DNA of 64,000 nt from Myxococcales bacterium SG8_38 (GTDB lineage Bacteria; Myxococcota_A; Polyangia; Polyangiales; Houyiibacteriaceae), in NCBI GenBank assembly GCA_001303415.1, contig LJTN01000001.1, forward strand, positions 1-64,000, written 5' to 3'. Each line of letters starts with the position of its first letter. Position 1 is the first letter of the stretch. Shown here piece by piece: positions 1 through 64,000 of the stretch. Under the pieces are notes generated by a model that was given only the letters and a program-made list of their open reading frames with translations, was not told where the DNA came from and searched no databases. The position numbers and the translations under genes are program-made.

Positions 1-268
1 CCATTCGCTCGTAGAAGGCCCGCCATTCCGCGAGATCCGGGGCGAGATCTCGGTGCCAACCGCGGGCTACGAGCTCGCGGGCGAGCGCCGCCAGGCCTCG
101 CTCCGAGCAGCGGATTTGCCCGTCCTGGTCTTCGAACCATTGCGGATAGCGCTCCACCACGTCGCGGACGACCGACGATGCCTCGCCGGCATCCCGGACC
201 ACCTCATCCTGCGAGCGCGATCGACCATCGCCGAGTGCTCTGAGGATGCGGAACGCCCCTTCGTACAC
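1..268 (-). CDS. N-terminal part of a protein with a winged-helix-like start (runs off the left edge)
   Basis: An open frame starts at a GTG 7 bases after the infA stop and continues past the window edge, giving 89 visible codons. The visible part has a helix-turn-helix-like pattern (VYEGAFRILRALGDG, then EVVRDAGEASSVVRDVVERY) and a short strand pair ending IRCSERGLAALARELVARG. That layout is like the small N-terminal winged-helix domain of archaeal branched-polyamine synthase (BpsA)-type methyltransferases, but too little is visible to assign the family. The tight spacing makes co-transcription with infA likely. Confidence 0.55.
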   Translation of the reverse strand, partial: MYEGAFRILRALGDGRSRSQDEVVRDAGEASSVVRDVVERYPQWFEDQDGQIRCSERGLAALARELVARGWHRDLAPDLAEWRAFYERM

Positions 269-275
269 GGCCGGC

Positions 276-554
276 TTACTTGTCGCGAAACACGATCATG
301 CCGTGCGTCAAGTCGTATGGAGACAGCGCCACGGTCACACGGTCGCCCAAGATCACGCGAATTCTGAACTTGCGCATCCGGCCGCAGAGCTGGGCGCGCA
401 CCTTTGCGCCCGAGTCGGTCGTCACCTCGAACTGGCCTCCCGCGAACACCTGGGTCACCACACCGCTCAGCTTGATGTGGTCATCGCGCTTGTCTTCCGG
501 CTCGAATTCGCGCTCGAACTTGTTTCGTTTTCCTCTTTGGCTCCGTTTCGCCAC
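276..554 (-). CDS. infA: translation initiation factor IF-1
   Basis: IF-1 binds the A site of the 30S subunit during initiation. The 92-residue product contains the whole single OB-fold: IKLSGVVTQVFAGGQFEVTT, the conserved GRMRKFRIRVILGDRVTV and the C-terminal SPYDLTHGMIVFRDK. The family is usually about 72 residues. Here a strongly charged extension of about 25 residues (MAKRSQRGKRNKFEREFEPE) precedes the fold. The start is GTG with a good Shine-Dalgarno (AAAAGGAGACTGA) directly upstream, so the long form is probably real. An 11-base palindrome (TGATACTATCA, 625-635) lies in the upstream region. Confidence 0.95.
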   Translation of the reverse strand: MAKRSQRGKRNKFEREFEPEDKRDDHIKLSGVVTQVFAGGQFEVTTDSGAKVRAQLCGRMRKFRIRVILGDRVTVALSPYDLTHGMIVFRDK

Positions 555-689
555 TCAGTCTCCTTTTGTTATCGGCCCAACCTAAGTCTTGTCGGCCGGG
601 CTCGCCACTCATGGGTATCTGATTTGATACTATCAGGGCTCCCGTTTTTGTAGCACCGCCCATGGAAAAGTCAGCCAGAACGCATCAAT

Positions 690-1223
690 GTGGCTAGTCC
701 GGTGCTCGAGCGACACCCCGATGATGCCTGGATCCTGGCGGCCCCGATGGAGGTCGGCGCTCGGATGCGCCGAATTCTCCTCACGCTGGCGGACTCTATC
801 ATTCCCGAGAGCCCGCGCACCCCGGACACGCTCGAAGAGGTGACCCGCCATGCGTTGGTCTCCCTGCGATACATGCCGCGCTCGTCTGCGAGGATGTTCC
901 TTTGGGGCATGCGCCTGCTCAACTGGGCGCCACTGTGGCGGCTTCGTGGGCTCCGTCCTCTCACGGCGCTCCCGGCCGCTGTCGCGCGTCGCCACCTCGT
1001 GGCGTTGACCCAGAGCCGTTGGCTGCCCATCCGCCTCTTGATGTACGGTCCGGTGGGGCTGTTCATGTCGAGCTACTTCGATCAGGACTTCGCCCATCGA
1101 GAGATCAAGTACGCGCCTGTCCCTTTCGTGGCCGATCGAATCGAGCTCAGGCGTCGGTGGATCGAGGGCCACGAGCCTGGCTCCGACGACGAGGTTCATC
1201 ACCCCGCGGCTTTGGCGCCATGA
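690..1223 (+). CDS. small partner protein of the GMC oxidoreductase (gluconate 2-dehydrogenase subunit 3-like)
   Basis: A 177-residue protein whose TGA stop overlaps the ATG of the GMC oxidoreductase in an ATGA, so the two are translationally coupled. The segment RMRRILLTLADSIIPESP resembles the start of the gluconate 2-dehydrogenase subunit 3 family, whose members pair with GMC flavoproteins. A basic middle part and a hydrophobic stretch (LPIRLLMYGPVGLFMSSYF) follow. No Tat signal is visible, so it probably acts in the cytoplasm or at the membrane beside its partner. The GTG start has no convincing ribosome site, and a start somewhat downstream (for example ATG 748) is possible. The role is inferred from gene order and weak similarity. 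Confidence 0.6.
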   Translation: MASPVLERHPDDAWILAAPMEVGARMRRILLTLADSIIPESPRTPDTLEEVTRHALVSLRYMPRSSARMFLWGMRLLNWAPLWRLRGLRPLTALPAAVARRHLVALTQSRWLPIRLLMYGPVGLFMSSYFDQDFAHREIKYAPVPFVADRIELRRRWIEGHEPGSDDEVHHPAALAP

Positions 1224-2725
1224 CGATCCTGGCTCATCGAGACTATCGGCAGGTCGAGACGCATGAAGCGGAGGTGGCCGTCATCGGCACCGGCGCAGGG
1301 GGCGCCGTGGTGGGAACCGAGTTGGCCGAAGCGGGTCGCGACGTTCTCTTCGTGGAGGAAGGTGGATACCATCCTACTTCGAGCTTCAATCCATACCTGA
1401 CCGAATCGCTTCCGCGTCTCTTCCGAGACGCCGGCGGCACCATCATCATGGGACGACCCCCGATTCCCTACGCGGAAGGCCGATGCGTGGGCGGAGGCAC
1501 GGTGGTCAACGGGGGAATGACGTGGCGACCGCCCGAGCAGGTGCTCATGCAGTGGGCCCGGCTCACCGGACAGCCCGATCTCGGACCCAAGGCGATGGAG
1601 CCCGTGTTCGACCGGGTCGAACAACGGATCCACGCGAAGCCGCAGCATCCCTCCTCGATCGGCGAAGACAGCCGTCTTCTCGAACGGGGCGCACGACGAC
1701 TTGGTTGGCGGTACGAGCCGAACCGCCGGGCGCAAGACCGTTGTGTGGGGTCGAACCAATGTCTCACCGGGTGCCCGACGGGCGCCAAGCAGTCGACGTT
1801 GGTCAGCTACCTGCCTCGGGCGCTATCGCGCGGCGCCCGGTGTCTCACCGAGGTCCGGGCAAACCGGCTTTGGATCGAGAACGGCCGATGTGTCGGCGTG
1901 CTGGGTAGTGGAATCAATCCGCGGACCCGCGAGGAAGACGTCGAGGTGCGGGTGCGGGCAAAGGCGGTCGTCGTCGCTTGCGGGGCCATTCAGACGCCGT
2001 TCTTGCTTCTGCGACATCGCCTGGGACGGCCCAGCAGGCAGCTCGGCAAGAACTTTCTTTGTCATCCCAACACCAAGGTGCTCGCAATCTACCCGCACGA
2101 CATCTATGCGTGGCAGGGCGTGAGCCAGGGCGGCCAGATCCGCGAGTTTCGAGACGAAGGAATCTTGATGGCCGAAAACGCCGTTCCGCCGGGAACGGCG
2201 GCGGCGCAGATTCCATTCCTCGGCGACGAGGCGCTCGAGCTGATGAAGCGCTACAACGCCATGGCGATGACCGGCGTGCTCGTCGAAGATTCCCATGCCG
2301 GCAGTGTGAGCCGCTGCCTCGGCGCTCCCTTGGCGAAATACAGCATCACCCCATACGATCACGAGCGGTTTCTCCGCGGGGTGCGCTACCTGGCCACGCT
2401 TCACTTCGAAATGGGCGCCGAAAAGGTGATTCTGCCATTCAGCAACTTTCACGTCGCGAACGACGTCGACGACTTGGCCGAGATCGAGCGCACGCAGCGC
2501 TCCCGAAGCACCATCGAGCTCTTCACGGTGCACATGATGGGCACTTGCCGCATGGGCAGCGATCCGCGTGACTCCGTCGTGAACATGAGCGGCGAGCTCT
2601 GGGATCTTCCCGGTTGCTACGTCGCGGACGCCAGCCTCTTTCCCACCGCGGTCGGGGTCAATCCTCAAGTCACGATCATGGCGATGGCAACCCTCGTGGC
2701 TCAACGGCTCCGGCTTCCCAATTGA
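1220..2725 (+). CDS. GMC family FAD-dependent oxidoreductase
   Basis: An FAD-dependent alcohol oxidase or dehydrogenase of the glucose-methanol-choline family, 501 residues from ATG 1220. An N-terminal FAD-binding Rossmann motif is present (VIGTGAGGAVVGTELAEAG), followed by the second FAD segment CVGGGTVVNGGMTWR. A four-cysteine stretch (DRCVGSNQCLTGCPTGAK) is typical of the subgroup related to long-chain alcohol oxidases. The C-terminal active-site and FAD segment reads TVHMMGTCRMGSDPRDS, then YVADASLFPTAVGVNPQVTI. The open frame continues upstream to 902, but the ATGA overlap with the preceding gene and the loss of family similarity upstream fix the start at 1220. The substrate cannot be read from sequence; a long-chain or sterol-like alcohol is possible. 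Confidence 0.88.
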   Translation: MTILAHRDYRQVETHEAEVAVIGTGAGGAVVGTELAEAGRDVLFVEEGGYHPTSSFNPYLTESLPRLFRDAGGTIIMGRPPIPYAEGRCVGGGTVVNGGMTWRPPEQVLMQWARLTGQPDLGPKAMEPVFDRVEQRIHAKPQHPSSIGEDSRLLERGARRLGWRYEPNRRAQDRCVGSNQCLTGCPTGAKQSTLVSYLPRALSRGARCLTEVRANRLWIENGRCVGVLGSGINPRTREEDVEVRVRAKAVVVACGAIQTPFLLLRHRLGRPSRQLGKNFLCHPNTKVLAIYPHDIYAWQGVSQGGQIREFRDEGILMAENAVPPGTAAAQIPFLGDEALELMKRYNAMAMTGVLVEDSHAGSVSRCLGAPLAKYSITPYDHERFLRGVRYLATLHFEMGAEKVILPFSNFHVANDVDDLAEIERTQRSRSTIELFTVHMMGTCRMGSDPRDSVVNMSGELWDLPGCYVADASLFPTAVGVNPQVTIMAMATLVAQRLRLPN

Positions 2726-2761
2726 CAAGCCCAGCGCTTTTGAGCACATCGTAGCCCACCG

Positions 2762-3766
2762 ATGCTCGATCTGCCTCGACTCAAGCGCATTCGGCTCATG
2801 AAGCGACCGATCGGCCAAGTGATCTTTGGACATGCGGTGCTCACGCCGAACTACAACCTCCTCCCCGGCATCGACATCCGACTCGAAGGCCTCGAAAACG
2901 TGCCTGAGGAGCCGGTCATCTTTGCAATGAATCACACCGACCGGTTCAACTACTTCCCCTTCATGTACAAGATGTGGAAGCTCGAAGATCGCTACATGAC
3001 GGTATGGGTGAAGGGCAAGTACTACGAGCAACCGATCGTGGCGACGTTCATGGAGCTGACGAGCAATCTCCCGACGGTCTCCCGTGGCTACGTCATCACC
3101 AAGGACTTCAGCCTGACCATTGGACGACGTTCCACCGAAGCCGAGTACGACACGCTTCGGGCGCTCGTGAATTACGAAGTCGATCCCGACCGAGATTCGA
3201 GCACCGTCGACGTTTCGGCAATTCCAACCGAGCTCTTCGAGAAGAAACGCAACATCCTCGGCGTCGACTTCGATCCCGACCGCTGTTCCTATGCACAAGG
3301 GATCAACCGTGTATTCAACGAGATGATGGCCGAGTTCGTCCGCCTCAACGAGCGTTCCTTCGAGCTCGGTCTGGATCTGCTCGTGTTTCCACAGGGCACG
3401 AGATCGATCCGTCTTCCGAGGGGCAGAATCGGGATGATGGAGATCGCGCTGCGGTACGAGAAGACCATCGTCCCGGTAGGCTGCAACGGTTGCGACCTGG
3501 TCTACACGGGCTCTTTGCCCATCGGTAAGGCGGGCACCATCGTCTATCGTATCGGCCCGCCGATACCTTACGAAGAGCTTTCGGAATTCCACATCGACGA
3601 GCCGTATGCGCCGTTCACGGCAGAGGCCGAGCACGAGCACCGAGCGAAGTTTCAGGGAGCGGTGGACCTCGTCATGAACCGGATCAACGACCTGCTCGAT
3701 CCTCGGTATCAGTTCAGCGACGACCTCAGGAGCACCGGGGTCAGCGGCACCTCTCGGTTCATGTAG
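2762..3766 (+). CDS. PlsC-like lysophospholipid/glycerol-phosphate acyltransferase family protein
   Basis: A 334-residue member of the 1-acyl-glycerol-3-phosphate acyltransferase superfamily, which moves acyl chains to glycerophospholipids at the inner membrane. Motif I appears as FAMNHTDRFNYFPF (residues about 54-67) and motif III as LVFPQGTRS. In the usual HX4D motif the aspartate is five residues after the histidine; here that place is Asn63 and an Asp lies two after the His. The usual Glu of FPEGTR is Gln. The protein may therefore have altered chemistry, or belong to a subfamily using a shifted Asp. It follows the GMC gene by 36 bases in the same direction, so joint lipid metabolism is plausible. 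Confidence 0.75.
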   Translation: MLDLPRLKRIRLMKRPIGQVIFGHAVLTPNYNLLPGIDIRLEGLENVPEEPVIFAMNHTDRFNYFPFMYKMWKLEDRYMTVWVKGKYYEQPIVATFMELTSNLPTVSRGYVITKDFSLTIGRRSTEAEYDTLRALVNYEVDPDRDSSTVDVSAIPTELFEKKRNILGVDFDPDRCSYAQGINRVFNEMMAEFVRLNERSFELGLDLLVFPQGTRSIRLPRGRIGMMEIALRYEKTIVPVGCNGCDLVYTGSLPIGKAGTIVYRIGPPIPYEELSEFHIDEPYAPFTAEAEHEHRAKFQGAVDLVMNRINDLLDPRYQFSDDLRSTGVSGTSRFM

Positions 3767-3809
3767 CGTATCGGTTGTTCCGTTCGCCGAATCAGGTTAG
3801 ACCCGCCTC

Positions 3810-5168
3810 GTGGACGAGCTCCAAGCTTTGAAGGACGCCACCGAGCCAAAACCGGTGGTGGCGATCATTGGGGGAGCCGTCGCCGGCTCCGAAGCGGCTG
3901 CAATCTGTGCCGACAAAGGCGCGCTCGCAGTGGTGTTCGAGCAGGGCGCGCGTCCCTACGGCAAGATCGAAGACGGCCTCCCACGCTGGCACGAAAAACT
4001 GAGAGAAAAGGAATACCGTCGGATCGACGAGAACCTTCTGCGGGACGGGGTGATCTTCGTCCCGAGAACCGAGGTCGGCCGGGACTTGCCGTGGGACGAG
4101 CTCTATCGCGAGATGGGATTCAGCGCGATCATCCTCGCGAACGGCGCATGGCGTGACCGCCCGCTTCCGGTAGAAGGGGCGCACCAGTATGTCCGCCGCG
4201 GCTTGGTGTACCAGAACGAGCTCGTCTACTGGTTCAATCACTATCACGACGACGGCTACGATGGACCGGTCTTCGAGATCCCAGACGACGTCATCGTAGT
4301 GGGCGGCGGGCTGGCGTCGATCGACGTGGTGAAGATCGTGAACCTGGAGCTCTACGCCCGAGCCCTGCGCGCGCGGGGGATCGACGTCGACATCGTCGAA
4401 ATGGAGATCAAGGGCATTCCAAAGACCCTCGAGGCGCATGGCCTCACCGTCGACGAGCTCGGCGTGCAGGGGTGCACCCTCTACTACAGACGCCGGATGG
4501 AAGACATGCCACTGGCAAGCGCCGATGATCCCACGCCGGAGCAGCTGACCAAGCTCCAAGCGGCTCGCGTCAAGATCATGGAGCGGGTCATGCGTAAGTA
4601 CTTCGTTAAGTTCGAGCCGCTCTGTCTTCCCGTCGCCACGATCGTCGAGGATGGACGGCTCGCCGGGATTCGCTTTCAAAAGACCGAGGTGGTCGAGGGA
4701 CGCGTCCGCCCGGTCGAGGGATCCGAGCTCGACGTGCACGCCACGATGGTGATCAGCTCGATTGGCAGCGTTCCAAGACCCATTGCGGGCATTCCGGTCC
4801 AAGGCGAGCTGTACTATTTCGAGAGTTGGGAAACCGGCGAGGTGCACGGCCTTCCAGGCGTGTTCGGGTTGGGCAACGTGCTCACGGGTAAAGGAAACAT
4901 CAAAGACAGCCGCGCCAACGCTGTCGAAATCGTCGAGAATGTCGTCGCAGCGTATCTCGGCGTAGGCGACGAGCCGGAAGAGATCCCGGGCGGCTCATCC
5001 GCCCGCACCGAAGCCGTGGCGAAGGATGCAGCCGCCGGGGCGCCCATGTCTCCAGCCGCGATGAACGCCCTCGCAGAGTGGATAGAAGAACGCTACGGCG
5101 AGATCGGCTATCGCAACTACCGCAGCTGGCTTGCAGCCCATGCACGACATTCGTTGGAGAATCGATGA
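3810..5168 (+). CDS. FAD/NAD(P)-dependent oxidoreductase of the adrenodoxin reductase/glutamate synthase small-chain type
   Basis: A 452-residue two-dinucleotide-fold flavoprotein. FAD site: VVAIIGGAVAGSEAAAICAD at residues about 15-34. NAD(P) site: DDVIVVGGGLASIDVVKIVN in the middle. The C-terminal FAD segment GVFGLGNVLTGKGNIKDSRA resembles ferredoxin-NADP reductases of the adrenodoxin type. It probably passes electrons between NAD(P)H and a small redox protein; the partner is not encoded next to it. The start is GTG and lacks a strong Shine-Dalgarno. The stop overlaps the ATG of the following outer-membrane protein gene (ATGA), so the two are coupled although their functions look unrelated. 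Confidence 0.8.
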   Translation: MDELQALKDATEPKPVVAIIGGAVAGSEAAAICADKGALAVVFEQGARPYGKIEDGLPRWHEKLREKEYRRIDENLLRDGVIFVPRTEVGRDLPWDELYREMGFSAIILANGAWRDRPLPVEGAHQYVRRGLVYQNELVYWFNHYHDDGYDGPVFEIPDDVIVVGGGLASIDVVKIVNLELYARALRARGIDVDIVEMEIKGIPKTLEAHGLTVDELGVQGCTLYYRRRMEDMPLASADDPTPEQLTKLQAARVKIMERVMRKYFVKFEPLCLPVATIVEDGRLAGIRFQKTEVVEGRVRPVEGSELDVHATMVISSIGSVPRPIAGIPVQGELYYFESWETGEVHGLPGVFGLGNVLTGKGNIKDSRANAVEIVENVVAAYLGVGDEPEEIPGGSSARTEAVAKDAAAGAPMSPAAMNALAEWIEERYGEIGYRNYRSWLAAHARHSLENR

Positions 5169-5809
5169 GACGCACGGGGCTGGTTGCGTTGCTGGGCTTG
5201 ATGGTTCTTGCCTCCGCGTCGAGCGGAATGGCGCAGGAAGGCCGAGTGAACATGCGGTTCCAGGGCGGAGTCAAGTTGGGAGTCCCGGTGTTCTTGGACG
5301 TCGATCGAAGCATCGTGAGGCCGGGCGCGAGTATCATGGGTTGGGGAGGCTTCGATCTCGAGTGGTTCGTCTTCGGTTTCGGGCTCGGCTTTCAATGGAA
5401 CCGGATCGATACCAACGACATCCCCAACGTGTTCAAACGCTTGGGGAACGAGCCCCTGGTGCGGTTGTTCTTCTCGCCCGAGGTGCGCTTTCAGGTTCCC
5501 ATCATAGACGCCGTGCTCCCGTACGTCACCGGTGCGTTCGACGCGAACATCTGGAGCTTCGAGCCGCTCGGCGCCGGCTGTGGCTGGTACTATTGCCGCG
5601 AAGACGGTCGCGGACAGTTCGCGCCGGGCTTCACGGGCAAGGCGGGATTGGCCATCCATCTCAAAAGAGCGATGTACCTCGACGTGGGCTTCCAGTACTC
5701 GATGAGCGGCAAAGGCAGATTCTTCGAACGCACGCAGTGGTGGATGGAGCCTTTCGTCGGCTTCATCTATCGGGGCGACCGTGATCGCCTCGGCGGTACC
5801 GGTTTCTGA
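5165..5809 (+). CDS. predicted outer-membrane beta-barrel protein
   Basis: A 214-residue protein with a clear Sec signal peptide (MRRTGLVALLGLMVLASASS, cleavage likely after GMAQ). It is followed by alternating amphipathic strands rich in Gly and aromatics (GWGGFDLEWFVFGFGLGFQW, then AMYLDVGFQYSMSG and a final PFVGFIYRG). This is the pattern of a small 8- to 10-strand barrel. Two cysteines (GCGWYYC) sit in a probable extracellular loop. I do not recognise a named family. ATG 5165 is chosen because it starts the signal peptide and overlaps the previous stop. Confidence 0.7.
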   Translation: MRRTGLVALLGLMVLASASSGMAQEGRVNMRFQGGVKLGVPVFLDVDRSIVRPGASIMGWGGFDLEWFVFGFGLGFQWNRIDTNDIPNVFKRLGNEPLVRLFFSPEVRFQVPIIDAVLPYVTGAFDANIWSFEPLGAGCGWYYCREDGRGQFAPGFTGKAGLAIHLKRAMYLDVGFQYSMSGKGRFFERTQWWMEPFVGFIYRGDRDRLGGTGF

Positions 5810-5843
5810 TCGTGTTCGACGCGCCTTTGCGCCGTCGGGCGAA

Positions 5844-6233
5844 TCAGGTCGCAGTCGGCAACAAAGCCCAGAGGATCGTCGCGCCGAACAGCACTGCCAG
5901 GAGGCTCCAGAGCCGCTGGTTTCCGGTGGAGAGCCTCGTCCACCATTCGATGAGGGCTTTGTAGCGGTCGACCCCGACGAAGGGGAGCGTGACTGCCGCG
6001 AGGACGGCGAGCAGCGCCAGCACTTGAAGCAAGAGAGGAGCACGCGACTGTGGCGCCGCAAACCACAGGAGGAGACCCAGCAGCAAACGGATGGCCACCG
6101 CTACGAACAGGCCGCTCTTGGTAGCAAACCGCTGGATGAGCTCGGTCAGACGCAGGGGTGCGAGAAGTCCCCAGGCCCCCACCAGGACCATGAACACGCC
6201 GAAGAGGCCCGAGAGCTCGACCGCAAACGGCAT
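5844..6233 (-). CDS. small integral membrane protein of unknown function
   Basis: 129 residues with four hydrophobic segments: LSGLFGVFMVLVGAWGLLAP near the N-terminus, VAVAIRLLLGLLLWFAAP, LLLQVLALLAVLAAVTLPFV, and LWSLLAVLFGATILWALLP at the C-terminus. It starts one base after the stop of the gene above it (6235-6732), so the two form a minus-strand operon. No enzymatic motif is visible and I cannot name a family. Confidence 0.65.
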   Translation of the reverse strand: MPFAVELSGLFGVFMVLVGAWGLLAPLRLTELIQRFATKSGLFVAVAIRLLLGLLLWFAAPQSRAPLLLQVLALLAVLAAVTLPFVGVDRYKALIEWWTRLSTGNQRLWSLLAVLFGATILWALLPTAT

Positions 6234-6234
6234 T

Positions 6235-6732
6235 TCAGGCTAGCTCCTCCTCCGCGTCGAGCGCGGGCTCGGACGCGGGCTCGTACATGGGAAGCGCTTG
6301 CTCGATCTGGTCTGCAGCGCGCGCGACCGCATGCATGAAAAGCTCGAGATCCGCGAGCTGAAACTCGTTCAGGAGGACCGTGTGGCGCACGACGTAGACA
6401 TCGCCATCCAAGCACAGAGAGCCGACGGCGAGGTTGAAGCTTTGTTGCAACGCCGCGGTCGGCTCCAGTCGCCCGACCCGGCAACACGCCGACGAAAAAT
6501 CGACCCAGGCACGGCCCATTGCGTGATAGTGGGTCACGATCACGGCCTGGAGCCGGCCTCCCGGATACTCGAATACGACCTTGAAGCCGTGCTCGTGCTC
6601 CTCGGCCAACTTGTAGCTGGACCTCGCGTGATCCCTGATGTCGGTCCACGTCGGCACGGGCCGATCTTTGTAACACAGCAGGTCGAAAAAAGGGCTCGAA
6701 TCTAGTCCGGCGCTGCGTACACTTCCCGACAT
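6235..6732 (-). CDS. hypothetical protein, YbjN/type III chaperone-like fold suspected
   Basis: About 165 residues. The core (FKVVFEYPGGRLQAVIVTHY, then AALQQSFNLAVGSLCLDGD and VYVVRHTVLLNEF) shows the alternating strand and helix pattern of YbjN and CesT-like small domains, with a closing acidic tail (DAEEELA). Similarity is only at pattern level. The ATG at 6732 shares the palindromic CATG at 6730-6733 with the start of the divergent acyl-CoA synthetase, so the two start codons overlap head to head. A GTG at 6720 is an alternative start that would avoid this. It lies one base ahead of the membrane protein gene. Confidence 0.6.
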   Translation of the reverse strand: MSGSVRSAGLDSSPFFDLLCYKDRPVPTWTDIRDHARSSYKLAEEHEHGFKVVFEYPGGRLQAVIVTHYHAMGRAWVDFSSACCRVGRLEPTAALQQSFNLAVGSLCLDGDVYVVRHTVLLNEFQLADLELFMHAVARAADQIEQALPMYEPASEPALDAEEELA

Positions 6733-8518
6733 GTTTCGACGCCTTGCGTCTCCGTTCTGGCGATCCTCCGTCGCTGCAGAGCTTCGCGTAGGACCCCGCG
6801 CGTTGCGCGGAACGCTTCCATGGCTCTTACGCACGAAGCTAAAGCGGGTCGAGAGCTTGCTGGAGGTGGCGCTTCGCAATGCCGAGGCTGCGCCGCACGA
6901 CCTCGCGTTCGAAATGGATGGGGAGCATCTGACTTGGTCGGAGGTCGCGAGCACGACCTCACGCATGGCTCACACGCTCGCCGGCGCTGGGGTGAAGCAA
7001 GGTGAGGTGGTCGCGGTGCTTGCAGAGAGCTCGCCGTTTTACATCGCGGCGGTGCTGGGGATCTCACGCGTTGGCGCGACCGCCGCGCTGATCAACACCA
7101 ACCTCCGAGGGCGTCCCCTCTCGCACGCCATCGAAGCGTCGAAAGCCAGGGTCGTTCTGGTGAGCCACACGCTAGAGCCGGCCTTGCGGGATTGCGAAGA
7201 GGTCTGTCGGTCGCTCGATCGCATCTTGGTGTTCGACGACGATCCCTACGCGCGATTTCTCGGCAACGCACCCACTGTCCCCTACCCACCTGCACCGGTT
7301 CGGGCCGAAGACGACTTCATCTACATCTACACTTCGGGCACCACGGGCCTCCCCAAGCCCTGCCGCATCTCTCATGCGCGCGCCATTTTGGCCGGCGCCG
7401 GATTCGGGCCGCTCATGTACGAGTTCCGTCCAGATGACAAGCTCTACTGCGTGCTTCCCCTCTATCATGCAAGCGGCTTCCTCTTGGGGGTGGCGGCCGC
7501 CATCACCTCGCGCGTGCCGGTGGCGATCCGCGAATCGTTCAGCGCGAGCGCCTTCTGGGACGACGTGCATCGATACCACGCGACCGCGATCCTCTACATC
7601 GGCGAGCTGTGCCGCTATCTCGTCAACTCGCCGCCGCATCCGAAGGAGCTGCCCAATCCAGTACGGGTCGCCGTCGGCAATGGTCTTCGTCCCGACATCT
7701 GGCCGCGTTTCAAGTCTCGGTTTGGCATCGAGCACGTACGCGAGTTCTATGGCGCAACGGAGGCGCCCGGCTTCATCGCCAACCTGAGCGGCAGAGAGGG
7801 GTCGGTGGGCCGCGTGCCGCTCGGTGGTCTTGCCGGCTGGATGCGGCTCGCTCGCTACGACATCGATCGCGACGAGCACATACGCGATGACCGTGGCTTC
7901 TGTATTCCTTGCGACCCGGGCGAGGCGGGCGAGTTGCTCATTCGGGTGCCGAAGGTTTCCACTGCGGGACTCGAGTACCGGGGCTACACGGACGAAGACG
8001 CAACCAAACGGAAGCTTCTTCGCGACGTCTTCAAGACGGGGGATGAGTACTTCCGCTCAGGCGATCTGCTCCGATACGACGAAGACGGGTTCTATTATTT
8101 CGTCGATCGCATCGGAGATACGTTTCGATGGAAGGGCGAGAACGTGTCGACGGCCGAGGTCGCGGATGTAATCGCCCACAACGATGGCATCGAAGAGGCG
8201 ACGATCATCGGCATCCCCGTTCCGAACATGGAAGGAAGAGCCGGGCTGGCGGCGGTGGTTCCTTTGGGCGAGTTCGACCCGGATCGCTTCTGGCGTGCAG
8301 TGTCCGAGCTTCCCCCGTACGCGCAACCCCGATTCGTGCGGGTGATGAGCGGCTTGGCCAAGACGGCCACGTTCAAGGTTCGGAAGAACGAGCTGCAGAA
8401 GCAGGGCGTCGACCCCTCCTCCGTCGAAGATCCATTGTACGTACGCACGAGCGGAGGTTACGAACGCCTCACGCCGGAACGTTGGGTCGACATCAAGGAA
8501 GGACGCCTTCAGCTCTGA
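6731..8518 (+). CDS. long-chain/very-long-chain acyl-CoA synthetase (FATP/FadD6 type)
   Basis: Activates fatty acids as acyl-adenylates and then acyl-CoA. The 595-residue protein has the AMP-binding P-loop IYIYTSGTTGLPKPCRISHA at about residues 196-215, the A5-type motif REFYGATEAPG, the A7/A8 region YFRSGDLLRYDEDGFYYFVD and RIGDTFRWKGENVST, and a late lysine in GLAKTATFKVRKNELQ. The N-terminal region preceding the adenylation domain and the motif set are those of the FATP/FadD6 group rather than FadD. Its TGA overlaps the ATG of a thioesterase (TGATG), pairing a ligase with a thioesterase. Confidence 0.88.
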   Translation: MFRRLASPFWRSSVAAELRVGPRALRGTLPWLLRTKLKRVESLLEVALRNAEAAPHDLAFEMDGEHLTWSEVASTTSRMAHTLAGAGVKQGEVVAVLAESSPFYIAAVLGISRVGATAALINTNLRGRPLSHAIEASKARVVLVSHTLEPALRDCEEVCRSLDRILVFDDDPYARFLGNAPTVPYPPAPVRAEDDFIYIYTSGTTGLPKPCRISHARAILAGAGFGPLMYEFRPDDKLYCVLPLYHASGFLLGVAAAITSRVPVAIRESFSASAFWDDVHRYHATAILYIGELCRYLVNSPPHPKELPNPVRVAVGNGLRPDIWPRFKSRFGIEHVREFYGATEAPGFIANLSGREGSVGRVPLGGLAGWMRLARYDIDRDEHIRDDRGFCIPCDPGEAGELLIRVPKVSTAGLEYRGYTDEDATKRKLLRDVFKTGDEYFRSGDLLRYDEDGFYYFVDRIGDTFRWKGENVSTAEVADVIAHNDGIEEATIIGIPVPNMEGRAGLAAVVPLGEFDPDRFWRAVSELPPYAQPRFVRVMSGLAKTATFKVRKNELQKQGVDPSSVEDPLYVRTSGGYERLTPERWVDIKEGRLQL

Positions 8519-8931
8519 TGCTCGTGATGACTGCAGAGGAGATCAAGGACTTCATGAGGGAGTCCTTTCCGCAAGCTCGAATGCCCATCGAGATCGAGGA
8601 GCTGCGCGACGGCTTCTTGCGCATTCGACTGGAAGTCACGAATCGATACTTGCGCCCCGGCGACACGGTCTCCGGCCCCACCTTGATGACCCTTGCCGAT
8701 ACGGCGATGTACTATCTGCTTCTCGGAATGATCGGGCCGGTCGCCCTCGCGCTCACGACGAGCCTCAACATCAACTTTCTGCGTGCCCCAAAGCTCGGAG
8801 ACATCGTTGCGGAGGCCGAGATGCTCAAGCTCGGCAAGCGGCTTGCCGTGGGCCAGGTCACCATGTACTCGGAGGACGGAAATGACCCCGTTGCGCACGC
8901 GACGGTGACCTATTCGATCCCCCCAGTCTAG
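8518..8931 (+). CDS. PaaI-like hotdog-fold thioesterase
   Basis: 137 residues from ATG 8518 (or ATG 8527, giving MTAEEIKDFM). It has the hotdog helix and catalytic-loop pattern of the PaaI/YiiD group: RYLRPGDTVSGPTLMTLADT, then LTTSLNINFLRAPKLGDIVA and QVTMYSEDG. Members hydrolyse acyl-CoA thioesters. The start overlaps the acyl-CoA synthetase stop, so it is coupled to it and may relieve acyl-CoA build-up. Its last four bases overlap the convergent DUF4202 gene. Confidence 0.8.
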   Translation: MLVMTAEEIKDFMRESFPQARMPIEIEELRDGFLRIRLEVTNRYLRPGDTVSGPTLMTLADTAMYYLLLGMIGPVALALTTSLNINFLRAPKLGDIVAEAEMLKLGKRLAVGQVTMYSEDGNDPVAHATVTYSIPPV

Positions 8932-9518
8932 GGACTCTTCGACGCCTTCTCGATGATCGCCAGGTCACTGGGCGCATAGTCGAGGGCAAGCGCGGCCCGA
9001 TGCCCCTCGTCGGTCATCTTGTTCCACGTTTTTTGCACGATGGGGATGAGCTTTGCCTCATCGTGCTTCGAGGCGAAGTCGTGAAAATAGTGCTCGAGAA
9101 ACACGAGACAAATCACGTCCTCGAGGAGTTGAACGTCCGGATCTGTTTTCAAGCCGCGCTTACGCAGAAGCGTCTGCACGCGCTCGATGGTGTGATCGTC
9201 GTAGCCCACTTCTTTCATGATCCGGCCTGCGATGTCTCCATGGCGTTTGTACAGATCGGTCCGCCACTTGAGATATCCCGCCCTTCCCTCCGGATAGCTT
9301 TCCCGAGGCACTTTCCAGCGACGAATGTGCTGTGCGCGTGCCGCGAGCTTGACGGTCTCGCGGGCGTCGGGGGCGAAGGCATCGAGTCGCTCCGACATGC
9401 GGCGGCCGTAGACCAGCTCCTTCGGCAATGCCTCACCGTTCACGATTTCACGATTGGGATCCTCGGCGTTGGCCTCGTCGAAACGGCGAAATGCTTCATC
9501 CAAGCGCGACATCGCCAC
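8928..9518 (-). CDS. DUF4202 domain protein
   Basis: A 196-residue soluble protein. The family-typical stretch is RAQHIRRWKVPRESYPEGRA, followed by GYLKWRTDLYKRHGDIAG, and later CLVFLEHYFHDFASKHDE. The conserved His-rich helices recall HD-type metal sites, but DUF4202 has no established activity. The gene ends inside the last codon of the thioesterase and stands 32 bases ahead of the HdeD-like gene. Family assignment is confident; role is unknown. Confidence 0.8.
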   Translation of the reverse strand: MAMSRLDEAFRRFDEANAEDPNREIVNGEALPKELVYGRRMSERLDAFAPDARETVKLAARAQHIRRWKVPRESYPEGRAGYLKWRTDLYKRHGDIAGRIMKEVGYDDHTIERVQTLLRKRGLKTDPDVQLLEDVICLVFLEHYFHDFASKHDEAKLIPIVQKTWNKMTDEGHRAALALDYAPSDLAIIEKASKSP

Positions 9519-9550
9519 ATTCTACCATGCACCGAGCCGGCGCTTCGAGC

Positions 9551-10132
9551 TCAAGCTGCCTGCGCTTCCTTTGCCGCGCTACGGGCAGCGCCGCAGACCG
9601 ATGCCAAGGAGGCGCCTCCGAAGATCATGCTGATGCCGACCAGGGTGCCGACTGCCCAGACCCCCGAAACCGGGAACTGCCGCCAAATCATGATTCCCAA
9701 CGCGAGCGCCACGACGCCGCTGAATAGCGTCCATCCCCAACCCTTGATGGGACGCAACCGAAATGCCCAGATGATCTCGAAGACGCCTTCCACCAGAAAA
9801 TAGGCCGCCAGGAAAAGCGTGAGCGTCGCCAGGGCCATTCCGGGCCGCGCCAACATGTAGCCGCCTGCGACGATCGAAAGCAGGCCGATCACGAAGACCA
9901 GCAATCCGTGTCCGAACGAGCCCATTCTGAATGCGAGGAACAACCTCGATACGCCCGCCACGAGCAAGAGCACGCCGACTGCGATCGCGATCGACAGCCC
10001 CGCGACAAGCGGTGCGACGAGCGCCAGGAAGCCGACGATGACGGTCAAGATGCCGACGGCCATTCCCAGCCCGGCGTGCCGCTTGATCGTCGTCAACATC
10101 TCTTGATCGATTTCTTCGATTCCAGTGGTCAT
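9551..10132 (-). CDS. HdeD family (DUF308) membrane protein
   Basis: 193 residues with six regularly spaced transmembrane helices in three repeated pairs, for example GMAVGILTVIVGFLALVAPL, GVLLLVAGVSRLFLAFRMG and LLVFVIGLLSIVAGGYMLA. This is the DUF308 repeat found in HdeD, an inner-membrane protein linked to acid resistance in E. coli. The short acidic N-terminus (MTTGIEEIDQEM) and Ala-rich C-terminus are cytoplasmic by prediction. A physiological role here is not shown. Confidence 0.85.
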   Translation of the reverse strand: MTTGIEEIDQEMLTTIKRHAGLGMAVGILTVIVGFLALVAPLVAGLSIAIAVGVLLLVAGVSRLFLAFRMGSFGHGLLVFVIGLLSIVAGGYMLARPGMALATLTLFLAAYFLVEGVFEIIWAFRLRPIKGWGWTLFSGVVALALGIMIWRQFPVSGVWAVGTLVGISMIFGGASLASVCGAARSAAKEAQAA

Positions 10133-10273
10133 GGCCCATCCTCCTGATGGCGAGAAGCAGACCGCACGGGCTCACGAATGGCAAGCGAGATCGATGAGCG
10201 AATCGTGCATTTCGCCCCCTTCCCTTGAAAACAGCGAGGTTGCATGCTTCGGTCGGCCTCGAGAGGACGTCCG

Positions 10274-10879
10274 ATGAAAGAGATGTGGGACGAGCGATAC
10301 GGTCAGGAAGGCTACGCCTATGGCGAAGAGCCCAACGTGTTCTTCCAGGTGACCTTGGATTCACTTCCCAAATCTGGCCGGATACTTCTGCCCGCCGAGG
10401 GGGAGGGGCGCAACGCCGTCTATGCAGCGCGTCGGGGCTGGGTCGTGGATGCGTTCGACATCAGCGCGGTAGGGCGCGACAAGGCACTTCGGCTCGCGCA
10501 GCGACACGGGGTCCACATCGACTACCAAATCGCGGACTACCAAACCGCTCACATCGAGCCTGCGTCCTATGACGCAGTTGCAATGATCTTCGCGCACCTT
10601 CACGAAAGGGAGCGAAGAAGCGTTCATCGGCGGCTCGCGACCGCGCTCGCCCCTGGCGGGGCGATGATCGTCGAAGCATATAGCAAGGAACAGCTCCGGT
10701 ACGGCACTGGAGGCCCCCCAACCGAAGCGCTTCTGTACGCGATCGACGAGCTCGCCGAAGACTTTGCCGGTCTGAGGGCTCTACGTCTTCAACAGATCGA
10801 GACCGAGATTCGTGAAGGCAAGTACCACGACGGCTTGGCGAGCGTGATTCGTTTCATAGGGGTGCGCGAATCCATCTGA
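10274..10879 (+). CDS. class I SAM-dependent methyltransferase (TehB/thiopurine methyltransferase-like)
   Basis: 201 residues from ATG 10274, which has a GAGAGG ribosome site upstream. The N-terminus MWDERYGQEGYAYGEEPNVF is characteristic of TehB-like and thiopurine-type methyltransferases. The SAM motif I is ILLPAEGEGRNAVYAARRGW and the motif II/III region is DAFDISAVGRDKA followed by YDAVAMIFAHLHERER. Such enzymes detoxify oxyanions or small molecules; the substrate here is unknown. The reading frame continues ten codons upstream, but no ribosome site supports that start. Confidence 0.82.
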   Translation: MKEMWDERYGQEGYAYGEEPNVFFQVTLDSLPKSGRILLPAEGEGRNAVYAARRGWVVDAFDISAVGRDKALRLAQRHGVHIDYQIADYQTAHIEPASYDAVAMIFAHLHERERRSVHRRLATALAPGGAMIVEAYSKEQLRYGTGGPPTEALLYAIDELAEDFAGLRALRLQQIETEIREGKYHDGLASVIRFIGVRESI

Positions 10880-10928
10880 GGACGGCGGCGCGTCTCGCTC
10901 GCGCAGCGTGCCGGGACCCTAACCTGCA

Positions 10929-11378
10929 TCAGCTGGTATGGAACTGATAGCGAGCGCCCATTCGAGGGGCAGCGAACTTCGGAAAACGAATTTTCTCGAC
11001 TATTCCGCCGATGCATCTGCGGAAGCGCTGGGTTCCCGGCGAGACCGTTGCGCCTTGGACGGAGCCGTCTCCGAGGATCGCGACGTCGATGGTGACGGTG
11101 CTCGGGACTTTCGTGCGCCGGGCCTCGCTGAGCACGCATTCGCGATACATCTCATCGAGGTGCGCATCCAGCTCGGCGACGACTTGGTCGTCCCGTAGCT
11201 GCTTCTCACGGCATTTCTTGGTGACGTCGCCCATCACGACCGGCTTTTGCATGGCCTCGTCGTAGGAGATCAACGACGCCTGCGTCCCAGCCACGGTGGG
11301 CTGCCCTGCCGACTGTCCCCCGCTGCACCCCAGAGCCCCAAAAGAGGCGCATCCCAATACCAAGAAGATGAACCGCAT
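10929..11378 (-). CDS. lipoprotein with AgmX/PglI-type (TonB-like) C-terminal domain
   Basis: 149 residues from the ATG that begins a lipoprotein signal (MRFIFLVLGCASFGALGCSG; the lipidated Cys is probably in GALGC). After a short linker comes the C-terminal domain: RECVLSEARRTKVPSTVTID, then VAILGDGSVQGATV, FRRCIGGIVEKIRFPKF and a final RYQFHTS. The spaced cysteines and the I-x-FP ending match the domain frequent in myxobacterial gliding and envelope proteins. It presumably sits in the outer membrane or periplasm. Family presence supports a Myxococcota-like host. Confidence 0.72.
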   Translation of the reverse strand: MRFIFLVLGCASFGALGCSGGQSAGQPTVAGTQASLISYDEAMQKPVVMGDVTKKCREKQLRDDQVVAELDAHLDEMYRECVLSEARRTKVPSTVTIDVAILGDGSVQGATVSPGTQRFRRCIGGIVEKIRFPKFAAPRMGARYQFHTS

Positions 11379-11460
11379 GTAGTAACGATACCGGCCGCAG
11401 CCCCCGACACCCAAATGAGGCCCGGGATGGGCCTCTTCTGGGGCCCCGCTTGCATTTTGT

Positions 11461-11496
11461 CTACCATTTGGTAGAGATCCAACGACCAGTTGGTAG
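11461..11496 (+). promoter_or_regulatory. tandem TetR-type operators before the TetR/acyl-CoA dehydrogenase operon
   Basis: Two dyads lie directly before the TetR start. CTACCATTTGGTAG at 11461-11474 has 6-bp perfect arms. ACCAGTTGGT at 11485-11494 has 4-bp perfect arms. They share the direct repeat ACCANTTGGTAG with a period of 22 bp, two helical turns. The last base is four bases from the ATG, so bound protein would block initiation. Autoregulation by the downstream TetR protein is inferred from position. Confidence 0.7.
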
Positions 11497-11500
11497 GCAG

Positions 11501-12109
11501 ATGGACGTTCGGAGCGAGATTCTGACGCAGGCGACCCGCCTCTTCGCGGAGCAGGGGTACGATGGGACGTCGGTGCAGCAGATCGCCGACGCCGTCGGCA
11601 TCCGGAAGCCGAGCCTGCTCTATCACTTCCGATCGAAGGACGAGCTTCGCGAAAACGTGCTTGCCGAGATGCTGGCGCATTGGAATGCGGTTCTACCGGG
11701 GCTGCTCTTGAAAGCCTCGACGGAGGAACGCTTCGACGCCACGATGGAAGCGCTGACAGAGTTCTTCATCGAGGACCCGGATCGGGCAAGGCTGTTTCTC
11801 AGGGAGACTCTCGACAGGCCCTCGCACATGCAGGCCATGCTCGGCGAGTTCGTCAAGCCATGGATCCAGCTCCTCGGAGCTCAGCTCGAGCGCGCCAAGG
11901 AGCAAGGCTTGGTGCGGGCCGATGTCGATCCGCAGGCCTACGCCGTCGAGGTGATCACCATGGCGGTCGCGGGAACCGCCGTCATAGACACCCTGCAAGT
12001 GATTCTGCCGGCACACCCAGCGCGAGGCGGCACGCGCAAACGTCATGCTCGCGAGCTCATTCGCGTTGCGCGATCAAGTCTCTACACAGACGACGAAGGC
12101 AAGAGGTAA
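11501..12109 (+). CDS. TetR/AcrR family transcriptional regulator
   Basis: A 202-residue repressor. The N-terminal helix-turn-helix is complete: ILTQATRLFAEQGYDGTSVQ, then QIADAVGIRKPSLLYHFRSK. The C-terminal ligand domain is helical and contains FIEDPDRARLFLRETLDRPS. ATG 11501 is preferred over an upstream in-frame start at 11450, because the extra residues would be translated from the operator. It ends two bases before the acyl-CoA dehydrogenase gene, so it probably controls that gene and itself, with an acyl-CoA or similar compound as likely inducer. Confidence 0.88.
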   Translation: MDVRSEILTQATRLFAEQGYDGTSVQQIADAVGIRKPSLLYHFRSKDELRENVLAEMLAHWNAVLPGLLLKASTEERFDATMEALTEFFIEDPDRARLFLRETLDRPSHMQAMLGEFVKPWIQLLGAQLERAKEQGLVRADVDPQAYAVEVITMAVAGTAVIDTLQVILPAHPARGGTRKRHARELIRVARSSLYTDDEGKR

Positions 12110-12111
12110 CC

Positions 12112-14040
12112 ATGGCCAACTTCTTCAAAGACAACGACGATCTTCAATACTATTTCGACAAGGGCATCGACTGGGATTCCCTCGTACGCATCACCGAGCA
12201 CGACTTCGTCGATGCCGAGGGCGAGGGCTTCAGCAGCACCGAGGAAGCCGTCGCCTTCTATCGCGACATCGTCGAGATGTTCGGTCAGTTCGTGGCTGAG
12301 GAGATAAAGCCCTACGAAAAACAAATCGACGACGAAGGCGTCGAGCTCGTCGATGGCGAGGTCGTTTTTTCAGAGCGGCTTGCCGGCATCTTCGAAAAGA
12401 TCCGGGACCTCGATCTGCATGGCCTCCCGGTTCCGCGCGAGCTCGGCGGGATGAACGCGCCGATGTTGCTCTACTTCTTGAATAGCGAGCTGATGGCGAG
12501 AGCCGACGTTTCCGCCATGGCGCACCACGGGTTTCACGCGGGCATGGCCATGGCGATGCTGGTGTTTTCCGCACTAGAGGGAAGCTCCGAAATCGATCCA
12601 AAGACGGGACGCATCGTGAAGACGCGGTGGGAAAAGGAGATCAAGGAAATCGCCACAGGTCGGTCGTGGGGATGCATGGACATCACCGAGCCCGATGCCG
12701 GCTCGGACATGGCCGCGCTCCGGACGATTGGCGAGCAAGACGCGGATGGCAACTGGTTCGTGACCGGCGAGAAGATCTTCATCACTTCGGGGCACGGGAA
12801 ATACCACTTCGTCATCGCGCGCACCGAGGAGCACGACCCGAAGGACCCGATGAGCGGCCTCAACGGTCTGTCGATGTTCCTGGTGCCGACCTACGAAGAG
12901 GACGACGCGGGCAATCGAAAGCGGATCGTGCAGCTCAGTCGTGTCGAAGAAAAGCTCGGTCATCACGGGTCGGCGACTTGCGGGCTCGTCTTCGACGAAG
13001 CGCCTGCACAGCTGATTGGCAAGCGGGGCGAAGGCTTCAAATACATGCTGACCTTGATGAACAACGCCAGGGTCGGGGTCGGGTTCGAATGCATCGGCTT
13101 GAGTGAGGCGGCATACCGGACAGCAGCGGGGTACGCGGCGGAACGCGCCTCGATGGGCAAGCCGATCCATCGCCACGAGATGATCGCGGACTATCTCGAA
13201 ACTATTAAGACCGAGATCCAAGGCGTTCGCGCGATGGCGGTCGCTGCTGGCTTTCACGAGGAAATGACCCAGAAGATCGCCCTGGCAATCCGCCATGGAG
13301 ATCTGGACGATTCCGAGCGAACACGGCTCGAGCGGCTGATGAAGCGGCACCAGAAGAAGGCGCGGCGCCTGACGCCGCTGCTCAAGTACTTCGGCGCCGA
13401 GAATGCGGTCTCGCACGCCCGCCTGGCCCTTCAGATCCATGGCGGCAACGGCTACATCACCGAGTACCTGCCGGAGAAGCTGCTTCGAGATGCTTTGGTG
13501 ATGCCAATCTACGAAGGCACGAGCCAGATCCAGGCGCTCATGGCCATGAAGGACGCGCTCGGCGGAATCATCAAGAATCCGCAGGCCTTCATGCGACGCA
13601 TGGCTCAGGCGCGCTGGCGCTCGCTTTCGAGCCGCGATTCGCTCGAGCGGCGCGTCGCCCAGCTCCAGACGCTCTCCTATGGAGCCCAGCAACACCTGGT
13701 CCTCAAGACGGCCGGGAACAAGATGAAGGGCCTTCGGGGCAAGCCGCTCCACGAATGGTCTGCGGAGCTCACGAAGAACTGGGATCCGAAGCGTGACTTC
13801 GCATACGCGATGCTCCACGCCGAGCGGTTGATTCAGCTTCTCGGCTACACGGCCATCGCCGAGCTACTGCTGGAACAGGCAAAGAAGCATCCGGAACGCG
13901 CAGAGATCCTCGAGCGGCATCTCGAACGGGTCGAGCCCAAAGCGAGATACCTCTACGACGCGATCACCACGACGGGACAAAACCTCTTGCGAAAGCTATC
14001 CCCGTCTGCTTCGGAGCCGGCGGACCAAGCGGCGGAGTGA
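12112..14040 (+). CDS. acyl-CoA dehydrogenase, large (about 600-residue) type with C-terminal extension
   Basis: FAD enzyme of 642 residues that introduces a 2,3-double bond into an acyl-CoA. Family signatures are GCMDITEPDAGSDMAALRTI, ITSGHGKYHFVIAR, VEEKLGHHGSATCGLVFDEA, and the catalytic-glutamate segment MPIYEGTSQIQALMA. The extra C-terminal helical domain beyond that point (about 150 residues) places it with the 580-650-residue group that includes DmdC and FadE5-like enzymes. It is co-transcribed with the TetR gene in front. Its 3' end overlaps the convergent epimerase gene by 45 bases. Confidence 0.88.
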   Translation: MANFFKDNDDLQYYFDKGIDWDSLVRITEHDFVDAEGEGFSSTEEAVAFYRDIVEMFGQFVAEEIKPYEKQIDDEGVELVDGEVVFSERLAGIFEKIRDLDLHGLPVPRELGGMNAPMLLYFLNSELMARADVSAMAHHGFHAGMAMAMLVFSALEGSSEIDPKTGRIVKTRWEKEIKEIATGRSWGCMDITEPDAGSDMAALRTIGEQDADGNWFVTGEKIFITSGHGKYHFVIARTEEHDPKDPMSGLNGLSMFLVPTYEEDDAGNRKRIVQLSRVEEKLGHHGSATCGLVFDEAPAQLIGKRGEGFKYMLTLMNNARVGVGFECIGLSEAAYRTAAGYAAERASMGKPIHRHEMIADYLETIKTEIQGVRAMAVAAGFHEEMTQKIALAIRHGDLDDSERTRLERLMKRHQKKARRLTPLLKYFGAENAVSHARLALQIHGGNGYITEYLPEKLLRDALVMPIYEGTSQIQALMAMKDALGGIIKNPQAFMRRMAQARWRSLSSRDSLERRVAQLQTLSYGAQQHLVLKTAGNKMKGLRGKPLHEWSAELTKNWDPKRDFAYAMLHAERLIQLLGYTAIAELLLEQAKKHPERAEILERHLERVEPKARYLYDAITTTGQNLLRKLSPSASEPADQAAE

Positions 14041-15069
14041 CCGGGGCGACAGCAGCTCCTTCGGGTCCAGGCTGAAGTACCAATCGTTCGCCGCATACCA
14101 TTCGTGCGTCCGACGAACGCCTTCGGCGAGGCTCACTCGTGGATCGAAACCGAAATCTCGCCGCGCCGCATCGGCCGAGCAGGTCCAGGCCTGCTGAGAC
14201 GCCATCCTGGCTTTTTGCATGTTGAGAAGCCGAGGCTCCCTATCTATCTGCGTTGCGATCTCGCCACCGATCGCGGCCAGAGTCATCACTTGCTCCGGCA
14301 AGTCCAGAGTGCGTACCGGCCGGGCGACCGCGCGAAGAATCTCGGACTGAAACTGCTCCCAAGTCACCTGCTCGTCACTGGTGAGGAAGTAGCCCTTCCG
14401 CACGGTGCCTTCGTGCCGAGCCGCTTCGATAACCCCTCGCACACAGTCGTCTACATAAATCATCGACATGCAGCGATCACGGTTCCCGAAATGGAAATTC
14501 CAGCCGAGCGCTGCGCTTTGGAAGAGATTGAAATAATCGACGTCGCCCGGGCCATACACGGCCGACGGACGCAAGATCGTCCACCGCACCCCAGCCGATT
14601 CCTCTTCGACGATCCGCTCTGCTTCGAGCTTGCTTTCCCCGTAGTGCTCGACCGGACGAGGTGGATCTTGCTCGCGGTGGGGGACCAAGGTGGCCGAGGG
14701 GCCGTAGGCGGCAATCGACGACAGCAGAACGAAACGTTTCGTCATGGGATGCTCGCGACGAACGGCCGTGATCAGATTTCTCGTGGGCATGACGTTGCCG
14801 CGACGGAAATCCTCGTATGTGCTGCCCTTGGTCACACCGGCGACGTGCAACACGTAATCCGGCTTCTCGGCGCCGATGATCCGCTCGAGCTCTGCGACTT
14901 GGCCGTAGTCGGCCTCTACCGATCGCCCCGCGTTCGACGCAGGTGAGCCGGAGCGCCTGACCGATACGACGTCGCAGCCCGATGCAATCAGCGCGTCCCG
15001 AAGCCGACTTCCGATGAAGCCGCTGGCACCGGTGACGAGCACCTTGCCGTCGAGGGTAGACATGGTCAT
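13996..15069 (-). CDS. NAD-dependent epimerase/dehydratase family protein (extended SDR)
   Basis: 357 residues. The Rossmann motif is KVLVTGASGFIGSRLRDALI at the N-terminus and the active site is SSIAAYGPSA with HYGESKLEAERIVEEE (YxxxK). The substrate domain carries TILRPSAVYGPGDVDYFNLF. Extended SDRs act on nucleotide sugars, sterols or similar compounds; 3-beta-hydroxysteroid dehydrogenases belong to the same superfamily, but no specific evidence for that here. The Arg-rich C-terminus overlaps the acyl-CoA dehydrogenase 3' end on the other strand. The start could be the first or third codon. Confidence 0.82.
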   Translation of the reverse strand: MTMSTLDGKVLVTGASGFIGSRLRDALIASGCDVVSVRRSGSPASNAGRSVEADYGQVAELERIIGAEKPDYVLHVAGVTKGSTYEDFRRGNVMPTRNLITAVRREHPMTKRFVLLSSIAAYGPSATLVPHREQDPPRPVEHYGESKLEAERIVEEESAGVRWTILRPSAVYGPGDVDYFNLFQSAALGWNFHFGNRDRCMSMIYVDDCVRGVIEAARHEGTVRKGYFLTSDEQVTWEQFQSEILRAVARPVRTLDLPEQVMTLAAIGGEIATQIDREPRLLNMQKARMASQQAWTCSADAARRDFGFDPRVSLAEGVRRTHEWYAANDWYFSLDPKELLSPRSLRRLVRRLRSRRG

Positions 15070-15147
15070 CGCCAGGTGGTGGCCTGCGAATAGACGATGT
15101 GCAAGCCCGGATTGACGGCGCGCCGCCGCTGGGAAAGGCTATCGCCC

Positions 15148-16542
15148 ATGGCGGACGACTTTCGGACCATCTCTCCGGTAGACGGAAGCGTGGTCTTCGA
15201 GCGCGTTTTCGACGACGCCAATACGATTGAGCGAACGCTCGCTCGGGCGGGCGAAGCGTTCCGGAGCTGGCAGAACGTCCCGCTTGCCGATCGGTCCGCC
15301 TTGGTCCGCGCTTTCGTGGAGCTCGCGGTGAAGGATACGGATGCCGTGTCCTACGAGCTCACCATGCAGATGGGCCGACCCATTCGCGACGGCGCAGGCG
15401 AGGCGGGTGGCTGGCTCCTTCGAGGTCGGACCATGATCGACCTCGCACCCGAGGCGCTGGCCGACATCGAGATGGAAGCTCGCGACGGGTTCACGCGATT
15501 CATTCGAAGGGAGCCGCTCGGTGTGGTGTTCCTCGTGGCGCCCTGGAACTATCCATGGCTGACCGCGGTCAATTCCCTGGTGCCCGCGCTGGTCGCCGGA
15601 AATCCAGTCGTCCTCAAGCACTCCGAGCAGACACCGCTCGTGGCCGAACGCATCGGCCGGGCGGCAGCGGAGGCCGGTCTGCCAAATGGAGTCCTGCAGA
15701 TATTGCATCTCGATCATTCAAGAGTGGCGAACGTGATCCGCGACCCCCGCATCGCGTTCGTCGCATTCACTGGATCGGTCGAGGGCGGACACGCGATCCA
15801 ACGGGCCGCCTCGGAGCGTTTCATCGGAGCTTCCTTGGAGCTCGGAGGCAAGGACCCCGCGTATGTGTGCCGAGACGCCGAGCTGACGCGGACGGCCGTC
15901 AACCTCGTCGACGGCGCCTACTACAACGCCGGCCAGTCGTGCTGTGGCATCGAGCGAATCTACGTGCACCAAGACGTGTACGAATCGTTTCTCGAGGCTT
16001 TCGTTGCGGAGGCGAAAAAGCTCGCGCTCGGCGATCCGCGAGAGCCGACGACGACGCTCGGACCCGTGGTGCGATTGCGCAACGCGAACGCGATCCAAGA
16101 GCAAATCGACGCAGCCATCGCGGCAGGAGCGCGCCCGCTCCTCGATCCAGAGCAGTTCGAGGGAGGTCGGCGCGGCCTTCCCTACATGGCGCCACAGGCC
16201 CTCGTCGAGGTCGACCACTCCATGCAGGTCATGACCGAGGAAACCTTCGGGCCGGTGGTTGGCATCATGCCGGTGCGTGACGATGACGAAGCAATCGCGC
16301 TCATGAACGACAGCCGCTATGGGCTCACGGCCTCGGTTTGGACCCAGGACCTCGACCGCGCAGCAGCGATTGGCATGCAGGTGGAAACCGGAACCTGGTT
16401 CATGAATCGCTGCGACTACTTGGACCCCGAGCTTGCATGGGTCGGCGTCAAGGATTCGGGCCGAGGGTGCAGCTTGTCCAAGCTCGGCTACTCGCAGCTC
16501 ACACGGCCCAAGTCCTTTCACCTTCGACACGCGCCTGGCTAG
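15148..16542 (+). CDS. aldehyde dehydrogenase family protein
   Basis: 464 residues from ATG 15148, oxidising an aldehyde to the acid with NAD(P). Motifs: FLVAPWNYPWLTAVNSLVPA (cofactor and substrate entry), VAFTGSVEGGHAIQ, catalytic Glu in ASLELGGKDPAYVCRD, catalytic Cys in YNAGQSCCGIERIYVHQDVY, and ETFGPVVGIMPV. The overall form is that of succinate-semialdehyde/generic short aldehyde dehydrogenases. The next genes (ABC exporter) follow 38 bases later but are functionally unrelated. Confidence 0.88.
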   Translation: MADDFRTISPVDGSVVFERVFDDANTIERTLARAGEAFRSWQNVPLADRSALVRAFVELAVKDTDAVSYELTMQMGRPIRDGAGEAGGWLLRGRTMIDLAPEALADIEMEARDGFTRFIRREPLGVVFLVAPWNYPWLTAVNSLVPALVAGNPVVLKHSEQTPLVAERIGRAAAEAGLPNGVLQILHLDHSRVANVIRDPRIAFVAFTGSVEGGHAIQRAASERFIGASLELGGKDPAYVCRDAELTRTAVNLVDGAYYNAGQSCCGIERIYVHQDVYESFLEAFVAEAKKLALGDPREPTTTLGPVVRLRNANAIQEQIDAAIAAGARPLLDPEQFEGGRRGLPYMAPQALVEVDHSMQVMTEETFGPVVGIMPVRDDDEAIALMNDSRYGLTASVWTQDLDRAAAIGMQVETGTWFMNRCDYLDPELAWVGVKDSGRGCSLSKLGYSQLTRPKSFHLRHAPG

Positions 16543-16580
16543 CCTGGCCATCGGCCGGCAGGTCGCTATAGTCGCGCCCA

Positions 16581-17324
16581 ATGAAGCCGCCCGTGCTCCG
16601 CTGCCGCCACGTGGTGAAACGCTACGGAAAGTTCACGGCGCTCGAGGATTTGTCACTCGAAGTCTACGAGGGCGAAATCTTCGCCCTGCTCGGCCCCAAT
16701 GGCGCGGGCAAATCGACGTTGATTCACTGCATCACCGGGCTCGCCAAGCAGAGCGAGGGGACCATCGAGGTGTTGGGCTTCGACACCGTCGACGACTTTC
16801 GCACCACACGTCGCCTAGTCGGCTTGGTTCCCCAAGAAATCAACTACGATCCGTTCTTCACGCCGCTCGAAAGCCTGATGATTCAGATGGGTCTGATGGG
16901 CGTGAAACCCAACCGGGAGCGCGCCGAGTCGCTTTTGAGGACGTTTGCGCTCGATGAGAAGCGAGACGCCTACACTAGGACTCTTTCGGGTGGAATGAAA
17001 CGGCGGCTGCTCGTGGCGAAGGCTTTGGTGCACGAGCCGAGGCTTCTCTTTCTCGATGAGCCGACCGCAGGCGTCGACGTGGAGCTGCGGCGTGAGCTCT
17101 GGCAGGAAGTCGAAGAGCTTCGAGCCGCAGGAACGACGATCGTATTGACCACGCACTACATCGAGGAGGCGGAGAAGCTCGCAGATCGCATCGGCATCCT
17201 ACACAAGGGCGAGCTGCTGCTCGTGGAAAGGCGGGAAAGCTTGCTCGAACGGCACGGGGGCCGTTCGCTCGAAGAAATCTACCTGGAGCTGATCCGGAAG
17301 GCCGATGGGAGGCAAGCGGCGTGA
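16581..17324 (+). CDS. ABC-2 type transporter ATP-binding protein
   Basis: 247-residue ATPase subunit of an exporter. Walker A ALLGPNGAGKSTLIHC, Q-loop GLVPQEINYDPFFTP, signature TLSGGMKRRLLVAKAL, Walker B RLLFLDEPTAGVDVELRREL, and H-loop LTTHYIEEAEKL are all intact. The protein resembles the NodI/DrrA/YadG group that pairs with six-helix ABC-2 permeases. Its TGA overlaps the GTG start of the permease (GTGA). Substrate unknown. Confidence 0.92.
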   Translation: MKPPVLRCRHVVKRYGKFTALEDLSLEVYEGEIFALLGPNGAGKSTLIHCITGLAKQSEGTIEVLGFDTVDDFRTTRRLVGLVPQEINYDPFFTPLESLMIQMGLMGVKPNRERAESLLRTFALDEKRDAYTRTLSGGMKRRLLVAKALVHEPRLLFLDEPTAGVDVELRRELWQEVEELRAAGTTIVLTTHYIEEAEKLADRIGILHKGELLLVERRESLLERHGGRSLEEIYLELIRKADGRQAA

Positions 17325-18082
17325 GCACGATCGCGCTCAAGACGCTCTTCATCAAGGAGGTTCGCCGGTTCAGCAAGGTGTGGTTGCAGACCGTGCTCAG
17401 CCCATTGGTGACGACGAGCCTCTACTTCTTGGTGTTTGGCGTCGCCCTCGGGTCCCGTCTGCGCGAGATCTCGGGCGTGCCCTACATCCAGTTCGTCGTG
17501 CCCGGACTGGTGATGATGACCATGGTTCGCGATTCCTTCCTGAATACCTCGTCGAGCCTGTTTCAGTCGAAGATCAATGGAACCATCACCGACATCTTGG
17601 TCGCGCCCATCGGCGCGTTCGAGATGCTGGTCGCCTACGTGGGCGCCGCGATGATCCGCGCGGTCATCGTGGGCAGCTTGGTTTACGTCGTGGCCCTGTG
17701 TTTCACGTGGTTTCCCCTGCATCACGTCGGATGGACCCTCTTCTTCACGGCGTTCGTGACTGCGACCCTTGCCCTTCTCGGTATGGTGGCGGCCCTTTGG
17801 GCGGAGAAGTTCGACCATCTGGCGATCTTTCCCAACTTCGTGCTGTTGCCCCTCGCCTTCTTGGGCGGCGTCTTTTATTCGATCGATCTCTTGCCCGAGC
17901 CGTGGCACACGGTCAGCCGACTCAACCCCTTGCTCTACATGGTCAACGGTCTTCGTTTCGGCTTTCTCGGCGTAGCCGACGTGTCGCCGCTCGGTAGCGC
18001 GGCAGTCGTTCTCGTTTCGTTCGTGTTTCTTCTGGGGCTTACCGGCGCTCTGTTACGGAGCGGCTACAATCTGAGAAGCTGA
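17321..18082 (+). CDS. ABC-2 type transporter permease
   Basis: 253 residues with about six transmembrane helices (for example VLSPLVTTSLYFLVFGVALG, AMIRAVIVGSLVYVVAL and PNFVLLPLAFLGGVFYSIDL). The NodJ/YadH-type conserved segment FVVPGLVMMTMVRDSF and the LNPLLYMVNGLRFGFLG ending fit the ABC-2 permease family. Translationally coupled to the ATPase gene; the two form a homodimeric or heterotetrameric exporter in the inner membrane. Confidence 0.9.
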   Translation: MSTIALKTLFIKEVRRFSKVWLQTVLSPLVTTSLYFLVFGVALGSRLREISGVPYIQFVVPGLVMMTMVRDSFLNTSSSLFQSKINGTITDILVAPIGAFEMLVAYVGAAMIRAVIVGSLVYVVALCFTWFPLHHVGWTLFFTAFVTATLALLGMVAALWAEKFDHLAIFPNFVLLPLAFLGGVFYSIDLLPEPWHTVSRLNPLLYMVNGLRFGFLGVADVSPLGSAAVVLVSFVFLLGLTGALLRSGYNLRS

Positions 18083-18132
18083 CCCTGGATTGGGGTCGCG
18101 ATTCGTTGTACGAGCGCCAGAGCGCGGCGGCC

Positions 18133-19731
18133 ATGAGCAGCAACACCTACTTTTCCAATCCCGAAGCGCGCGCCTTTTTTCAGCGGCGCGTGGCCGCCTT
18201 CGGCATGATCGGCGCGATTCTCGGCGGCACGGCGCTGCTGTTTCGGATGATCATGGGCGTGCTCTTCGGTTTCTGGAGAGAGCAGCTCACCCAACCCGGG
18301 TTTCAGATCCATGCAGCCGCCATCCTGCCTTTGCTCGGCGTTTGGTGGATCTGCCGGCGGGGAAAGCTTTCGGTCAACGTCATTCATGGGATCGAAAGTG
18401 CCGGCATCTTCCTGACCAGTCTCGGCTACATCGGCATGGGCTTGGGGATACGGCCGGAGGTGGGCGCGGATACCATCACGGCTTTCATCTTGGCGCTGAT
18501 GATGTTCGCGCGAAGCGTGTTCGTCCCCAGCACTGCGCGTCGCACCGCCATTTTGGGGGTGCTCATCGGCGTACCGCTGATCGGCGCGATGTACTGGCAC
18601 TACCTCGGCGTGGATCTGGGCATCTGGAGGCGATTCGGGTACGAGGGAATCTCGAAGTATCGCGTCGGTACCTCGCGAGCGATCATCACGGCGATGTGGT
18701 GGACGCTCACGGTGGGGCTCTCGGCCTTGGCTTCCCGCGTGATTCACAGGCTTCGAAAAGAAGTCAGCGACATCCAGAGCCTCGGACAATACAACCTGGA
18801 GCGGAAGCTCGGCGAAGGCGCGATGGGCGTGGTCTACGAAGCCAAGCACGGCATGCTGAAACGTCCTACCGCGATCAAGCTACTTCGACCCGAGCTCTCC
18901 GATGGAGAAGCCCTGGACCGCTTCCGCAGGGAAGTGCAGCTCACGGCCAAGCTCACGCATCCCAACACCGTGACCATCTACGACTACGGCCGTACACCCG
19001 ACGGGCTGTTCTACTACGCGATGGAGCTGCTCGACGGCGCGACCCTGACCCAGGTCGTCGACGCGAGCGGCCCTCAGCCGGTCGAACGGGTCGTAAAAAT
19101 ACTCAGAGACGCCGCGCTCGCCCTCAACGAGGCGCACGAAACCGGCTTGATCCACCGAGACATCAAGCCGAGCAACATCATGCTTGCGCGTCAGGGCGGC
19201 ATACCCGATGTCACCAAAGTCCTCGATTTCGGGCTCGTGAAGAATCTCGGAAAGGTAGACGACCTCGAGAAGACGAACACCTTGTCGATCAAGGGCACCC
19301 CACACTACCTGAGCCCGGAGGCAATCGAAGATCCGCAAGGGATCGACTCGCGCAGCGATCTCTACTCTCTCGGTGCCGTCGGCTACTACCTGCTCGCGGG
19401 CCGCCATCTGTTCAATGGAAAGACCATCATCGAAGTGTGCATGCATCATCTGCACACTACGCCTCTACCCTTGGCCGAGGTCTGCACCGAGGAGCTTCCC
19501 CCAGGGCTGGAGGAATTGATTCTCGCGTGCTTGGCGAAGTCGCAACTCGACCGCCCAGCCTCCGGCGAGGAGCTCGCCGACGCGCTCGATCGGCTCGACG
19601 TGGGACGGTGGACCCGTGCCGACGCCGACGCTTGGTGGGATGTCTTCGGGGAGGAGATCCAAAAGGCGAAGGGTCCGCTGTCACCACACGTGACGGATCA
19701 GACCGTCGCGATTGATTTTGAAGCGCGTTGA
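18133..19731 (+). CDS. membrane-anchored Ser/Thr protein kinase with N-terminal membrane domain
   Basis: 532 residues. Residues 1 to about 205 carry about six hydrophobic segments (for example MIGAILGGTALLFRMIMGVL and TAFILALMMFARSVFV). The Hanks-type kinase follows: glycine loop LGEGAMGVVYEAKH, ATP lysine in AIKLLRPEL, catalytic loop LIHRDIKPSNIMLA, metal site VLDFGLVKNLG, activation segment GTPHYLSPEAI and SDLYSLGAVGYYLLAGRHLF. Most bacterial kinases of this type have the kinase first and the membrane helix after, so the order is reversed. All catalytic residues are present. An in-frame TTG at 18106 is less likely than ATG 18133. Confidence 0.88.
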   Translation: MSSNTYFSNPEARAFFQRRVAAFGMIGAILGGTALLFRMIMGVLFGFWREQLTQPGFQIHAAAILPLLGVWWICRRGKLSVNVIHGIESAGIFLTSLGYIGMGLGIRPEVGADTITAFILALMMFARSVFVPSTARRTAILGVLIGVPLIGAMYWHYLGVDLGIWRRFGYEGISKYRVGTSRAIITAMWWTLTVGLSALASRVIHRLRKEVSDIQSLGQYNLERKLGEGAMGVVYEAKHGMLKRPTAIKLLRPELSDGEALDRFRREVQLTAKLTHPNTVTIYDYGRTPDGLFYYAMELLDGATLTQVVDASGPQPVERVVKILRDAALALNEAHETGLIHRDIKPSNIMLARQGGIPDVTKVLDFGLVKNLGKVDDLEKTNTLSIKGTPHYLSPEAIEDPQGIDSRSDLYSLGAVGYYLLAGRHLFNGKTIIEVCMHHLHTTPLPLAEVCTEELPPGLEELILACLAKSQLDRPASGEELADALDRLDVGRWTRADADAWWDVFGEEIQKAKGPLSPHVTDQTVAIDFEAR

Positions 19732-20124
19732 CTACATCGACCGATGGTCCAATCGCAACGGGTGATCCGCAGGGACCTCTACGAAAATGAGCACGAGACC
19801 ATCGGGGTCGGAAGCCCGAAGCTCGATTAGGCCCCATGGTTTCTGCACCGCGCTCTCGACGATCGGAACGCCGGCAGCGACGAGCTCCCTTTCGGTCTCT
19901 TCCACGTCCCGCACTTGGAGCCACAGCTCGGTCGACGCAGCCGGTGACTCGACGGAACCGCTGGTGAGCTCGAGATAGCCGCCACCGAGGAAGAAGACGA
20001 CGCCGCGAGCATTACCTCGCCCGAACTCTCGCATGGGGTGAAGGCCTAGGACGTCGCGATAGAACTTCGTGCTGCGGTCGAAATCGCTAGGATGCAGCAT
20101 GAAACGGCTGGAAAGTATCTCCAT
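19732..20124 (-). CDS. VOC/glyoxalase-bleomycin resistance family protein
   Basis: 130 residues with one full vicinal-oxygen-chelate module: RFMLHPSDFDRSTKFYRDVL, then GVVFFLGGGYLELTSG, STELWLQVRDVEETERELVA, and the closing RASDPDGLVLIFVEVPAD with its metal-binding glutamate. A metal-dependent lyase, isomerase or dioxygenase activity, or drug binding, is possible. The frame stays open for another 230 codons upstream but without family similarity, so ATG 20124 is chosen. It abuts the kinase gene tail to tail with no spacer. Confidence 0.85.
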   Translation of the reverse strand: MEILSSRFMLHPSDFDRSTKFYRDVLGLHPMREFGRGNARGVVFFLGGGYLELTSGSVESPAASTELWLQVRDVEETERELVAAGVPIVESAVQKPWGLIELRASDPDGLVLIFVEVPADHPLRLDHRSM

Positions 20125-20187
20125 CTCGTCCGAGCTGGAGCTTACATTGTCGGGCGATGATCGCAGGCTATATTCGACTGACCGGCC

Positions 20188-22527
20188 TTGCTTGATTCGA
20201 ATTCCCACCCGAGGGCTTCTAGCGCTGCGTTGGTCTTGTGCGTGATGGTCACCGCCGCGTCTGGCTGCGCGAGCGAGGAGACGTTCGTCGTGGCGGATGA
20301 CATTTTCGCCGAGCTCGGTGCTCCTCTGCCGTCGGCAACACAAGAGCAGATTGCCGCCTTCGAGCGTGGCCGAGAGGCCGCGTTGCGTCGGTTCACCCCC
20401 GCCGAGGGACTGGGGCCGGAGTTCAACGTCACGTTCTGCGCGAGCTGCCACGAAAAGCCGGTGCTCGGTGGAGGCGCGAGCCACTATCGGGACTTCTTGC
20501 TCGTCGGGGACGAGCTCTCCCCAGGCACGGTGGTGCCGCGCGGCCAGAACGGCGTGCAGCGGCAGTTCTCGCTCGATTCGGGACTCGCTCCCTCCGATCC
20601 ACTGGCCAACATCAGCGCCACCCGGAACCCGATTCCGTTTTTCGGGGCAGGCCTTCTCGCCGAGATTCCGGACGCGGAGATCCTCCGCCTCGCGGACCCC
20701 GATGACGCCGACGGCGACGGGATCAGCGGCCGGGTGAACTACGATGGAAGCGTCGTGGGACGATTCGGGCGAAAGGCGCAGACCGCTCGCATCGAGCTCT
20801 TCATTCGCGGCCCCCTCTTCAATCACCTGGGCATCACTTCCGACCCTCTACCGAACGACCGCAGGAGAGAGTTGTTGGGATTCGAAGCTGAAGCCGCCTC
20901 GAAACCAGACGCCGCGATCGATGGGATTGGCGCGATCATCGCAGCTCAGGCGGTCATTCCGGACGAGCCGACGGCCGATCTGGATGACGTCGCCGATCCC
21001 GAAATCTCGGAATCTGAGCTGTTCGACCTGGTCAGCTTCGCCTTGCTCCTCGCGGCTCCCGCACCTGATGCGCCCACCCCCGGCACTGAACGCGGCGAAC
21101 AGTCTTTCCGGCGGATCGGTTGCGGAAAGTGCCACCTACCCTCGTTGCGAAGTCCTCGCGGCGCCATTCCGGCGTACACCGACCTTCTTTTGCACGACAT
21201 GGGTGATGAGCTCGCGGACGGATTCCCCATGGGCCGGGCGAGCGGACGAGAGTTCCGTACGCAGCCCCTGTGGGGGATCGCCGCCGCAAGCCCGTATCTA
21301 CACGATGGACGCGCGGGGACCATCGAGGAGGCGATCCGATGGCATGGAGGGGAAGCGGAATCGATCCGCGATGCGTACTTGGCGCTCGAGCCGGGGGACC
21401 GTCTGGACCTGATCGCGTTTCTCGAGTCACTCGGCGGCGCAGTGCAGAGGACGGCGGGTTTGTTGCCGCCTGACGCGGAGCTTCCCCGATCGGGGGAATA
21501 TGGCGCGCCGCTTGCCGACCTCGACGCAGAGCAAGAGGCGCGGTTCGAGCAGGGTCGGGCACTGTTCGACCGGGACTTCTCGTACGGAGAAGGCGTGGGT
21601 CCGACGTTCAATGGGGATGCCTGTCGCTCCTGCCATTTCGATCCGGTCATCGGCGGTGCGGGGCCTTCAGGCGTCGACGTGATGAGGCAAGGGATCTTCT
21701 CGGGTTTCACTTTCAACGCGCCCGAAGCGGGAACCGAGCTTCCGCGGCACGCGACTACTGCCCAGAGACCGGAAGCGGACGCGGAGGCCAACTTCTTCGA
21801 GCCCCGGCAGACGCCATCGACGCTCGGCTTGGGTCTGCTCGAGCGCATACCGCGAACGACGATCGAAGCGCTTGCGGATCCCGATGACGAGAACGGGGAT
21901 GGGATTGCGGGGCGGGCCCACGTGCTCGACAGCGGGGAGCTCGGCCGATTTGGATGGAAGGCATCGATACCGTCGCTCCGCGAGTTCGTCCGGGACGCCC
22001 TCAGCGCCGAGATGGGAATGACGCTTCCCGATGAGCCCGGTTTCTCGCGGGGTATCCTGCAAGACGATGACGGGGTCATGGATCCGGAGGTCGATGCGCT
22101 CACCATCGACGGGCTTACCGCGTTTCTCGCGTTGCTTGCCCCGCCTCCGCGGACCCGCGTCGATCGCGTGGCTGAAGACGCGGGTGAGGAAATCTTCGTG
22201 TCGGTGGGCTGCGCGCTCTGCCACGTGCCACTCCTGCAGACGGATGAAGGAATCGAGGTTCGCGCGTACACCGACCTGTTGCTGCACGATGTGGCCGAAT
22301 CCGGCTCCTTCGGGATCGAGGAAGGCGACGCGGGCATCCGCGAATTCCGCACGCCGCCTCTTTGGGGTGTCAGCCAGACGGCGCCCTACCTCCATGACGG
22401 ACGCGCATCCACGCTGCAGGAGGCGATCCAAGCGCACGCGGGAGAAGCCTCCGCCACCCGAGACCGGGTTGGCGAGCTGATCGAAGCTGAGAGAGCCGCG
22501 CTCCTTGCTTTCTTGAGGTCGCTGTGA
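20188..22527 (+). CDS. lipoprotein with two fused di-heme (DUF1111) oxidoreductase domains
   Basis: 779 residues. A lipoprotein signal with a likely lipobox (AASGC) begins at a TTG; no in-frame ATG would keep the charged N-terminus. Four CxxCH heme sites occur: CASCH (about 84), CGKCH (about 312), CRSCH (about 479) and CALCH (about 675). Each half ends with the same block, PLWGIAAASPYLHDGRAGTI and PLWGVSQTAPYLHDGRASTL. The protein is thus an internal duplication of the di-heme, peroxidase-like DUF1111 family, which normally has one such unit. It is expected on the periplasmic face of a membrane. The downstream DUF192 gene overlaps its stop (GTGA). Confidence 0.85.
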   Translation: MLDSNSHPRASSAALVLCVMVTAASGCASEETFVVADDIFAELGAPLPSATQEQIAAFERGREAALRRFTPAEGLGPEFNVTFCASCHEKPVLGGGASHYRDFLLVGDELSPGTVVPRGQNGVQRQFSLDSGLAPSDPLANISATRNPIPFFGAGLLAEIPDAEILRLADPDDADGDGISGRVNYDGSVVGRFGRKAQTARIELFIRGPLFNHLGITSDPLPNDRRRELLGFEAEAASKPDAAIDGIGAIIAAQAVIPDEPTADLDDVADPEISESELFDLVSFALLLAAPAPDAPTPGTERGEQSFRRIGCGKCHLPSLRSPRGAIPAYTDLLLHDMGDELADGFPMGRASGREFRTQPLWGIAAASPYLHDGRAGTIEEAIRWHGGEAESIRDAYLALEPGDRLDLIAFLESLGGAVQRTAGLLPPDAELPRSGEYGAPLADLDAEQEARFEQGRALFDRDFSYGEGVGPTFNGDACRSCHFDPVIGGAGPSGVDVMRQGIFSGFTFNAPEAGTELPRHATTAQRPEADAEANFFEPRQTPSTLGLGLLERIPRTTIEALADPDDENGDGIAGRAHVLDSGELGRFGWKASIPSLREFVRDALSAEMGMTLPDEPGFSRGILQDDDGVMDPEVDALTIDGLTAFLALLAPPPRTRVDRVAEDAGEEIFVSVGCALCHVPLLQTDEGIEVRAYTDLLLHDVAESGSFGIEEGDAGIREFRTPPLWGVSQTAPYLHDGRASTLQEAIQAHAGEASATRDRVGELIEAERAALLAFLRSL

Positions 22528-22952
22528 GGCGGGCGCTGACGCTGCCCGTGCTTTGCTTGGCAGTGTGGATCCCGAGCTGTGCCGACGGCGAGGTTGCGAC
22601 GCGGGGCCGTCTCTTGGATCGCGAGGGCGACGTGCAGCTCGAGCTCGCGATCACGATCGCCGACACGGAGCACACCCGGCAGGAAGGCCTTCGACTCCAC
22701 GGTCCTCTCGGGGACGGTGAAGCGCTGCTGCTTGTGTTTCCGAACGAGGGCACCGTCTGCATCACCAACGCCGGTGTCCCTTTCCCCATCGACGTCGTCT
22801 TCGTGTCGTCGTCGGGCCTCGTCGCCGCCGTCGAGCCCCACATTCCAGCGGACGCCCCGGGCCCCTTCTGCCACCCCCACACCGCCATGGCCCTGGAGCT
22901 TCCCTGGGACACTCTCCGCCCCCTCAACTACTGGAAACTTGAGCTGTTCTAG
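22524..22952 (+). CDS. DUF192 domain protein, exported
   Basis: 142 residues with a signal sequence (RRALTLPVLCLAVWIPSC, possibly lipidated at this Cys). The DUF192 core follows: ELAITIADTEHTRQEGLRLH, LLLVFPNEGTVCITNAGVPF, PIDVVFVSSSGLV, and ALELPWDTLRPLNYWKLEL. The family usually has a Met after the RQEGL stretch (GLMxR); here it is Leu-Arg-Leu. Function of the family is unknown. GTG start overlaps the TGA of the di-heme gene, so both are probably made together in the envelope. Confidence 0.8.
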   Translation: MRRALTLPVLCLAVWIPSCADGEVATRGRLLDREGDVQLELAITIADTEHTRQEGLRLHGPLGDGEALLLVFPNEGTVCITNAGVPFPIDVVFVSSSGLVAAVEPHIPADAPGPFCHPHTAMALELPWDTLRPLNYWKLELF

Positions 22953-22955
22953 CCG

Positions 22956-23029
22956 AAAGATCGCAGCGATTTCCCTTCCAGCGCTCTTTGGGGTTTCCCG
23001 ACCGATTCAGCCAAGGCACTGCGATCTTT
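22956..23029. repeat. 11-bp inverted repeat with 52-nt spacer, downstream of DUF192
   Basis: AAAGATCGCAG (22956-22966) and CTGCGATCTTT (23019-23029) are exact complements. The arms begin three bases after the DUF192 stop and the right arm ends in TTT, so the element could terminate the upstream operon. The long spacer is unusual for an intrinsic terminator. Confidence 0.5.
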
Positions 23030-23041
23030 GTCTGAGAAGCT

Positions 23042-23079
23042 GGGTCATTACCGGGGGTTCGGAGGGTAGAGAGTGACCC
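23042..23079 (+). other. stem-loop just upstream of the ilv promoter
   Basis: GGGTCA (23042-23047) pairs with TGACCC (23074-23079), and inside it TACC (23049-23052) pairs with GGTA (23065-23068). It ends one base before the putative -35 box. It could be the end of the upstream transcript or a protein-binding site; there is no U-run. Confidence 0.4.
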
Positions 23080-23080
23080 C

Positions 23081-23109
23081 TTGACCGTGGGGGGGGTTGG
23101 CAGCACAAT
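23081..23109 (+). promoter_or_regulatory. sigma70-type promoter of the ilv-leu operon
   Basis: TTGACC (23081-23086), a 17-base spacer, and CACAAT (23104-23109) match the -35/-10 consensus in 5 of 6 and 4 of 6 positions. A transcript would start near 23115-23117, a few bases before the leader-peptide ATG at 23119, so the leader peptide may be translated from a nearly leaderless message. Confidence 0.5.
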
Positions 23110-23118
23110 GAGCGCGTA

Positions 23119-23238
23119 ATGTTCCCGCATGCGGCGGCTACGACAACCGACTTGGATGCTCGACGGACGAGCGTCTTGGGCGGTCTTGTAGTCGTTGTAA
23201 GCCTCATTATTAGCCTCCTGCTAGTTACTCAGGCATAG
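23119..23238 (+). CDS. ilv-operon leader (attenuator) peptide, 39 residues
   Basis: ATG 23119 to TAG 23236-23238 encodes 39 residues. The second half reads VLGGLVVVVSLIISLLLVTQ then A: of the last 21 residues, 6 are Val, 6 Leu and 2 Ile. Those are the end products of the operon that starts 271 bases downstream with ilvB. The start lacks a clear Shine-Dalgarno. In enterobacterial ilv and leu leaders, ribosome stalling at such codons when charged tRNA is scarce lets transcription continue. The position in front of a perfect terminator makes the same role here very likely. It is too short for ordinary gene calling. Confidence 0.8.
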   Translation: MFPHAAATTTDLDARRTSVLGGLVVVVSLIISLLLVTQA

Positions 23239-23281
23239 GCGGGGACCAGGACCACCCACAGATCGACCGACTCAACTTCTG

Positions 23282-23312
23282 GCCCCCGCATCGAGCATGC
23301 GGGGGCTTTTTT
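23282..23312 (+). terminator. ilv attenuator terminator, with competing antiterminator
   Basis: GCCCCCGCAT (23282-23291) and ATGCGGGGGC (23297-23306) form a perfect 10-bp stem with a 5-nt loop, followed by six Ts (23307-23312). GCGGGG at 23239-23244, immediately after the leader stop codon, can pair with CCCCGC of the left arm (23284-23289) and would then prevent the terminator. CCTG (23213-23216) in the leader codons can pair with CAGG (23230-23233), next to that antiterminator segment. This is the three-way arrangement of classical amino-acid attenuators. Confidence 0.82.
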
Positions 23313-23357
23313 CTTGCCGTAAGCCCATGAAAGAACAGATATATCGCAAAAATCCAA

Positions 23358-23429
23358 GCGCCTCCGCTCGTGGGGGCGCATGGCAGCTCGTCCCAGTTGA
23401 GCGCGCCTGGCCGCGGCTCGGCCCGGCGC
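23358..23429 (+). other. two further stem-loops in the ilvB 5' leader
   Basis: GCGCCTCC (23358-23365) pairs with GGGGGCGC (23372-23379), one G-U included. GCGCC-T-GGCCG (23403-23413) pairs with CGGCC-C-GGCGC (23419-23429) with a single mismatch. They lie between the attenuator and the ilvB start in about 196 bases with no other gene. Neither has a U-run, so they may affect mRNA stability or translation rather than termination. Confidence 0.45.
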
Positions 23430-23508
23430 CTTCTTCGTCGAGCGCCTGCTGCTTGAATGCTGCGCCAAATCCACTAGGCGGAGCCAGCCACCATCGAAGG
23501 AGACACCC

Positions 23509-25280
23509 GTGACACCCTCGAATCCCAAGCTCAAGAATCGCATCGGCGAGTCGCTCTCCGGTGCTCAGATCATCTGGGAATCGCTCGTACGCGAAGGGGT
23601 CGAAGTCTGCTTCGGCTACCCGGGCGGCGCGATCATGCCCGCATACGATGCGATGATTCAGTATCCAATCCACCACGTGTTGACGCGCCACGAGCAAGGC
23701 GCCTCGCACATGGCCGACGGGTACGCACGCGCGTCGGGACAAGTCGGTGTTTGCATCGCGACTTCGGGGCCGGGTGCGACCAATCTGGTGACCGGCATCG
23801 CGACGGCCATGCTGGACTCGATTCCGATGGTGTGCATCACGGGACAGGTCCCCTCCCCGCTGATCGGAAGCGACGCGTTTCAGGAGACCGACATCACCGG
23901 CTGCACCATCCCGGTGACCAAGCACAACTACCTGGTGACGAAGGCGGAGCAAATCGCGCCCACCATTCGCGAGGCCTTCTACATCGCGCGCTCCGGTCGT
24001 CCCGGCCCGGTCGTGGTCGACATCACCAAGGATGCACAACAGCAAAGCTGCACTTTCGAATGGAACGACGACGAAATCGTCTTGCCCGGCTATCGACCGG
24101 ACTACACGCCGCTCCCCGACCAGCTCGCGGAGGCAGTGGACCTCATCAGGAATGCGAAGCGCCCCATCCTCTTTTCCGGTCAGGGCGTGATCAAGTCGCA
24201 GGCCACCGAGACGCTTCTACAGTTCATCGAGAAGACGAACATTCCGGTCGCTTGCACTTTGCTCGGTCTCGGAGGGTTTCCGGCGACCCATCCGCGCAAT
24301 CTCGGCATGATGGGAATGCACGGAGAAACTTGGGTGAACAAGGCCATCCAGGATGCGGATCTGATCATCGCCGTGGGCATGCGCTTCGACGATCGCGTGA
24401 CGGGTAACCTGAAGACCTACGCTCCCGGCGCGAAGAAGATCCACATCGAGCTCGACCCGGCAGAGATCAACAAGAACGTCCGCGTCGACGTTCCGATCGT
24501 CGGCGATGCCCGTGCGGTATTGCAGGAGCTCCTGCCACACGTGGAGCGGTGCGATCGCCCCGACTGGCTGGCCTACATCGACGACCTCAAAGGAAACTCC
24601 GCAGTACGGGACATCAAGAACCTGCCGGACTTGGGCAAGCTGTATGCCGCGCACGTGATTCACGATCTGTACCGCTTCACGGAGGGCAAGGCGCTCGTCG
24701 TCACGGATGTCGGCCAACACCAGATGTGGGAAGCGCAGTATTACAAGCACGACTATCCACGAAAGCTCATTACGTCCGGCGGCCTCGGCACCATGGGCTT
24801 CGCACTCCCCGCAGGCATCGGCGCCAAGTTTGCGCAACCCAATGATTCGGTATGGGTCATCTGCGGCGACGGCGGATTCCAAATGACGCAAGCGGAGCTC
24901 TCCACCTGCGCACAGGAAGGCATCAAGGTCAACGTTGCCATCATCAACAACGGATTCTTGGGTATGGTGCGCCAGTGGCAGGAGTTCTTCTTCGGCGGCC
25001 GTTACGTCGCGACGCCTCTACGCAGCCCGGATTTCGTGAAAATCGCCGACGCGCACGGATTGACCGGTCTCCGCGTCGAGAAGCGTTCCCAGGTCGAGGA
25101 GGCGGTTCGCACGGCGGAATCGACCGAGGGAACGGTCGTGATCGACTTCCGAGTGGAGCAAGAAGACTCGGTGTATCCGATGGTTCCTGCAGGCGCCAAC
25201 CTTCACGACATGATCGAAAGGCCGTATAAGCCGGGCGAGCAAGCCCACAACCCGATCTTCGAAACCGGGGAGGACGAGTG

Positions 25281-25281
<1 letters not shown>
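23509..25281 (+). CDS. ilvB: acetolactate synthase large (catalytic) subunit
   Basis: First common step of Val, Leu and Ile synthesis: condensation of two pyruvates, or pyruvate with 2-oxobutyrate, using thiamine diphosphate. The 590-residue length is normal. Motifs: VCFGYPGGAIMPAYDAMI with the catalytic Glu in LTRHEQGASHMADGYARASG, the FAD-region GMMGMHGETWVNKAIQDADL, and the ThDP/Mg segment WVICGDGGFQMTQAELSTCA. The GTG start has the ribosome site GAAGGAG upstream. It is preceded by the attenuator and overlaps ilvN by one base (TGATG). Confidence 0.96.
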
Positions 25282-26863
<1,582 letters not shown>

Positions 26864-26866
26864 GAC

Positions 26867-26886
26867 GGCGCCGTTGGCTCGGCGCC
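26867..26886 (+). other. intercistronic hairpin between ilvC and leuA
   Basis: GGCGCC at 26867-26872 and again at 26881-26886 can pair around an 8-nt loop. No U-run follows, and the leuA ribosome site (AGGAGAATG) comes right after, so it is more likely a stability or pausing element than a terminator. Confidence 0.4.
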
Positions 26887-26899
26887 AGGAGAATGAATC

Positions 26900-28537
26900 A
26901 TGCAACCCGATCACGTACGGATCTTCGACACGACTCTCCGCGATGGAGAGCAATCACCCGGCGCGACGATGACCTCGTCCGAGAAGCTAGAGGTGGCGAA
27001 GACCCTATCGCGGCTGGGTGTCGACATCATCGAGGCGGGTTTCGCTGCCGCCTCACCCGATGATTTGCGCGCGGTCAAGACCATCGCCGAGGCGGTGGGA
27101 GTGACCGGCGTCGAGGGGCGTCCGGTACCAGAACCTCCGACGATCTGCAGCCTGGCGCGTGCCACGACCTCCGACATCGACCAGGCAGCCGAGGCCATCG
27201 CACCGGCCAAGCACGGAAGAATTCACACGTTCCTCGCGACCTCCCCGATCCATCGCGAGCACAAGCTCCGCATGAGCAAGGGGCAAGTGCTCGCGAAGAT
27301 CACCGAGATGGTCTCTTACGCTCGCAGCATTCGCGAAGACGTGGAGTTCAGCCCCGAGGATGCAGGTCGCACCGAGATGGAGTTCCTCTACGAGGCGCTG
27401 CAAGCGGCAATCGAAGCAGGGGCGACCACGCTCAACATCCCGGATACGGTCGGTTACACCATCCCCGGCGAATTCGGCGAGCGCATTGCCATGATCCGAG
27501 AGAACGTTCCTGGGATCGAAAAGGTGGTGATCAGCGTGCACTGCCACAACGATTTGGGTCTTGCAGTCGCCAACAGCCTTGCTGCGGTTCAAAACGGCGC
27601 GCGTCAAGTGGAAGTCGCCGTCAACGGCATCGGAGAGCGCGCCGGCAATGCGTCGCTCGAAGAGGTCGTGATGGCCCTCTACGTCCGTCGCGACCTCTAC
27701 GGTATCGGCACGCAGATAGACACCACACAGCTCACGCGGGCCAGCCGCCTGGTGAGCAAGGTCACGGGCATGGTCGTCCAGCCAAACAAGGCCATCGTAG
27801 GCGCGAACGCGTTCGCCCACGAAGCCGGCATTCACCAGGACGGCATGCTCAAGCACGAAGAAACCTACGAGATCATGCGTCCTGAAACCGTCGGCGCGGG
27901 AAAGACGCAGCTCGTTCTGGGGAAGCATTCCGGGAGGCACGCGTTCGCGAATCGCTTGATGGAGCTCGGTTATCCCGTATCCGGAGACGGGCTCGACAAG
28001 GCTTTCGCCCGTTTCAAGAAGCTTGCGGACAAGAAGAAGTTCATCACCGATGCAGACTTGGTTGCCCTCATCAGTGACGAGCTGTACCAGCCGACCGAGT
28101 ACTGGAAGCTCGACAAGATCCAGGTTGGATGCGGTACCGGCATGCCGACAGCAACTGTTCGTCTAGTCGGACCGGACGGACAGGCGCGCATTGCAGCGGA
28201 GGTCGGGACCGGGCCGGTCGATGCGGTCTACAAGGCGATTCAGTCGCTGGTGAACGTTCCTTGCACCTTGCTCGAGTACAACGTGCAGTCCGTCACGGAA
28301 GGCATCGACGCGCTCGGCGAAGTGAGCGTTCGCGTCGTGCCAGGCGATTACGACTTGCCACCGGACAGGATCAATCCGCAGTACGAACAATCACGGGCGC
28401 GCGTGTTTCACGGCCACGGAGCACACACCGACATCATCGTCGCGAGCGCCAAGGCTTACATTGCCGCGATCAATCGCATCCTCGCGCTCAAAGAGGGAAC
28501 CCGAGACGAGAACAAGGCAGCGGGGAGCGCTGCATGA
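26900..28537 (+). CDS. leuA: 2-isopropylmalate synthase
   Basis: Condenses 2-oxoisovalerate with acetyl-CoA, the first step of leucine synthesis. The 545 residues include the catalytic barrel with [40 protein letters not shown], the zinc region [39 protein letters not shown], and a C-terminal LeuA allosteric domain (about residues 400-520) that normally binds leucine. This is the long bacterial LeuA1 form. It overlaps leuC by 4 bases (ATGA). Confidence 0.95.
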
Positions 28538-29955
28538 CGAGCACCATGAAACTAAAGACACTATTTCAGAAGGTTTGGGACGAGCACGTGGTCGTTCAGG
28601 AGGCGGGACGCCCCGCCGTCCTATACATCGACTTGCATCTCATTCACGAGGTGACCTCACCCCAGGCCTTCACTGGACTTCGTGAGCGGGGCCTCAAAGT
28701 GCGTCGCCCCGACAAGACGGTCGCGACCATGGATCATTCGACCCCTACCCTGCCGAAGTCCTTGTGGGTCATCGACGATCAGGCAAAGGCGCAACTCGCG
28801 CAGCTGGAACGAAACAGCAAGGAGTTTGGCATCGAGCTCTTTGCACTCGGCGATCGACGAAACGGTATCGTGCACGTCATTGGTCCCGAGCGCGGGCTCA
28901 CGCAACCGGGGAAGACCATCGTTTGCGGCGACAGCCACACGTCCACGCACGGCGCGTTCGGCGCACTGGCGTTCGGCATTGGGACCAGCGAGGTCGAGCA
29001 CGTGCTTGCCACACAGTGTCTGTTGCAACGCGAGCCCAAGACCTTCGAAGTGCGCGTCGACGGGCAATTGATGCCCGGAGTCACCGCGAAGGACATCATC
29101 TTGGCGCTTTGCGCGAAGATCGGAACCGGCGGAGCGACGGGCCACGTGATTGAATACACCGGCTCCGTGATTCGCAGCCTGGACATGGACGGGCGCATGA
29201 CGGTCTGCAACATGAGCATCGAGGCGGGCGCGCGGGCAGGCATGATCGCACCCGACGACACGACGTTCGCGTATCTCGAGGGCCGTGATCGCGTACCCAA
29301 AGGTGCCGAATGGGATGCGGCAGTGGATCGTTGGCGGCAGCTTCGCACCGATGATGGGGCGACCTTCGACAAGACCGTGATCATCGACGCGAACAAGCTC
29401 GAGCCGATGATCACCTACGGGACGAATCCCGGCATGGGCATGCCCATCAGCCAGACGATGCCGACCTCGGAGTCGTTCGACGATCCTTCACAACGCGCAG
29501 CGTTCGAAAAGGCCATGAAATACATGTCACTCCAGCCGGGAGAGCGGTTACTAGGTAAGAAGATCGACGTCGTATTCATCGGTTCGTGCACCAATTCGCG
29601 CATCAGTGACCTGCGCCTGGCAGCCGGTGTGCTCAGCGGCCGCAAGGTCGCCGAAGGCGTGCGTACGCTCGTGGTACCGGGCTCTCACGACGTGAAGAGG
29701 CAAGCGGAGGCGGAGGGCCTCGACCAGATATTCAAAGACGCCGGGGCGGAATGGCGCGAGCCGGGATGCTCGATGTGCATCGCCATGAATGGCGACAACC
29801 TCGAGCCTGGTCAGTACGCAGTCAGCACCTCGAACCGGAACTTCGAGGGGCGTCAAGGCAAGGGCGGACGCACGTTCTTGGCCTCTCCCCTCACCGCTGC
29901 GGCGGCTGCCGTGGCAGGCGAAGTCACCGATCCGAGAAGCTTGCTGCTCGCATGA
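28534..29955 (+). CDS. leuC: 3-isopropylmalate dehydratase large subunit
   Basis: Aconitase-family Fe-S subunit, 473 residues. Evidence: [16 protein letters not shown] at the start, [20 protein letters not shown], the cluster cysteines in [15 protein letters not shown] and [13 protein letters not shown], and [20 protein letters not shown] at the C-terminal side. It works with LeuD. In this operon it probably also isomerises citramalate made by CimA. ATG 28534 overlaps the leuA stop; a second Met four codons in is possible. Confidence 0.95.
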
Positions 29956-29966
29956 AAGGCTCCGGC

Positions 29967-30554
29967 ATGGCGAAATTCACCACACTGACGTCGCATGCGG
30001 TCCCGCTCCCCGTCGACAACGTGGACACGGACCAGATCATCCCCGCACGGTTTCTCAAGGTGACGGACAAGAACGGCCTGGGAGACAATCTCTTTTGCGA
30101 TTGGCGCTACCTCAAAGACGGGTCGCCGAACCCGGATTTCGTGCTCAACGAGCCTGAGTCTCGAGGTGCCCAGATTCTGATCGCGGGAGACAACTTCGGA
30201 AGCGGGTCTTCGCGGGAGCACGCTCCTTGGGCGCTGGTAGGCTGGGGTTTTCGGGCGATCATCTCGACCGGGTTCGCTGACATCTTCAAGAGCAACGCCC
30301 TCAAGAACGGCCTCTTGCCCGTGGAGGTCAGCCCGGAAACGCACAAGCGGCTGATGGAGGCAGTCCAGCCTGATCGCACGACCGAGATCACGATCGACCT
30401 GCCCAGCCAAACCGTGAAGGCCCCTGGGGGGATCGAGTCGAGCTTCCCCATCGACGACTTCTCCAAGCACTGCCTGTTGGAGGGCCTCGACCAGCTCGGA
30501 TATCTCCTCTCTTTCGAGGATCAGATCAGTCGGTATGAGCAGCAGCGAACTTAA
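29967..30554 (+). CDS. leuD: 3-isopropylmalate dehydratase small subunit
   Basis: 195 residues: SHAVPLPVDNVDTDQIIPAR, the swivelling-domain motif IAGDNFGSGSSREHAPWAL, and KNGLLPVEVSPETHKRL. Forms the active dehydratase with LeuC. ATG 29967 has an AAAGG site nine bases ahead; an in-frame ATG at 29952, overlapping the leuC stop, would add five residues. The last 20 bases overlap the start of cimA in another frame. Confidence 0.94.
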   Translation: MAKFTTLTSHAVPLPVDNVDTDQIIPARFLKVTDKNGLGDNLFCDWRYLKDGSPNPDFVLNEPESRGAQILIAGDNFGSGSSREHAPWALVGWGFRAIISTGFADIFKSNALKNGLLPVEVSPETHKRLMEAVQPDRTTEITIDLPSQTVKAPGGIESSFPIDDFSKHCLLEGLDQLGYLLSFEDQISRYEQQRT

Positions 30555-32163
30555 GGGCTCGGGACGCGTCGTGGAGGTCTACGACACCACACTGCGTGAT
30601 GGCACGCAGATGGAGGGCATGAGTCTATCCTGCGACGACAAGCTGCGGATCGCGGAGCACCTCGACTCGTTGGGGGTTGCGTTCGTCGAAGGCGGATGGC
30701 CGGGCTCGAATCCGAAGGACGTAGAGTTCTTCGAGCGAGCCAAAGACGCCGGGTGGAAGCGCATCACCCTGGCGGCGTTCGGATCGACTTGCCGTGCGCA
30801 ACTTCGCGCCGAAGACGACAAGCAGCTTCGCACGCTTCTCGACGCACAGACCCCGGTCTGCACGATCTTCGGAAAGTCGTGGGACATGCACGTTACGCAG
30901 ATCTTGCGCACTACCCTCGAAGAAAATCTGCGGATGGTCGGGGAGAGCGTGGCGTTTCTTCGCGGGAACGATCGACGCGTCATCTACGACGCCGAGCACT
31001 TTTTCGACGGGTACAAATCGGATCCCGAGTACGCCCTCGAGACGCTGCGGGCAGCAGCTCGGAACGGCGCAGAGACCCTGGTGCTCTGTGACACGAACGG
31101 TGGCTCGATGCCTTGGGAGGTCGAACGCATCGTCCAGGCCGTCCGAGCTGCTCTACCGGATGCTCGCCTCGGCATTCACGCCCACAACGACGGCGAGTGC
31201 GGCGTTGCGAACTCGGTCGCCGCAGTGCGTGCGGGAGCGCATCACGTGCAGGGGACGATCAACGGATATGGAGAGCGATGCGGCAACGCAAACCTCTGCT
31301 CCATCATCCCGGACGTCGAGCTGAAGCTCGGCCTGCAGTGCTTGCCGGAGGGCGGGCTCAGGAAGCTCTATGATCTCTCGCATTTCGTGGCGGAGATCGC
31401 CAACTTGAATCCGAATGATCACGCAGCGTACGTCGGCCGAAGCGCCTTTGCTCACAAGGGCGGCGTTCACGTATCGGCCATCCGAAGGCATCCGGAATCC
31501 TACGAGCACGTCGATCCGGCCTTGGTCGGAAATGCTTCGCGGGTCGTGGTCAGCGAGCTCTCGGGACGAAGCAACGTGCTGAGCAAGGCGGAGGAGCTCG
31601 GCCTCGAGGTCAACTCGGACCATGGCGGACGCGTGCTCGAGAAGATCAAGGAGCTCGAGGCAAAGGGTTTTGCATACGAAGCAGCGGAGGCCTCGGTTGC
31701 GCTTTTAATGGCTCGGCAGCAGGCGGGCTACAAGTCGCCTTTCGAAGTCCTCGATTTTCAGGCGAGCGTGGGGCGTCGGCGTGGCGGCGGGATGTTCGCC
31801 GAAGCGACGGTCAAGGTTCAAATCGGCGAAGAAGTGGTGCATACCGCCGGCGAGGGCAATGGGCCCGTGAGCGCTCTCGACTCGGCGCTCCGCAAGGCGC
31901 TGCTTCCATCTTTCCCCGAGGTCGCGAACATCCATCTCAGCGACTACAAGGTTCGCATTCTCGATGGACACAGTGGAACGGGCGCGACCACCAGGGTGCT
32001 CATCGACAGCCAGTCGGCACACGACACCTGGAGCACCGTAGGTGCATCGAGCAACATCATCGAAGCATCGCTTCAAGCACTCATCGACAGCATCGAGTAC
32101 GGGCTGACTCTGCAACGCGCCAAAGACGAAAAGCGCATCCAGGAGCCGAACGCCCGGACTTAG
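30535..32163 (+). CDS. cimA: citramalate synthase
   Basis: Condenses pyruvate and acetyl-CoA to (R)-citramalate, giving 2-oxobutyrate for isoleucine after LeuCD and LeuB. 542 residues with VEVYDTTLRDGTQMEGMSLS, VIYDAEHFFDGYKSDPEYAL, IHAHNDGECGVANSVAAVRA, and ERCGNANLCSIIPDVELK: the CimA/LeuA-like group distinguished from true LeuA by GTQMEG in place of GEQSPG. A C-terminal regulatory domain is present (DYKVRILDGHSGTGATTRVL). Its place between leuD and leuB supports the citramalate route. Confidence 0.93.
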   Translation: MSSSELKGSGRVVEVYDTTLRDGTQMEGMSLSCDDKLRIAEHLDSLGVAFVEGGWPGSNPKDVEFFERAKDAGWKRITLAAFGSTCRAQLRAEDDKQLRTLLDAQTPVCTIFGKSWDMHVTQILRTTLEENLRMVGESVAFLRGNDRRVIYDAEHFFDGYKSDPEYALETLRAAARNGAETLVLCDTNGGSMPWEVERIVQAVRAALPDARLGIHAHNDGECGVANSVAAVRAGAHHVQGTINGYGERCGNANLCSIIPDVELKLGLQCLPEGGLRKLYDLSHFVAEIANLNPNDHAAYVGRSAFAHKGGVHVSAIRRHPESYEHVDPALVGNASRVVVSELSGRSNVLSKAEELGLEVNSDHGGRVLEKIKELEAKGFAYEAAEASVALLMARQQAGYKSPFEVLDFQASVGRRRGGGMFAEATVKVQIGEEVVHTAGEGNGPVSALDSALRKALLPSFPEVANIHLSDYKVRILDGHSGTGATTRVLIDSQSAHDTWSTVGASSNIIEASLQALIDSIEYGLTLQRAKDEKRIQEPNART

Positions 32164-32220
32164 TCATTGCCCTTCGAACGTGCGCCGTGCATCATGGGCA
32201 GCTTCCATAGGTGACGATAG

Positions 32221-33297
32221 ATGAAAGCAAAGATCACACTCCTTCCCGGTGACGGAATTGGACCCGAGATAGTGGATGCGACTCGACAGGTTCTCGAAGC
32301 CGTCGAGCGAAAGTCGGGGCACAGCTTCACGTTCTCCACTCATCTGATCGGCGGCATCGCAATCGACGAGACGGGCGTGCCGCTGCCCGATGACACCATC
32401 GTGGCGTGTCGAAGCTCGGACGCGGTGCTCCTAGGTGCCGTGGGAGGGCCAAAGTGGGATGACCCAACTGCGGAAGTTCGCCCCGAACAGGGCTTGTTGG
32501 GCATGCGTAAGGCGTTGAAACTGTTCGCGAACCTCCGACCCGTGAAGCTCTTCCGTGGTCTCGAGAGTGCATCGCCGCTGCGGCCCGAGCGGTTGCGCGG
32601 CGTCGACTTGGTGTTCGTTCGCGAGCTCACCGGCGGGATCTACTTCGGCCAACCCAAGGGGAAGGAAGTTCGAAACGGCTTGCGCACCGGATTCGACACG
32701 ATGGTATACGACGAGAACGAAATTCGTCGCATCGTCCAGCTCGCATGCGACGTGGCGAGAAAGCGGCGCAAGCGTGTCACGTCCATCGACAAGGCCAACG
32801 TGCTTGCAACCATGCAGGTCTGGCGAGAGGTTGCCACCGAGGTCGCGAAGAAGAATCCAGACATCAAGCTGGATCATCAGCTCGTGGACTCGGCCGCGAT
32901 GCGACTAGTGACCGAGCCGGCGTCTTTCGATGTGATCGTCAGCGGCAACATGTTCGGAGACATCCTGTCGGACGAGGGCGCAGTACTGACGGGCTCCCTG
33001 GGGCTCCTTCCGAGTGCCTCTCTCGGTGAAGGCAAGCTCGGGGTCTACGAGCCGATTCATGGGTCTGCACCCGACATCGCCGGCAAGGGGGTGGCGAACC
33101 CACTTGGCACGATTCTCAGCGCGGCCATGCTGCTCCGGCATAGCCTCGATCTCGATGAAGACGCCAAGGCCATCGAAGCGGCCGTCCAGAAGGTTCTAGA
33201 CAACGGCCTTCGCACCGCCGATCTCAGCGGCGGCCAGCGCTCACTCGGGACGACGGAAATGGCGTATGCAGTCATCGCGGCGATCGAAGGCGCTTGA
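32221..33297 (+). CDS. leuB: 3-isopropylmalate dehydrogenase
   Basis: NAD-dependent oxidative decarboxylation in leucine synthesis, and probably of 3-methylmalate from the citramalate route. 358 residues: ITLLPGDGIGPEIVDATRQV, DAVLLGAVGGPKWDD, LFANLRPVKLF, FVRELTGGIYFGQPKGK, and the metal/NAD region GNMFGDILSDEGAVLTGSLG with PIHGSAPDIAGKGVANPLG. The 57-base gap after cimA holds no clear terminator, so leuB is probably in the same transcript. Confidence 0.96.
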   Translation: MKAKITLLPGDGIGPEIVDATRQVLEAVERKSGHSFTFSTHLIGGIAIDETGVPLPDDTIVACRSSDAVLLGAVGGPKWDDPTAEVRPEQGLLGMRKALKLFANLRPVKLFRGLESASPLRPERLRGVDLVFVRELTGGIYFGQPKGKEVRNGLRTGFDTMVYDENEIRRIVQLACDVARKRRKRVTSIDKANVLATMQVWREVATEVAKKNPDIKLDHQLVDSAAMRLVTEPASFDVIVSGNMFGDILSDEGAVLTGSLGLLPSASLGEGKLGVYEPIHGSAPDIAGKGVANPLGTILSAAMLLRHSLDLDEDAKAIEAAVQKVLDNGLRTADLSGGQRSLGTTEMAYAVIAAIEGA

Positions 33298-33311
33298 GGA
33301 AAGGAATCTCG

Positions 33312-35045
33312 ATGCCCCGGAAACGCGTCAGTAGGCTGTTCGACCTCAAGGAAGACGAACGTGGACGGAAGTACATGGAGGTCTACCTGGACGGAATCGC
33401 GCTGCTTCGATTGGTGCTGACCAACAAAGGAACGGCCTTCAGTTACGAGGAACGTGTGGCCCTCAGGCTGGACGGTCTTCTTCCACCCCAGTTCAATACG
33501 CTCGAGCAACAGATCGCGCGCGTCTATGAGGGCTTCGTGCAAGCCCCGTCCGACATCGACAAGTACCAATATCTTCGAGCAGTGCAGGAGCGCCAGGAGA
33601 TACTCTTCTATGCGCTGCTCGAAAAGCACCTCGAAGAGATGCTCCCCATCGTCTACACGCCGACCGTGGGAGCGGCGGTGCAGCAGTTCAGTGCGCTCTA
33701 TCAGAATCCCCGTGGGCTTTCGATCTCACCTCTGAACATCGACAGGACTGCGCTGGCGCTCGAATGCTTTCCGATGGAAGACGTGCGGATGATCGTCGCC
33801 ACCGACTCTTCCGCCATTCTCGGCATCGGGGATCAGGGATACGGCGGGCTTGCGATTCCAATCGGAAAGATGGCGCTTTACACGGTGGCGGGTGGAGTCA
33901 GCCCGTTTCACACCATGCCCGTAGCGCTCGATGTCGGCACGGACCGCATGGATCTGATCAACGACAACAACTACCTGGGCGTGCGTCAGAAGCGCTTGCG
34001 CGGTGAAGACTACTACAAGTTCTTGGACCGCTTCGTCGATGCGGTGTGGTCTCGCTGGCCCGATGCGGTAATTCAGTGGGAAGACCTCTCGAAGAGCGCG
34101 GCATTTACGGTCCTGGAGCGGTACCGTGACCGCGGCCCTTCTTTCAACGACGACATCCAGGGCACCGGTGCGGTCGCCCTCGCCGGGATCCTCGCCGCAT
34201 GCCACCTCCGCAACGAAAGCTTGCGAGACGAAGTCTTCGTGATCCACGGCGCAGGTGCGGGCGGCGTGGGTGTGGCGTGGGCCGTGCGAGAGGGGCTCAT
34301 TCGGGCGGGGCTGAGCGCCGAGGAAGCCAAGGCGCGCGTATTCGTGCTGGACTCCAAGGGGCTATTGGTCACCGATCGCGACATCGAAGGGTACAAGCGC
34401 GAGTTCGCGCATGGTCAGGAGACCATCCAGGGCTGGGAGCTCGCGGGCGACCTGCCGGACTTGGTCGAGACGATTCGAAACGCCAAGGCTACGGTGTTGC
34501 TGGGTCTTTCCGGGCGTCCGGGCGCCTTTGATGAAGAAGTGGTCCGTGCGATGGCGGACAATCACGAGTGGCCGATCATTTTTCCGCTATCGAATCCCAC
34601 CAGCTCTGCAGAGGCCAAGCCGGTCGACATTTTCCGCTGGACCGACGGGCGGGCGATCGTCGCAACCGGGAGTCCGTTCGAGCCCGTCATGATGGGCGGC
34701 GTAACGCATCCGATTGGGCAAGGTAACAACGCCTTCATCTTCCCGGGGCTCGGGTTTGGCGCGATCTTGAGTGATGCGAGGACGATCACCGATGGCATGG
34801 TGCTCGAGGCGTCCCAAGCTCTCGCAGACTACACCATCGAGAAATACGTCGAGGGCGGCTTGATCTATCCGCCGGTCAGTGATCTGCAGGAGACGTCCGT
34901 TCGTGTGGCCACCCGGGTCGTGCAGCAAGCGATCAAGGACGGCGTTGCTCGCCGGCAAAACATCCCCGACGACATCGAGGCATTCGTCCGCGATCGGTTC
35001 TGGCATCCCACCTACCTGCCCTTCGTCCGCGGCCACCTAGACTAG
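33312..35045 (+). CDS. maeA: NAD-dependent malic enzyme (oxaloacetate-decarboxylating)
   Basis: Converts malate to pyruvate and CO2. 577 residues of the large (SfcA/eukaryotic-like) type: LLNKGTAFSYEER-like start read here as LTNKGTAFSYEERVALRLDG, MLPIVYTPTVGAAVQQFS, the metal site VIQWEDLSKSAAF with FNDDIQGTGAVALAGI, Rossmann FVIHGAGAGGVGVAWAV, and PLSNPTSSAEAKP. ATG 33312 follows an AAAGGA site; it starts 14 bases after leuB. Co-expression would supply pyruvate, the substrate of both IlvB and CimA. Confidence 0.93.
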   Translation: MPRKRVSRLFDLKEDERGRKYMEVYLDGIALLRLVLTNKGTAFSYEERVALRLDGLLPPQFNTLEQQIARVYEGFVQAPSDIDKYQYLRAVQERQEILFYALLEKHLEEMLPIVYTPTVGAAVQQFSALYQNPRGLSISPLNIDRTALALECFPMEDVRMIVATDSSAILGIGDQGYGGLAIPIGKMALYTVAGGVSPFHTMPVALDVGTDRMDLINDNNYLGVRQKRLRGEDYYKFLDRFVDAVWSRWPDAVIQWEDLSKSAAFTVLERYRDRGPSFNDDIQGTGAVALAGILAACHLRNESLRDEVFVIHGAGAGGVGVAWAVREGLIRAGLSAEEAKARVFVLDSKGLLVTDRDIEGYKREFAHGQETIQGWELAGDLPDLVETIRNAKATVLLGLSGRPGAFDEEVVRAMADNHEWPIIFPLSNPTSSAEAKPVDIFRWTDGRAIVATGSPFEPVMMGGVTHPIGQGNNAFIFPGLGFGAILSDARTITDGMVLEASQALADYTIEKYVEGGLIYPPVSDLQETSVRVATRVVQQAIKDGVARRQNIPDDIEAFVRDRFWHPTYLPFVRGHLD

Positions 35046-35063
35046 GAGACTGGCGGTGTCCCC

Positions 35064-35696
35064 ATGAAGATTGCGATTGCGCTTTTCGAGCAAGTCACCG
35101 CGTTGGACGCGGTCGGCCCGTATGAGGTGCTGCAGCGCCTACCGGATGCAGAGGTCCTGTTCGTCGGGCATCAAAGAGGAGAGATACGCACGGACAACGG
35201 ATTCCTCGGACTGACGATAGACCACGAGTTCGAGGACGTTCCGAGCCCTGAGGTCCTGCTGATCCCTGGAGGCATCGGCACGCGTGCGCTCGTTCACGAC
35301 GGCACGATTCTCAATTGGATCCGCGAAGCGCACCAAACGAGCCGGTTCACTACCTCGGTCTGCACTGGCTCTCTGCTTTTGGGGGCGGCAGGCATATTGA
35401 AGGGCCTCAAGGCGACGACGCACTTCGCTGCCCGGCCGTTGCTCGAGAAATATGGAGCCGAGCCATCGAACCAACGCGTGGTGCAGCAGGGAAAGGTGAT
35501 CACGGCAGCAGGCGTGTCGAGTGGAATCGACATGGCGCTGCGGCTTGCCGAGCTTCTTACCGATCCGACGACGGCCAAGGCGCTTCAGCTCATGATCGAA
35601 TACGACCCACAGCCCCCTCACGACGCCGGTGCGTTGGAAAAGGTCGACCCGGCGGTTCTGCGTCGCGCACAGGAGCTCAGCCGCGACAAGCACTAG
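35064..35696 (+). CDS. DJ-1/PfpI family protein
   Basis: 210 residues of the class I glutamine-amidotransferase-like DJ-1 fold: MKIAIALFEQVTALDAVGPY, PEVLLIPGGIGTRALVHDG, nucleophile-elbow Cys in FTTSVCTGSLLLGAAGILKG, and HFAARPLLEKYGAEP. The TALDAVGP start and the Cys context resemble isonitrile hydratase-like members and amidase domains of GATase1 regulators. No helix-turn-helix follows, so it is the free domain. It is 18 bases after the malic enzyme gene and its TAG lies within a large inverted repeat. Confidence 0.82.
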   Translation: MKIAIALFEQVTALDAVGPYEVLQRLPDAEVLFVGHQRGEIRTDNGFLGLTIDHEFEDVPSPEVLLIPGGIGTRALVHDGTILNWIREAHQTSRFTTSVCTGSLLLGAAGILKGLKATTHFAARPLLEKYGAEPSNQRVVQQGKVITAAGVSSGIDMALRLAELLTDPTTAKALQLMIEYDPQPPHDAGALEKVDPAVLRRAQELSRDKH

Positions 35697-35754
35697 ACCG
35701 AGTACACCCTGAGCTGATCCGCCCTCGAAGCATTTCGAGGTGCACTCGGTCTAG
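35693..35754. terminator. bidirectional terminator-like inverted repeat between convergent genes
   Basis: CTAGACCGAGTACACC (35693-35708) and GGTGCACTCGGTCTAG (35739-35754) are complementary at 15 of 16 positions. A second hairpin, CCTCGAA (35723-35729) with TTCGAGG (35734-35740), sits inside and shares two bases with the right arm. The element separates the ilv-leu transcript from the convergent steroid operon. There is no T-run, so it may act through alternative structures or with Rho. Confidence 0.6.
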
Positions 35755-35774
35755 CGCGGCGCGTTGCGTGTCCC

Positions 35775-36527
35775 CTAGGAGAGGGCGCCGCCGTCGGCTC
35801 GGATTTCGGTGCCGTTGATGTAGCGGGCGTCGTCGGAGGCCAGGAAGGCGATAACGCTGGCGGCGTGACGCGGCTTTGCGAAGCCGACGAAAGGCATCGC
35901 GCCCTTCAGGAGATCCATGTCGGCGCCTTGTGGAGCCTTGAAGTCACCATGAAGCGCCGTCGCGATGCCGCCGGGTACGACACAATTCGCTCGTAGGCCT
36001 TGCTTCACATACTCCTGATACAGAGACCGGGTGAACGAAAGGATGCCGCCCTTCGACGCAGCATAGGCGCTCATCCATGGATGGCTGCCCAAGGCAGCAG
36101 TGGACGAGCAATTCACGATGGCGCTGTGACGGTTTTTCAAGAGGTGCGGAAGCGCCGCATGATTCACGTAGAACGTGCCGTTCAAGTTGACGTCGACGAT
36201 CTCGTGCCACTGCTCGAAGGTCATCTCGTGCGTGTGGTAAGTTCGTAGAATGCCGGCGCAGTGGCACAACGTATCGAAGCCTCCCATGTCCGCGGCTGCT
36301 TGATCGATCACCTTCTTCACGCGAACGCCGTCGGTTACGTTGCATTCGTATGTCCAAGCCTTCGCTCCCGCGTCCTCGACGAGCTTCTTCGTCGCCGCCA
36401 GTCCCTCGGCGTTCAAATCGATGAGCGCAACGGTTCCGCCTTCCTCTGCGATCCGCTGCGCAGTAGCCTGACCGATGCCAGCGGCCGCGCCCGTGACCAC
36501 CACGTTTTTCCCTTCGAACCTCTTCAT
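35775..36527 (-). CDS. short-chain dehydrogenase/reductase
   Basis: 250 residues, classical SDR: NVVVTGAAAGIGQATAQRIA, LCHCAGILRT (NAG region with C for N), active site IVNCSSTAALGSHPWMSAYA followed by ASKGGILSFT, and NCVVPGGIATALHGDF. Classical SDRs include many hydroxysteroid dehydrogenases and 3-hydroxyacyl-CoA dehydrogenases; the place at the end of the hsa operon makes one of those roles likely. ATG 36527 is chosen for its spacing from GAGAAGG; the adjacent ATG at 36530 is too close. Confidence 0.85.
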   Translation of the reverse strand: MKRFEGKNVVVTGAAAGIGQATAQRIAEEGGTVALIDLNAEGLAATKKLVEDAGAKAWTYECNVTDGVRVKKVIDQAAADMGGFDTLCHCAGILRTYHTHEMTFEQWHEIVDVNLNGTFYVNHAALPHLLKNRHSAIVNCSSTAALGSHPWMSAYAASKGGILSFTRSLYQEYVKQGLRANCVVPGGIATALHGDFKAPQGADMDLLKGAMPFVGFAKPRHAASVIAFLASDDARYINGTEIRADGGALS

Positions 36528-36550
36528 CATCCTTCTCACTCTCTCATGAT

Positions 36551-37696
36551 TCAGTAATCGTGAAGCTCGGCCCAACGCTGCCGATGCTGCGAGGGCGTGC
36601 CAAAGGTCATGTATGCCGCGTGGGCCCGCTTGAAATAGAATCCGATGTCGTGCTCGTCCGTGACACCGATGCCCCCGTGCATTTGGATGGCCTCTTTGGC
36701 GCTGAGCAAGAACGTCTCGGAGGCAATGGACTTTGCCAACGAAGCCAGCCGGGGGACCTCTGCCGGCTTTTCGTCGATCGCCCGAGCCGCAGCCAGCACC
36801 GCGGACCTGGTAAGCGCGATCTCGGTGAAGACCGAGACCGCGCGATGCTGAAGCGCTTGAAACGATCCGATCGGCACGTCGAACTGCTCGCGCTCTTTGA
36901 GGTATGCAAGGGTGTCCGCGAACGCCTGCTCGGAGGCGCCCAACATCTGTGCTGCCAGACCCACCGAAGCTCGATCGAGCACGGACTCGAGCAGTGAAGC
37001 ACCGCCGTCGAGAACGCCGACGATGTCATCGGCCCCCACGCGCAGCCGTTCGAGCCGGACGATTGCTGCATTGAGACCGTCCATGCGATGTTGACGGGTG
37101 ACGCTCACTTCGGCGCGCGCCGGATCGACCAGGAAAAGAGTGGAGCCGCCCTCGGATGTCGCCGCCAACACCATGATGCGATCCGCGACGTGGGCATCGA
37201 GCACCTGTGCTCGCTCGCCACTCAGCTCGAATCGGTCCCCCGATCGCTCAACCGCCACCGCCGGCCTCGGCATGCCCGGAGGTGCGCTCGGCTCATCGTA
37301 GCCAATCGATAAGACGATCTCCCCGCTTGCCACGCCCGGGAGCAAGGACTTCCTCTGCGCTTCACTGCCTCCGAGCAGTAGCGCCTGCGTGCCGAGCAAC
37401 AGCGTTGAGACGAACGGCTCCGGCATCAGCTCGCGCCCGCTCTGCTCCAGGACCACGCAGAGATCAAAAAACCCGAGACCCATGCCCCCGTAGGCTTCCG
37501 GGATCTGGAGGCCGATCCAGCCGAGATCCGCCATCTCTCTCCAGAGCTCCCCGGAGAATCCAACTGGGTCTCCGGTGTCCCGAAAAGCGCGCAGCCGCGC
37601 GGCCGGAGCGCGCTCGCGGATCAGCTCACGGGCTGTTCTCGAGAGCATCTTCTGCTCGTCGTCGAGGAGTAGCGACGGGACCTCATGCCCGCTCAC
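36551..37696 (-). CDS. acyl-CoA dehydrogenase, partner subunit without the usual catalytic Glu
   Basis: 381 residues starting at a GTG that overlaps the previous acyl-CoA dehydrogenase stop (GTGA). N- and C-domain signatures are present (LGWIGLQIPEAYGGMGLGFF, KEREQFDVPIGSFQALQHRA, KEAIQMHGGIGVTDEHDIGF), but the usual YEGTxEIQ segment is replaced by YMTFGTPSQHRQRWAEL, so that glutamate is absent. In steroid degraders, acyl-CoA dehydrogenases work as alpha2beta2 complexes of two different subunits (ChsE/FadE pairs). This gene and its neighbour fit such a pair. Confidence 0.85.
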   Translation of the reverse strand: MSGHEVPSLLLDDEQKMLSRTARELIRERAPAARLRAFRDTGDPVGFSGELWREMADLGWIGLQIPEAYGGMGLGFFDLCVVLEQSGRELMPEPFVSTLLLGTQALLLGGSEAQRKSLLPGVASGEIVLSIGYDEPSAPPGMPRPAVAVERSGDRFELSGERAQVLDAHVADRIMVLAATSEGGSTLFLVDPARAEVSVTRQHRMDGLNAAIVRLERLRVGADDIVGVLDGGASLLESVLDRASVGLAAQMLGASEQAFADTLAYLKEREQFDVPIGSFQALQHRAVSVFTEIALTRSAVLAAARAIDEKPAEVPRLASLAKSIASETFLLSAKEAIQMHGGIGVTDEHDIGFYFKRAHAAYMTFGTPSQHRQRWAELHDY

Positions 37697-38898
37697 TTCT
37701 TTCCCTCCGGCAATCCGAGCACATGCTTGGATACGATGTTCTTCTGAATTTCCGATGAGCCACCCTCGATCGTCGTCGCGCGGGAGCGCAACCACTCGCG
37801 CGTGTACTGAAGATCATCCTCGTCGAAGCCCGGGCCTTCCCAACCCAAGCCCTGCATTCCCGCAATCTTCATGCCGAGCTCGTACCGTTGTTGCTTGAGC
37901 TCGCTACCGACGATCTTGGTGACGGACCCCTCGGGCCCCGGTGTGCCGCTCTCAGCGCTCTGCTGAATGCGGGCAAGCGTCAGATGAAACGCTTCCTCGC
38001 GCATGCCGAGCGCCGCAATCTCGTCACGAAGCAACGGATCGGCGATCGCTCCTTTGGTGATCCCGAGATGCTTCCGCGCTCTGGCCACGACCTCCCGCTG
38101 CGCCGAACCGGGTTGCCGCGCGATCGAACGGCCGATCGAGGACCTCTCGTGCCCGAGAATGGCCTTGGCAATGGTCCAGCCTTCGTTCTCCTTGCCGACG
38201 AGATTGCCCACCGGGACCCGCACATCGTCGAAAAAGGTCTCGCAAAACGGGGAATAGCCACTGATCAGATCGATACGCCGCACCGTGATGCCCGGCGTCT
38301 CCAAGTCCGCCAGCACCACCGAAATGCCCAACTGCTTCTTCCGCGCGCTCGGATCGGTGCGCACCAAGCAGTAGATCCAATCGCTAAGATGCGCGTGCGA
38401 GGTCCAGATCTTCTGCCCGTTCAGCACGTACCAGTCACCGTCGCGCTCGGCCTTGAGCTGTAGGTTCGCGAGATCCGAGCCTGCATTCGGCTCCGAGTAA
38501 CCCTGACACCAGCGCACTTCCCCTCGCGCAATTTTCGGAAGGTGCTCCAACTTCTGGGCATGCGTGCCGTACTCCAGCAGAACCGGACCGAACATCGCAA
38601 GGCCCTGCCCTGCCACCGGACGCGGGACCCCGATGGCCTTCATCTCGGAATGAATGACGTCTTCCTGAGCGCGGCTCAAACCCGCGCCACCGTACTCCTT
38701 GGACCAGCTCGGAGCGGTCCAACCCTTTTCAATGCCTCGATCGCGCCACAGAAGGAGGTCTAAGTCGCGCTCCTCGCACTTCCTTCCGCCAAAGTAGCCC
38801 TCGAATGGACCGCTGCCGCTGGTTCCCCAAAGCGGCCGGGGCGCATTCTCTCGAATCCAAGCGCGCGCTTCTTTCCGAAATGCTTCCAACCCGCTCAC
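37693..38898 (-). CDS. acyl-CoA dehydrogenase, large subunit of a FadE pair
   Basis: 401 residues: WTAPSWSKEYGGAGLSRAQE, WCQGYSEPNAGSDLANLQLK, VLNGQKIWTSHAHLSDWIYC, and the C-terminal IEGGSSEIQKNIVSKHVLGL with a glutamate at the usual place. It resembles the FadE26-, FadE28- and FadE34-type dehydrogenases of steroid side chains. GTG start, four bases after hsaF and overlapping the partner dehydrogenase downstream. Dehydrogenation of a steroid-derived CoA ester is inferred from the operon; which ester cannot be told. Confidence 0.87.
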   Translation of the reverse strand: MSGLEAFRKEARAWIRENAPRPLWGTSGSGPFEGYFGGRKCEERDLDLLLWRDRGIEKGWTAPSWSKEYGGAGLSRAQEDVIHSEMKAIGVPRPVAGQGLAMFGPVLLEYGTHAQKLEHLPKIARGEVRWCQGYSEPNAGSDLANLQLKAERDGDWYVLNGQKIWTSHAHLSDWIYCLVRTDPSARKKQLGISVVLADLETPGITVRRIDLISGYSPFCETFFDDVRVPVGNLVGKENEGWTIAKAILGHERSSIGRSIARQPGSAQREVVARARKHLGITKGAIADPLLRDEIAALGMREEAFHLTLARIQQSAESGTPGPEGSVTKIVGSELKQQRYELGMKIAGMQGLGWEGPGFDEDDLQYTREWLRSRATTIEGGSSEIQKNIVSKHVLGLPEGKK

Positions 38899-38902
38899 GC
38901 GA

Positions 38903-39934
38903 TCACTCCGCGGCCGCGCCTGCCTTTTTCATGGTCAGCGCGACGTCTTCGATCATGTCTTCCTGGCCACCGACCGTCTTCAGGCGCCCGAGCTCGACGA
39001 GAATGTCGGTCGACTTGAGACCGTACTTTTCGGCAGCCCGCTTGGCATGCAGCAGGAACGATGAATACACACCTGCGTATCCGAGAGTGAGCGAGTCACG
39101 ATCGACGCGGACTTTGTGGGTCATCAGGGGATAGACGATGTCCTCGGCAACATCCATCAGCTTCCACATGTCGACTCCGGTCTCTACACCCATGCGATGG
39201 AGCACCGCGACGAATACCTCGAGCGGCGTGTTGCCAGCGCCAGCGCCCATCCCGGCCACCGAGCCGTCGATGCGGCCCGCACCGGCTTCTATTGCAGCGA
39301 GCGAATTGGCGATTCCCATGTGCAGGTTGTGGTGGCCGTGAAAGCCCACCTCGGTGTCGGGCTTCAGCTTCTCTCGAAAGAGCGCGACACGCGCCGTGAC
39401 GTCGTCGGGAAGCATGTAACCAGCCGAGTCCGTGATGTAGACGCAGTTGGCGCCGTAGCTTTCCATCAGCTTCGCCTGCTCCAATAACGGCTCGGGCTCG
39501 ATCATGTGTGCCATCATCAAGAACCCGACCGTGTCCATCTCCATCTTGCGACCGAGGCCGATATGTTGCTCCGAGACGTCCGCTTCGGTGCAATGCGTGG
39601 CCACGCGGATCGTGTGCACACCGCAATCGTGTGCCATTCTCAAATGGTCGACAGTGCCGATGCCAGGCAAAAGAAGCGCGGAAACCTTCGCGTTCTTCAT
39701 CTTGGGCACTACGGCGCGCAGATACTCCTCGTCGGTTGCCGCGGGGAACCCGTAGTTGACCGACGCGCCGCCTAGCCCATCACCGTGGGTCACTTCGATC
39801 ATCGGCACCCCCGCCTCGTCGAGCGCAGTCGAAACCTGCACCATCTGGTCCGTGGTGAGCTGGTGGCGCTGCGGATGCATCCCATCGCGCAGGCTCATGT
39901 CGTGTAAGATGATGCTCTTGCCTCGTAGATTCAT
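38903..39934 (-). CDS. hsaF: 4-hydroxy-2-oxo acid aldolase of the meta-cleavage pathway
   Basis: DRE-TIM aldolase of 343 residues that splits 4-hydroxy-2-oxovalerate/hexanoate to pyruvate and an aldehyde. Motifs: [90 protein letters not shown]. It overlaps the acylating aldehyde dehydrogenase gene (ATGA); the two enzymes form a channelling complex in BphI/BphJ and HsaF/HsaG. With hsaA and hsaE in the operon, HsaF is the best name, but an aromatic pathway ortholog (MhpE/BphI) cannot be told apart by sequence alone. Confidence 0.9.
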
Positions 39935-40827
39935 GCCGCCTCCGCTCTCAGAATCTCCTCGGCGATGAGCTCGGCCGTCCGCAACCCCGCTGCCGTCATG
40001 ATGTCTAAATTGCCGGCGTATTTTGGAAGGAAATCACCCAACCCCTCGACTTCCATGAAAAAGGAAACTCGGTTTCCATCGAAGACAGGCCCGTTCTTGA
40101 GCGTGTAGCCGGGGACGTATTTCTGCACCTCTGCGATCATCCGTTTCGCCGACTCGAGGATTTGTTCTTCCTCGGGAGGATCGACGGTCAGGCAGTGAAT
40201 GGTGTCGCGCATGATGAGCGGCGGCTCGGCCGGGTTGATGATGATGATGGCCTTGCCGCGCTTGGCTCCCCCGACGACTTCCACGCCCCTGGCCGTCGTG
40301 CGCGTGAACTCGTCGATGTTCTTGCGCGTCCCTGGTCCTGCCGACTTCGATGCCACCGTCGCGATGATCTCGGCGTAGTCCACGGGCTGCACTCGGCTCA
40401 CGGCCGCGACCATCGGAATCGTCGCCTGACCGCCGCAGGTCACCATGTTCACGTTCTGCTCGTCGCGGCCCATCATCTCCTTGAGGTTCACGGGGGGCAC
40501 GCAGAATGGTCCGATCGCTGCGGGCGTCAGGTCGACCATCTTGACCCCATACTTCTTGACGACGTCGTTGTTCGAGTGATGCACGTATGCGCTGGTCGCA
40601 TCCCAGGCAATCTTGACCTCGTCCTCCACGATGTGCGGCTCGAGACCCTTTACGCCGTCGTACGTGATTTTGAGCCCGAGCTCCTCCGCTCGTTTGAGCC
40701 CTTCGGACTCGGGGTCGATGCCGACCATCCAGACCGGCTCGACGATCTCGCTCCGAAGCGCCTTGTAGAGGAGATCAGTCCCGATGTTTCCGGAACCGAT
40801 GATCGCCGCCTTTACTTTGGTCGTCAC
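39931..40827 (-). CDS. hsaG: acylating acetaldehyde/propanal dehydrogenase
   Basis: Oxidises the aldehyde from HsaF to acyl-CoA. 298 residues: [20 protein letters not shown] (NAD fold), [18 protein letters not shown], catalytic Cys in [40 protein letters not shown]. Propanal is the expected substrate in steroid ring A/B degradation, acetaldehyde in aromatic pathways; residues deciding this cannot be judged here. Confidence 0.9.
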
Positions 40828-40836
40828 ATCTGCCTC

Positions 40837-41637
40837 CTAGGTGAATCGTACCGATGCGGTCCCGATGCCTTCCACCTCGAGGAACATCTCGTCTCCCGCC
40901 ACCACGGGCTCGAGTGGAACCAGCGAGCCAGACAGCACCACGTCGCCCGCATTCAGGGTGATTCCGTACTCCGACAACGTATTGGCCAGCCAACTCACGC
41001 AATTGAGCGGCGAGTCGAGGGCAGCCGAGCCCAAGCCCTCACTTAGAAAGCGGCCGTTCTTGTACACGCGCATCTCGAGACCGGGGAAATCGAGGCCCGA
41101 GGGATCGACGTGTTGGTCGCCGAGAACGAACAACCCGCAGCTCGCGTTGTCCGCGATGGTGTCTTGGATCTTGATCTTCCAGTCGCGGATGCGGCTGTCG
41201 ACCACCTCGAAGCATGGCATCACGTATTCGGTCGCATCGATCACGTCCTGGTTGGTGACCCCGGGGCCATTCAAGTGTTTCTTCAGCTTGAAGGCGATCT
41301 CGCCCTCCGCTCGCGGCTGAATCAGAAGCTCGCTGATGGGCATGGGCCCGCCATTGGGATAAAGCATCCGGTCGGTGAGATACCCGAAATCGGGTTGAAA
41401 GACTCCGAGCATCTCCTGCACGGGACGGCTGGTCACGCCGATCTTCTTTCCGATGATGCGCTCGCCGTCGTCCTCGATGCGACGATTCACCATGCGCAAC
41501 GACACGTGATAGGCATCCGGGATCGTGATGTCCGGCCAGCGATCGGTCAACGGTGCGACGGTGTGCCGCGCACGTAGGGCGTTGTAGAGCTCGTCTCCGA
41601 GCTGCTCGATCTTTTTTCTGCGCGCCGCATCATCCAT
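40837..41637 (-). CDS. hsaE: 2-hydroxypenta/hexa-2,4-dienoate hydratase
   Basis: 266 residues from ATG 41637. Metal-dependent hydratase of the FAH-like superfamily: GKKIGVTSRPVQEMLGVFQP, PRAEGEIAFKLKKHL, MPCFEVVDSRIRDWKIKIQD, TIADNASCGLFVLG, and the final LVPLEPVVAGDEMFLEVEG. It supplies the 4-hydroxy-2-oxo acid for HsaF. The open frame extends upstream into the hsaA 3' end, but family similarity starts at MDDAARRKK, five bases after the hsaA stop. Confidence 0.9.
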   Translation of the reverse strand: MDDAARRKKIEQLGDELYNALRARHTVAPLTDRWPDITIPDAYHVSLRMVNRRIEDDGERIIGKKIGVTSRPVQEMLGVFQPDFGYLTDRMLYPNGGPMPISELLIQPRAEGEIAFKLKKHLNGPGVTNQDVIDATEYVMPCFEVVDSRIRDWKIKIQDTIADNASCGLFVLGDQHVDPSGLDFPGLEMRVYKNGRFLSEGLGSAALDSPLNCVSWLANTLSEYGITLNAGDVVLSGSLVPLEPVVAGDEMFLEVEGIGTASVRFT

Positions 41638-41642
41638 GCCCG

Positions 41643-42887
41643 TCAAATGAAGAAGTCGGTGTTCTGCTTCCCGAACAATACGCCGCCCATGTTGGCTGCA
41701 GGTCCATCGGGTCCATTGGCGTGGTGCAGCCGAATGGCATGAACGTCTTGAAAGTGCCGGTTGATGGGATGGTCTTCGAACGCGGCGCGAGCGCCGCACG
41801 CCACGAACAGCTGCTCGACGACCTCGGTCGCGGCCTTCACGGCGCGGGCCGAGTCGTTTCGGAAGCAGACGCGTCGCTCGACCGGAATCTTTTCGCCGCG
41901 CTGGAGGTAGCCGAGCATCTCGGTGAAGTTTCTCCGCAGGGTCAGCACCTCACGATCGAGCACTGCAGCTGCCTCGGCCGCCACGAGGCTATTGGTGAAC
42001 GAGTCCTTGGCCTGCCCGCCTGTCGCCTGCGATACCTTCGTCTTCATGAAGTCGACGTAGGCATCGAGCGCGCCGAAGGCTGCACCGACGGCAGGCGTGG
42101 AAACCGACCGCACGTGGATTTGGCCGAACGGATACCTGTAGACAGGCGAGGTGTTTGTCTCGTTGCCTGGGCTCTTCTGCCTGAAACCATCGGAGAACTT
42201 GTGCATGCGATGATGGGGAACGAACTTGCCGTCGACTACGACGTCTTTGCTGCCCGATCCACGAAGTCCCGACACGAACCAGTTGTCGATGATTTCGTAG
42301 TCGGAGCGAGGGACGAGGAAGGTGCGCATGTCGGTTGGCTCCCCGTCTTCCGTCGGCACGAAGCCTCCCAGAAAGGCCCACTCGCAGAAGTCGCAACCGC
42401 TCGAGAATGACCAGCGGCCGCTGAGGCTCACGCCACCATCGACCCATTCGGTCTTGGCCACGGGCATGTACGAAGAAGAGATCAGCGTTCGCGGGTTCTT
42501 TCCCCAGACCTCGTCCTGCGCCTCGCGTGGAAACAGGGCGAGCTGCCACGAGTGCACGTTGAGCACGCCGTAGACCCACGCGCTCGATGCGCACGCTCGT
42601 CCGAGCTCGAGCTGCAGATCGAAGATAATCGACGGGTCCATCTCGTAGCCGCCGTAGCGCCTGGGTTGAACCACCTTGAAGAAGCCCAACCGGTGGAAGT
42701 CTTCGATGGTCTCTTCGGGCAGCTTCCGGAGCTCGGCTGCCTTTTTGGATCGCTCTCGCAGCTTTGGCGCGAGATCGCGGGCGCGTTGGATCAGTTCTTC
42801 GCGCGTGGGGATGGGGCTCTGGTCTCCGTCCATTTTGGGTTCTCCGAGCGCCGTGGGGTCGACGGCCCTGAGTGTTTGATCGGTCAT
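41643..42887 (-). CDS. hsaA: flavin-dependent 3-hydroxy-9,10-seco-steroid (3-HSA) 4-hydroxylase, oxygenase component
   Basis: 414 residues with the acyl-CoA dehydrogenase fold of group D flavin monooxygenases. Characteristic parts: FFKVVQPRRYGGYEMDPSII, ACASSAWVYGVLNVHSWQLA, LSGRWSFSSGCDFCEWAFLG, GSGSKDVVVDGKFVPHHR, CGARAAFEDHPINRHFQDVH. HsaA uses reduced flavin from a reductase (HsaB) to hydroxylate ring A of the secosteroid before extradiol cleavage. It heads the hsaAEGF-fadE-fadE-SDR operon, 41 bases from a KstR-type palindrome. HsaB is not nearby. Confidence 0.85.
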   Translation of the reverse strand: MTDQTLRAVDPTALGEPKMDGDQSPIPTREELIQRARDLAPKLRERSKKAAELRKLPEETIEDFHRLGFFKVVQPRRYGGYEMDPSIIFDLQLELGRACASSAWVYGVLNVHSWQLALFPREAQDEVWGKNPRTLISSSYMPVAKTEWVDGGVSLSGRWSFSSGCDFCEWAFLGGFVPTEDGEPTDMRTFLVPRSDYEIIDNWFVSGLRGSGSKDVVVDGKFVPHHRMHKFSDGFRQKSPGNETNTSPVYRYPFGQIHVRSVSTPAVGAAFGALDAYVDFMKTKVSQATGGQAKDSFTNSLVAAEAAAVLDREVLTLRRNFTEMLGYLQRGEKIPVERRVCFRNDSARAVKAATEVVEQLFVACGARAAFEDHPINRHFQDVHAIRLHHANGPDGPAANMGGVLFGKQNTDFFI

Positions 42888-42927
42888 GCAGTCACCGCTT
42901 TACAGATGAGTCGCCTCAGGCCATAAA

Positions 42928-42955
42928 CTAGAACACGTTCTAGCCCACGGGCTAG
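42928..42955. promoter_or_regulatory. double KstR-type operator in the hsaA/amidohydrolase divergent region
   Basis: CTAGAACACGTTCTAG (42928-42943) has 7-bp arms and contains TAGAACACGTTCTA, a full match to TnnAACnnGTTnnA, the motif reported for mycobacterial KstR. A second dyad, CTAGCCCACGGGCTAG (42940-42955), shares its first four bases. The site lies between hsaA (minus) and the amidohydrolase gene (plus), so it could control both. Confidence 0.72.
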
Positions 42956-43019
42956 CGCGTGTCCAGCGGGCTCTGTTCATTGTAGGGCTCAGGCTGGGAC
43001 CCGGAAAGGACGCAATTTC

Positions 43020-43892
43020 ATGCCGATACCGAGTGGTCTCAAAGCCATCGATCTGATGATGAACATCCCCGATGGGGATCCCTCCGCCTGGTACGAATTC
43101 ATGAAGCCGCTGCTGCTGGACGAGGAGAGCCGAAAGGTCTTCAAGATGCCGGCGCAATACATGTTCAAAGACATCCCCGAGATCGAAACCCAACAGGACT
43201 ATGTCCAGTACGCCCTCGACGAGATGGACAAGTGGGACGTCGAGCGAGCGATGCTCGGGATTTCCGGGCCCAATTCGACCAATCTGGAGGCCTGTCGGCG
43301 CCATCCGGATCGGTTTTTCCCTTCCTATGGAGCAAACCCAAACAACGGGATGGAGGAGGTCCGCGCCATTCGACGTATGCACAAGGACCATGGGCTCAAG
43401 GCGGTCACTGGATTTCCATCCGGCCTCTGCCCGCAGGTCGCGCTCAACGACAAGAAGTACTACCCGATCTATGCGACGTGCATCGACCTCGGCATCCCCA
43501 TCTGCCTCACGGTGGGGGTCCCCGGCCCCCGGATTCCCATGGAGCCGCAGAAGGTGGAGCACATCGACGAAGTCTGCTGGTTCTTCCCGGAGCTGAAGCT
43601 CGTCATGCGCCACGGCGGCGAGCCGTGGGTCGACCTGGCGGTCAAGCTCATGCTCAAGTATCCGAACCTCTACTACAGCACCAGCGCCTTCGCGCCGAAG
43701 CACTACCCCAAGGCGATCATCGACTACGCCAACACCCGAGGCGCCGACAAGGTCATGTACGCCGGGTACTTTCCCATGGGGCTGTCTCTCGAGCGCATCT
43801 TCACGGAAATGCAGAACGTTCCCTTCAAGGACCACGTTTGGCCGAAGTTCCTCCGCGAGAACGCGATCCGCGTCTTTCAGCTGGAAGGCTGA
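43020..43892 (+). CDS. amidohydrolase (amidohydrolase-2 family)
   Basis: 290 residues of the TIM-barrel metal hydrolase/decarboxylase group: YALDEMDKWDVERAMLGISG, HPDRFFPSYGANPNNGMEEV, KAVTGFPSGLCPQVALNDKK, ELKLVMRHGGEPWVDLAVKL, and VMYAGYFPMGLSLERIFTE. The N-terminal HxH usual in this family is not seen near the start (IDLMMNIP), so metal binding may differ. Divergent from hsaA across the shared operator, so probably part of the same regulon; its reaction is unknown. RBS GGAAAGGA is well placed. Confidence 0.8.
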   Translation: MPIPSGLKAIDLMMNIPDGDPSAWYEFMKPLLLDEESRKVFKMPAQYMFKDIPEIETQQDYVQYALDEMDKWDVERAMLGISGPNSTNLEACRRHPDRFFPSYGANPNNGMEEVRAIRRMHKDHGLKAVTGFPSGLCPQVALNDKKYYPIYATCIDLGIPICLTVGVPGPRIPMEPQKVEHIDEVCWFFPELKLVMRHGGEPWVDLAVKLMLKYPNLYYSTSAFAPKHYPKAIIDYANTRGADKVMYAGYFPMGLSLERIFTEMQNVPFKDHVWPKFLRENAIRVFQLEG

Positions 43893-46005
43893 TCGAGCGT
43901 TTCTTCGAAATTCGGAACGCTCGAAACGGATGCCGAGTGAAGTCGGGTGGCACGAGCGTGCTCGTCATGTCGTTGACTCGAAATCGTTTCACGATGGATT
44001 GCTCGAGCGTAAAGCCCTGGGCATGCGTGGTGAAGAGGACCTCTCCCTGATCATCGAGACAGCGCATCGCATGGTTGATCAGCGCTTCGTGATCCTTGTG
44101 GATGTTGAAATCGCCCTTGCTCATCTTCGACCGTGAGAAGGTAGGCGGGTTGATGAAGATCCAGTCGTACTTGGATCGGGCCTTCGCCATCCAGCGCGTG
44201 GCATCATCGCGATAAAAGCGGTGCCGTTCCGGGTCGAGCCCATTGATCCGAAAGTTTCTTTTGCCCCATTCGAGATAGGTGTTGGACAGGTCGACGCTGG
44301 TCGTCTGCTCCGCACCACCCACCGCCGCTGCCACGCTCACCGAGCAGGTGTACGCAAAAAGATTCAATGCTCTCTGGTCGCCACAACGCTCGAGCGCGTA
44401 CGCACGAACGGCGCGGTGATCGAGGAAAAGCCCGGTATCGATACGATCTTCGAGATTGACGATGAACTGGAGCTTGCCCTCGCGCACCGTCATCTCCTTC
44501 TCCCGCTGCGAGAGGCGCGCATACTGGTCCCCCTGGTCGTGCCTATGGCGCACTTTGACCAGGAGGTCTTGCGAGTCGATCCCCAGCGCTTCGGGCAACG
44601 TGAGCAAGACGTCCTGCACGCGCTGCTGGGCACGATCGTCGGTGGAGTCGCCTTCCTTCTCGAAAACGTGAACGACTGCCTTGGTCCGATAACGGTCGAC
44701 CGCTACGTCATATTCCGGGATGTCTCCGTCGTAGAGGCGGTAGCAGTCAATCTCGTTTCGTTGGGCCCAGCGTTCCCACTTCTTTCGATTCTTCTTGATT
44801 CGGTTGGCGAACATCTCGGCCCTGGGGCTAGGCTTTCTCCAAGCAGGCGCTGCATCGGATCCTTCCGCCAACCCACGAATCGGCAGTTCGAGGAGCCGGC
44901 ACTCGATGGCGCCGTTGTAGAGCACGTGGCGACGCGTCGGGCGAAGCCCGAGATGCTTGAGGCTCTCCCCATGCGCTGCAAACACGTATGCCGTCCATCC
45001 GTCGAAGCCGCGCTTCAGCACGTCACCCAACGCTTGGTAGAAGAGAAACATCGTGCTCTGCTCCCCCAACCGATGCCCGTACGGAGGATTGCAAACCAGG
45101 ATGCCGCGCTCGGCTGGCTTCGCGACGCGAGACAGCTCCGTCGACGAGAGAGTTACGTGCTGCTCGACGGCCGCCGCGCGAAGGTTTTCCCGTGCATGCG
45201 ACAAGGCTACATCCGACGCGTCGTACCCGAAGATGGGGGCTGGACACGCTGCATTGCGCTCCTTCTCAGCCGCGTCCCACTCGGAGCGAAAGGCACGATG
45301 GTCATGCTTGAGCCAAGACCCGAAGCCGAAGCGCTTTCGCAACAACCCGGGCGCGCAGCGAGTCGCCATCAACGCCGCTTCGATCAGAAACGTTCCGGAG
45401 CCACAAGTCGGATCCGCGAGCGCAAGCCCGCGAGCGCATGCTTCCGGCCAGCCCGCCAAGTACAAGATCGCCGCCGCCAGGTTTTCCTTGAGCGGCGCTT
45501 TGCCGCCCGCTTGCCGATAGCCTCGCCGGTGTAAGGCCTCCCCCGAGAAATCGAGCGCCATCTCGTGGTGAGTCTCGCCGACGTGCAGATGGAATCGAAT
45601 GTCGGGATTCTTCTTGTCGATGCTCGGACGCGAGCCGACATGCGCACGAAAGCCATCGACGATCGCATCCTTGGCTCGCTGCACCCAGAAGTGTGAAGCA
45701 AACGGGCTCTTCGGGGTCTGCGAGCTGCCGATGGCGAACGTCCGGGAGGCATCGAAGTGCTCCCACCAACAAACCTGCCGAAGCGCCTCGTACAGCGCTG
45801 CGTCGTCCTTTGCCTCGATCTCGGCCAGTGACAAGAGCACGCGCGAGGCGACCCGAGACCAAAGGCACAACCGATATCCTCCACGAAGCGATGCCAGCAC
45901 GGCAACCGAGGTGGGCCGAACCTCGGTCACCTCCATGCCGAGCGCACGCACCTCGTCCGCGAGCACTTCTTCACAACCCTTCGGACAGGGAAGCACCCAC
46001 CGCAA
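43825..46005 (-). CDS. rlmKL: bifunctional 23S rRNA methyltransferase RlmK/RlmL
   Basis: About 726 residues. The N-terminal half has the THUMP domain and the N2-G2445 methyltransferase (LADPTCGSGTFLIEAALMAT, ILVCNPPYGHRLGEQSTM). The C-terminal half has the m7G2069 methyltransferase (RALNLFAYTCSVSVAAAVGG, KYDWIFINPPTFSRSKMSKG). The start is uncertain: similarity begins at RWVLPCPKGCEEVLADEV, so TTG 46005 or GTG 45996 are the candidates; the frame is open further upstream within the TetR gene. The last 68 bases run antisense into the amidohydrolase gene. A housekeeping gene at the end of a catabolic operon is unusual. Confidence 0.88.
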   Translation of the reverse strand: MRWVLPCPKGCEEVLADEVRALGMEVTEVRPTSVAVLASLRGGYRLCLWSRVASRVLLSLAEIEAKDDAALYEALRQVCWWEHFDASRTFAIGSSQTPKSPFASHFWVQRAKDAIVDGFRAHVGSRPSIDKKNPDIRFHLHVGETHHEMALDFSGEALHRRGYRQAGGKAPLKENLAAAILYLAGWPEACARGLALADPTCGSGTFLIEAALMATRCAPGLLRKRFGFGSWLKHDHRAFRSEWDAAEKERNAACPAPIFGYDASDVALSHARENLRAAAVEQHVTLSSTELSRVAKPAERGILVCNPPYGHRLGEQSTMFLFYQALGDVLKRGFDGWTAYVFAAHGESLKHLGLRPTRRHVLYNGAIECRLLELPIRGLAEGSDAAPAWRKPSPRAEMFANRIKKNRKKWERWAQRNEIDCYRLYDGDIPEYDVAVDRYRTKAVVHVFEKEGDSTDDRAQQRVQDVLLTLPEALGIDSQDLLVKVRHRHDQGDQYARLSQREKEMTVREGKLQFIVNLEDRIDTGLFLDHRAVRAYALERCGDQRALNLFAYTCSVSVAAAVGGAEQTTSVDLSNTYLEWGKRNFRINGLDPERHRFYRDDATRWMAKARSKYDWIFINPPTFSRSKMSKGDFNIHKDHEALINHAMRCLDDQGEVLFTTHAQGFTLEQSIVKRFRVNDMTSTLVPPDFTRHPFRAFRISKKRSISLPAERRGSRSRGGTSAKRGP

Positions 46006-46033
46006 CCGTGGCGACGAACCGATGACCCCTCGT

Positions 46034-46612
46034 CTACTTGGCGAGCAAGAGCTCGCTCGTCTTGTCGACGTCCGAAAGGACCTGGGTCGCATCATGCAGC
46101 CCGCCGGCCCAGCCCACGAACGAAGAGAACCAAACGTTCTGCAGAATCGAGGCAATCGTGCGTTCCCGCGCATCGACGTCTCCGCCCCACTCCGCATGCT
46201 CTTCGGCTGCTTCGCCCCGAATCGCCGCCATGACCAGTGCGGTGATCAGGGCGTGAAAGCTAGCCACTCGCTCCGTGATGTTCGGATCTCCTGAGGCGAG
46301 CGAGCGGACGAGCGCTTTGGCCAGATTCGGCCGGCGAAGAAGCCCTTTGGTCAGCGCGTTGAATACGAAGCGCACGCGCTCTTGCGCGTTCTGCCCCGGA
46401 ACCGGCCGCTTGCCGATCTTGGCCATGAGCTTCTCGCTCTCCTGCTCGAGCGCAGCAATGAGTATCTCCTCTTTGCTCGCGAATCGCTTGTACACCGTGC
46501 CAAGCGCCACCTGGGCCGTGGCTGCCACGTCCCGCAGCCGCACTGCCTGGTATCCATCACGCTCTGCGAGCGCGACGGCGGTATCGACGATGCGCTTGGC
46601 CCTATCATCCAT
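46034..46612 (-). CDS. TetR family regulator, KstR-like
   Basis: 192 residues. Helix-turn-helix: IVDTAVALAERDGYQAVRLR, then DVAATAQVALGTVYKRFASK. The whole length, including LLRRPNLAKALVRSLASGDP and ILQNVWFSSFVGWAGGLHDA, parallels KstR, the repressor of mycobacterial cholesterol genes. It sits between kshA and rlmKL, two bases after kshA. If it is the KstR counterpart it would bind the palindromes at 42928, 52743 and 60428 and respond to a steroid CoA ester; this is inferred from similarity and context. Confidence 0.8.
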   Translation of the reverse strand: MDDRAKRIVDTAVALAERDGYQAVRLRDVAATAQVALGTVYKRFASKEEILIAALEQESEKLMAKIGKRPVPGQNAQERVRFVFNALTKGLLRRPNLAKALVRSLASGDPNITERVASFHALITALVMAAIRGEAAEEHAEWGGDVDARERTIASILQNVWFSSFVGWAGGLHDATQVLSDVDKTSELLLAK

Positions 46613-46614
46613 GA

Positions 46615-47586
46615 CTAGTATCCCACCTCGGCTTGGGACATGTAGAACTTCTGGTACCACCGACGAAGGCCGCCGATGTCGCCGTCACCATCACAAAGAA
46701 TGGGCCGAGCTCTGTACTTCTTGTTCTCCCAGATCGCGATGTCTTCTTTGAACCCGACGATGATGTTCTGCCGATAGCCTTCGATGAACGAGTCTTTCCC
46801 CTCTTTGACGTTGCTGATGTCGATCATCGCGCCGATCCGGACGTGTACCTTGTTCTCGTCGACGGGCGTATGACACAGAAGCATGATGTTCGGCAGGACG
46901 CTCTGCATCTCGGTGAGCATGTATCCAGGACCGTAATAGGTGGATTGCAGCTCGAAGGGGTCCTCGCCGCCGCCGCGCGGATACGCAACCCCCTTGACGC
47001 GCTGGATGCCGATGTGACCCTTGAACTCGTTTCCGAATTCGTTGGCCCAAGTTCCGTGCACCGGTCCGAAGTGGCCCTTGTCGGCTAGATTCTCGACGAT
47101 CTCTTTGGGGTGGGTCTGAATCTCGATCAGCTCCGAGCCCCAGTCGGTCCAGCCTTCGGTCCCGTATTCGGGAATCTCGGGAATCTGCCACGTGGGCTCC
47201 TCTCCCTCGGCATGTGCGTTCCACACGAAGATGAGCCCATTTTGCTCGACGACCGGGTTATTTTCCACGCACGCGCGTGGCGGAACGCGCTTTGCATACG
47301 GAACTTCCACGCACTTGCCGGTCTCGTCGAAACGCCAGGCATGGAACGGACAGACGATGCTTTCGCCGACGACCTTGCCGCCATGCCCTAGATGCGCGCC
47401 GAGATGCGGACAAAACGCATCGTGCACGACCGCCTTGCCGCTCTCACTGCGGTACAAGACCATCTCCCGCCCGAAGTACCTGATCGGTCGAACGTCGCCG
47501 GGCCCAAGCTCTTTCGATACTCCGATGACGAACCAGCCTCGGGGATAGCCACGAAAAAGCTCCTCTTCCTTTTCTGCTGCTGTCAT
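46615..47586 (-). CDS. kshA: Rieske non-heme iron oxygenase, 3-ketosteroid 9-alpha-hydroxylase oxygenase-like
   Basis: 323 residues. Rieske centre: HDAFCPHLGAHLGHGG and IVCPFHAWRFDETGKC. Non-heme iron site: ENLADKGHFGPVHGTW, with the third ligand Asp in GFKEDIAIWENKKY. The order YPRGWF, PYAKRVPPRA, EYGTEGWTDWGSELIEIQTH and GLRRWYQKFYMSQ follows mycobacterial KshA closely. KshA with the reductase KshB hydroxylates C9 and so opens ring B. ATG 47586 has an excellent GGAGG site; the long frame upstream of it is antisense noise. KshB is not in the window. Confidence 0.85.
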   Translation of the reverse strand: MTAAEKEEELFRGYPRGWFVIGVSKELGPGDVRPIRYFGREMVLYRSESGKAVVHDAFCPHLGAHLGHGGKVVGESIVCPFHAWRFDETGKCVEVPYAKRVPPRACVENNPVVEQNGLIFVWNAHAEGEEPTWQIPEIPEYGTEGWTDWGSELIEIQTHPKEIVENLADKGHFGPVHGTWANEFGNEFKGHIGIQRVKGVAYPRGGGEDPFELQSTYYGPGYMLTEMQSVLPNIMLLCHTPVDENKVHVRIGAMIDISNVKEGKDSFIEGYRQNIIVGFKEDIAIWENKKYRARPILCDGDGDIGGLRRWYQKFYMSQAEVGY

Positions 47587-47620
47587 GGGGTTCCTCCGAG
47601 TTCGATGAACGGGCCGGCTC

Positions 47621-49225
47621 TCAAGCCACCGCTTGCGACCGGGCGATCTCCTCTGCCCACTTGTAGTCGGGTTTGCCGCTCGGCATTCGGGAGACCGTCT
47701 CGGTGATCGTAATTTGCCGCGGTATCTTGTAACCGGCGACGTGCTTGCGGCAGTGCTCTTGCACGTCTTCGAGCGAGAGCTGCTTTTGGCCGCGCGTGCT
47801 GAAAACCGCAGCCACCTTCGAGCCGAACCGCGGGTCTGGCACGCCCACCACCAACGCGTCGATGATGTCCGGGTGTGCCTTGAGGGCTTCCTCGACCTCT
47901 TCGGGGAAAACCTTCTCGCCACCGGTGTTGATGCACTTGCTTCCACGACCGAGAAACGTGATGCGCCCATCCGGCTCCACCGTGGCAAAGTCGCCGGGCA
48001 CGACCCACCGCTTGCCGTCGAGCTCCTTGAATCGCTCGGCGGTCTTCTCGGGGTCCTTGTAGTAGCCGAGCGGCAACCGGCCCGAACGGGCCACCATTCC
48101 AATCTTCCCGGAGCCCGGCTCGATGGGATTGCCCTCCTCATCCAGCACGGTGACTTCGTCGCCCATGTAGAACGAGGGCCGGCCTTCATGGCTTTCCTCG
48201 CCGGCCGCGGCGCGCCCTAGATCGCCCGATTCGCTGGTGCCAAAGCTGTTGATGATCATCACGTCGGGAAGGAGGGCTTCGATTTCCTCTTGCACGCTGG
48301 CCGACAAGATGGCTCCTGCCGATGCGATGACCGCCAGGTTCGACATGTCGTAGTCTCCTGCCTTCAACTCTTCGATGAGCGGGATCGCCATCGCGTCGCC
48401 GACCAGAGACATCGTGGAGACGTTTTCCTCGGCCACCAAGGAAAGGATGCGCTTCGGATCGAAGCTCGGTCCTGGCTGAAGGACGAGCTTGCCGCCCGTC
48501 AGATGGCAAATCCACTGTGTCCACTGCGCGGCGCCGTGGATGAACGGCGCGCAGGGAAGCATGGTCACCGTGTACCAGCCCTCACGAACCTGCTCGATCA
48601 GTTGCTCTGGAGACTCGACGGGATCGCCGCCCGGTGATCCGCCCTGCAAGCCGGTGAAGAATAGATCCTCGTGACGCCACATGACGCCCTTGGGCATCCC
48701 GGTCGTGCCGCCGGTGTAGATGATGTACAGATCATCGCCGGACCGCGGGCCGAAGCCTCGCTTCTCGGAGCCTTGCCCCAACGCGGTCTCGTACTCGATC
48801 GCTTCCTGATTGGATGAGGTATCCGATCCATCCTCGATCACGAGCAGGGATCGAAGCGGCGGCAACCCCTGCATGGCCTCGTTGATCACCGGAATGAAGC
48901 GGCGCTGGGTGATCACACCCTTGAGATCCGCGTTCTCGATCATGTAGCGGACCTCGGGACCCACGAACCGGTAGTTCACGTTGATTCCGACGGCGCGGAT
49001 CTTGAAGAGGGCGACAATGGCTTCGACGAACTCGTGCCCGTTGAAGAGGTGCAGCCCCACGTGGTCTCCGGGCCCGATGCCACGCCCTTGCAGATAGTGG
49101 GCGAGCCGGTTCGCCCGCTTGTCGAGATCGGCGTAGGAGTGATGCACGTCACCGGAAGCGAGCGCGAGGTTGTCGGGAACCGTGTCTGCTATGGCCTCGA
49201 AGAGATCTGCGAGATTGTATTCCAT
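47621..49225 (-). CDS. fadD19: steroid side-chain acyl-CoA synthetase (FadD19-like)
   Basis: 534 residues of the ANL family: YIIYTGGTTGMPKGVMWRHE (P-loop in the GGTTG form), PCAPFIHGAAQWTQWICHLT, INSFGTSESGDLGRAA, PGDFATVEPDGRITFLGRGS, GGEKVFPEEVEEALKAHPD, and a final SGKPDYKWAEE. The YTGGTTG, GVMWRHED and GKPDYxWA combination is that of mycobacterial FadD19, which charges C26/C24 steroid side-chain acids with CoA. Lies between kshA and ltp3 in one operon. Good AGGAGA ribosome site before ATG 49225. Confidence 0.83.
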   Translation of the reverse strand: MEYNLADLFEAIADTVPDNLALASGDVHHSYADLDKRANRLAHYLQGRGIGPGDHVGLHLFNGHEFVEAIVALFKIRAVGINVNYRFVGPEVRYMIENADLKGVITQRRFIPVINEAMQGLPPLRSLLVIEDGSDTSSNQEAIEYETALGQGSEKRGFGPRSGDDLYIIYTGGTTGMPKGVMWRHEDLFFTGLQGGSPGGDPVESPEQLIEQVREGWYTVTMLPCAPFIHGAAQWTQWICHLTGGKLVLQPGPSFDPKRILSLVAEENVSTMSLVGDAMAIPLIEELKAGDYDMSNLAVIASAGAILSASVQEEIEALLPDVMIINSFGTSESGDLGRAAAGEESHEGRPSFYMGDEVTVLDEEGNPIEPGSGKIGMVARSGRLPLGYYKDPEKTAERFKELDGKRWVVPGDFATVEPDGRITFLGRGSKCINTGGEKVFPEEVEEALKAHPDIIDALVVGVPDPRFGSKVAAVFSTRGQKQLSLEDVQEHCRKHVAGYKIPRQITITETVSRMPSGKPDYKWAEEIARSQAVA

Positions 49226-49237
49226 CGTTTCTCCTGC

Positions 49238-50386
49238 TCAGCGCTCCGAGCTCACGATCCACATCGCGAAGAACTGCGAGCCGCCTCCGTAGGCGTGACC
49301 TAGGGCGACTTTCGCGCCTTCCACTTGATGCCGACCCGCGGTCCCGCGCACCTGACGCGCGGCCTCCGCGAAACGAAGCATGCCACTGGCGCCGATCGGG
49401 TTGGTGCACATGACGCCACCGGACATGTTCCAAGGCATTTCTCCGCCGATCTTGGTCTTTCCCTCCATGGTCATCCTCCATCCTTGACCCTCTTCGGCAA
49501 AGCCCAGGTTCTCGAGCCACATGGGCTCGAACCAAGAGAACGGAACGTAGACCTCCGCGCAGTCGATCTCTTTGAGCGGGTTGGTGATGCCCGCCTGGTC
49601 GTAGACGTCCTTTGCGCACAGCTTGCCGGCGGCGGGATTGACCTGATCGCGGCCCGCGAAGAACGTACGCTCGGTACGAACGGATGTGCCCGTGATCCAT
49701 GCAGGGTTCTGCACTCGGGCGGCGTGCTTGTCGTTGACCAGCACCATGGCGACGGCGCCATCGGACGAGGGACACGTCTCCGAATAGCGAATCGGATCCC
49801 AGAGCATGGGGGATGCCTTCACTTCTTCGAGCGATTGATCGAGGTGAAGATGTGCATCCGGATTGAGGAGCCCGTGCTGGCGGTCCTTGACCGCGACCAT
49901 GCAACCGGTGTCGGGATGCGCGTCCGAGCGTCGAATGTACGACCGAATCAGCGGCGCAAAGTAACCGCCCGCGCCAGCCACGAGCTGCGGCTGAAACGGG
50001 ACTGCAGGCGATAGCGCCCACATGGCGTTGGACTCGCTCTGCTTTTCGAACGCGAGCGTGAGCACTTTTTCGTGCACGCCCGCCTGCACCAGGTGAGACG
50101 CCACGACGGCCGTCGAGCCGCCAACCGAGCCTGCGGTATGAACACGGAAAATGGGCTTCCCCGATGCTCCGAGGGCGTCGGAAAGCCAGAGCTCGGGCAT
50201 CATGACGCCTTCGAACATGTCGGGGGCCGTACCGATGACGACGCACTCGATGTCCTTCCAGCTCATGTTCGCATCTTGCAGGGCCCGCACCGCGGCATCT
50301 CGAACCAGACCGGGAATCGACAGGTCGCGCCGACTCTCGCTGTGCTTGGTCTGGCCAATTCCGATTACGGCGCAGTGCTCAGCCAT
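49238..50386 (-). CDS. ltp3: thiolase-like steroid aldolase/lipid-transfer protein (Ltp3-like)
   Basis: 382 residues of the SCP-x thiolase group: VVIGTAPDMFEGVMMPELWL, FRVHTAGSVGGSTAVVASHL, FEKQSESNAMWALSPAVPFQ, AGAGGYFAPLIRSYIRRSDA, YSETCPSSDGAVAMVLVN, VPFSWFEPMWLENLGFAEEG, GHAYGGGSQFFAMWIVSS. The sequence follows mycobacterial Ltp3 nearly block by block. The thiolase nucleophile position reads HTAGSVGG, without a Cys, in line with aldolase rather than thiolase chemistry as known for Ltp2. ATG 50386 overlaps the previous stop (TGATG). Confidence 0.82.
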   Translation of the reverse strand: MAEHCAVIGIGQTKHSESRRDLSIPGLVRDAAVRALQDANMSWKDIECVVIGTAPDMFEGVMMPELWLSDALGASGKPIFRVHTAGSVGGSTAVVASHLVQAGVHEKVLTLAFEKQSESNAMWALSPAVPFQPQLVAGAGGYFAPLIRSYIRRSDAHPDTGCMVAVKDRQHGLLNPDAHLHLDQSLEEVKASPMLWDPIRYSETCPSSDGAVAMVLVNDKHAARVQNPAWITGTSVRTERTFFAGRDQVNPAAGKLCAKDVYDQAGITNPLKEIDCAEVYVPFSWFEPMWLENLGFAEEGQGWRMTMEGKTKIGGEMPWNMSGGVMCTNPIGASGMLRFAEAARQVRGTAGRHQVEGAKVALGHAYGGGSQFFAMWIVSSER

Positions 50387-51438
50387 CACTCACCCTCCAG
50401 AACCGCGACCAGATTGTGCTGAAGGCACGCGCCGCTCGTTGCGTGCGCGACCGCGCGGTCTGCGCTTCCCGAAAGAACGCGGCTCGCGGCTTCACCAAAC
50501 CGGATCAACCCCGTGGTCATCAGCGAATTGGCTGCCAGGGCGCCGCCCGATGGATTGATCTCGGTGCCTTCCCCGAGCCCCATGGCCTCACGCAAGATGA
50601 TTTCCTGATGCGCGAAAGGCGCATGAAGCTCCGCCACGTCGACCTTGCCCTTGCGGACGCCCGCCTTTTCGGCTGCGAGCTTGGCCGACGCAGACGCGGT
50701 GAGATCGCGCTGCCCGAGCGCATGCGGCTCGGTCCGATGGTCGATGCCGCGAATCCAGGCCGGTCGCTCCACCAGCTTCCGGGCGGTGTCGCCCGCAGCG
50801 AGCACCACGGCCGCCGCCGAATCGCTCAATGGCGAGCACAAGCTCTTGCGGAGCGGCGAGCTGATGTACGGCTCCGCGAGTATCGCCTCGACGTCGAGAG
50901 GTCCTTTCACGTGAGCATTGGGGTTGCGGACGGCGTTTTGGCGATTGCGAACGGCGACTTCGGCGAAGTCGCGCTCGGTCGCCTTGCGTGCGTCGATCAT
51001 CGCCCGCGCCTGAAGCGCGGCCGCGCTGATCGCATCGAGCCCGAGGGGCTGCACGTAATAGGGATCGTTTTGGACGTTCAAGACCTCCGGCACCGGTCCG
51101 AGGGAGCAACGGCCGAAAGAAAACACCAAGGCGGTGTCGATGTCTCCATGGAGGAGCCGCACCCATGCCTCGTAGAGGGCAAAGGCGCCGTCCATCTCGA
51201 CGTGGGATTCCCGAATCGGAGGCCAGGCTTTGAGGCCGTCCACGGCGGCGACGAACGAAAACGGACGGCCGGGCAGGTAGTCGGTGCTGCCCGAGCAGGT
51301 GAAGCCGATGTCGTCCTGTGTCAGCCCGATCTGCTCCATGGCCGCGGCGGTCACCGGTTGCACCAGCTCCGGCTCATCCGCGTGGATCACCTTGGATGAG
51401 GGCAGCTGCGAAAAGGAAACGATCGCGACCTCACGCAT
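50386..51438 (-). CDS. ltp4: thiolase-like lipid-transfer protein (Ltp4-like)
   Basis: 350 residues: REVAIVSFSQLPSSKVIHAD, IGFTCSGSTDYLPGRPFSFV, ESHVEMDGAFALYEAWVRLL, ALVFSFGRCSLG, PLSDSAAAVVLAAGDTARKL, VAELHAPFAHQEIILREAMG, ATSGACLQHNLVAVLEGE. Resembles mycobacterial Ltp4, encoded beside Ltp3 and a DUF35 protein in cholesterol loci, as here. Probably forms a retro-aldol/thiolase complex with the DUF35 partner that shortens the steroid side chain. ATG 51438 overlaps the DUF35 stop (TGATG). Confidence 0.82.
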   Translation of the reverse strand: MREVAIVSFSQLPSSKVIHADEPELVQPVTAAAMEQIGLTQDDIGFTCSGSTDYLPGRPFSFVAAVDGLKAWPPIRESHVEMDGAFALYEAWVRLLHGDIDTALVFSFGRCSLGPVPEVLNVQNDPYYVQPLGLDAISAAALQARAMIDARKATERDFAEVAVRNRQNAVRNPNAHVKGPLDVEAILAEPYISSPLRKSLCSPLSDSAAAVVLAAGDTARKLVERPAWIRGIDHRTEPHALGQRDLTASASAKLAAEKAGVRKGKVDVAELHAPFAHQEIILREAMGLGEGTEINPSGGALAANSLMTTGLIRFGEAASRVLSGSADRAVAHATSGACLQHNLVAVLEGE

Positions 51439-52346
51439 CACAGGTGCTCCTCGTATTCTTCGAAGGGCACGTCCGGCTCACCCGTCGGCTCGAAATAGAG
51501 AATGTTCTCGAGCGAGGTCTGCCATTGCTCTTTTGGCTTCCACTTCGCCTTGACCCGCATGCCCATGCGAATCTCGTCGTGCGGCACACCGCTGATGAGG
51601 TGGTAGATCGGCATGTCGGCACCGTCTAGAACGATCGCCCCGAAGCAGTATGGAGGCTTGAGCTTCTGTCCCTCGAAGGGAATGCGAATGATGGTGAACG
51701 TGGTCAGCACGCCACGATCGGCCACTTCGACGTACTCGCTCGTCGGCCTCCCGGTGACGGGATCGGCGGCACGCGGCGGCACGTACACTTTGCCTGACTC
51801 GGGGTCCTTGCCTCCGATGATCTGGCCTCGCTGCAATCCCCGCAAATACGCCGAGTAATGTTGTCCGGGGTTCACTTCGTACTCGAGATGAACGGGGCCC
51901 GGCATGAAGGGCGACATCGGCTCGAAGCATGCGATGTCACGGATGGTGCCGCTCTTGTGCTCCGCCCAACGCAGACGCACGCGCATTCCGGTCCTCATGC
52001 GCTTGGCCTCACCCGCGTCGACCACGTGCAACATCGAATTGTCGGCTCCGTCGATTTGAATGAGCGCCCAGGCGAAGGGACGGTCCAAGGGATGGCTCTT
52101 GCGAGGCTCCTCCACCCAAGACCAAGTCTTCACCGTGCCGGAAGGACGCAGCTGGACGAACTCGCCCGTCGTTGCCTCGCCTTGCTCGTCGTACTCGACC
52201 GGAGGACAAAGCACGCGACCGTCGGCAGTCCTCACGCCTTCGAGCACTTCGTACCGCAGGCCCTCCAAAAAGCGGCCGACGACGGGCCCGGTGCTTCGGG
52301 TGTAGGTGTATTCGAGCACATACGGAGCCGAAAGAATCTCGCTCAT
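51438..52346 (-). CDS. tandem DUF35 (OB-fold, ChsH2-like) partner of the Ltp enzymes
   Basis: 302 residues with two DUF35/OB-type units. Each unit has a rubredoxin-like or linker strand followed by an OB-fold: CPPVEYDEQGEATTGEFVQL with VKTWSWVEEPRKSHPLDRPF and MRTGMRVRLRWAEHKSG, then VYVPPRAADPVTGRPTSEYV with VLTTFTIIRIPFEGQKLKPP and IRMGMRVKAKWKPKEQWQTS. Length and duplication equal the DUF35 protein encoded next to ltp3/ltp4 in mycobacteria. The usual four zinc cysteines are reduced to one. ATG 52346 is chosen because the frame upstream shows no similarity. Confidence 0.82.
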   Translation of the reverse strand: MSEILSAPYVLEYTYTRSTGPVVGRFLEGLRYEVLEGVRTADGRVLCPPVEYDEQGEATTGEFVQLRPSGTVKTWSWVEEPRKSHPLDRPFAWALIQIDGADNSMLHVVDAGEAKRMRTGMRVRLRWAEHKSGTIRDIACFEPMSPFMPGPVHLEYEVNPGQHYSAYLRGLQRGQIIGGKDPESGKVYVPPRAADPVTGRPTSEYVEVADRGVLTTFTIIRIPFEGQKLKPPYCFGAIVLDGADMPIYHLISGVPHDEIRMGMRVKAKWKPKEQWQTSLENILYFEPTGEPDVPFEEYEEHL

Positions 52347-52366
52347 GGTCGTTTTTCGAGCAGCGG

Positions 52367-52702
52367 TCAGCCCTGGGGAAAGAACTTCTGCATCTTCTGG
52401 GCCAGTGCGATGTTGCCCTTCACTTTGAGCTTGCGGGTGAGGAACGCTTTGCGGCCGTCGAGGTCGCCATTCGCCATCTCGATGAACTTGCCGGCATCCA
52501 TCATGATGTTGAGCGACGGCTTGTCGACGCCGCCCTTTTCGACGCCCTTGAACTGACCGTCCTCGATGGTGACGACCCATTCGCCGCCACCTTCTCCGGT
52601 GAGCGTGTATTGCAGCGTGGCGCTCACGCCCTTGGCCTGGTCGGCTACGAAGCGTTCGGCGAGGGTGTCGAAGTACTCTTGCGTGTTGGCTACCTTGGCC
52701 AT
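52367..52702 (-). CDS. SCP2 sterol-binding domain protein
   Basis: 111 residues, a free SCP2 domain: ANTQEYFDTLAERFVADQAK, TLQYTLTGEGGGEWVVTIED, PSLNIMMDAGKFIEMANGDL, FLTRKLKVKGNIALAQKMQK. SCP2 folds carry sterols or acyl-CoAs in a hydrophobic tunnel; here it is the first gene of the ltp/fadD19/kshA operon and may present steroid CoA esters to these enzymes. ATG 52702 has an AGGAGG site; a GTG two codons upstream is less likely. A KstR-type palindrome lies 41 bases upstream. Confidence 0.88.
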   Translation of the reverse strand: MAKVANTQEYFDTLAERFVADQAKGVSATLQYTLTGEGGGEWVVTIEDGQFKGVEKGGVDKPSLNIMMDAGKFIEMANGDLDGRKAFLTRKLKVKGNIALAQKMQKFFPQG

Positions 52703-52742
52703 GTCCACCTCCTGGTTGCGGGTGTCAAAGGGTGATCAGAAG

Positions 52743-52756
52743 TGAAACATGTTCTA
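52743..52756. promoter_or_regulatory. KstR-type operator upstream of the SCP2-ltp-fadD19-kshA operon
   Basis: TGAAACATGTTCTA fits TnnAACnnGTTnnA completely. Its left half (AGTGAAAC) equals that of the site at 60428 and its right half (GTTCTA) that of the site at 42928. It lies 41 bases from the SCP2 start, the same distance as the hsaA site from its gene. The surrounding 156-base gap (52709-52864) holds nothing else recognisable. Confidence 0.7.
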
Positions 52757-52864
52757 TTTTGCCCGAAGCCCCGCGTCAAGCCGGCTCGCGGCAGGACCGC
52801 GCAAGCGGCGCACGACGCGCTCGGCTCGGCCGCACGCTAGTTGATCGTTCGATTCCCAATGCGC

Positions 52865-53290
52865 TTATTCGGAAGCGGAGGGGGGCGTGATCGATCCAAC
52901 CACCTGTAGCCCCGCCACGCATGCTTCACCGACGCGTCGCGCCCACACGACGCGGGCGCGCTTGAAGATCTGGCGCCCGCTGTGCGTCGTGATGCGTAGG
53001 TCGCATAGCGTTCCCGTCGAAAGCCAAGCCTCCAGCTGGAGCTGAATTCCGGTGGCGCTGACGTCGAGCGCTACGGCTTTCGCTTGCACGGGCGCGATGA
53101 TCTCGATCTCGGCGTCCGAGGCCCAGCGCGGGGCGCGGCGGCGGTCGTCCTCGTGCGTCGCGTGGCGCACCTCCGAATGCTTTCGCACGGGAGGGGGTGG
53201 ATTCGAACCTCGCTTTGGCTTGAAGGACATCCCAGCTGGTCGCCTCTGAGTGGAAGACCGGTGAATCTCCATGATGCCCTCGCCTGGCAT
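52865..53290 (-). CDS. PilZ domain protein (c-di-GMP receptor type)
   Basis: 141 residues, or 135 from the second Met (53272). A disordered basic N-terminus leads into the PilZ domain: DDRRRAPRWASDAEIEIIAP (RxxxR motif) and ALDVSATGIQLQL (D/NxSxxG motif), then CDLRITTHSGRQIFKRARVV. Both c-di-GMP motifs are present, so ligand binding is likely. It lies between two steroid operons but has no evident link to them; a 25-bp dyad lies 27 bases before the start. Confidence 0.8.
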   Translation of the reverse strand: MPGEGIMEIHRSSTQRRPAGMSFKPKRGSNPPPPVRKHSEVRHATHEDDRRRAPRWASDAEIEIIAPVQAKAVALDVSATGIQLQLEAWLSTGTLCDLRITTHSGRQIFKRARVVWARRVGEACVAGLQVVGSITPPSASE

Positions 53291-53316
53291 GCATGTCGAC
53301 TAAGTCGTGTTCCCCG

Positions 53317-53341
53317 TGTGCGACATGTAACATGTCGCACA
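53317..53341. promoter_or_regulatory. 25-bp dyad between fadA6 and the PilZ gene
   Basis: TGTGCGACATG (53317-53327), TAA, CATGTCGCACA (53331-53341): 11-bp perfect arms around three bases. It lies 42 bases after the fadA6 stop and 27 bases before the PilZ start. It may be an operator for the PilZ gene or the end of the echA20-fadA6 transcript. It does not fit the KstR-type motif and has no T-run. Confidence 0.5.
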
Positions 53342-53383
53342 GGAAACCGGGATCAAGCGGGTTTCGGGTCCCCGAACGAGGAC

Positions 53384-54538
53384 TCAGCCGAGGCGTTCGA
53401 TGATGGTCACGTTGGCCTGACCGCCACCCTCGCACATCGTCTGCAGGCCATACCTGCCGCCGGTGCGCTCGAGCTCGTGCAACAAGGTGGTCATGAGCTT
53501 GGCGCCCGTTGCCCCGAGCGGGTGACCAAGCGCGATCGCACCACCGTTGACGTTCACCTTGCTCAGATCAGCACCGAGATCCTTTGCCCACGCGAGCACC
53601 ACGGGCGCAAATGCTTCGTTGATCTCGACCAGGTCGATGTCGTCCAAGGTCATTCCGGCTCTCTCCAGAGCGTAGCGAGTGGCCGGAATGGGCGCGGAGA
53701 GCATGCGGATCGGATCCTCGCCGCGAACGCTCAGATGGTGGATGCGCGCGCGCGGCGTGAGGTTGTGCTCCTTGAGGGCCTTTTCCGAAACGATCAGCAG
53801 CGCGGCCGAGCCGTCGGAGATCTGGCTGGCGACCGCGGCGGTCAGCCGGCCCCCGTCCATCAGAACCGGCAATGCGGCCATCTTCTCGAGCGTCGTGTCC
53901 GCGCGTGGGCCCTCGTCGGCTGTCACGTCGCCAAAGGGAACGATCTCCCGATCGAACCGACCCTGCCGTTGCGCTTGGATGGCGCGACGATGGCTCTCCA
54001 GCGCGAACTTCTCGAGCTCCTCGCGCGAGAGGTCCCACTGCTTCGCGATCATCTCCGCCCCGTAGAACTGATTGACCGGCTTGTCGCCGTAGCGCTCCGT
54101 CCAACCCACCGAGCCCGAAAACGGATCGGGAATGCCGAACGCCTGCCCTGCAAGCATGGACGCGCCGATGGGAATCATGCTCATGTTCTGCACGCCGCCA
54201 GCCACGACCACGTCCTGGGTGCCGCTCATGACGCCTTGGGCAGCAAAATGAACGGCCTGCTGAGAGGAACCGCACTGGCGGTCCACGGTCACGCCGGGAA
54301 CGTGCTCGGGATAGCCGGCCGCGAGCCAGCACGTCCGGGCGATGTCTCCGGCTTGGGTAGCAACCGAATCGACGCAACCGAACACCACGTCCTCGACGAC
54401 GGCAGGGTCGATCCCGGCACGCTCGATCAAGCCTTTGATGGCGTGTGCACCGAGATCGGCGGAATGAACTTTACTCAGGCCGCCCTTCTTCTTTCCGACG
54501 GGCGAACGAACTGCTTCAACGATGTATGCTTCGGGCAT
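53384..54538 (-). CDS. fadA6: acetyl-CoA acetyltransferase of steroid ring degradation (FadA6-like)
   Basis: 384-residue biosynthetic-type thiolase fold used in the degradative direction: nucleophilic Cys in VTVDRQCGSSQQAVHFAAQG, INEAFAPVVLAWAKDLG, GGAIALGHPLGATGAKLMTT, and C-terminal Cys in LQTMCEGGGQANVTIIERL. The blocks SADLGAHAIKGLIERAGIDP, CVDSVATQAGDIARTCWLAA and RYGDKPVNQF parallel mycobacterial FadA6, a thiolase of the last ring C/D steps. Last gene of the echA20-ipdABC-fadE-fadE operon. Confidence 0.85.
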   Translation of the reverse strand: MPEAYIVEAVRSPVGKKKGGLSKVHSADLGAHAIKGLIERAGIDPAVVEDVVFGCVDSVATQAGDIARTCWLAAGYPEHVPGVTVDRQCGSSQQAVHFAAQGVMSGTQDVVVAGGVQNMSMIPIGASMLAGQAFGIPDPFSGSVGWTERYGDKPVNQFYGAEMIAKQWDLSREELEKFALESHRRAIQAQRQGRFDREIVPFGDVTADEGPRADTTLEKMAALPVLMDGGRLTAAVASQISDGSAALLIVSEKALKEHNLTPRARIHHLSVRGEDPIRMLSAPIPATRYALERAGMTLDDIDLVEINEAFAPVVLAWAKDLGADLSKVNVNGGAIALGHPLGATGAKLMTTLLHELERTGGRYGLQTMCEGGGQANVTIIERLG

Positions 54539-54581
54539 CTGGACCTCGCTATGTCTGCTTCTGTAAGGGGTGTGGTCGTGA

Positions 54582-54605
54582 CCCGCAAGGACTCGCCTTT
54601 GCGGG
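54582..54605 (-). other. intercistronic hairpin between fadE and fadA6
   Basis: CCCGCAAGG (54582-54590) and CCTTTGCGGG (54596-54605) pair with one bulged base around a 5-nt loop. No U-run on the minus strand. It may protect the upstream transcript or set the relative level of fadA6. Confidence 0.4.
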
Positions 54606-54606
54606 C

Positions 54607-55620
54607 TCAGAGAATTTGACGGCCGATCCGCTCGCGGTGGTGAGCCGCATCACCATGGGCCGCCGCCAGCGCCCAGGCGCGTTTCATCCACATGTGGAGG
54701 TCGTATTCGATGGTGTAGCCGATGGCGCCGTGGACCTGCAGGGCCTGCTTGGCCACGAATTGTGCAGCCTGCCCTGCATAGATCTTCGCGAGCGACACGG
54801 CCGTAGGAGCCTCTGGAGCCGAGGTCGCGAGACACCAGGCGGCGCGATACACGAGCGGGCGGGCGAATTCCTGCTCGATGAGGGCGTTGGCGAGGCGGTG
54901 CTTCACCGCTTGTTGCGTGCCGATCGGCTTGCCGAATTGCTCTCGGTCTTTGGCGTACTGAACCGCCATGTCGAGCATGCGACGGCTGAGCCCAATCAAA
55001 CGCGCTGCAGTGCCGAGCGCAGCCCGATCGCGGGCAAGTGAAAGCAGGGCGCCGGCATCGATGTCCTGGCGCATTCGAGACCGAGGCCCCACGTCGAACG
55101 ATACTCGGCCCAGATCGCGTGACCGGTCCACGGACTGCTCCGGAACGACCGTGACCTCGGCCATGGGCACACAAAACGCGGCGCCATCGCGCTCGGCGAT
55201 CAAGAGATCGGACGAAGCAGCGTGCGCAACCACGTCCTGCCCCTCGAACGACAGAACGATCCTGATCCGGCCGGCCACCGCAGCCGGAAGCCATCGTTCC
55301 TTTTGCTCTTCAGTCCCGGCGGCCTCGAGCAAAGGGATGCCCACCGCGACGGTGTCCACGATCGGAGCAGGCCACGCCGCATACCCCGTCTCTTCGAGAG
55401 GGAGCACCAAGTCGAGGGCGGTCATGGCCATGCCCCCAGCCTCTTCACTGGCGGTCATCCCCATCAGCCCGGTTTCGGCGAGCGTGCTCCAAACGGCCTT
55501 TGCACCCTCGTGGCGCCCTTCCCAAGCTGCCCGCACGACCTCAGGCGGGCATTCTCGCTGCAACACCTCTCGGACCGTGTCGCGGAGCATCTTCTGGTCG
55601 TCGGTAAACGCGAATCGCAT
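54607..55620 (-). CDS. acyl-CoA dehydrogenase, short partner subunit of a FadE pair
   Basis: 337 residues. Recognisable parts: QKMLRDTVREVLQRECPPEV, ETGLMGMTASEEAGGMAMTA, KDREQFGKPIGTQQAVKHRL, KQALQVHGAIGYTIEYDLHM. The protein stops at AAHGDAAHHRERIGRQIL and lacks the catalytic-Glu segment. This is the form of the second subunit in heterotetrameric steroid dehydrogenases (mycobacterial FadE31-FadE33 group). It starts four bases after the full-length dehydrogenase. Confidence 0.85.
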   Translation of the reverse strand: MRFAFTDDQKMLRDTVREVLQRECPPEVVRAAWEGRHEGAKAVWSTLAETGLMGMTASEEAGGMAMTALDLVLPLEETGYAAWPAPIVDTVAVGIPLLEAAGTEEQKERWLPAAVAGRIRIVLSFEGQDVVAHAASSDLLIAERDGAAFCVPMAEVTVVPEQSVDRSRDLGRVSFDVGPRSRMRQDIDAGALLSLARDRAALGTAARLIGLSRRMLDMAVQYAKDREQFGKPIGTQQAVKHRLANALIEQEFARPLVYRAAWCLATSAPEAPTAVSLAKIYAGQAAQFVAKQALQVHGAIGYTIEYDLHMWMKRAWALAAAHGDAAHHRERIGRQIL

Positions 55621-55624
55621 TGCT

Positions 55625-56785
55625 TCACTTGCGGGGAAGACCGAGCACGCGCTCGGCGATGATGTTGCGCTGGATTTCGTTGGTGCCGGCGTAGATCGGG
55701 CCTGCGAGGGCGAATTGGAACCCCTTCATCCACTGCCCGTCATCGATGGCGCTCGGCGCCCGCTCATCCAGCTCCTGCAGCGCTCCGATGATCGAGAGCG
55801 CGGTCTCGTGGGTGCGCACGTCCATCTCGGACCAGAAAACCTTGTTCATGCTGGAGTCCGCGCCGATCGACTCCTCTTGCATCATGCGCGTGACGGTCTG
55901 AAACGTGAACCAGCGGTAGGCCTGCGCATCCATCCATGCGCGGATGACCTCGTCGCGAAGCGCGGGGCCCGCGCGGTCCTGGTAGCGTCGGTGGAGATCG
56001 ATCAGGCGCGCCGCGGTCGCCATGAACCGCCCGGGGCTTCGGAGGCTCAAGCCCCGCTCGGAGCTCGTGGTCGCCATGGCGACCCCCCAACCCTCGTTCG
56101 TCTCTCCGATGACGTCGGCATCGGAGACGAACACGTCCTCTAGAAAGATTTCGGCGAACCCCTCGTCGCCATCGAGGCGATCGACGCCGCGCACCGTGAC
56201 GCCCTCCGCATGAAGCGGAAACATGAAATAGGTGAGACCCCGGTGACGTGCCTGTGCGGGGTCGGTGCGGAACAACCCGTAGGCCATGTCGCAAAAGGCG
56301 GCGCGCGTGGACCAGGTCTTTTGGCCGCTGAGCCTCCAGCCGCCGTCGACTCGGCGCGCAGTGCTCTTGAGCGCAGCGAGGTCGCTGCCCGCATTCGGCT
56401 CGGACCAAGCCTGCGCCCACGTGACGTCGCCACGCGCCATCGGTCGCAAGATCCGTTCCTTTTGCTCCTCGGTGCCGAACTCGAAGAGCGTCGGGGCCAA
56501 CAGGAAGATGCCGTTCTGTGTGACGCGGTTCGGCGCCCCGGCCAGGTAGTATTCCTCTTCGAAGATCAGCCATTCGACCAGTGACGCTTCGCGGCCGCCG
56601 TATTGCGTGGGCCAGGACACCGCAGCCCAGCCCGCGTCGAAGAGCTTTCGCTCCCATTCGAGATGCTGGGAAAAGCCCTCCCGCGTGTCGCCGGAAGCCA
56701 GCGGCTCGCGCGGGACGTGGGCCTCGAGCCAGTCTCGACACTCCTGGCGAAAAGCGTTCTCGGATTCGGTGAAGTCGAGATCCAT
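55625..56785 (-). CDS. acyl-CoA dehydrogenase, large subunit of a FadE pair
   Basis: 386 residues from ATG 56785; a GTG one codon upstream is possible. Signatures: WAAVSWPTQYGGREASLVEW, TWAQAWSEPNAGSDLAALKS, LSGQKTWSTRAAFCDMAYGL, and YAGTNEIQRNIIAERVLGLP at the C-terminus. The residue before GTNEIQ is Ala, not Glu, so the catalytic base must lie elsewhere, as in other branches of the family. With the adjacent short subunit and ipdABC-fadA6 it probably dehydrogenates a ring C/D-derived CoA ester (FadE30-33 group). Confidence 0.86.
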   Translation of the reverse strand: MDLDFTESENAFRQECRDWLEAHVPREPLASGDTREGFSQHLEWERKLFDAGWAAVSWPTQYGGREASLVEWLIFEEEYYLAGAPNRVTQNGIFLLAPTLFEFGTEEQKERILRPMARGDVTWAQAWSEPNAGSDLAALKSTARRVDGGWRLSGQKTWSTRAAFCDMAYGLFRTDPAQARHRGLTYFMFPLHAEGVTVRGVDRLDGDEGFAEIFLEDVFVSDADVIGETNEGWGVAMATTSSERGLSLRSPGRFMATAARLIDLHRRYQDRAGPALRDEVIRAWMDAQAYRWFTFQTVTRMMQEESIGADSSMNKVFWSEMDVRTHETALSIIGALQELDERAPSAIDDGQWMKGFQFALAGPIYAGTNEIQRNIIAERVLGLPRK

Positions 56786-56794
56786 CACCTTCGC

Positions 56795-58018
56795 TCAAGC
56801 GCCCAAGCGCTCTAGGGTATCGTGGGCCTCGCGCATGATACGGCGCAAGAGCTCCTCGACGGTCGGTATTTCGTCGATGACGCCGGCGACTTGGCCCGTG
56901 GGCAGAATGCCCGCCTCGACCTTCCCGTCGACCATCGATGCCTTGGTCAGCATCGGCGCGTTGGCCGCCATGGCGAGCTGCGACCAGGTCAGCTCCTGGC
57001 TCTGCCTCATGGCCAGACCCTCCTCGAGGAGCTCGGGAAGCGAGGTGCCGGTGACCCGCATCAACGACAAGGCGTTGAGGGCGGCTCTCGGAAATCGCGT
57101 CAGGAAGCTCGCCTTTTCGAGCTGGTCGATCAAACGAGTGCGAATCACGCGCTGGGGATACCCATCCACGGCCTTGGTCACGACCGTTCCGTTCGGCGCG
57201 GTGTCGAGATAGATCTTCTTCACGTGGTCGGGAACCTGGCTTTCCTGCGTGAGCAGGAAACGTGTCCCCATGGCGATGCCTTCCGCTCCCAAAGCCAGCG
57301 CAGCCACCAAACCGCGGCCGTCGCGGAACCCGCCCGCTGCAACGACCGGGATGTCCACCGCGGAGGCCACGTCCGGAACGAGAATGGAGGTCGGGATCTG
57401 TCCCGTGTGCCCGCCGCCTTCTTGCCCTTGGGCAATCACGGCGTCGACGCCCCAGGCTTGAACCTTCTCGGCGTGGCGGCGAGCGCCAATCGTCGGCATG
57501 GTCAGAACACCCGCATCCTTGAGCGTCCTGACGACTCGCTCGCCGGGGGCTTGCGCGAAGCTCGCTACCCGAACCTTCTCTCGGATGAGGAGCTCGACGC
57601 GCTTCATGATGTCTGCCTGGTCGGCGCGGAGATTGACACCGAAAGGCTTGTCCGTTCGCTCCTTCACCTTGGCGATGGCTTCTTGGAGCTCGCGGAACGT
57701 CATCGTGGCAGCGGCGAGAATACCCAGACCGCCCGCGTCGCTGGTGGCCGAGGTCAGGCTCGCTCCGGAAACCCAACCCATTCCCGTCTGAATGATTGGG
57801 TACTCGATCCCGAACATCTCGCAGATGCGGGTCCGAAGGGCGGGCTTCGCCACGACGCTCTCCTTTACGGCGGTGACCTTCGATCTCTTGGCGGGCACCG
57901 TGGCCTCGATCTTCGCACCCTTCTTGGGCGCCTTGCGCCGTGGCTTTGCTTTGGGCTTGTCGGATGGCGGTTGTCGCTTTTTGGATGGAGATTTCGTAGC
58001 TCGCTTCTCGGCGCTCAT
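56795..58018 (-). CDS. ipdC: flavin-dependent reductase IpdC (nitronate monooxygenase family) with a Lys-rich N-terminal extension
   Basis: 407 residues. The NMO-type FMN barrel begins at about residue 62: CEMFGIEYPIIQTGMGWVSG, SDAGGLGILAAATMTFREL, FGVNLRADQADIMKRVELLI, AQGQEGGGHTGQIPTSILVP, AAGGFRDGRGLVAALALGAE, MGTRFLLTQESQVPDHVKK. Mycobacterial IpdC is about 355 residues and begins at the barrel; here some 60 residues full of Lys, Ala and Pro (SPSKKRQPPSDKPKAKPRRK) come first. ATG 58018 overlaps the ipdB stop (ATGA), which supports the long form. IpdC is needed in ring C/D degradation. Confidence 0.83.
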   Translation of the reverse strand: MSAEKRATKSPSKKRQPPSDKPKAKPRRKAPKKGAKIEATVPAKRSKVTAVKESVVAKPALRTRICEMFGIEYPIIQTGMGWVSGASLTSATSDAGGLGILAAATMTFRELQEAIAKVKERTDKPFGVNLRADQADIMKRVELLIREKVRVASFAQAPGERVVRTLKDAGVLTMPTIGARRHAEKVQAWGVDAVIAQGQEGGGHTGQIPTSILVPDVASAVDIPVVAAGGFRDGRGLVAALALGAEGIAMGTRFLLTQESQVPDHVKKIYLDTAPNGTVVTKAVDGYPQRVIRTRLIDQLEKASFLTRFPRAALNALSLMRVTGTSLPELLEEGLAMRQSQELTWSQLAMAANAPMLTKASMVDGKVEAGILPTGQVAGVIDEIPTVEELLRRIMREAHDTLERLGA

Positions 58019-58788
58019 GCTTCGACCTCCTTCTGCGCATGGCCGTCGGGATCCAGCTCGCGCATCAAACCCAAGAGCTCCGGCGTCGGGGTCGCAGTGG
58101 TGTGCACGTCGCCCGGAATCACGAGATCGAAGCCCGTATTGTCGATCACCTCTTGGCGCTCCACCCCCGGATGCAGAGACACCAGTCGCATTCGTCGATC
58201 TGGGGTCTGGAAATCGAAAACGCCCAAGTTGGTGACCACCCGCCGAATCTCGTGGAAGCGGGCCGTCTCGGCGCCAAGAGCGCGGGCGCGGTCGTATCCG
58301 ACCCCGCTGACCATGTCGACTTTGGCGACCAGCGTTCGAGGGCTGTGGTTGGGCACCCAGTAGCTGGTCACGTGGTTGATGGTGTTTCCGGGCGCACCCC
58401 GCACACCCAGCAGCTGCGCCTTGGGACGCTTCCAATCGCCAATGCAAGCGATGTTCTGATTTCCGTACTGGTCGATTTGAGACGCGCCCATCATCACGTG
58501 CCGCCTGCCCCACCACAGGGTCTCGAAAACCGCGCCGAATGGCATCCAGCCTTCGATGTCTTCCTCGCTGGGCTCGACGCCGAGCGGCAAGGTGCGGCGC
58601 AGCAGAAGGTTGAACCCATCGGTCATCAAGAGCTCGGGCGCAAAGCTCGCCTTGGCGAGACGAGCGCCCAGGCTCGGCGTCGTCCCCATCGCGCTTACGA
58701 GGATCTCGCCATCGTGCCGAAAGCACTCTGCGACGGCGAGCGTGCAGACGTCGGCACGCGTGGCTCCTGCTGTCGCGGAGTCACTCAC
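58015..58788 (-). CDS. ipdB: ring C-opening CoA-ester hydrolase, beta subunit
   Basis: 257 residues of the class I CoA-transferase fold: RADVCTLAVAECFRHDGEIL, SLGARLAKASFAPELLMTDG, WMPFGAVFETLWWGRRHVMM, ASQIDQYGNQNIACIGDWKR, GVRGAPGNTINHVTSYWVPN, TNLGVFDFQTPDRRMRLVSL. Follows mycobacterial IpdB throughout. IpdAB is known as a hydrolase that opens the last steroid ring (COCHEA-CoA), not a transferase. GTG start overlaps the ipdA stop; stop overlaps ipdC. Confidence 0.87.
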   Translation of the reverse strand: MSDSATAGATRADVCTLAVAECFRHDGEILVSAMGTTPSLGARLAKASFAPELLMTDGFNLLLRRTLPLGVEPSEEDIEGWMPFGAVFETLWWGRRHVMMGASQIDQYGNQNIACIGDWKRPKAQLLGVRGAPGNTINHVTSYWVPNHSPRTLVAKVDMVSGVGYDRARALGAETARFHEIRRVVTNLGVFDFQTPDRRMRLVSLHPGVERQEVIDNTGFDLVIPGDVHTTATPTPELLGLMRELDPDGHAQKEVEA

Positions 58789-59630
58789 GACGCGACCGCC
58801 TTCTGATAGTCTGCCTCACTCAACCGGAGATATCGCTCGTGAAACGCCTGCCAGGTCGCGTCGTCCTTGGCGGTCGCCGCATACTGGCGCTGAAACGACT
58901 CGTCACGGCCGTAGTCGGGCGGACATTCGGTGAAGTGGGCCCCATTCGGCGTCTCGCAGACGCCCTGCACCATCATGCGATTGATCTGAAGGCTCTGCAG
59001 CGGTCCTCCCTGAATGAGCTCTTCGGTGGATACGATCCTTTCGCAACTCATGAATGCTTTCTTCGCCGCCATGCAGAACAGATGATCGAAATAGGGGTCC
59101 CTGCCTAGTGACTGCCCGTTGCCGAGGGCGTCTGCGCGGTTCATGTGAATGAACGCCACGTCGACGTTCAGGGCGGGCACCGCCACGAGCTCCTCGCCAT
59201 CGTCGTACGGTGATTTCACGGTCTTGAGTTGCGGGTTGATCTTCATGATATCCGAGCCGAGGCCGGCACGCGTCGGGAGGAATGGAAGGCGTTGGGCTGC
59301 AGCACGCAACCCGAGCAAGAACATGCCTTCGTCCAGCTCGACTGCTTCCACCGTTCCGTTCTGTCGGGCCTTCCGGAAGTGCGGCTCGAGCGGGATCGAA
59401 TCGAGAGAGACGAACCCGTATACGGCCTTCTTGAGTTGCCCCGTGGCGCACAGGATTCCGATGTCCGGGCCGCCATACGACACGACGGTCAAATCTCTCA
59501 CGCCCTTGCGCACGAGCGCGCGCACGAACGCCATCGGTTTGCGCCGCGAGCCCCATCCGCCGATGCCGATAGTCATGCCATCTTCGACCTCGGCGACGGC
59601 TTGGTCGACGGTCATGCGCTTGTCGTTCAC
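58785..59630 (-). CDS. ipdA: ring C-opening CoA-ester hydrolase, alpha subunit
   Basis: 281 residues: GMTIGIGGWGSRRKPMAFVR, LTVVSYGGPDIGILCATGQL, FVSLDSIPLEPHFRKARQNG, VEAVELDEGMFLLGLRAAAQ, DVAFIHMNRADALGNGQSLG, YFDHLFCMAAKKAFMSCERI. Matches the IpdA subunit, including the VELDEGMF stretch around the glutamate important in this family. GTG 59630 has GAGGTAG upstream; ATG 59615 is an alternative start. Confidence 0.87.
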   Translation of the reverse strand: MNDKRMTVDQAVAEVEDGMTIGIGGWGSRRKPMAFVRALVRKGVRDLTVVSYGGPDIGILCATGQLKKAVYGFVSLDSIPLEPHFRKARQNGTVEAVELDEGMFLLGLRAAAQRLPFLPTRAGLGSDIMKINPQLKTVKSPYDDGEELVAVPALNVDVAFIHMNRADALGNGQSLGRDPYFDHLFCMAAKKAFMSCERIVSTEELIQGGPLQSLQINRMMVQGVCETPNGAHFTECPPDYGRDESFQRQYAATAKDDATWQAFHERYLRLSEADYQKAVAS

Positions 59631-59639
59631 GAAGCTACC

Positions 59640-60401
59640 TCACTCGTCGTCTGCGTCCGGATCGCGCTTTTCCACGAAGGCGTCCCGGGCCTCGTCGGCC
59701 ACGCCCGCCAAATTGAGCTCGAAAGTGAAACCCTGCTCGAATCGGTACGAACGATTTACGTCGACTGGATCGATATTGTTCAGGCACTCCTTGGCCACCC
59801 GCACGACTCGTGGAATCTTCTTGGTGAACGTGCGGGCAACCTCTCGTGCTTTGTCGAGGAGCCGATCGGGCTCGACCACCGCATACACGGAACCCCAAGC
59901 ATGCAGCTCCTCGGCCGTCGCTGGCTCGCAGGTGAGGACCATCGCGCGCATCTTGAGCGGAGGGACCAGGCGCGCCAAATGGGTCGCTGCGCCGAGCGCG
60001 CCGCGATCGACCTCGGGCAACGCGAACTTCGTGCCTTGGGCCGCGATCAAGATGTCGGAGTTGCCCGCCAGGCCGATGCCGCCACCGACGCAATATCCGT
60101 GCACCGCGGTGATGACCGGCACCTTGCACTCGTAGACCGCCTTGAAGGCCTCCCAGCAACCGCGGTTGGCGCCGAGAAGGGCATCAAAGCCCTCGGTGGC
60201 CTGCATTTCCTTGATGTCGACGCCGGCGTTGAACCCGCGCCCCTCGGCGCGAAGGATGACCGCGCGATTGGCTGGATCATGGCCGGCGGCTGTGACGACC
60301 TCTGCCAGCTCGAACCAGCCTTTCACCGGAATCGCGTTCACGGGCGGGTAATCGACCGTGATCTCGGCGATTCCATCAATGATTTCGTGCGAAATGCCCA
60401 C
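59640..60401 (-). CDS. echA20: crotonase-family ring-opening hydrolase (EchA20-like)
   Basis: 253 residues of the enoyl-CoA hydratase fold: AEITVDYPPVNAIPVKGWFE, RAEGRGFNAGVDIKEMQATE, CVGGGIGLAGNSDILIAAQG, GALGAATHLARLVPP, YRFEQGFTFELNLAGVADEA. These blocks are nearly those of mycobacterial EchA20, which opens ring D of the HIP-derived CoA ester. First gene of the operon echA20-ipdA-ipdB-ipdC-fadE-fadE-fadA6, the same order of the first four as in mycobacteria. GTG start; an 18-bp palindrome lies 26 bases upstream. Confidence 0.87.
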   Translation of the reverse strand: MGISHEIIDGIAEITVDYPPVNAIPVKGWFELAEVVTAAGHDPANRAVILRAEGRGFNAGVDIKEMQATEGFDALLGANRGCWEAFKAVYECKVPVITAVHGYCVGGGIGLAGNSDILIAAQGTKFALPEVDRGALGAATHLARLVPPLKMRAMVLTCEPATAEELHAWGSVYAVVEPDRLLDKAREVARTFTKKIPRVVRVAKECLNNIDPVDVNRSYRFEQGFTFELNLAGVADEARDAFVEKRDPDADDE

Positions 60402-60427
60402 TGCGCGTGCCTCGCTGACCGGGGCGA

Positions 60428-60445
60428 AGTGAAACGCGTTTCACT
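60428..60445. promoter_or_regulatory. KstR-type operator upstream of the echA20-ipdABC operon
   Basis: AGTGAAACGCGTTTCACT is a perfect 18-bp palindrome and contains TGAAACGCGTTTCA, which fits TnnAACnnGTTnnA. It lies between the stop of the upstream hypothetical gene (60453) and the echA20 start (60401). It shares the AGTGAAAC half with the site at 52743. It does not fit the CAAG-CTTG core reported for KstR2. Confidence 0.75.
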
Positions 60446-60452
60446 CCGCCGG

Positions 60453-60956
60453 TCAAGCCGACGAGGGGGCGGCGCCCGTGGTGAGCCGCTCTAGGAATGC
60501 GTCGATCCCCTCGGTAATCGGCTTTCCCATCCGGGCCAGCTCGATTCGGATGGCGTCGGCGGCGCCCGGCACGTCGGGTGTCGTGATCGTGCGCAGCAGA
60601 GGGGTTCGGAAACGGTAGACCACGCGCAGGACAGCCCGGAAGATCGCCTCGGGCATCACGATGACGACCGCCAAGTCGTCGCGACCGAGGTCGTCCTTGC
60701 GTTCGTCGAGCCAGTCGGCAAATGCCTTGCGATGGCGCGCCGAGATGACTCCGGTGCCGCGATGGTGCCTCACCAGGGCCAAAAAGGGCTGCCCGCGATC
60801 GATGCGGAAGTCGGCAATGCTGAGCATCAACGCGACCTCTTGGTCGTCGATCTGCCGCGGCAGCTTCATGTCATAGAAGACCAACGGAGAGAGCGATGCG
60901 TCGATCCGTATTCGCTCCGACTCGTAGGTCGGCTTTGCTTCCCAATCCCAATCCAT
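60453..60956 (-). CDS. hypothetical protein, SpoIIAA/STAS-like fold suspected
   Basis: 167 residues. RGQPFLALVRHHRGTGVISA, HRKAFADWLDERKDDLGRDD, LAVVIVMPEAIFRAVLRVVY and a final DAIRIELARMGKPITEGIDA suggest an alternating strand/helix domain like SpoIIAA-like proteins. The product of 63481-63894 has the same plan, so the two look like paralogs on either side of fadD3 and its SDR. The gene is divergent from fadD3 and reads toward echA20. Role unknown. Confidence 0.7.
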   Translation of the reverse strand: MDWDWEAKPTYESERIRIDASLSPLVFYDMKLPRQIDDQEVALMLSIADFRIDRGQPFLALVRHHRGTGVISARHRKAFADWLDERKDDLGRDDLAVVIVMPEAIFRAVLRVVYRFRTPLLRTITTPDVPGAADAIRIELARMGKPITEGIDAFLERLTTGAAPSSA

Positions 60957-60957
60957 A

Positions 60958-60982
60958 TAAGTCGGTCACCGTAAGTCGGTCA
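60958..60982. repeat. two direct repeats in the divergent region before fadD3
   Basis: TAAGTCGGTCA occurs at 60958-60968 and 60972-60982, a 14-bp period, two bases from the ATG of the minus-strand hypothetical gene. The remaining 92 bases before fadD3 show nothing clear. A regulatory site is possible. Confidence 0.4.
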
Positions 60983-61074
60983 GAAATGAGGAACCCTCAG
61001 ATAAGGCCGCGGAAGTTTGGCCACTCCGAGCGCTGGGTCAATCCCTGAGCGGGGACAGCGATCTACGATGTCAC

Positions 61075-62688
61075 ATGGGCAGGACCGTTGCTCCCCTCCC
61101 ACCTTGGCGATATCACGGGCTCGTGCCGGAGACGATCCCCGAGCTGCTTAGACAACAAGCTGTCAAGTTGACCGACCGGCAGGCGATCGTCGACGGAGCC
61201 ACCACGCTCACCTTCGTCGAGCTCGATCGGCGGGTCGACGAGGCCGCGCGCGCGCTTCTTTCCCTGGGCGTGAACAAGGGTGATCGGATTGCGATTTGGG
61301 CGCCCAACATGTGGGAGTGGATCGTGTGCGCGCTCGCGATCCACGCGGTGGGCGGGGTGATGGTGCCGATCAACACCCGCTACAAGGGGGCCGAAGCGGC
61401 CTACTTGCTCAACAAGAGCGGGGCCAAGGCGCTATTCACGGTGACCGGATTCCTCGACGTCGACTACGTCGCGCTGCTTCGACAGAGCGGGATCGACCTA
61501 CCGGCGCTGGCCGACATCGTCGTGCTTCGGGGCGACGCGCCCGAGGGGACGATCGCTTATACGCAGTTTCTCGCACGCGCCTCGAAGGTAGGGCCGAGCG
61601 CCGCTCGGGATCGTGCGGCGACGGTCCGCCCCGACGATCTGGCGGACATTTTGTTCACCTCGGGAACCACCGGAAAGCCCAAGGGCGCGATGTGCACCCA
61701 TGCTCAGAATCTCCGCGTGTTCGCTCAGTGGAGCTCGATCGTGGGTCTTCGGGAAGGAGACCGCTATTTGATCGTGCTGCCTTTCTTCCACAGCTTCGGA
61801 TACAAAGCGGGATGGCTCTCGGCGCTGATGCGCGGTGCCACGGTCTTCCCCGAACCGATCTTCGACGTCGACGTGGTGCTCAGACGCGTGGAGGAGGATG
61901 CGATCACCATGCTTCCCGGACCACCGGCGCTCTATCAGTCGATTCTCTTGCACCCCGATCGCCATCAATTCGACATCTCGAGCCTTCGCCTGGCCGTAAC
62001 GGGCGCAGCGGCAATCCCAGTCGAGCTCATTCACCGTATGAAAGAGGAGCTCGGGTTCGAGACCGTGATCACGGCGTACGGGCTCACCGAGAGCTGCGGC
62101 GTCGTGACAATGTGCCGCCTCGACGACGATGCCGAAACCATTGCTACCACGAGCGGTCGGGCGATTCCCGACGTCGAGGTTCGGATCGTCGATCCCGAAG
62201 GCAAGTCTCTGCCGCCCAATCAGCCCGGTGAGATCGTCGTACGTGGTTACAACGTCATGAAGGGGTACTTCGACGCACCCGAGGAAACGAAACAGGCGAT
62301 CGACGATGAGGGTTGGCTCCACACCGGCGACATCGGGACCCTCGACGAGCGGGGATACATCAAGATCACCGATCGGCTCAAAGACATGTTCATCGTCGGA
62401 GGCTTCAACGCCTATCCGGCCGAGATCGAAAACATTCTGCTGCAAATGCCGGGTATTGGAGAAGTCGCCGTCGTCGGTGTGCCCGATGCACGACTGGGTG
62501 AAGTGGGCGTGGCCTTCGTCGTTCCAGCACCGGGACGGTCGTTGACGCCGGAGGCCGTCCTTGCCTGGAGCCGCGAGCACATGGCCAATTTCAAGGCTCC
62601 GCGCCGGGTGGAAATCGTGAGTGCCCTGCCCCGCAACGCAACCGGCAAAGTGATGAAGTTCGAGCTTCGGGAGCGTGCCCGTGTCTGA
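61075..62688 (+). CDS. fadD3: HIP-CoA ligase (FadD3-like acyl-CoA synthetase)
   Basis: 537-residue ANL enzyme: DRIAIWAPNMWEWIVCALAI, ILFTSGTTGKPKGAMCTHAQ (P-loop), PFFHSFGYKAGWLSALMRGA, TMLPGPPALYQSILLHPDRH, VITAYGLTESCGVVTMCRLD, GGFNAYPAEIENILLQMPGI, ALPRNATGKVMKFELR with the catalytic Lys. The FFHxFGYKAG and LPGPPxxYQSxLxHP blocks are diagnostic of FadD3, which charges the C/D-ring propionate HIP with CoA and starts the echA20-ipdABC route. GTG 61123 would give a start closer to known FadD3 proteins. Confidence 0.86.
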   Translation: MGRTVAPLPPWRYHGLVPETIPELLRQQAVKLTDRQAIVDGATTLTFVELDRRVDEAARALLSLGVNKGDRIAIWAPNMWEWIVCALAIHAVGGVMVPINTRYKGAEAAYLLNKSGAKALFTVTGFLDVDYVALLRQSGIDLPALADIVVLRGDAPEGTIAYTQFLARASKVGPSAARDRAATVRPDDLADILFTSGTTGKPKGAMCTHAQNLRVFAQWSSIVGLREGDRYLIVLPFFHSFGYKAGWLSALMRGATVFPEPIFDVDVVLRRVEEDAITMLPGPPALYQSILLHPDRHQFDISSLRLAVTGAAAIPVELIHRMKEELGFETVITAYGLTESCGVVTMCRLDDDAETIATTSGRAIPDVEVRIVDPEGKSLPPNQPGEIVVRGYNVMKGYFDAPEETKQAIDDEGWLHTGDIGTLDERGYIKITDRLKDMFIVGGFNAYPAEIENILLQMPGIGEVAVVGVPDARLGEVGVAFVVPAPGRSLTPEAVLAWSREHMANFKAPRRVEIVSALPRNATGKVMKFELRERARV

Positions 62689-63445
62689 TTTTCCAGAGGG
62701 CGTGGCCTTGGTGGTCGGCGGGAGCGGCGGCATCGGCAGTGCGATCGCACGCGGTTTCGCCGTGGAGGGCGTGACGGTCGCGATCACGTATCGACACAAC
62801 GAGGACACGGCTCGAAGCGTCGTCGACGAGATCGAAGCCGCCGGGGGGCGATGCTCGGCGCATCGAGTGGAGCTCGGCGATCTCGAGTCGGTTTCCCGTT
62901 GCCTCGATGAGCTGTCTCGAACGCATGGACAGATCCACACCATTGCGTACGCTGCCGGAACACACATCGATCAGCCATACATCAGCCAGCTCACTCCGGA
63001 GCAGTGGCGCGACACCATGGACTGGGACGTGAACGGCTTCTTTCACGTGATTCACGCCGCGCTGCCACACTTGCGACAGAGCCGGGGCTCGATCGTGTTT
63101 ATCAGCTCGGCAGGCTTGAAGCGCTTCCCCCCCGGCGATGTGCTTTCGGTGGCACCGAAAGGCGCGATAGAGGCGTTGATGCGGGGAATCGCGCGCGAGG
63201 AGGGACGCTTCGGCATTCGAGCCAACAGCGTGGCAGTCGGCGTCGTCGATGCGGGGATGTTCCCCAAGCTGGTGGAGCGCGGCGAGCTGACCCAAGCCTG
63301 GCTCGACGCGGCGATGCGCAATACGCCGCTTCGGCGGTTTGGCAAGCCCGAAGAAATCGCCGACGCTGTCGTTTTCCTGGCCTCGGCGCGAGCACGGTAC
63401 GTCACCGGTCAGACCCTCTTCGTAGACGGCGGTTACACGTTGTAG
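62681..63445 (+). CDS. short-chain dehydrogenase/reductase coupled to fadD3 (IpdF candidate)
   Basis: 254 residues: GVALVVGGSGGIGSAIARGF, IAYAAGTHIDQPYI, SIVFISSAGLKRFPPGDVLS, NSVAVGVVDAGMFPKLVERG, ASARARYVTGQTLFVDGGYT. The usual active-site YxxxK reads LSVAPKGAIEALMRG: the Lys is there but the Tyr is replaced by Ser or Val, which is odd. Its start overlaps the fadD3 stop by 8 bases; GTG 62681 has GGGAG seven bases ahead, GTG 62675 is an alternative. An SDR next to fadD3 in mycobacteria (IpdF) acts on 5-hydroxy-HIP-CoA; the same role here is only a guess. Confidence 0.8.
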   Translation: MSDFPEGVALVVGGSGGIGSAIARGFAVEGVTVAITYRHNEDTARSVVDEIEAAGGRCSAHRVELGDLESVSRCLDELSRTHGQIHTIAYAAGTHIDQPYISQLTPEQWRDTMDWDVNGFFHVIHAALPHLRQSRGSIVFISSAGLKRFPPGDVLSVAPKGAIEALMRGIAREEGRFGIRANSVAVGVVDAGMFPKLVERGELTQAWLDAAMRNTPLRRFGKPEEIADAVVFLASARARYVTGQTLFVDGGYTL

Positions 63446-63480
63446 CGGCATGCCGAGCTAAGTAGACTGCCGACGAAAGC

Positions 63481-63894
63481 ATGGGACGGGTCCTGTTCGA
63501 CGAGAGCGACAAACCACTGATGCGGATGACCTATCAGGGTTTGTGCGATGACGCGGAGTGGCAGCGTCACATCGATCGGATGTCCGAGTGGGCCCGCCGC
63601 GGACAGCCGTACGCGGTCGTGATCGACGCGCGGGAGGTCGGCGGGGTTCCCGCAACGCAACGCAAAGGCATCATCCAGTGGATCGACCGGGATCGCCAGC
63701 ACCTCAAGATCAACTGCGCGGGCGGCGCCCTCATTTTTTCGAGCCCTATTCAGCAGGGGCTTTGGACCGCTATCTCGTGGGTGACGCCGAGCCCAATTCC
63801 GGTGAAGGTCTTTCGCCAAGTGCCGTCTGCGGAGTCGTGGCTTCTCCAGATGCTGGCGGAGAAGTTTCCATCGATTGGCGTGGGCCTCCCATGA
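63481..63894 (+). CDS. hypothetical protein, SpoIIAA/STAS-like fold suspected
   Basis: 137 residues: LMRMTYQGLCDDAEWQRHID, GQPYAVVIDAREVGGVPATQ, RKGIIQWIDRDRQHLKINCA, GGALIFSSPIQQGLWTAISW, VKVFRQVPSAESWLLQMLAE. The plan is that of the 60453-60956 product: a GQP(F/Y) strand, a basic helix, a hydrophobic strand, an aromatic helix and a terminal helix. Its stop overlaps the next ATG (ATGA), so it is coupled to an acyl-CoA synthetase. Confidence 0.72.
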   Translation: MGRVLFDESDKPLMRMTYQGLCDDAEWQRHIDRMSEWARRGQPYAVVIDAREVGGVPATQRKGIIQWIDRDRQHLKINCAGGALIFSSPIQQGLWTAISWVTPSPIPVKVFRQVPSAESWLLQMLAEKFPSIGVGLP

Positions 63895-64000
63895 GCGAAC
63901 CGAGCGAGCGGACGGGTCGCTTGGCCGCGGTCGAAGCACGGCTTCTTGCCAAGGGGTCGCCGTTCGAGCTCGCCGAAGAAGACGTGCTTGGTGAGCGTGT
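63891..64000 (+). CDS. acyl-CoA synthetase, N-terminal fragment (cut by the window edge)
   Basis: 36 codons are visible from an ATG overlapping the previous stop. RLAAVEARLLAKGSPFELAE followed by EDVLGERV is the leading segment of a group of class I adenylate-forming enzymes in which an ALEARLxxPGxPFE-EEDVxGxxx stretch precedes the adenylation domain. It would be the last member of the fadD3 operon visible here. Assignment rests on this short segment. Confidence 0.55.
   Translation, partial: MSEPSERTGRLAAVEARLLAKGSPFELAEEDVLGER

Follow-up and report, generated by a model that had tools for sequence, protein, structure and literature searches.

A predicted ribosome-mediated attenuator with a probably leaderless leader mRNA before the ilvBNC-leuACD-cimA-leuB operon of a member of the Myxococcota

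For enterobacteria, it is textbook knowledge that ilv/leu operons are under ribosome-mediated control, and attenuators of branched-chain operons have also been predicted, by comparative surveys, for alpha- and gamma-proteobacteria and a few other groups. The window analysed here, that is, the whole stretch of 64,000 nucleotides from Myxococcales bacterium SG8_38 (genome of 3.6 Mb in 105 contigs), carries a V/L/I-rich reading frame and a terminator before a long run of genes for the synthesis of valine, leucine and isoleucine, and raises the question of whether such control extends to the Myxococcota. The conserved sequence features make it very probable that a ribosome-mediated (leader-peptide) transcription attenuator controls ilvBNC-leuACD-cimA-leuB. 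The gene order ilvB-ilvN-ilvC-leuA-leuCD-cimA-leuB, as given in the original prediction, was borne out by NCBIfam models with the following assignments:

23509..25281, + strand: ilvB, acetolactate synthase large subunit (TIGR00118, 764.6 bits vs cutoff 538; GTG start, GGAG 6 nt upstream)
25278..25823, + strand: ilvN, acetolactate synthase small subunit (NCBIfam)
25850..26863, + strand: ilvC, ketol-acid reductoisomerase (NCBIfam)
26900..28537, + strand: leuA, 2-isopropylmalate synthase (NCBIfam)
28549..29955, + strand: leuC, 3-isopropylmalate dehydratase large subunit (NCBIfam; start estimated from the HMM match)
29967..30554, + strand: leuD, 3-isopropylmalate dehydratase small subunit (NCBIfam; start estimated from the HMM match)
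30535..32163, + strand: cimA, citramalate synthase (TIGR00977, 737 bits)
32221..33297, + strand: leuB, 3-isopropylmalate dehydrogenase (TIGR00169, 502 bits)

A malic enzyme gene (33294-35045) lies on the same strand immediately 3' of leuB and may be part of the same operon.

Leader reading frame, control codons and alternative helices

The leader region is composed of the following elements, in which the segments are numbered in the order of their appearance:

23081..23109, + strand: predicted promoter, -35 box TTGACC (23081-23086), 17-nt spacer, -10 box CACAAT (23104-23109)
23119..23238, + strand: leader peptide ORF of 39 codons, MFPHAAATTTDLDARRTSVLGGLVVVVSLIISLLLVTQA*, ATG at 23119 and TAG at 23236-23238 (conserved in 14/14 genomes, in-frame dN/dS)
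23120..23128, + strand: segment 1, overlapping the start codon; possible anti-antiterminator arm with segment 2
23239..23249, + strand: segment 2, antiterminator 5' arm, GCGGGGACCAG, its first base directly after the stop codon
23279..23291, + strand: segment 3, antiterminator 3' arm and terminator 5' arm, with the pairing part CTGGCCCCCGC at 23279-23289
23297..23307, + strand: segment 4, intrinsic terminator 3' arm
23307..23312, + strand: T6 tract of the terminator (TTTTTT)

The 39-codon frame with 14 Val/Leu/Ile among its final 21 residues was found as originally described. Its control codons run GTA GTC GTT GTA - CTC ATT ATT - CTC CTG CTA GTT, and synonyms that are rare in the operon recur in this run (GTA 7%, CTA 5% and ATT 16% of the usage for their amino acid). 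A V/L/I-rich ORF combined with a strong terminator occurs once in the 64-kb window, searched on both strands, and never in 25 Markov copies of it (1.6 Mb). Within the Myxococcota, the genome of the window is placed close to Sandaracinus and the Polyangiaceae. Of the 18 relatives that the collection contains for its genus, 16 have an ilvB match, and conservation was followed in 14 same-genus genomes, including the window, whose upstream region is intact, the contig of a fifteenth ending before this region. Both the ATG and the TAG of the leader are identical in all 14, indels within the leader measure 3 or 12 nt with none out of frame, and the amino acids of the core VVVV-x-LIISLLLV are invariant throughout, with silent codon variation at GTC/GTT, GTA/GTC/GTG, CTC/CTT and CTA/CTC. 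For the 3' half of the leader, dN/dS amounts to 0.38 in frame, while the two alternative frames give 0.94 and 4.5, a pattern that argues for purifying selection on the ORF in its predicted frame of translation.

Downstream of this frame, GCCCCCGCAT-CGAGC-ATGCGGGGGC forms a perfect 10-bp GC-rich terminator stem (23282-23306) followed by six Ts, as had been reported, with one further G.U pair (23281/23307) at its base. The stem is kept in 14/14 genomes with stabilities of -18.6 to -23.3 kcal/mol. Concerning the antiterminator, the original prediction had placed GCGGGG (23239-23244) and CCCCGC (23284-23289) correctly, but its length had been underestimated by about half, as the complementarity of GCGGGGACCAG and CTGGCCCCCGC extends over 23239-23249/23279-23289 with 10/11 pairs and one mismatch. 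Within the genus, the 2:3 helix exhibits one double change (GCAGGG/CCCTGC in locus L009) and the 3:4 helix none, only G.U changes that leave every pair unbroken; covariation is modest there because the segments scarcely vary. Among wider relatives, compensatory changes in 2:3 are found as GCGAGG/CCCTCGC in L023 and L025, with a matching change in L053, and in L025 segments 3 and 4 are altered together, which constitutes a compensatory change in 3:4. The predicted antiterminator would exclude the terminator by sharing one arm with it, and this arrangement is kept with compensatory changes.

Folding predictions for the 14 genomes are consistent with this arrangement. With the ribosome edge on Val/Leu/Ile codons the mean 2:3 pairing of segment 3 reaches 0.79-0.89, whereas it falls to 0.0 in 14/14 genomes once the ribosome is set on the stop codon. 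In these models the geometry fits an attenuator, with a ribosome at the stop codon blocking segment 2 and one at the control codons leaving it free. The 3:4 helix exceeds 2:3 in stability by 2.4-4.3 kcal/mol, so that antitermination must be kinetic. The 1:2 helix (23120-23125/23243-23248) is paired in 98.8% of cells, which is weak evidence because few changes occur in it, and in the window its register is shifted by one to give 8 pairs. A default-off state of untranslated RNA through 1:2 pairing is plausible and is the weakest step of the mechanism: in a ribosome-free thermodynamic fold of the RNA cut before segment 4 the 2:3 helix is still preferred, and the default state without translation is therefore uncertain.

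The proposed mechanism, in which transcription start, leader translation, stalling, termination and regulation are all predicted steps, would operate as follows. Transcription would begin at about 23116-23119, so that the 5' end of the leader mRNA lies at or a few bases before the AUG, and the leader would be translated without a Shine-Dalgarno site. When charged tRNA-Ile, tRNA-Leu or tRNA-Val is scarce, the ribosome would stall in GUA GUC GUU GUA AGC CUC AUU AUU AGC CUC CUG CUA GUU, so that segment 2 (23239-23249) could pair with segment 3 (23279-23289), allowing RNA polymerase to continue into ilvB. With ample charged tRNAs, the ribosome would reach the UAG at 23236-23238 and hide segment 2, whereupon 3:4 pairing would stop transcription in the U6 tract.

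The interval before ilvB and the 5' end of the leader mRNA

Between the terminator and ilvB, a 61-codon frame (23327-23512) begins 14 nt past the terminator T tract, and its TGA stop overlaps the ilvB start codon GTG. Inside this frame, about 75-108 nt 5' of ilvB, lies a second terminator-like hairpin (23401-23437, AGGCGCCCGGTCG..CGACCCGGCGCCT). It is conceivable, though unlikely, that in this genus two switches stand in tandem, the leader-peptide attenuator being followed by a translation-gated terminator hairpin in the 61-codon ORF. Such an arrangement would account for a 182-nt stretch without any indel and with the same ATG in 15 same-genus genomes, 14 of which also share the stop, as well as for the strong hairpin, accompanied by a T tract in most relatives; against it stand a coding signal that is weak (dN/dS of 0.79 and no signature of codon position), hairpin covariation that does not clearly exceed shuffles, the broken T tract of the window (TTCTTCG), and the conservation of hairpin and frame in the window's genus only, with no counterpart of the frame in the other genera searched. 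A protein-coding reading of 23327-23512 was rejected on account of the unconvincing coding signal and the lack of a counterpart in other genera.

Returning to the leader-peptide attenuator itself, the promoter-like pair pointed out at the outset, TTGACC-17-CACAAT, is present at 23081-23109, is of the sigma-70 type with 9/12 positions in agreement with the promoter consensus, and is conserved in the same-genus alignment as TTGAC(C/G) and CA(G/C)AAT. A search for a promoter 3' of the terminator yielded none that is convincing, the sole match being weak and located within ilvB. The ATG at 23119 comes nine bases 3' of the end of the -10 box, and the leader start codon is 38 bp from the promoter. 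Moreover, TTGAC is found 35-43 nt 5' of an in-frame leader start codon in 35/35 diverged loci, as compared to 0.37 loci expected by chance (a background of 0.2% among the remaining start codons of this DNA), with the formal probability of this coincidence overstated because the loci are related. Given normal promoter geometry, the 5' RNA end is predicted 0-8 nt before the leader start codon, which leaves no space for a Shine-Dalgarno site. From this short promoter-to-start distance, the leader mRNA is probably leaderless or near-leaderless, a point absent from the original prediction.

Attenuation might also be real with a leader start further 3', provided with a Shine-Dalgarno site, in which case the mRNA would not be leaderless. 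In-frame TTG codons at 23152 and 23176 could serve as such starts, but the ATG kept in all 14 genomes directly 3' of the promoter and the uniform spacing of start codons after TTGAC in every one of the 35 loci speak for the upstream start, and no purine-rich site is seen by eye 5' of the alternative ones, so that a start of this kind is improbable. The same low probability is assigned to a combined picture, in which a leaderless attenuator of class-wide age would be followed by a genus-specific 61-codon ORF whose translation melts the second hairpin, giving two successive translation checks before ilvB.

Two further observations concern the promoter region. Outside the window's genus, most Polyangia loci have a longer -35 box, TTGACGC-nnn-GCG (35-45 nt 5' of the leader start), with G, C, G, C and G at +5, +6, +10, +11 and +12 in 22-26 of the 35 loci (for example L027, L030, L049, L057, L127, L130 and L135), which is possibly an operator or promoter feature. 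Upstream of the promoter, at about 22905-23080 of the window, a MITE-like repeat with the terminal inverted repeat GGGACACTCTCC/GGAGAGTGTCCC and the inner repeat GATCGCAGCGA/TCGCTGCGATC reaches up to the ilv promoter's -35 box with its right end, its left end lying within the 3' end of a DUF192 gene. By model and pattern search the window's own genome contains 17 arms of this repeat, at least five pairs of which are divergent, with a spacing that is mostly about 54 nt, and the right arm is present at this site in about half of the same-genus genomes.

Spread across the class and beyond

V/L/I-rich leaders 5' of ilvB are also found in Sorangium, Sandaracinus, other Polyangiaceae MAGs and one Myxococcaceae MAG. 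These leaders have no common peptide sequence beyond their V/L/I richness (IVVVVVTLALGLISS, LLLLLVLLIG, GIVLVVIGLALGLL), and each precedes a hairpin of the GGCCCCCGCACC-GGTGCGGGGGCC type and is accompanied by a complementary segment 2, which in these relatives overlaps the final leader codons instead of following the stop codon. That leaders alike only in V/L/I richness always end near segment 2, that rare synonyms are kept at the control codons, and that in an Rfam scan (T-box, Leu_leader and others) the best matches scored 14-17 bits vs gathering cutoffs of 41-59, none of which was reached, makes it very unlikely that the V/L/I-rich ORF is incidental (for instance a small one-helix membrane protein) and that the terminator acts constitutively or responds to a protein or a small-molecule RNA sensor, even though VVVVSLIISLLLV is compatible with a transmembrane helix and, according to a work cited in a passage of PMC1262725, changing candidate control codons before ilvB in S. 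coelicolor had no effect.

For a wider search of the attenuator, a covariance model was built from 29 loci of the element, with no information on ilv genes in it. This model gave one match in the entire own genome and matches in 35/143 class genomes; with strict filters the other 108/143 remained without a match, and the element is likely absent from part of the class. In all but one of the 30 match loci examined ilvB or ilvD adjoins the element, with ilvD (dihydroxy-acid dehydratase) being the neighbour where the operon apparently starts with ilvD, and the sole exception is L140, which showed no related gene nearby. Loci L124 and L143 are short and at contig ends, and in them ilvB is present with the terminator misplaced by automated positioning. 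Since the model is blind to ilv genes, this linkage in genomes outside the training set provides independent support, and in independent genomes the predicted element accompanies genes for the synthesis of the same amino acids. As judged from these matches, an ilv attenuator of this type is spread across the class.

Short V/L/I-rich frames 5' of ilvB were also observed in L077, L088 and L091 (Acidobacteria) and in L094 (Anaerolineales), whose hairpins differ in sequence (AGGGCCATCATCCG..., AGGAGCCGCCCC...), which suggests further ilvB attenuators in other phyla.

The comparison of ilvB upstream regions in relatives, which the original prediction had put forward as a check, revealed a conserved frame and, for the 2:3 as well as the 3:4 helix, compensatory changes, and together with the helices kept and model matches almost only before ilvB or ilvD, it supports the reading as an attenuator. 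Promoter, ORF, control codons, helices and linked genes are conserved alike. By this means, about 35 candidate leader peptides are gained that gene callers would probably miss, from an element that goes with ilvB or ilvD in genomes across the class.

Comparison with known attenuators

In the enterobacterial ivbL-ilvBN, ilvL-ilvGMEDA and leuL-leuABCD leaders, a ribosome-binding site lies in a 5' untranslated region. The element described here resembles them in its control codons, its predicted 1:2, 2:3 and 3:4 pairing and its U-tract terminator, but offers space for at most a few nucleotides 5' of the start codon. For Myxococcota and myxobacteria, no descriptions of ilv attenuators or leaderless transcripts were found in the literature searched, with most subscription journals outside its scope, and a complete branched-chain amino-acid attenuator is here placed, as a prediction, in the Myxococcota. 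The original view that finding the mechanism complete outside the enterobacteria would extend it needs correction, because ilvB attenuators have been described or shown in Actinobacteria (PMC1262725, PMC11857589, PMC13236596), and novelty is therefore smaller than had been implied. They were predicted there by comparison in 2005 (PMC1262725), with recent experimental support from Corynebacterium glutamicum and Mycobacterium tuberculosis (PMC11857589, PMC13236596). Like these actinobacterial ilvB leaders, the one described here combines a V/L/I-rich ORF with a terminator before ilvB (PMC1262725), whereas it belongs to another phylum and has different helices; in S. coelicolor the codon swap was negative, as far as that is related in the cited passage of PMC1262725.

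The closest points of comparison are two operons. In C. glutamicum ilvBNC, which has the leader IlvL MTIIRLVVVTARRLP, transcription starts a single nucleotide away from the start codon of the leader (PMC11857589), while for the present element a start near this codon is predicted from spacing. Both systems have a V/L/I leader peptide and, as predicted here, terminator, antiterminator and anti-antiterminator hairpins before ilvB (PMC11857589). However, the C. glutamicum leader has 15 codons as compared to 39 here, where the run of control codons is longer, and the present operon adds leuACD-cimA-leuB, resides in a member of the Myxococcota, and has an attenuator that is a prediction from sequence. 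For the M. tuberculosis ilvB1NC attenuator, support comes from end-sequencing and reporters (PMC13236596). There, as proposed here, the antiterminator is hidden by a ribosome that has arrived at the stop codon and becomes available when the ribosome stalls on Val/Leu/Ile codons, and an intrinsic terminator precedes ilvB, whereas peptide and helices are different and the mechanism is a prediction in the present case (PMC13236596). Finally, leader peptides are read from leaderless transcripts in Streptomyces lividans (PMC8079986), as would be the case here with a probable leaderless transcript, and the uniform promoter-to-start spacing of 35-43 nt suggests that leaderless attenuator peptides are not an actinobacterial speciality.
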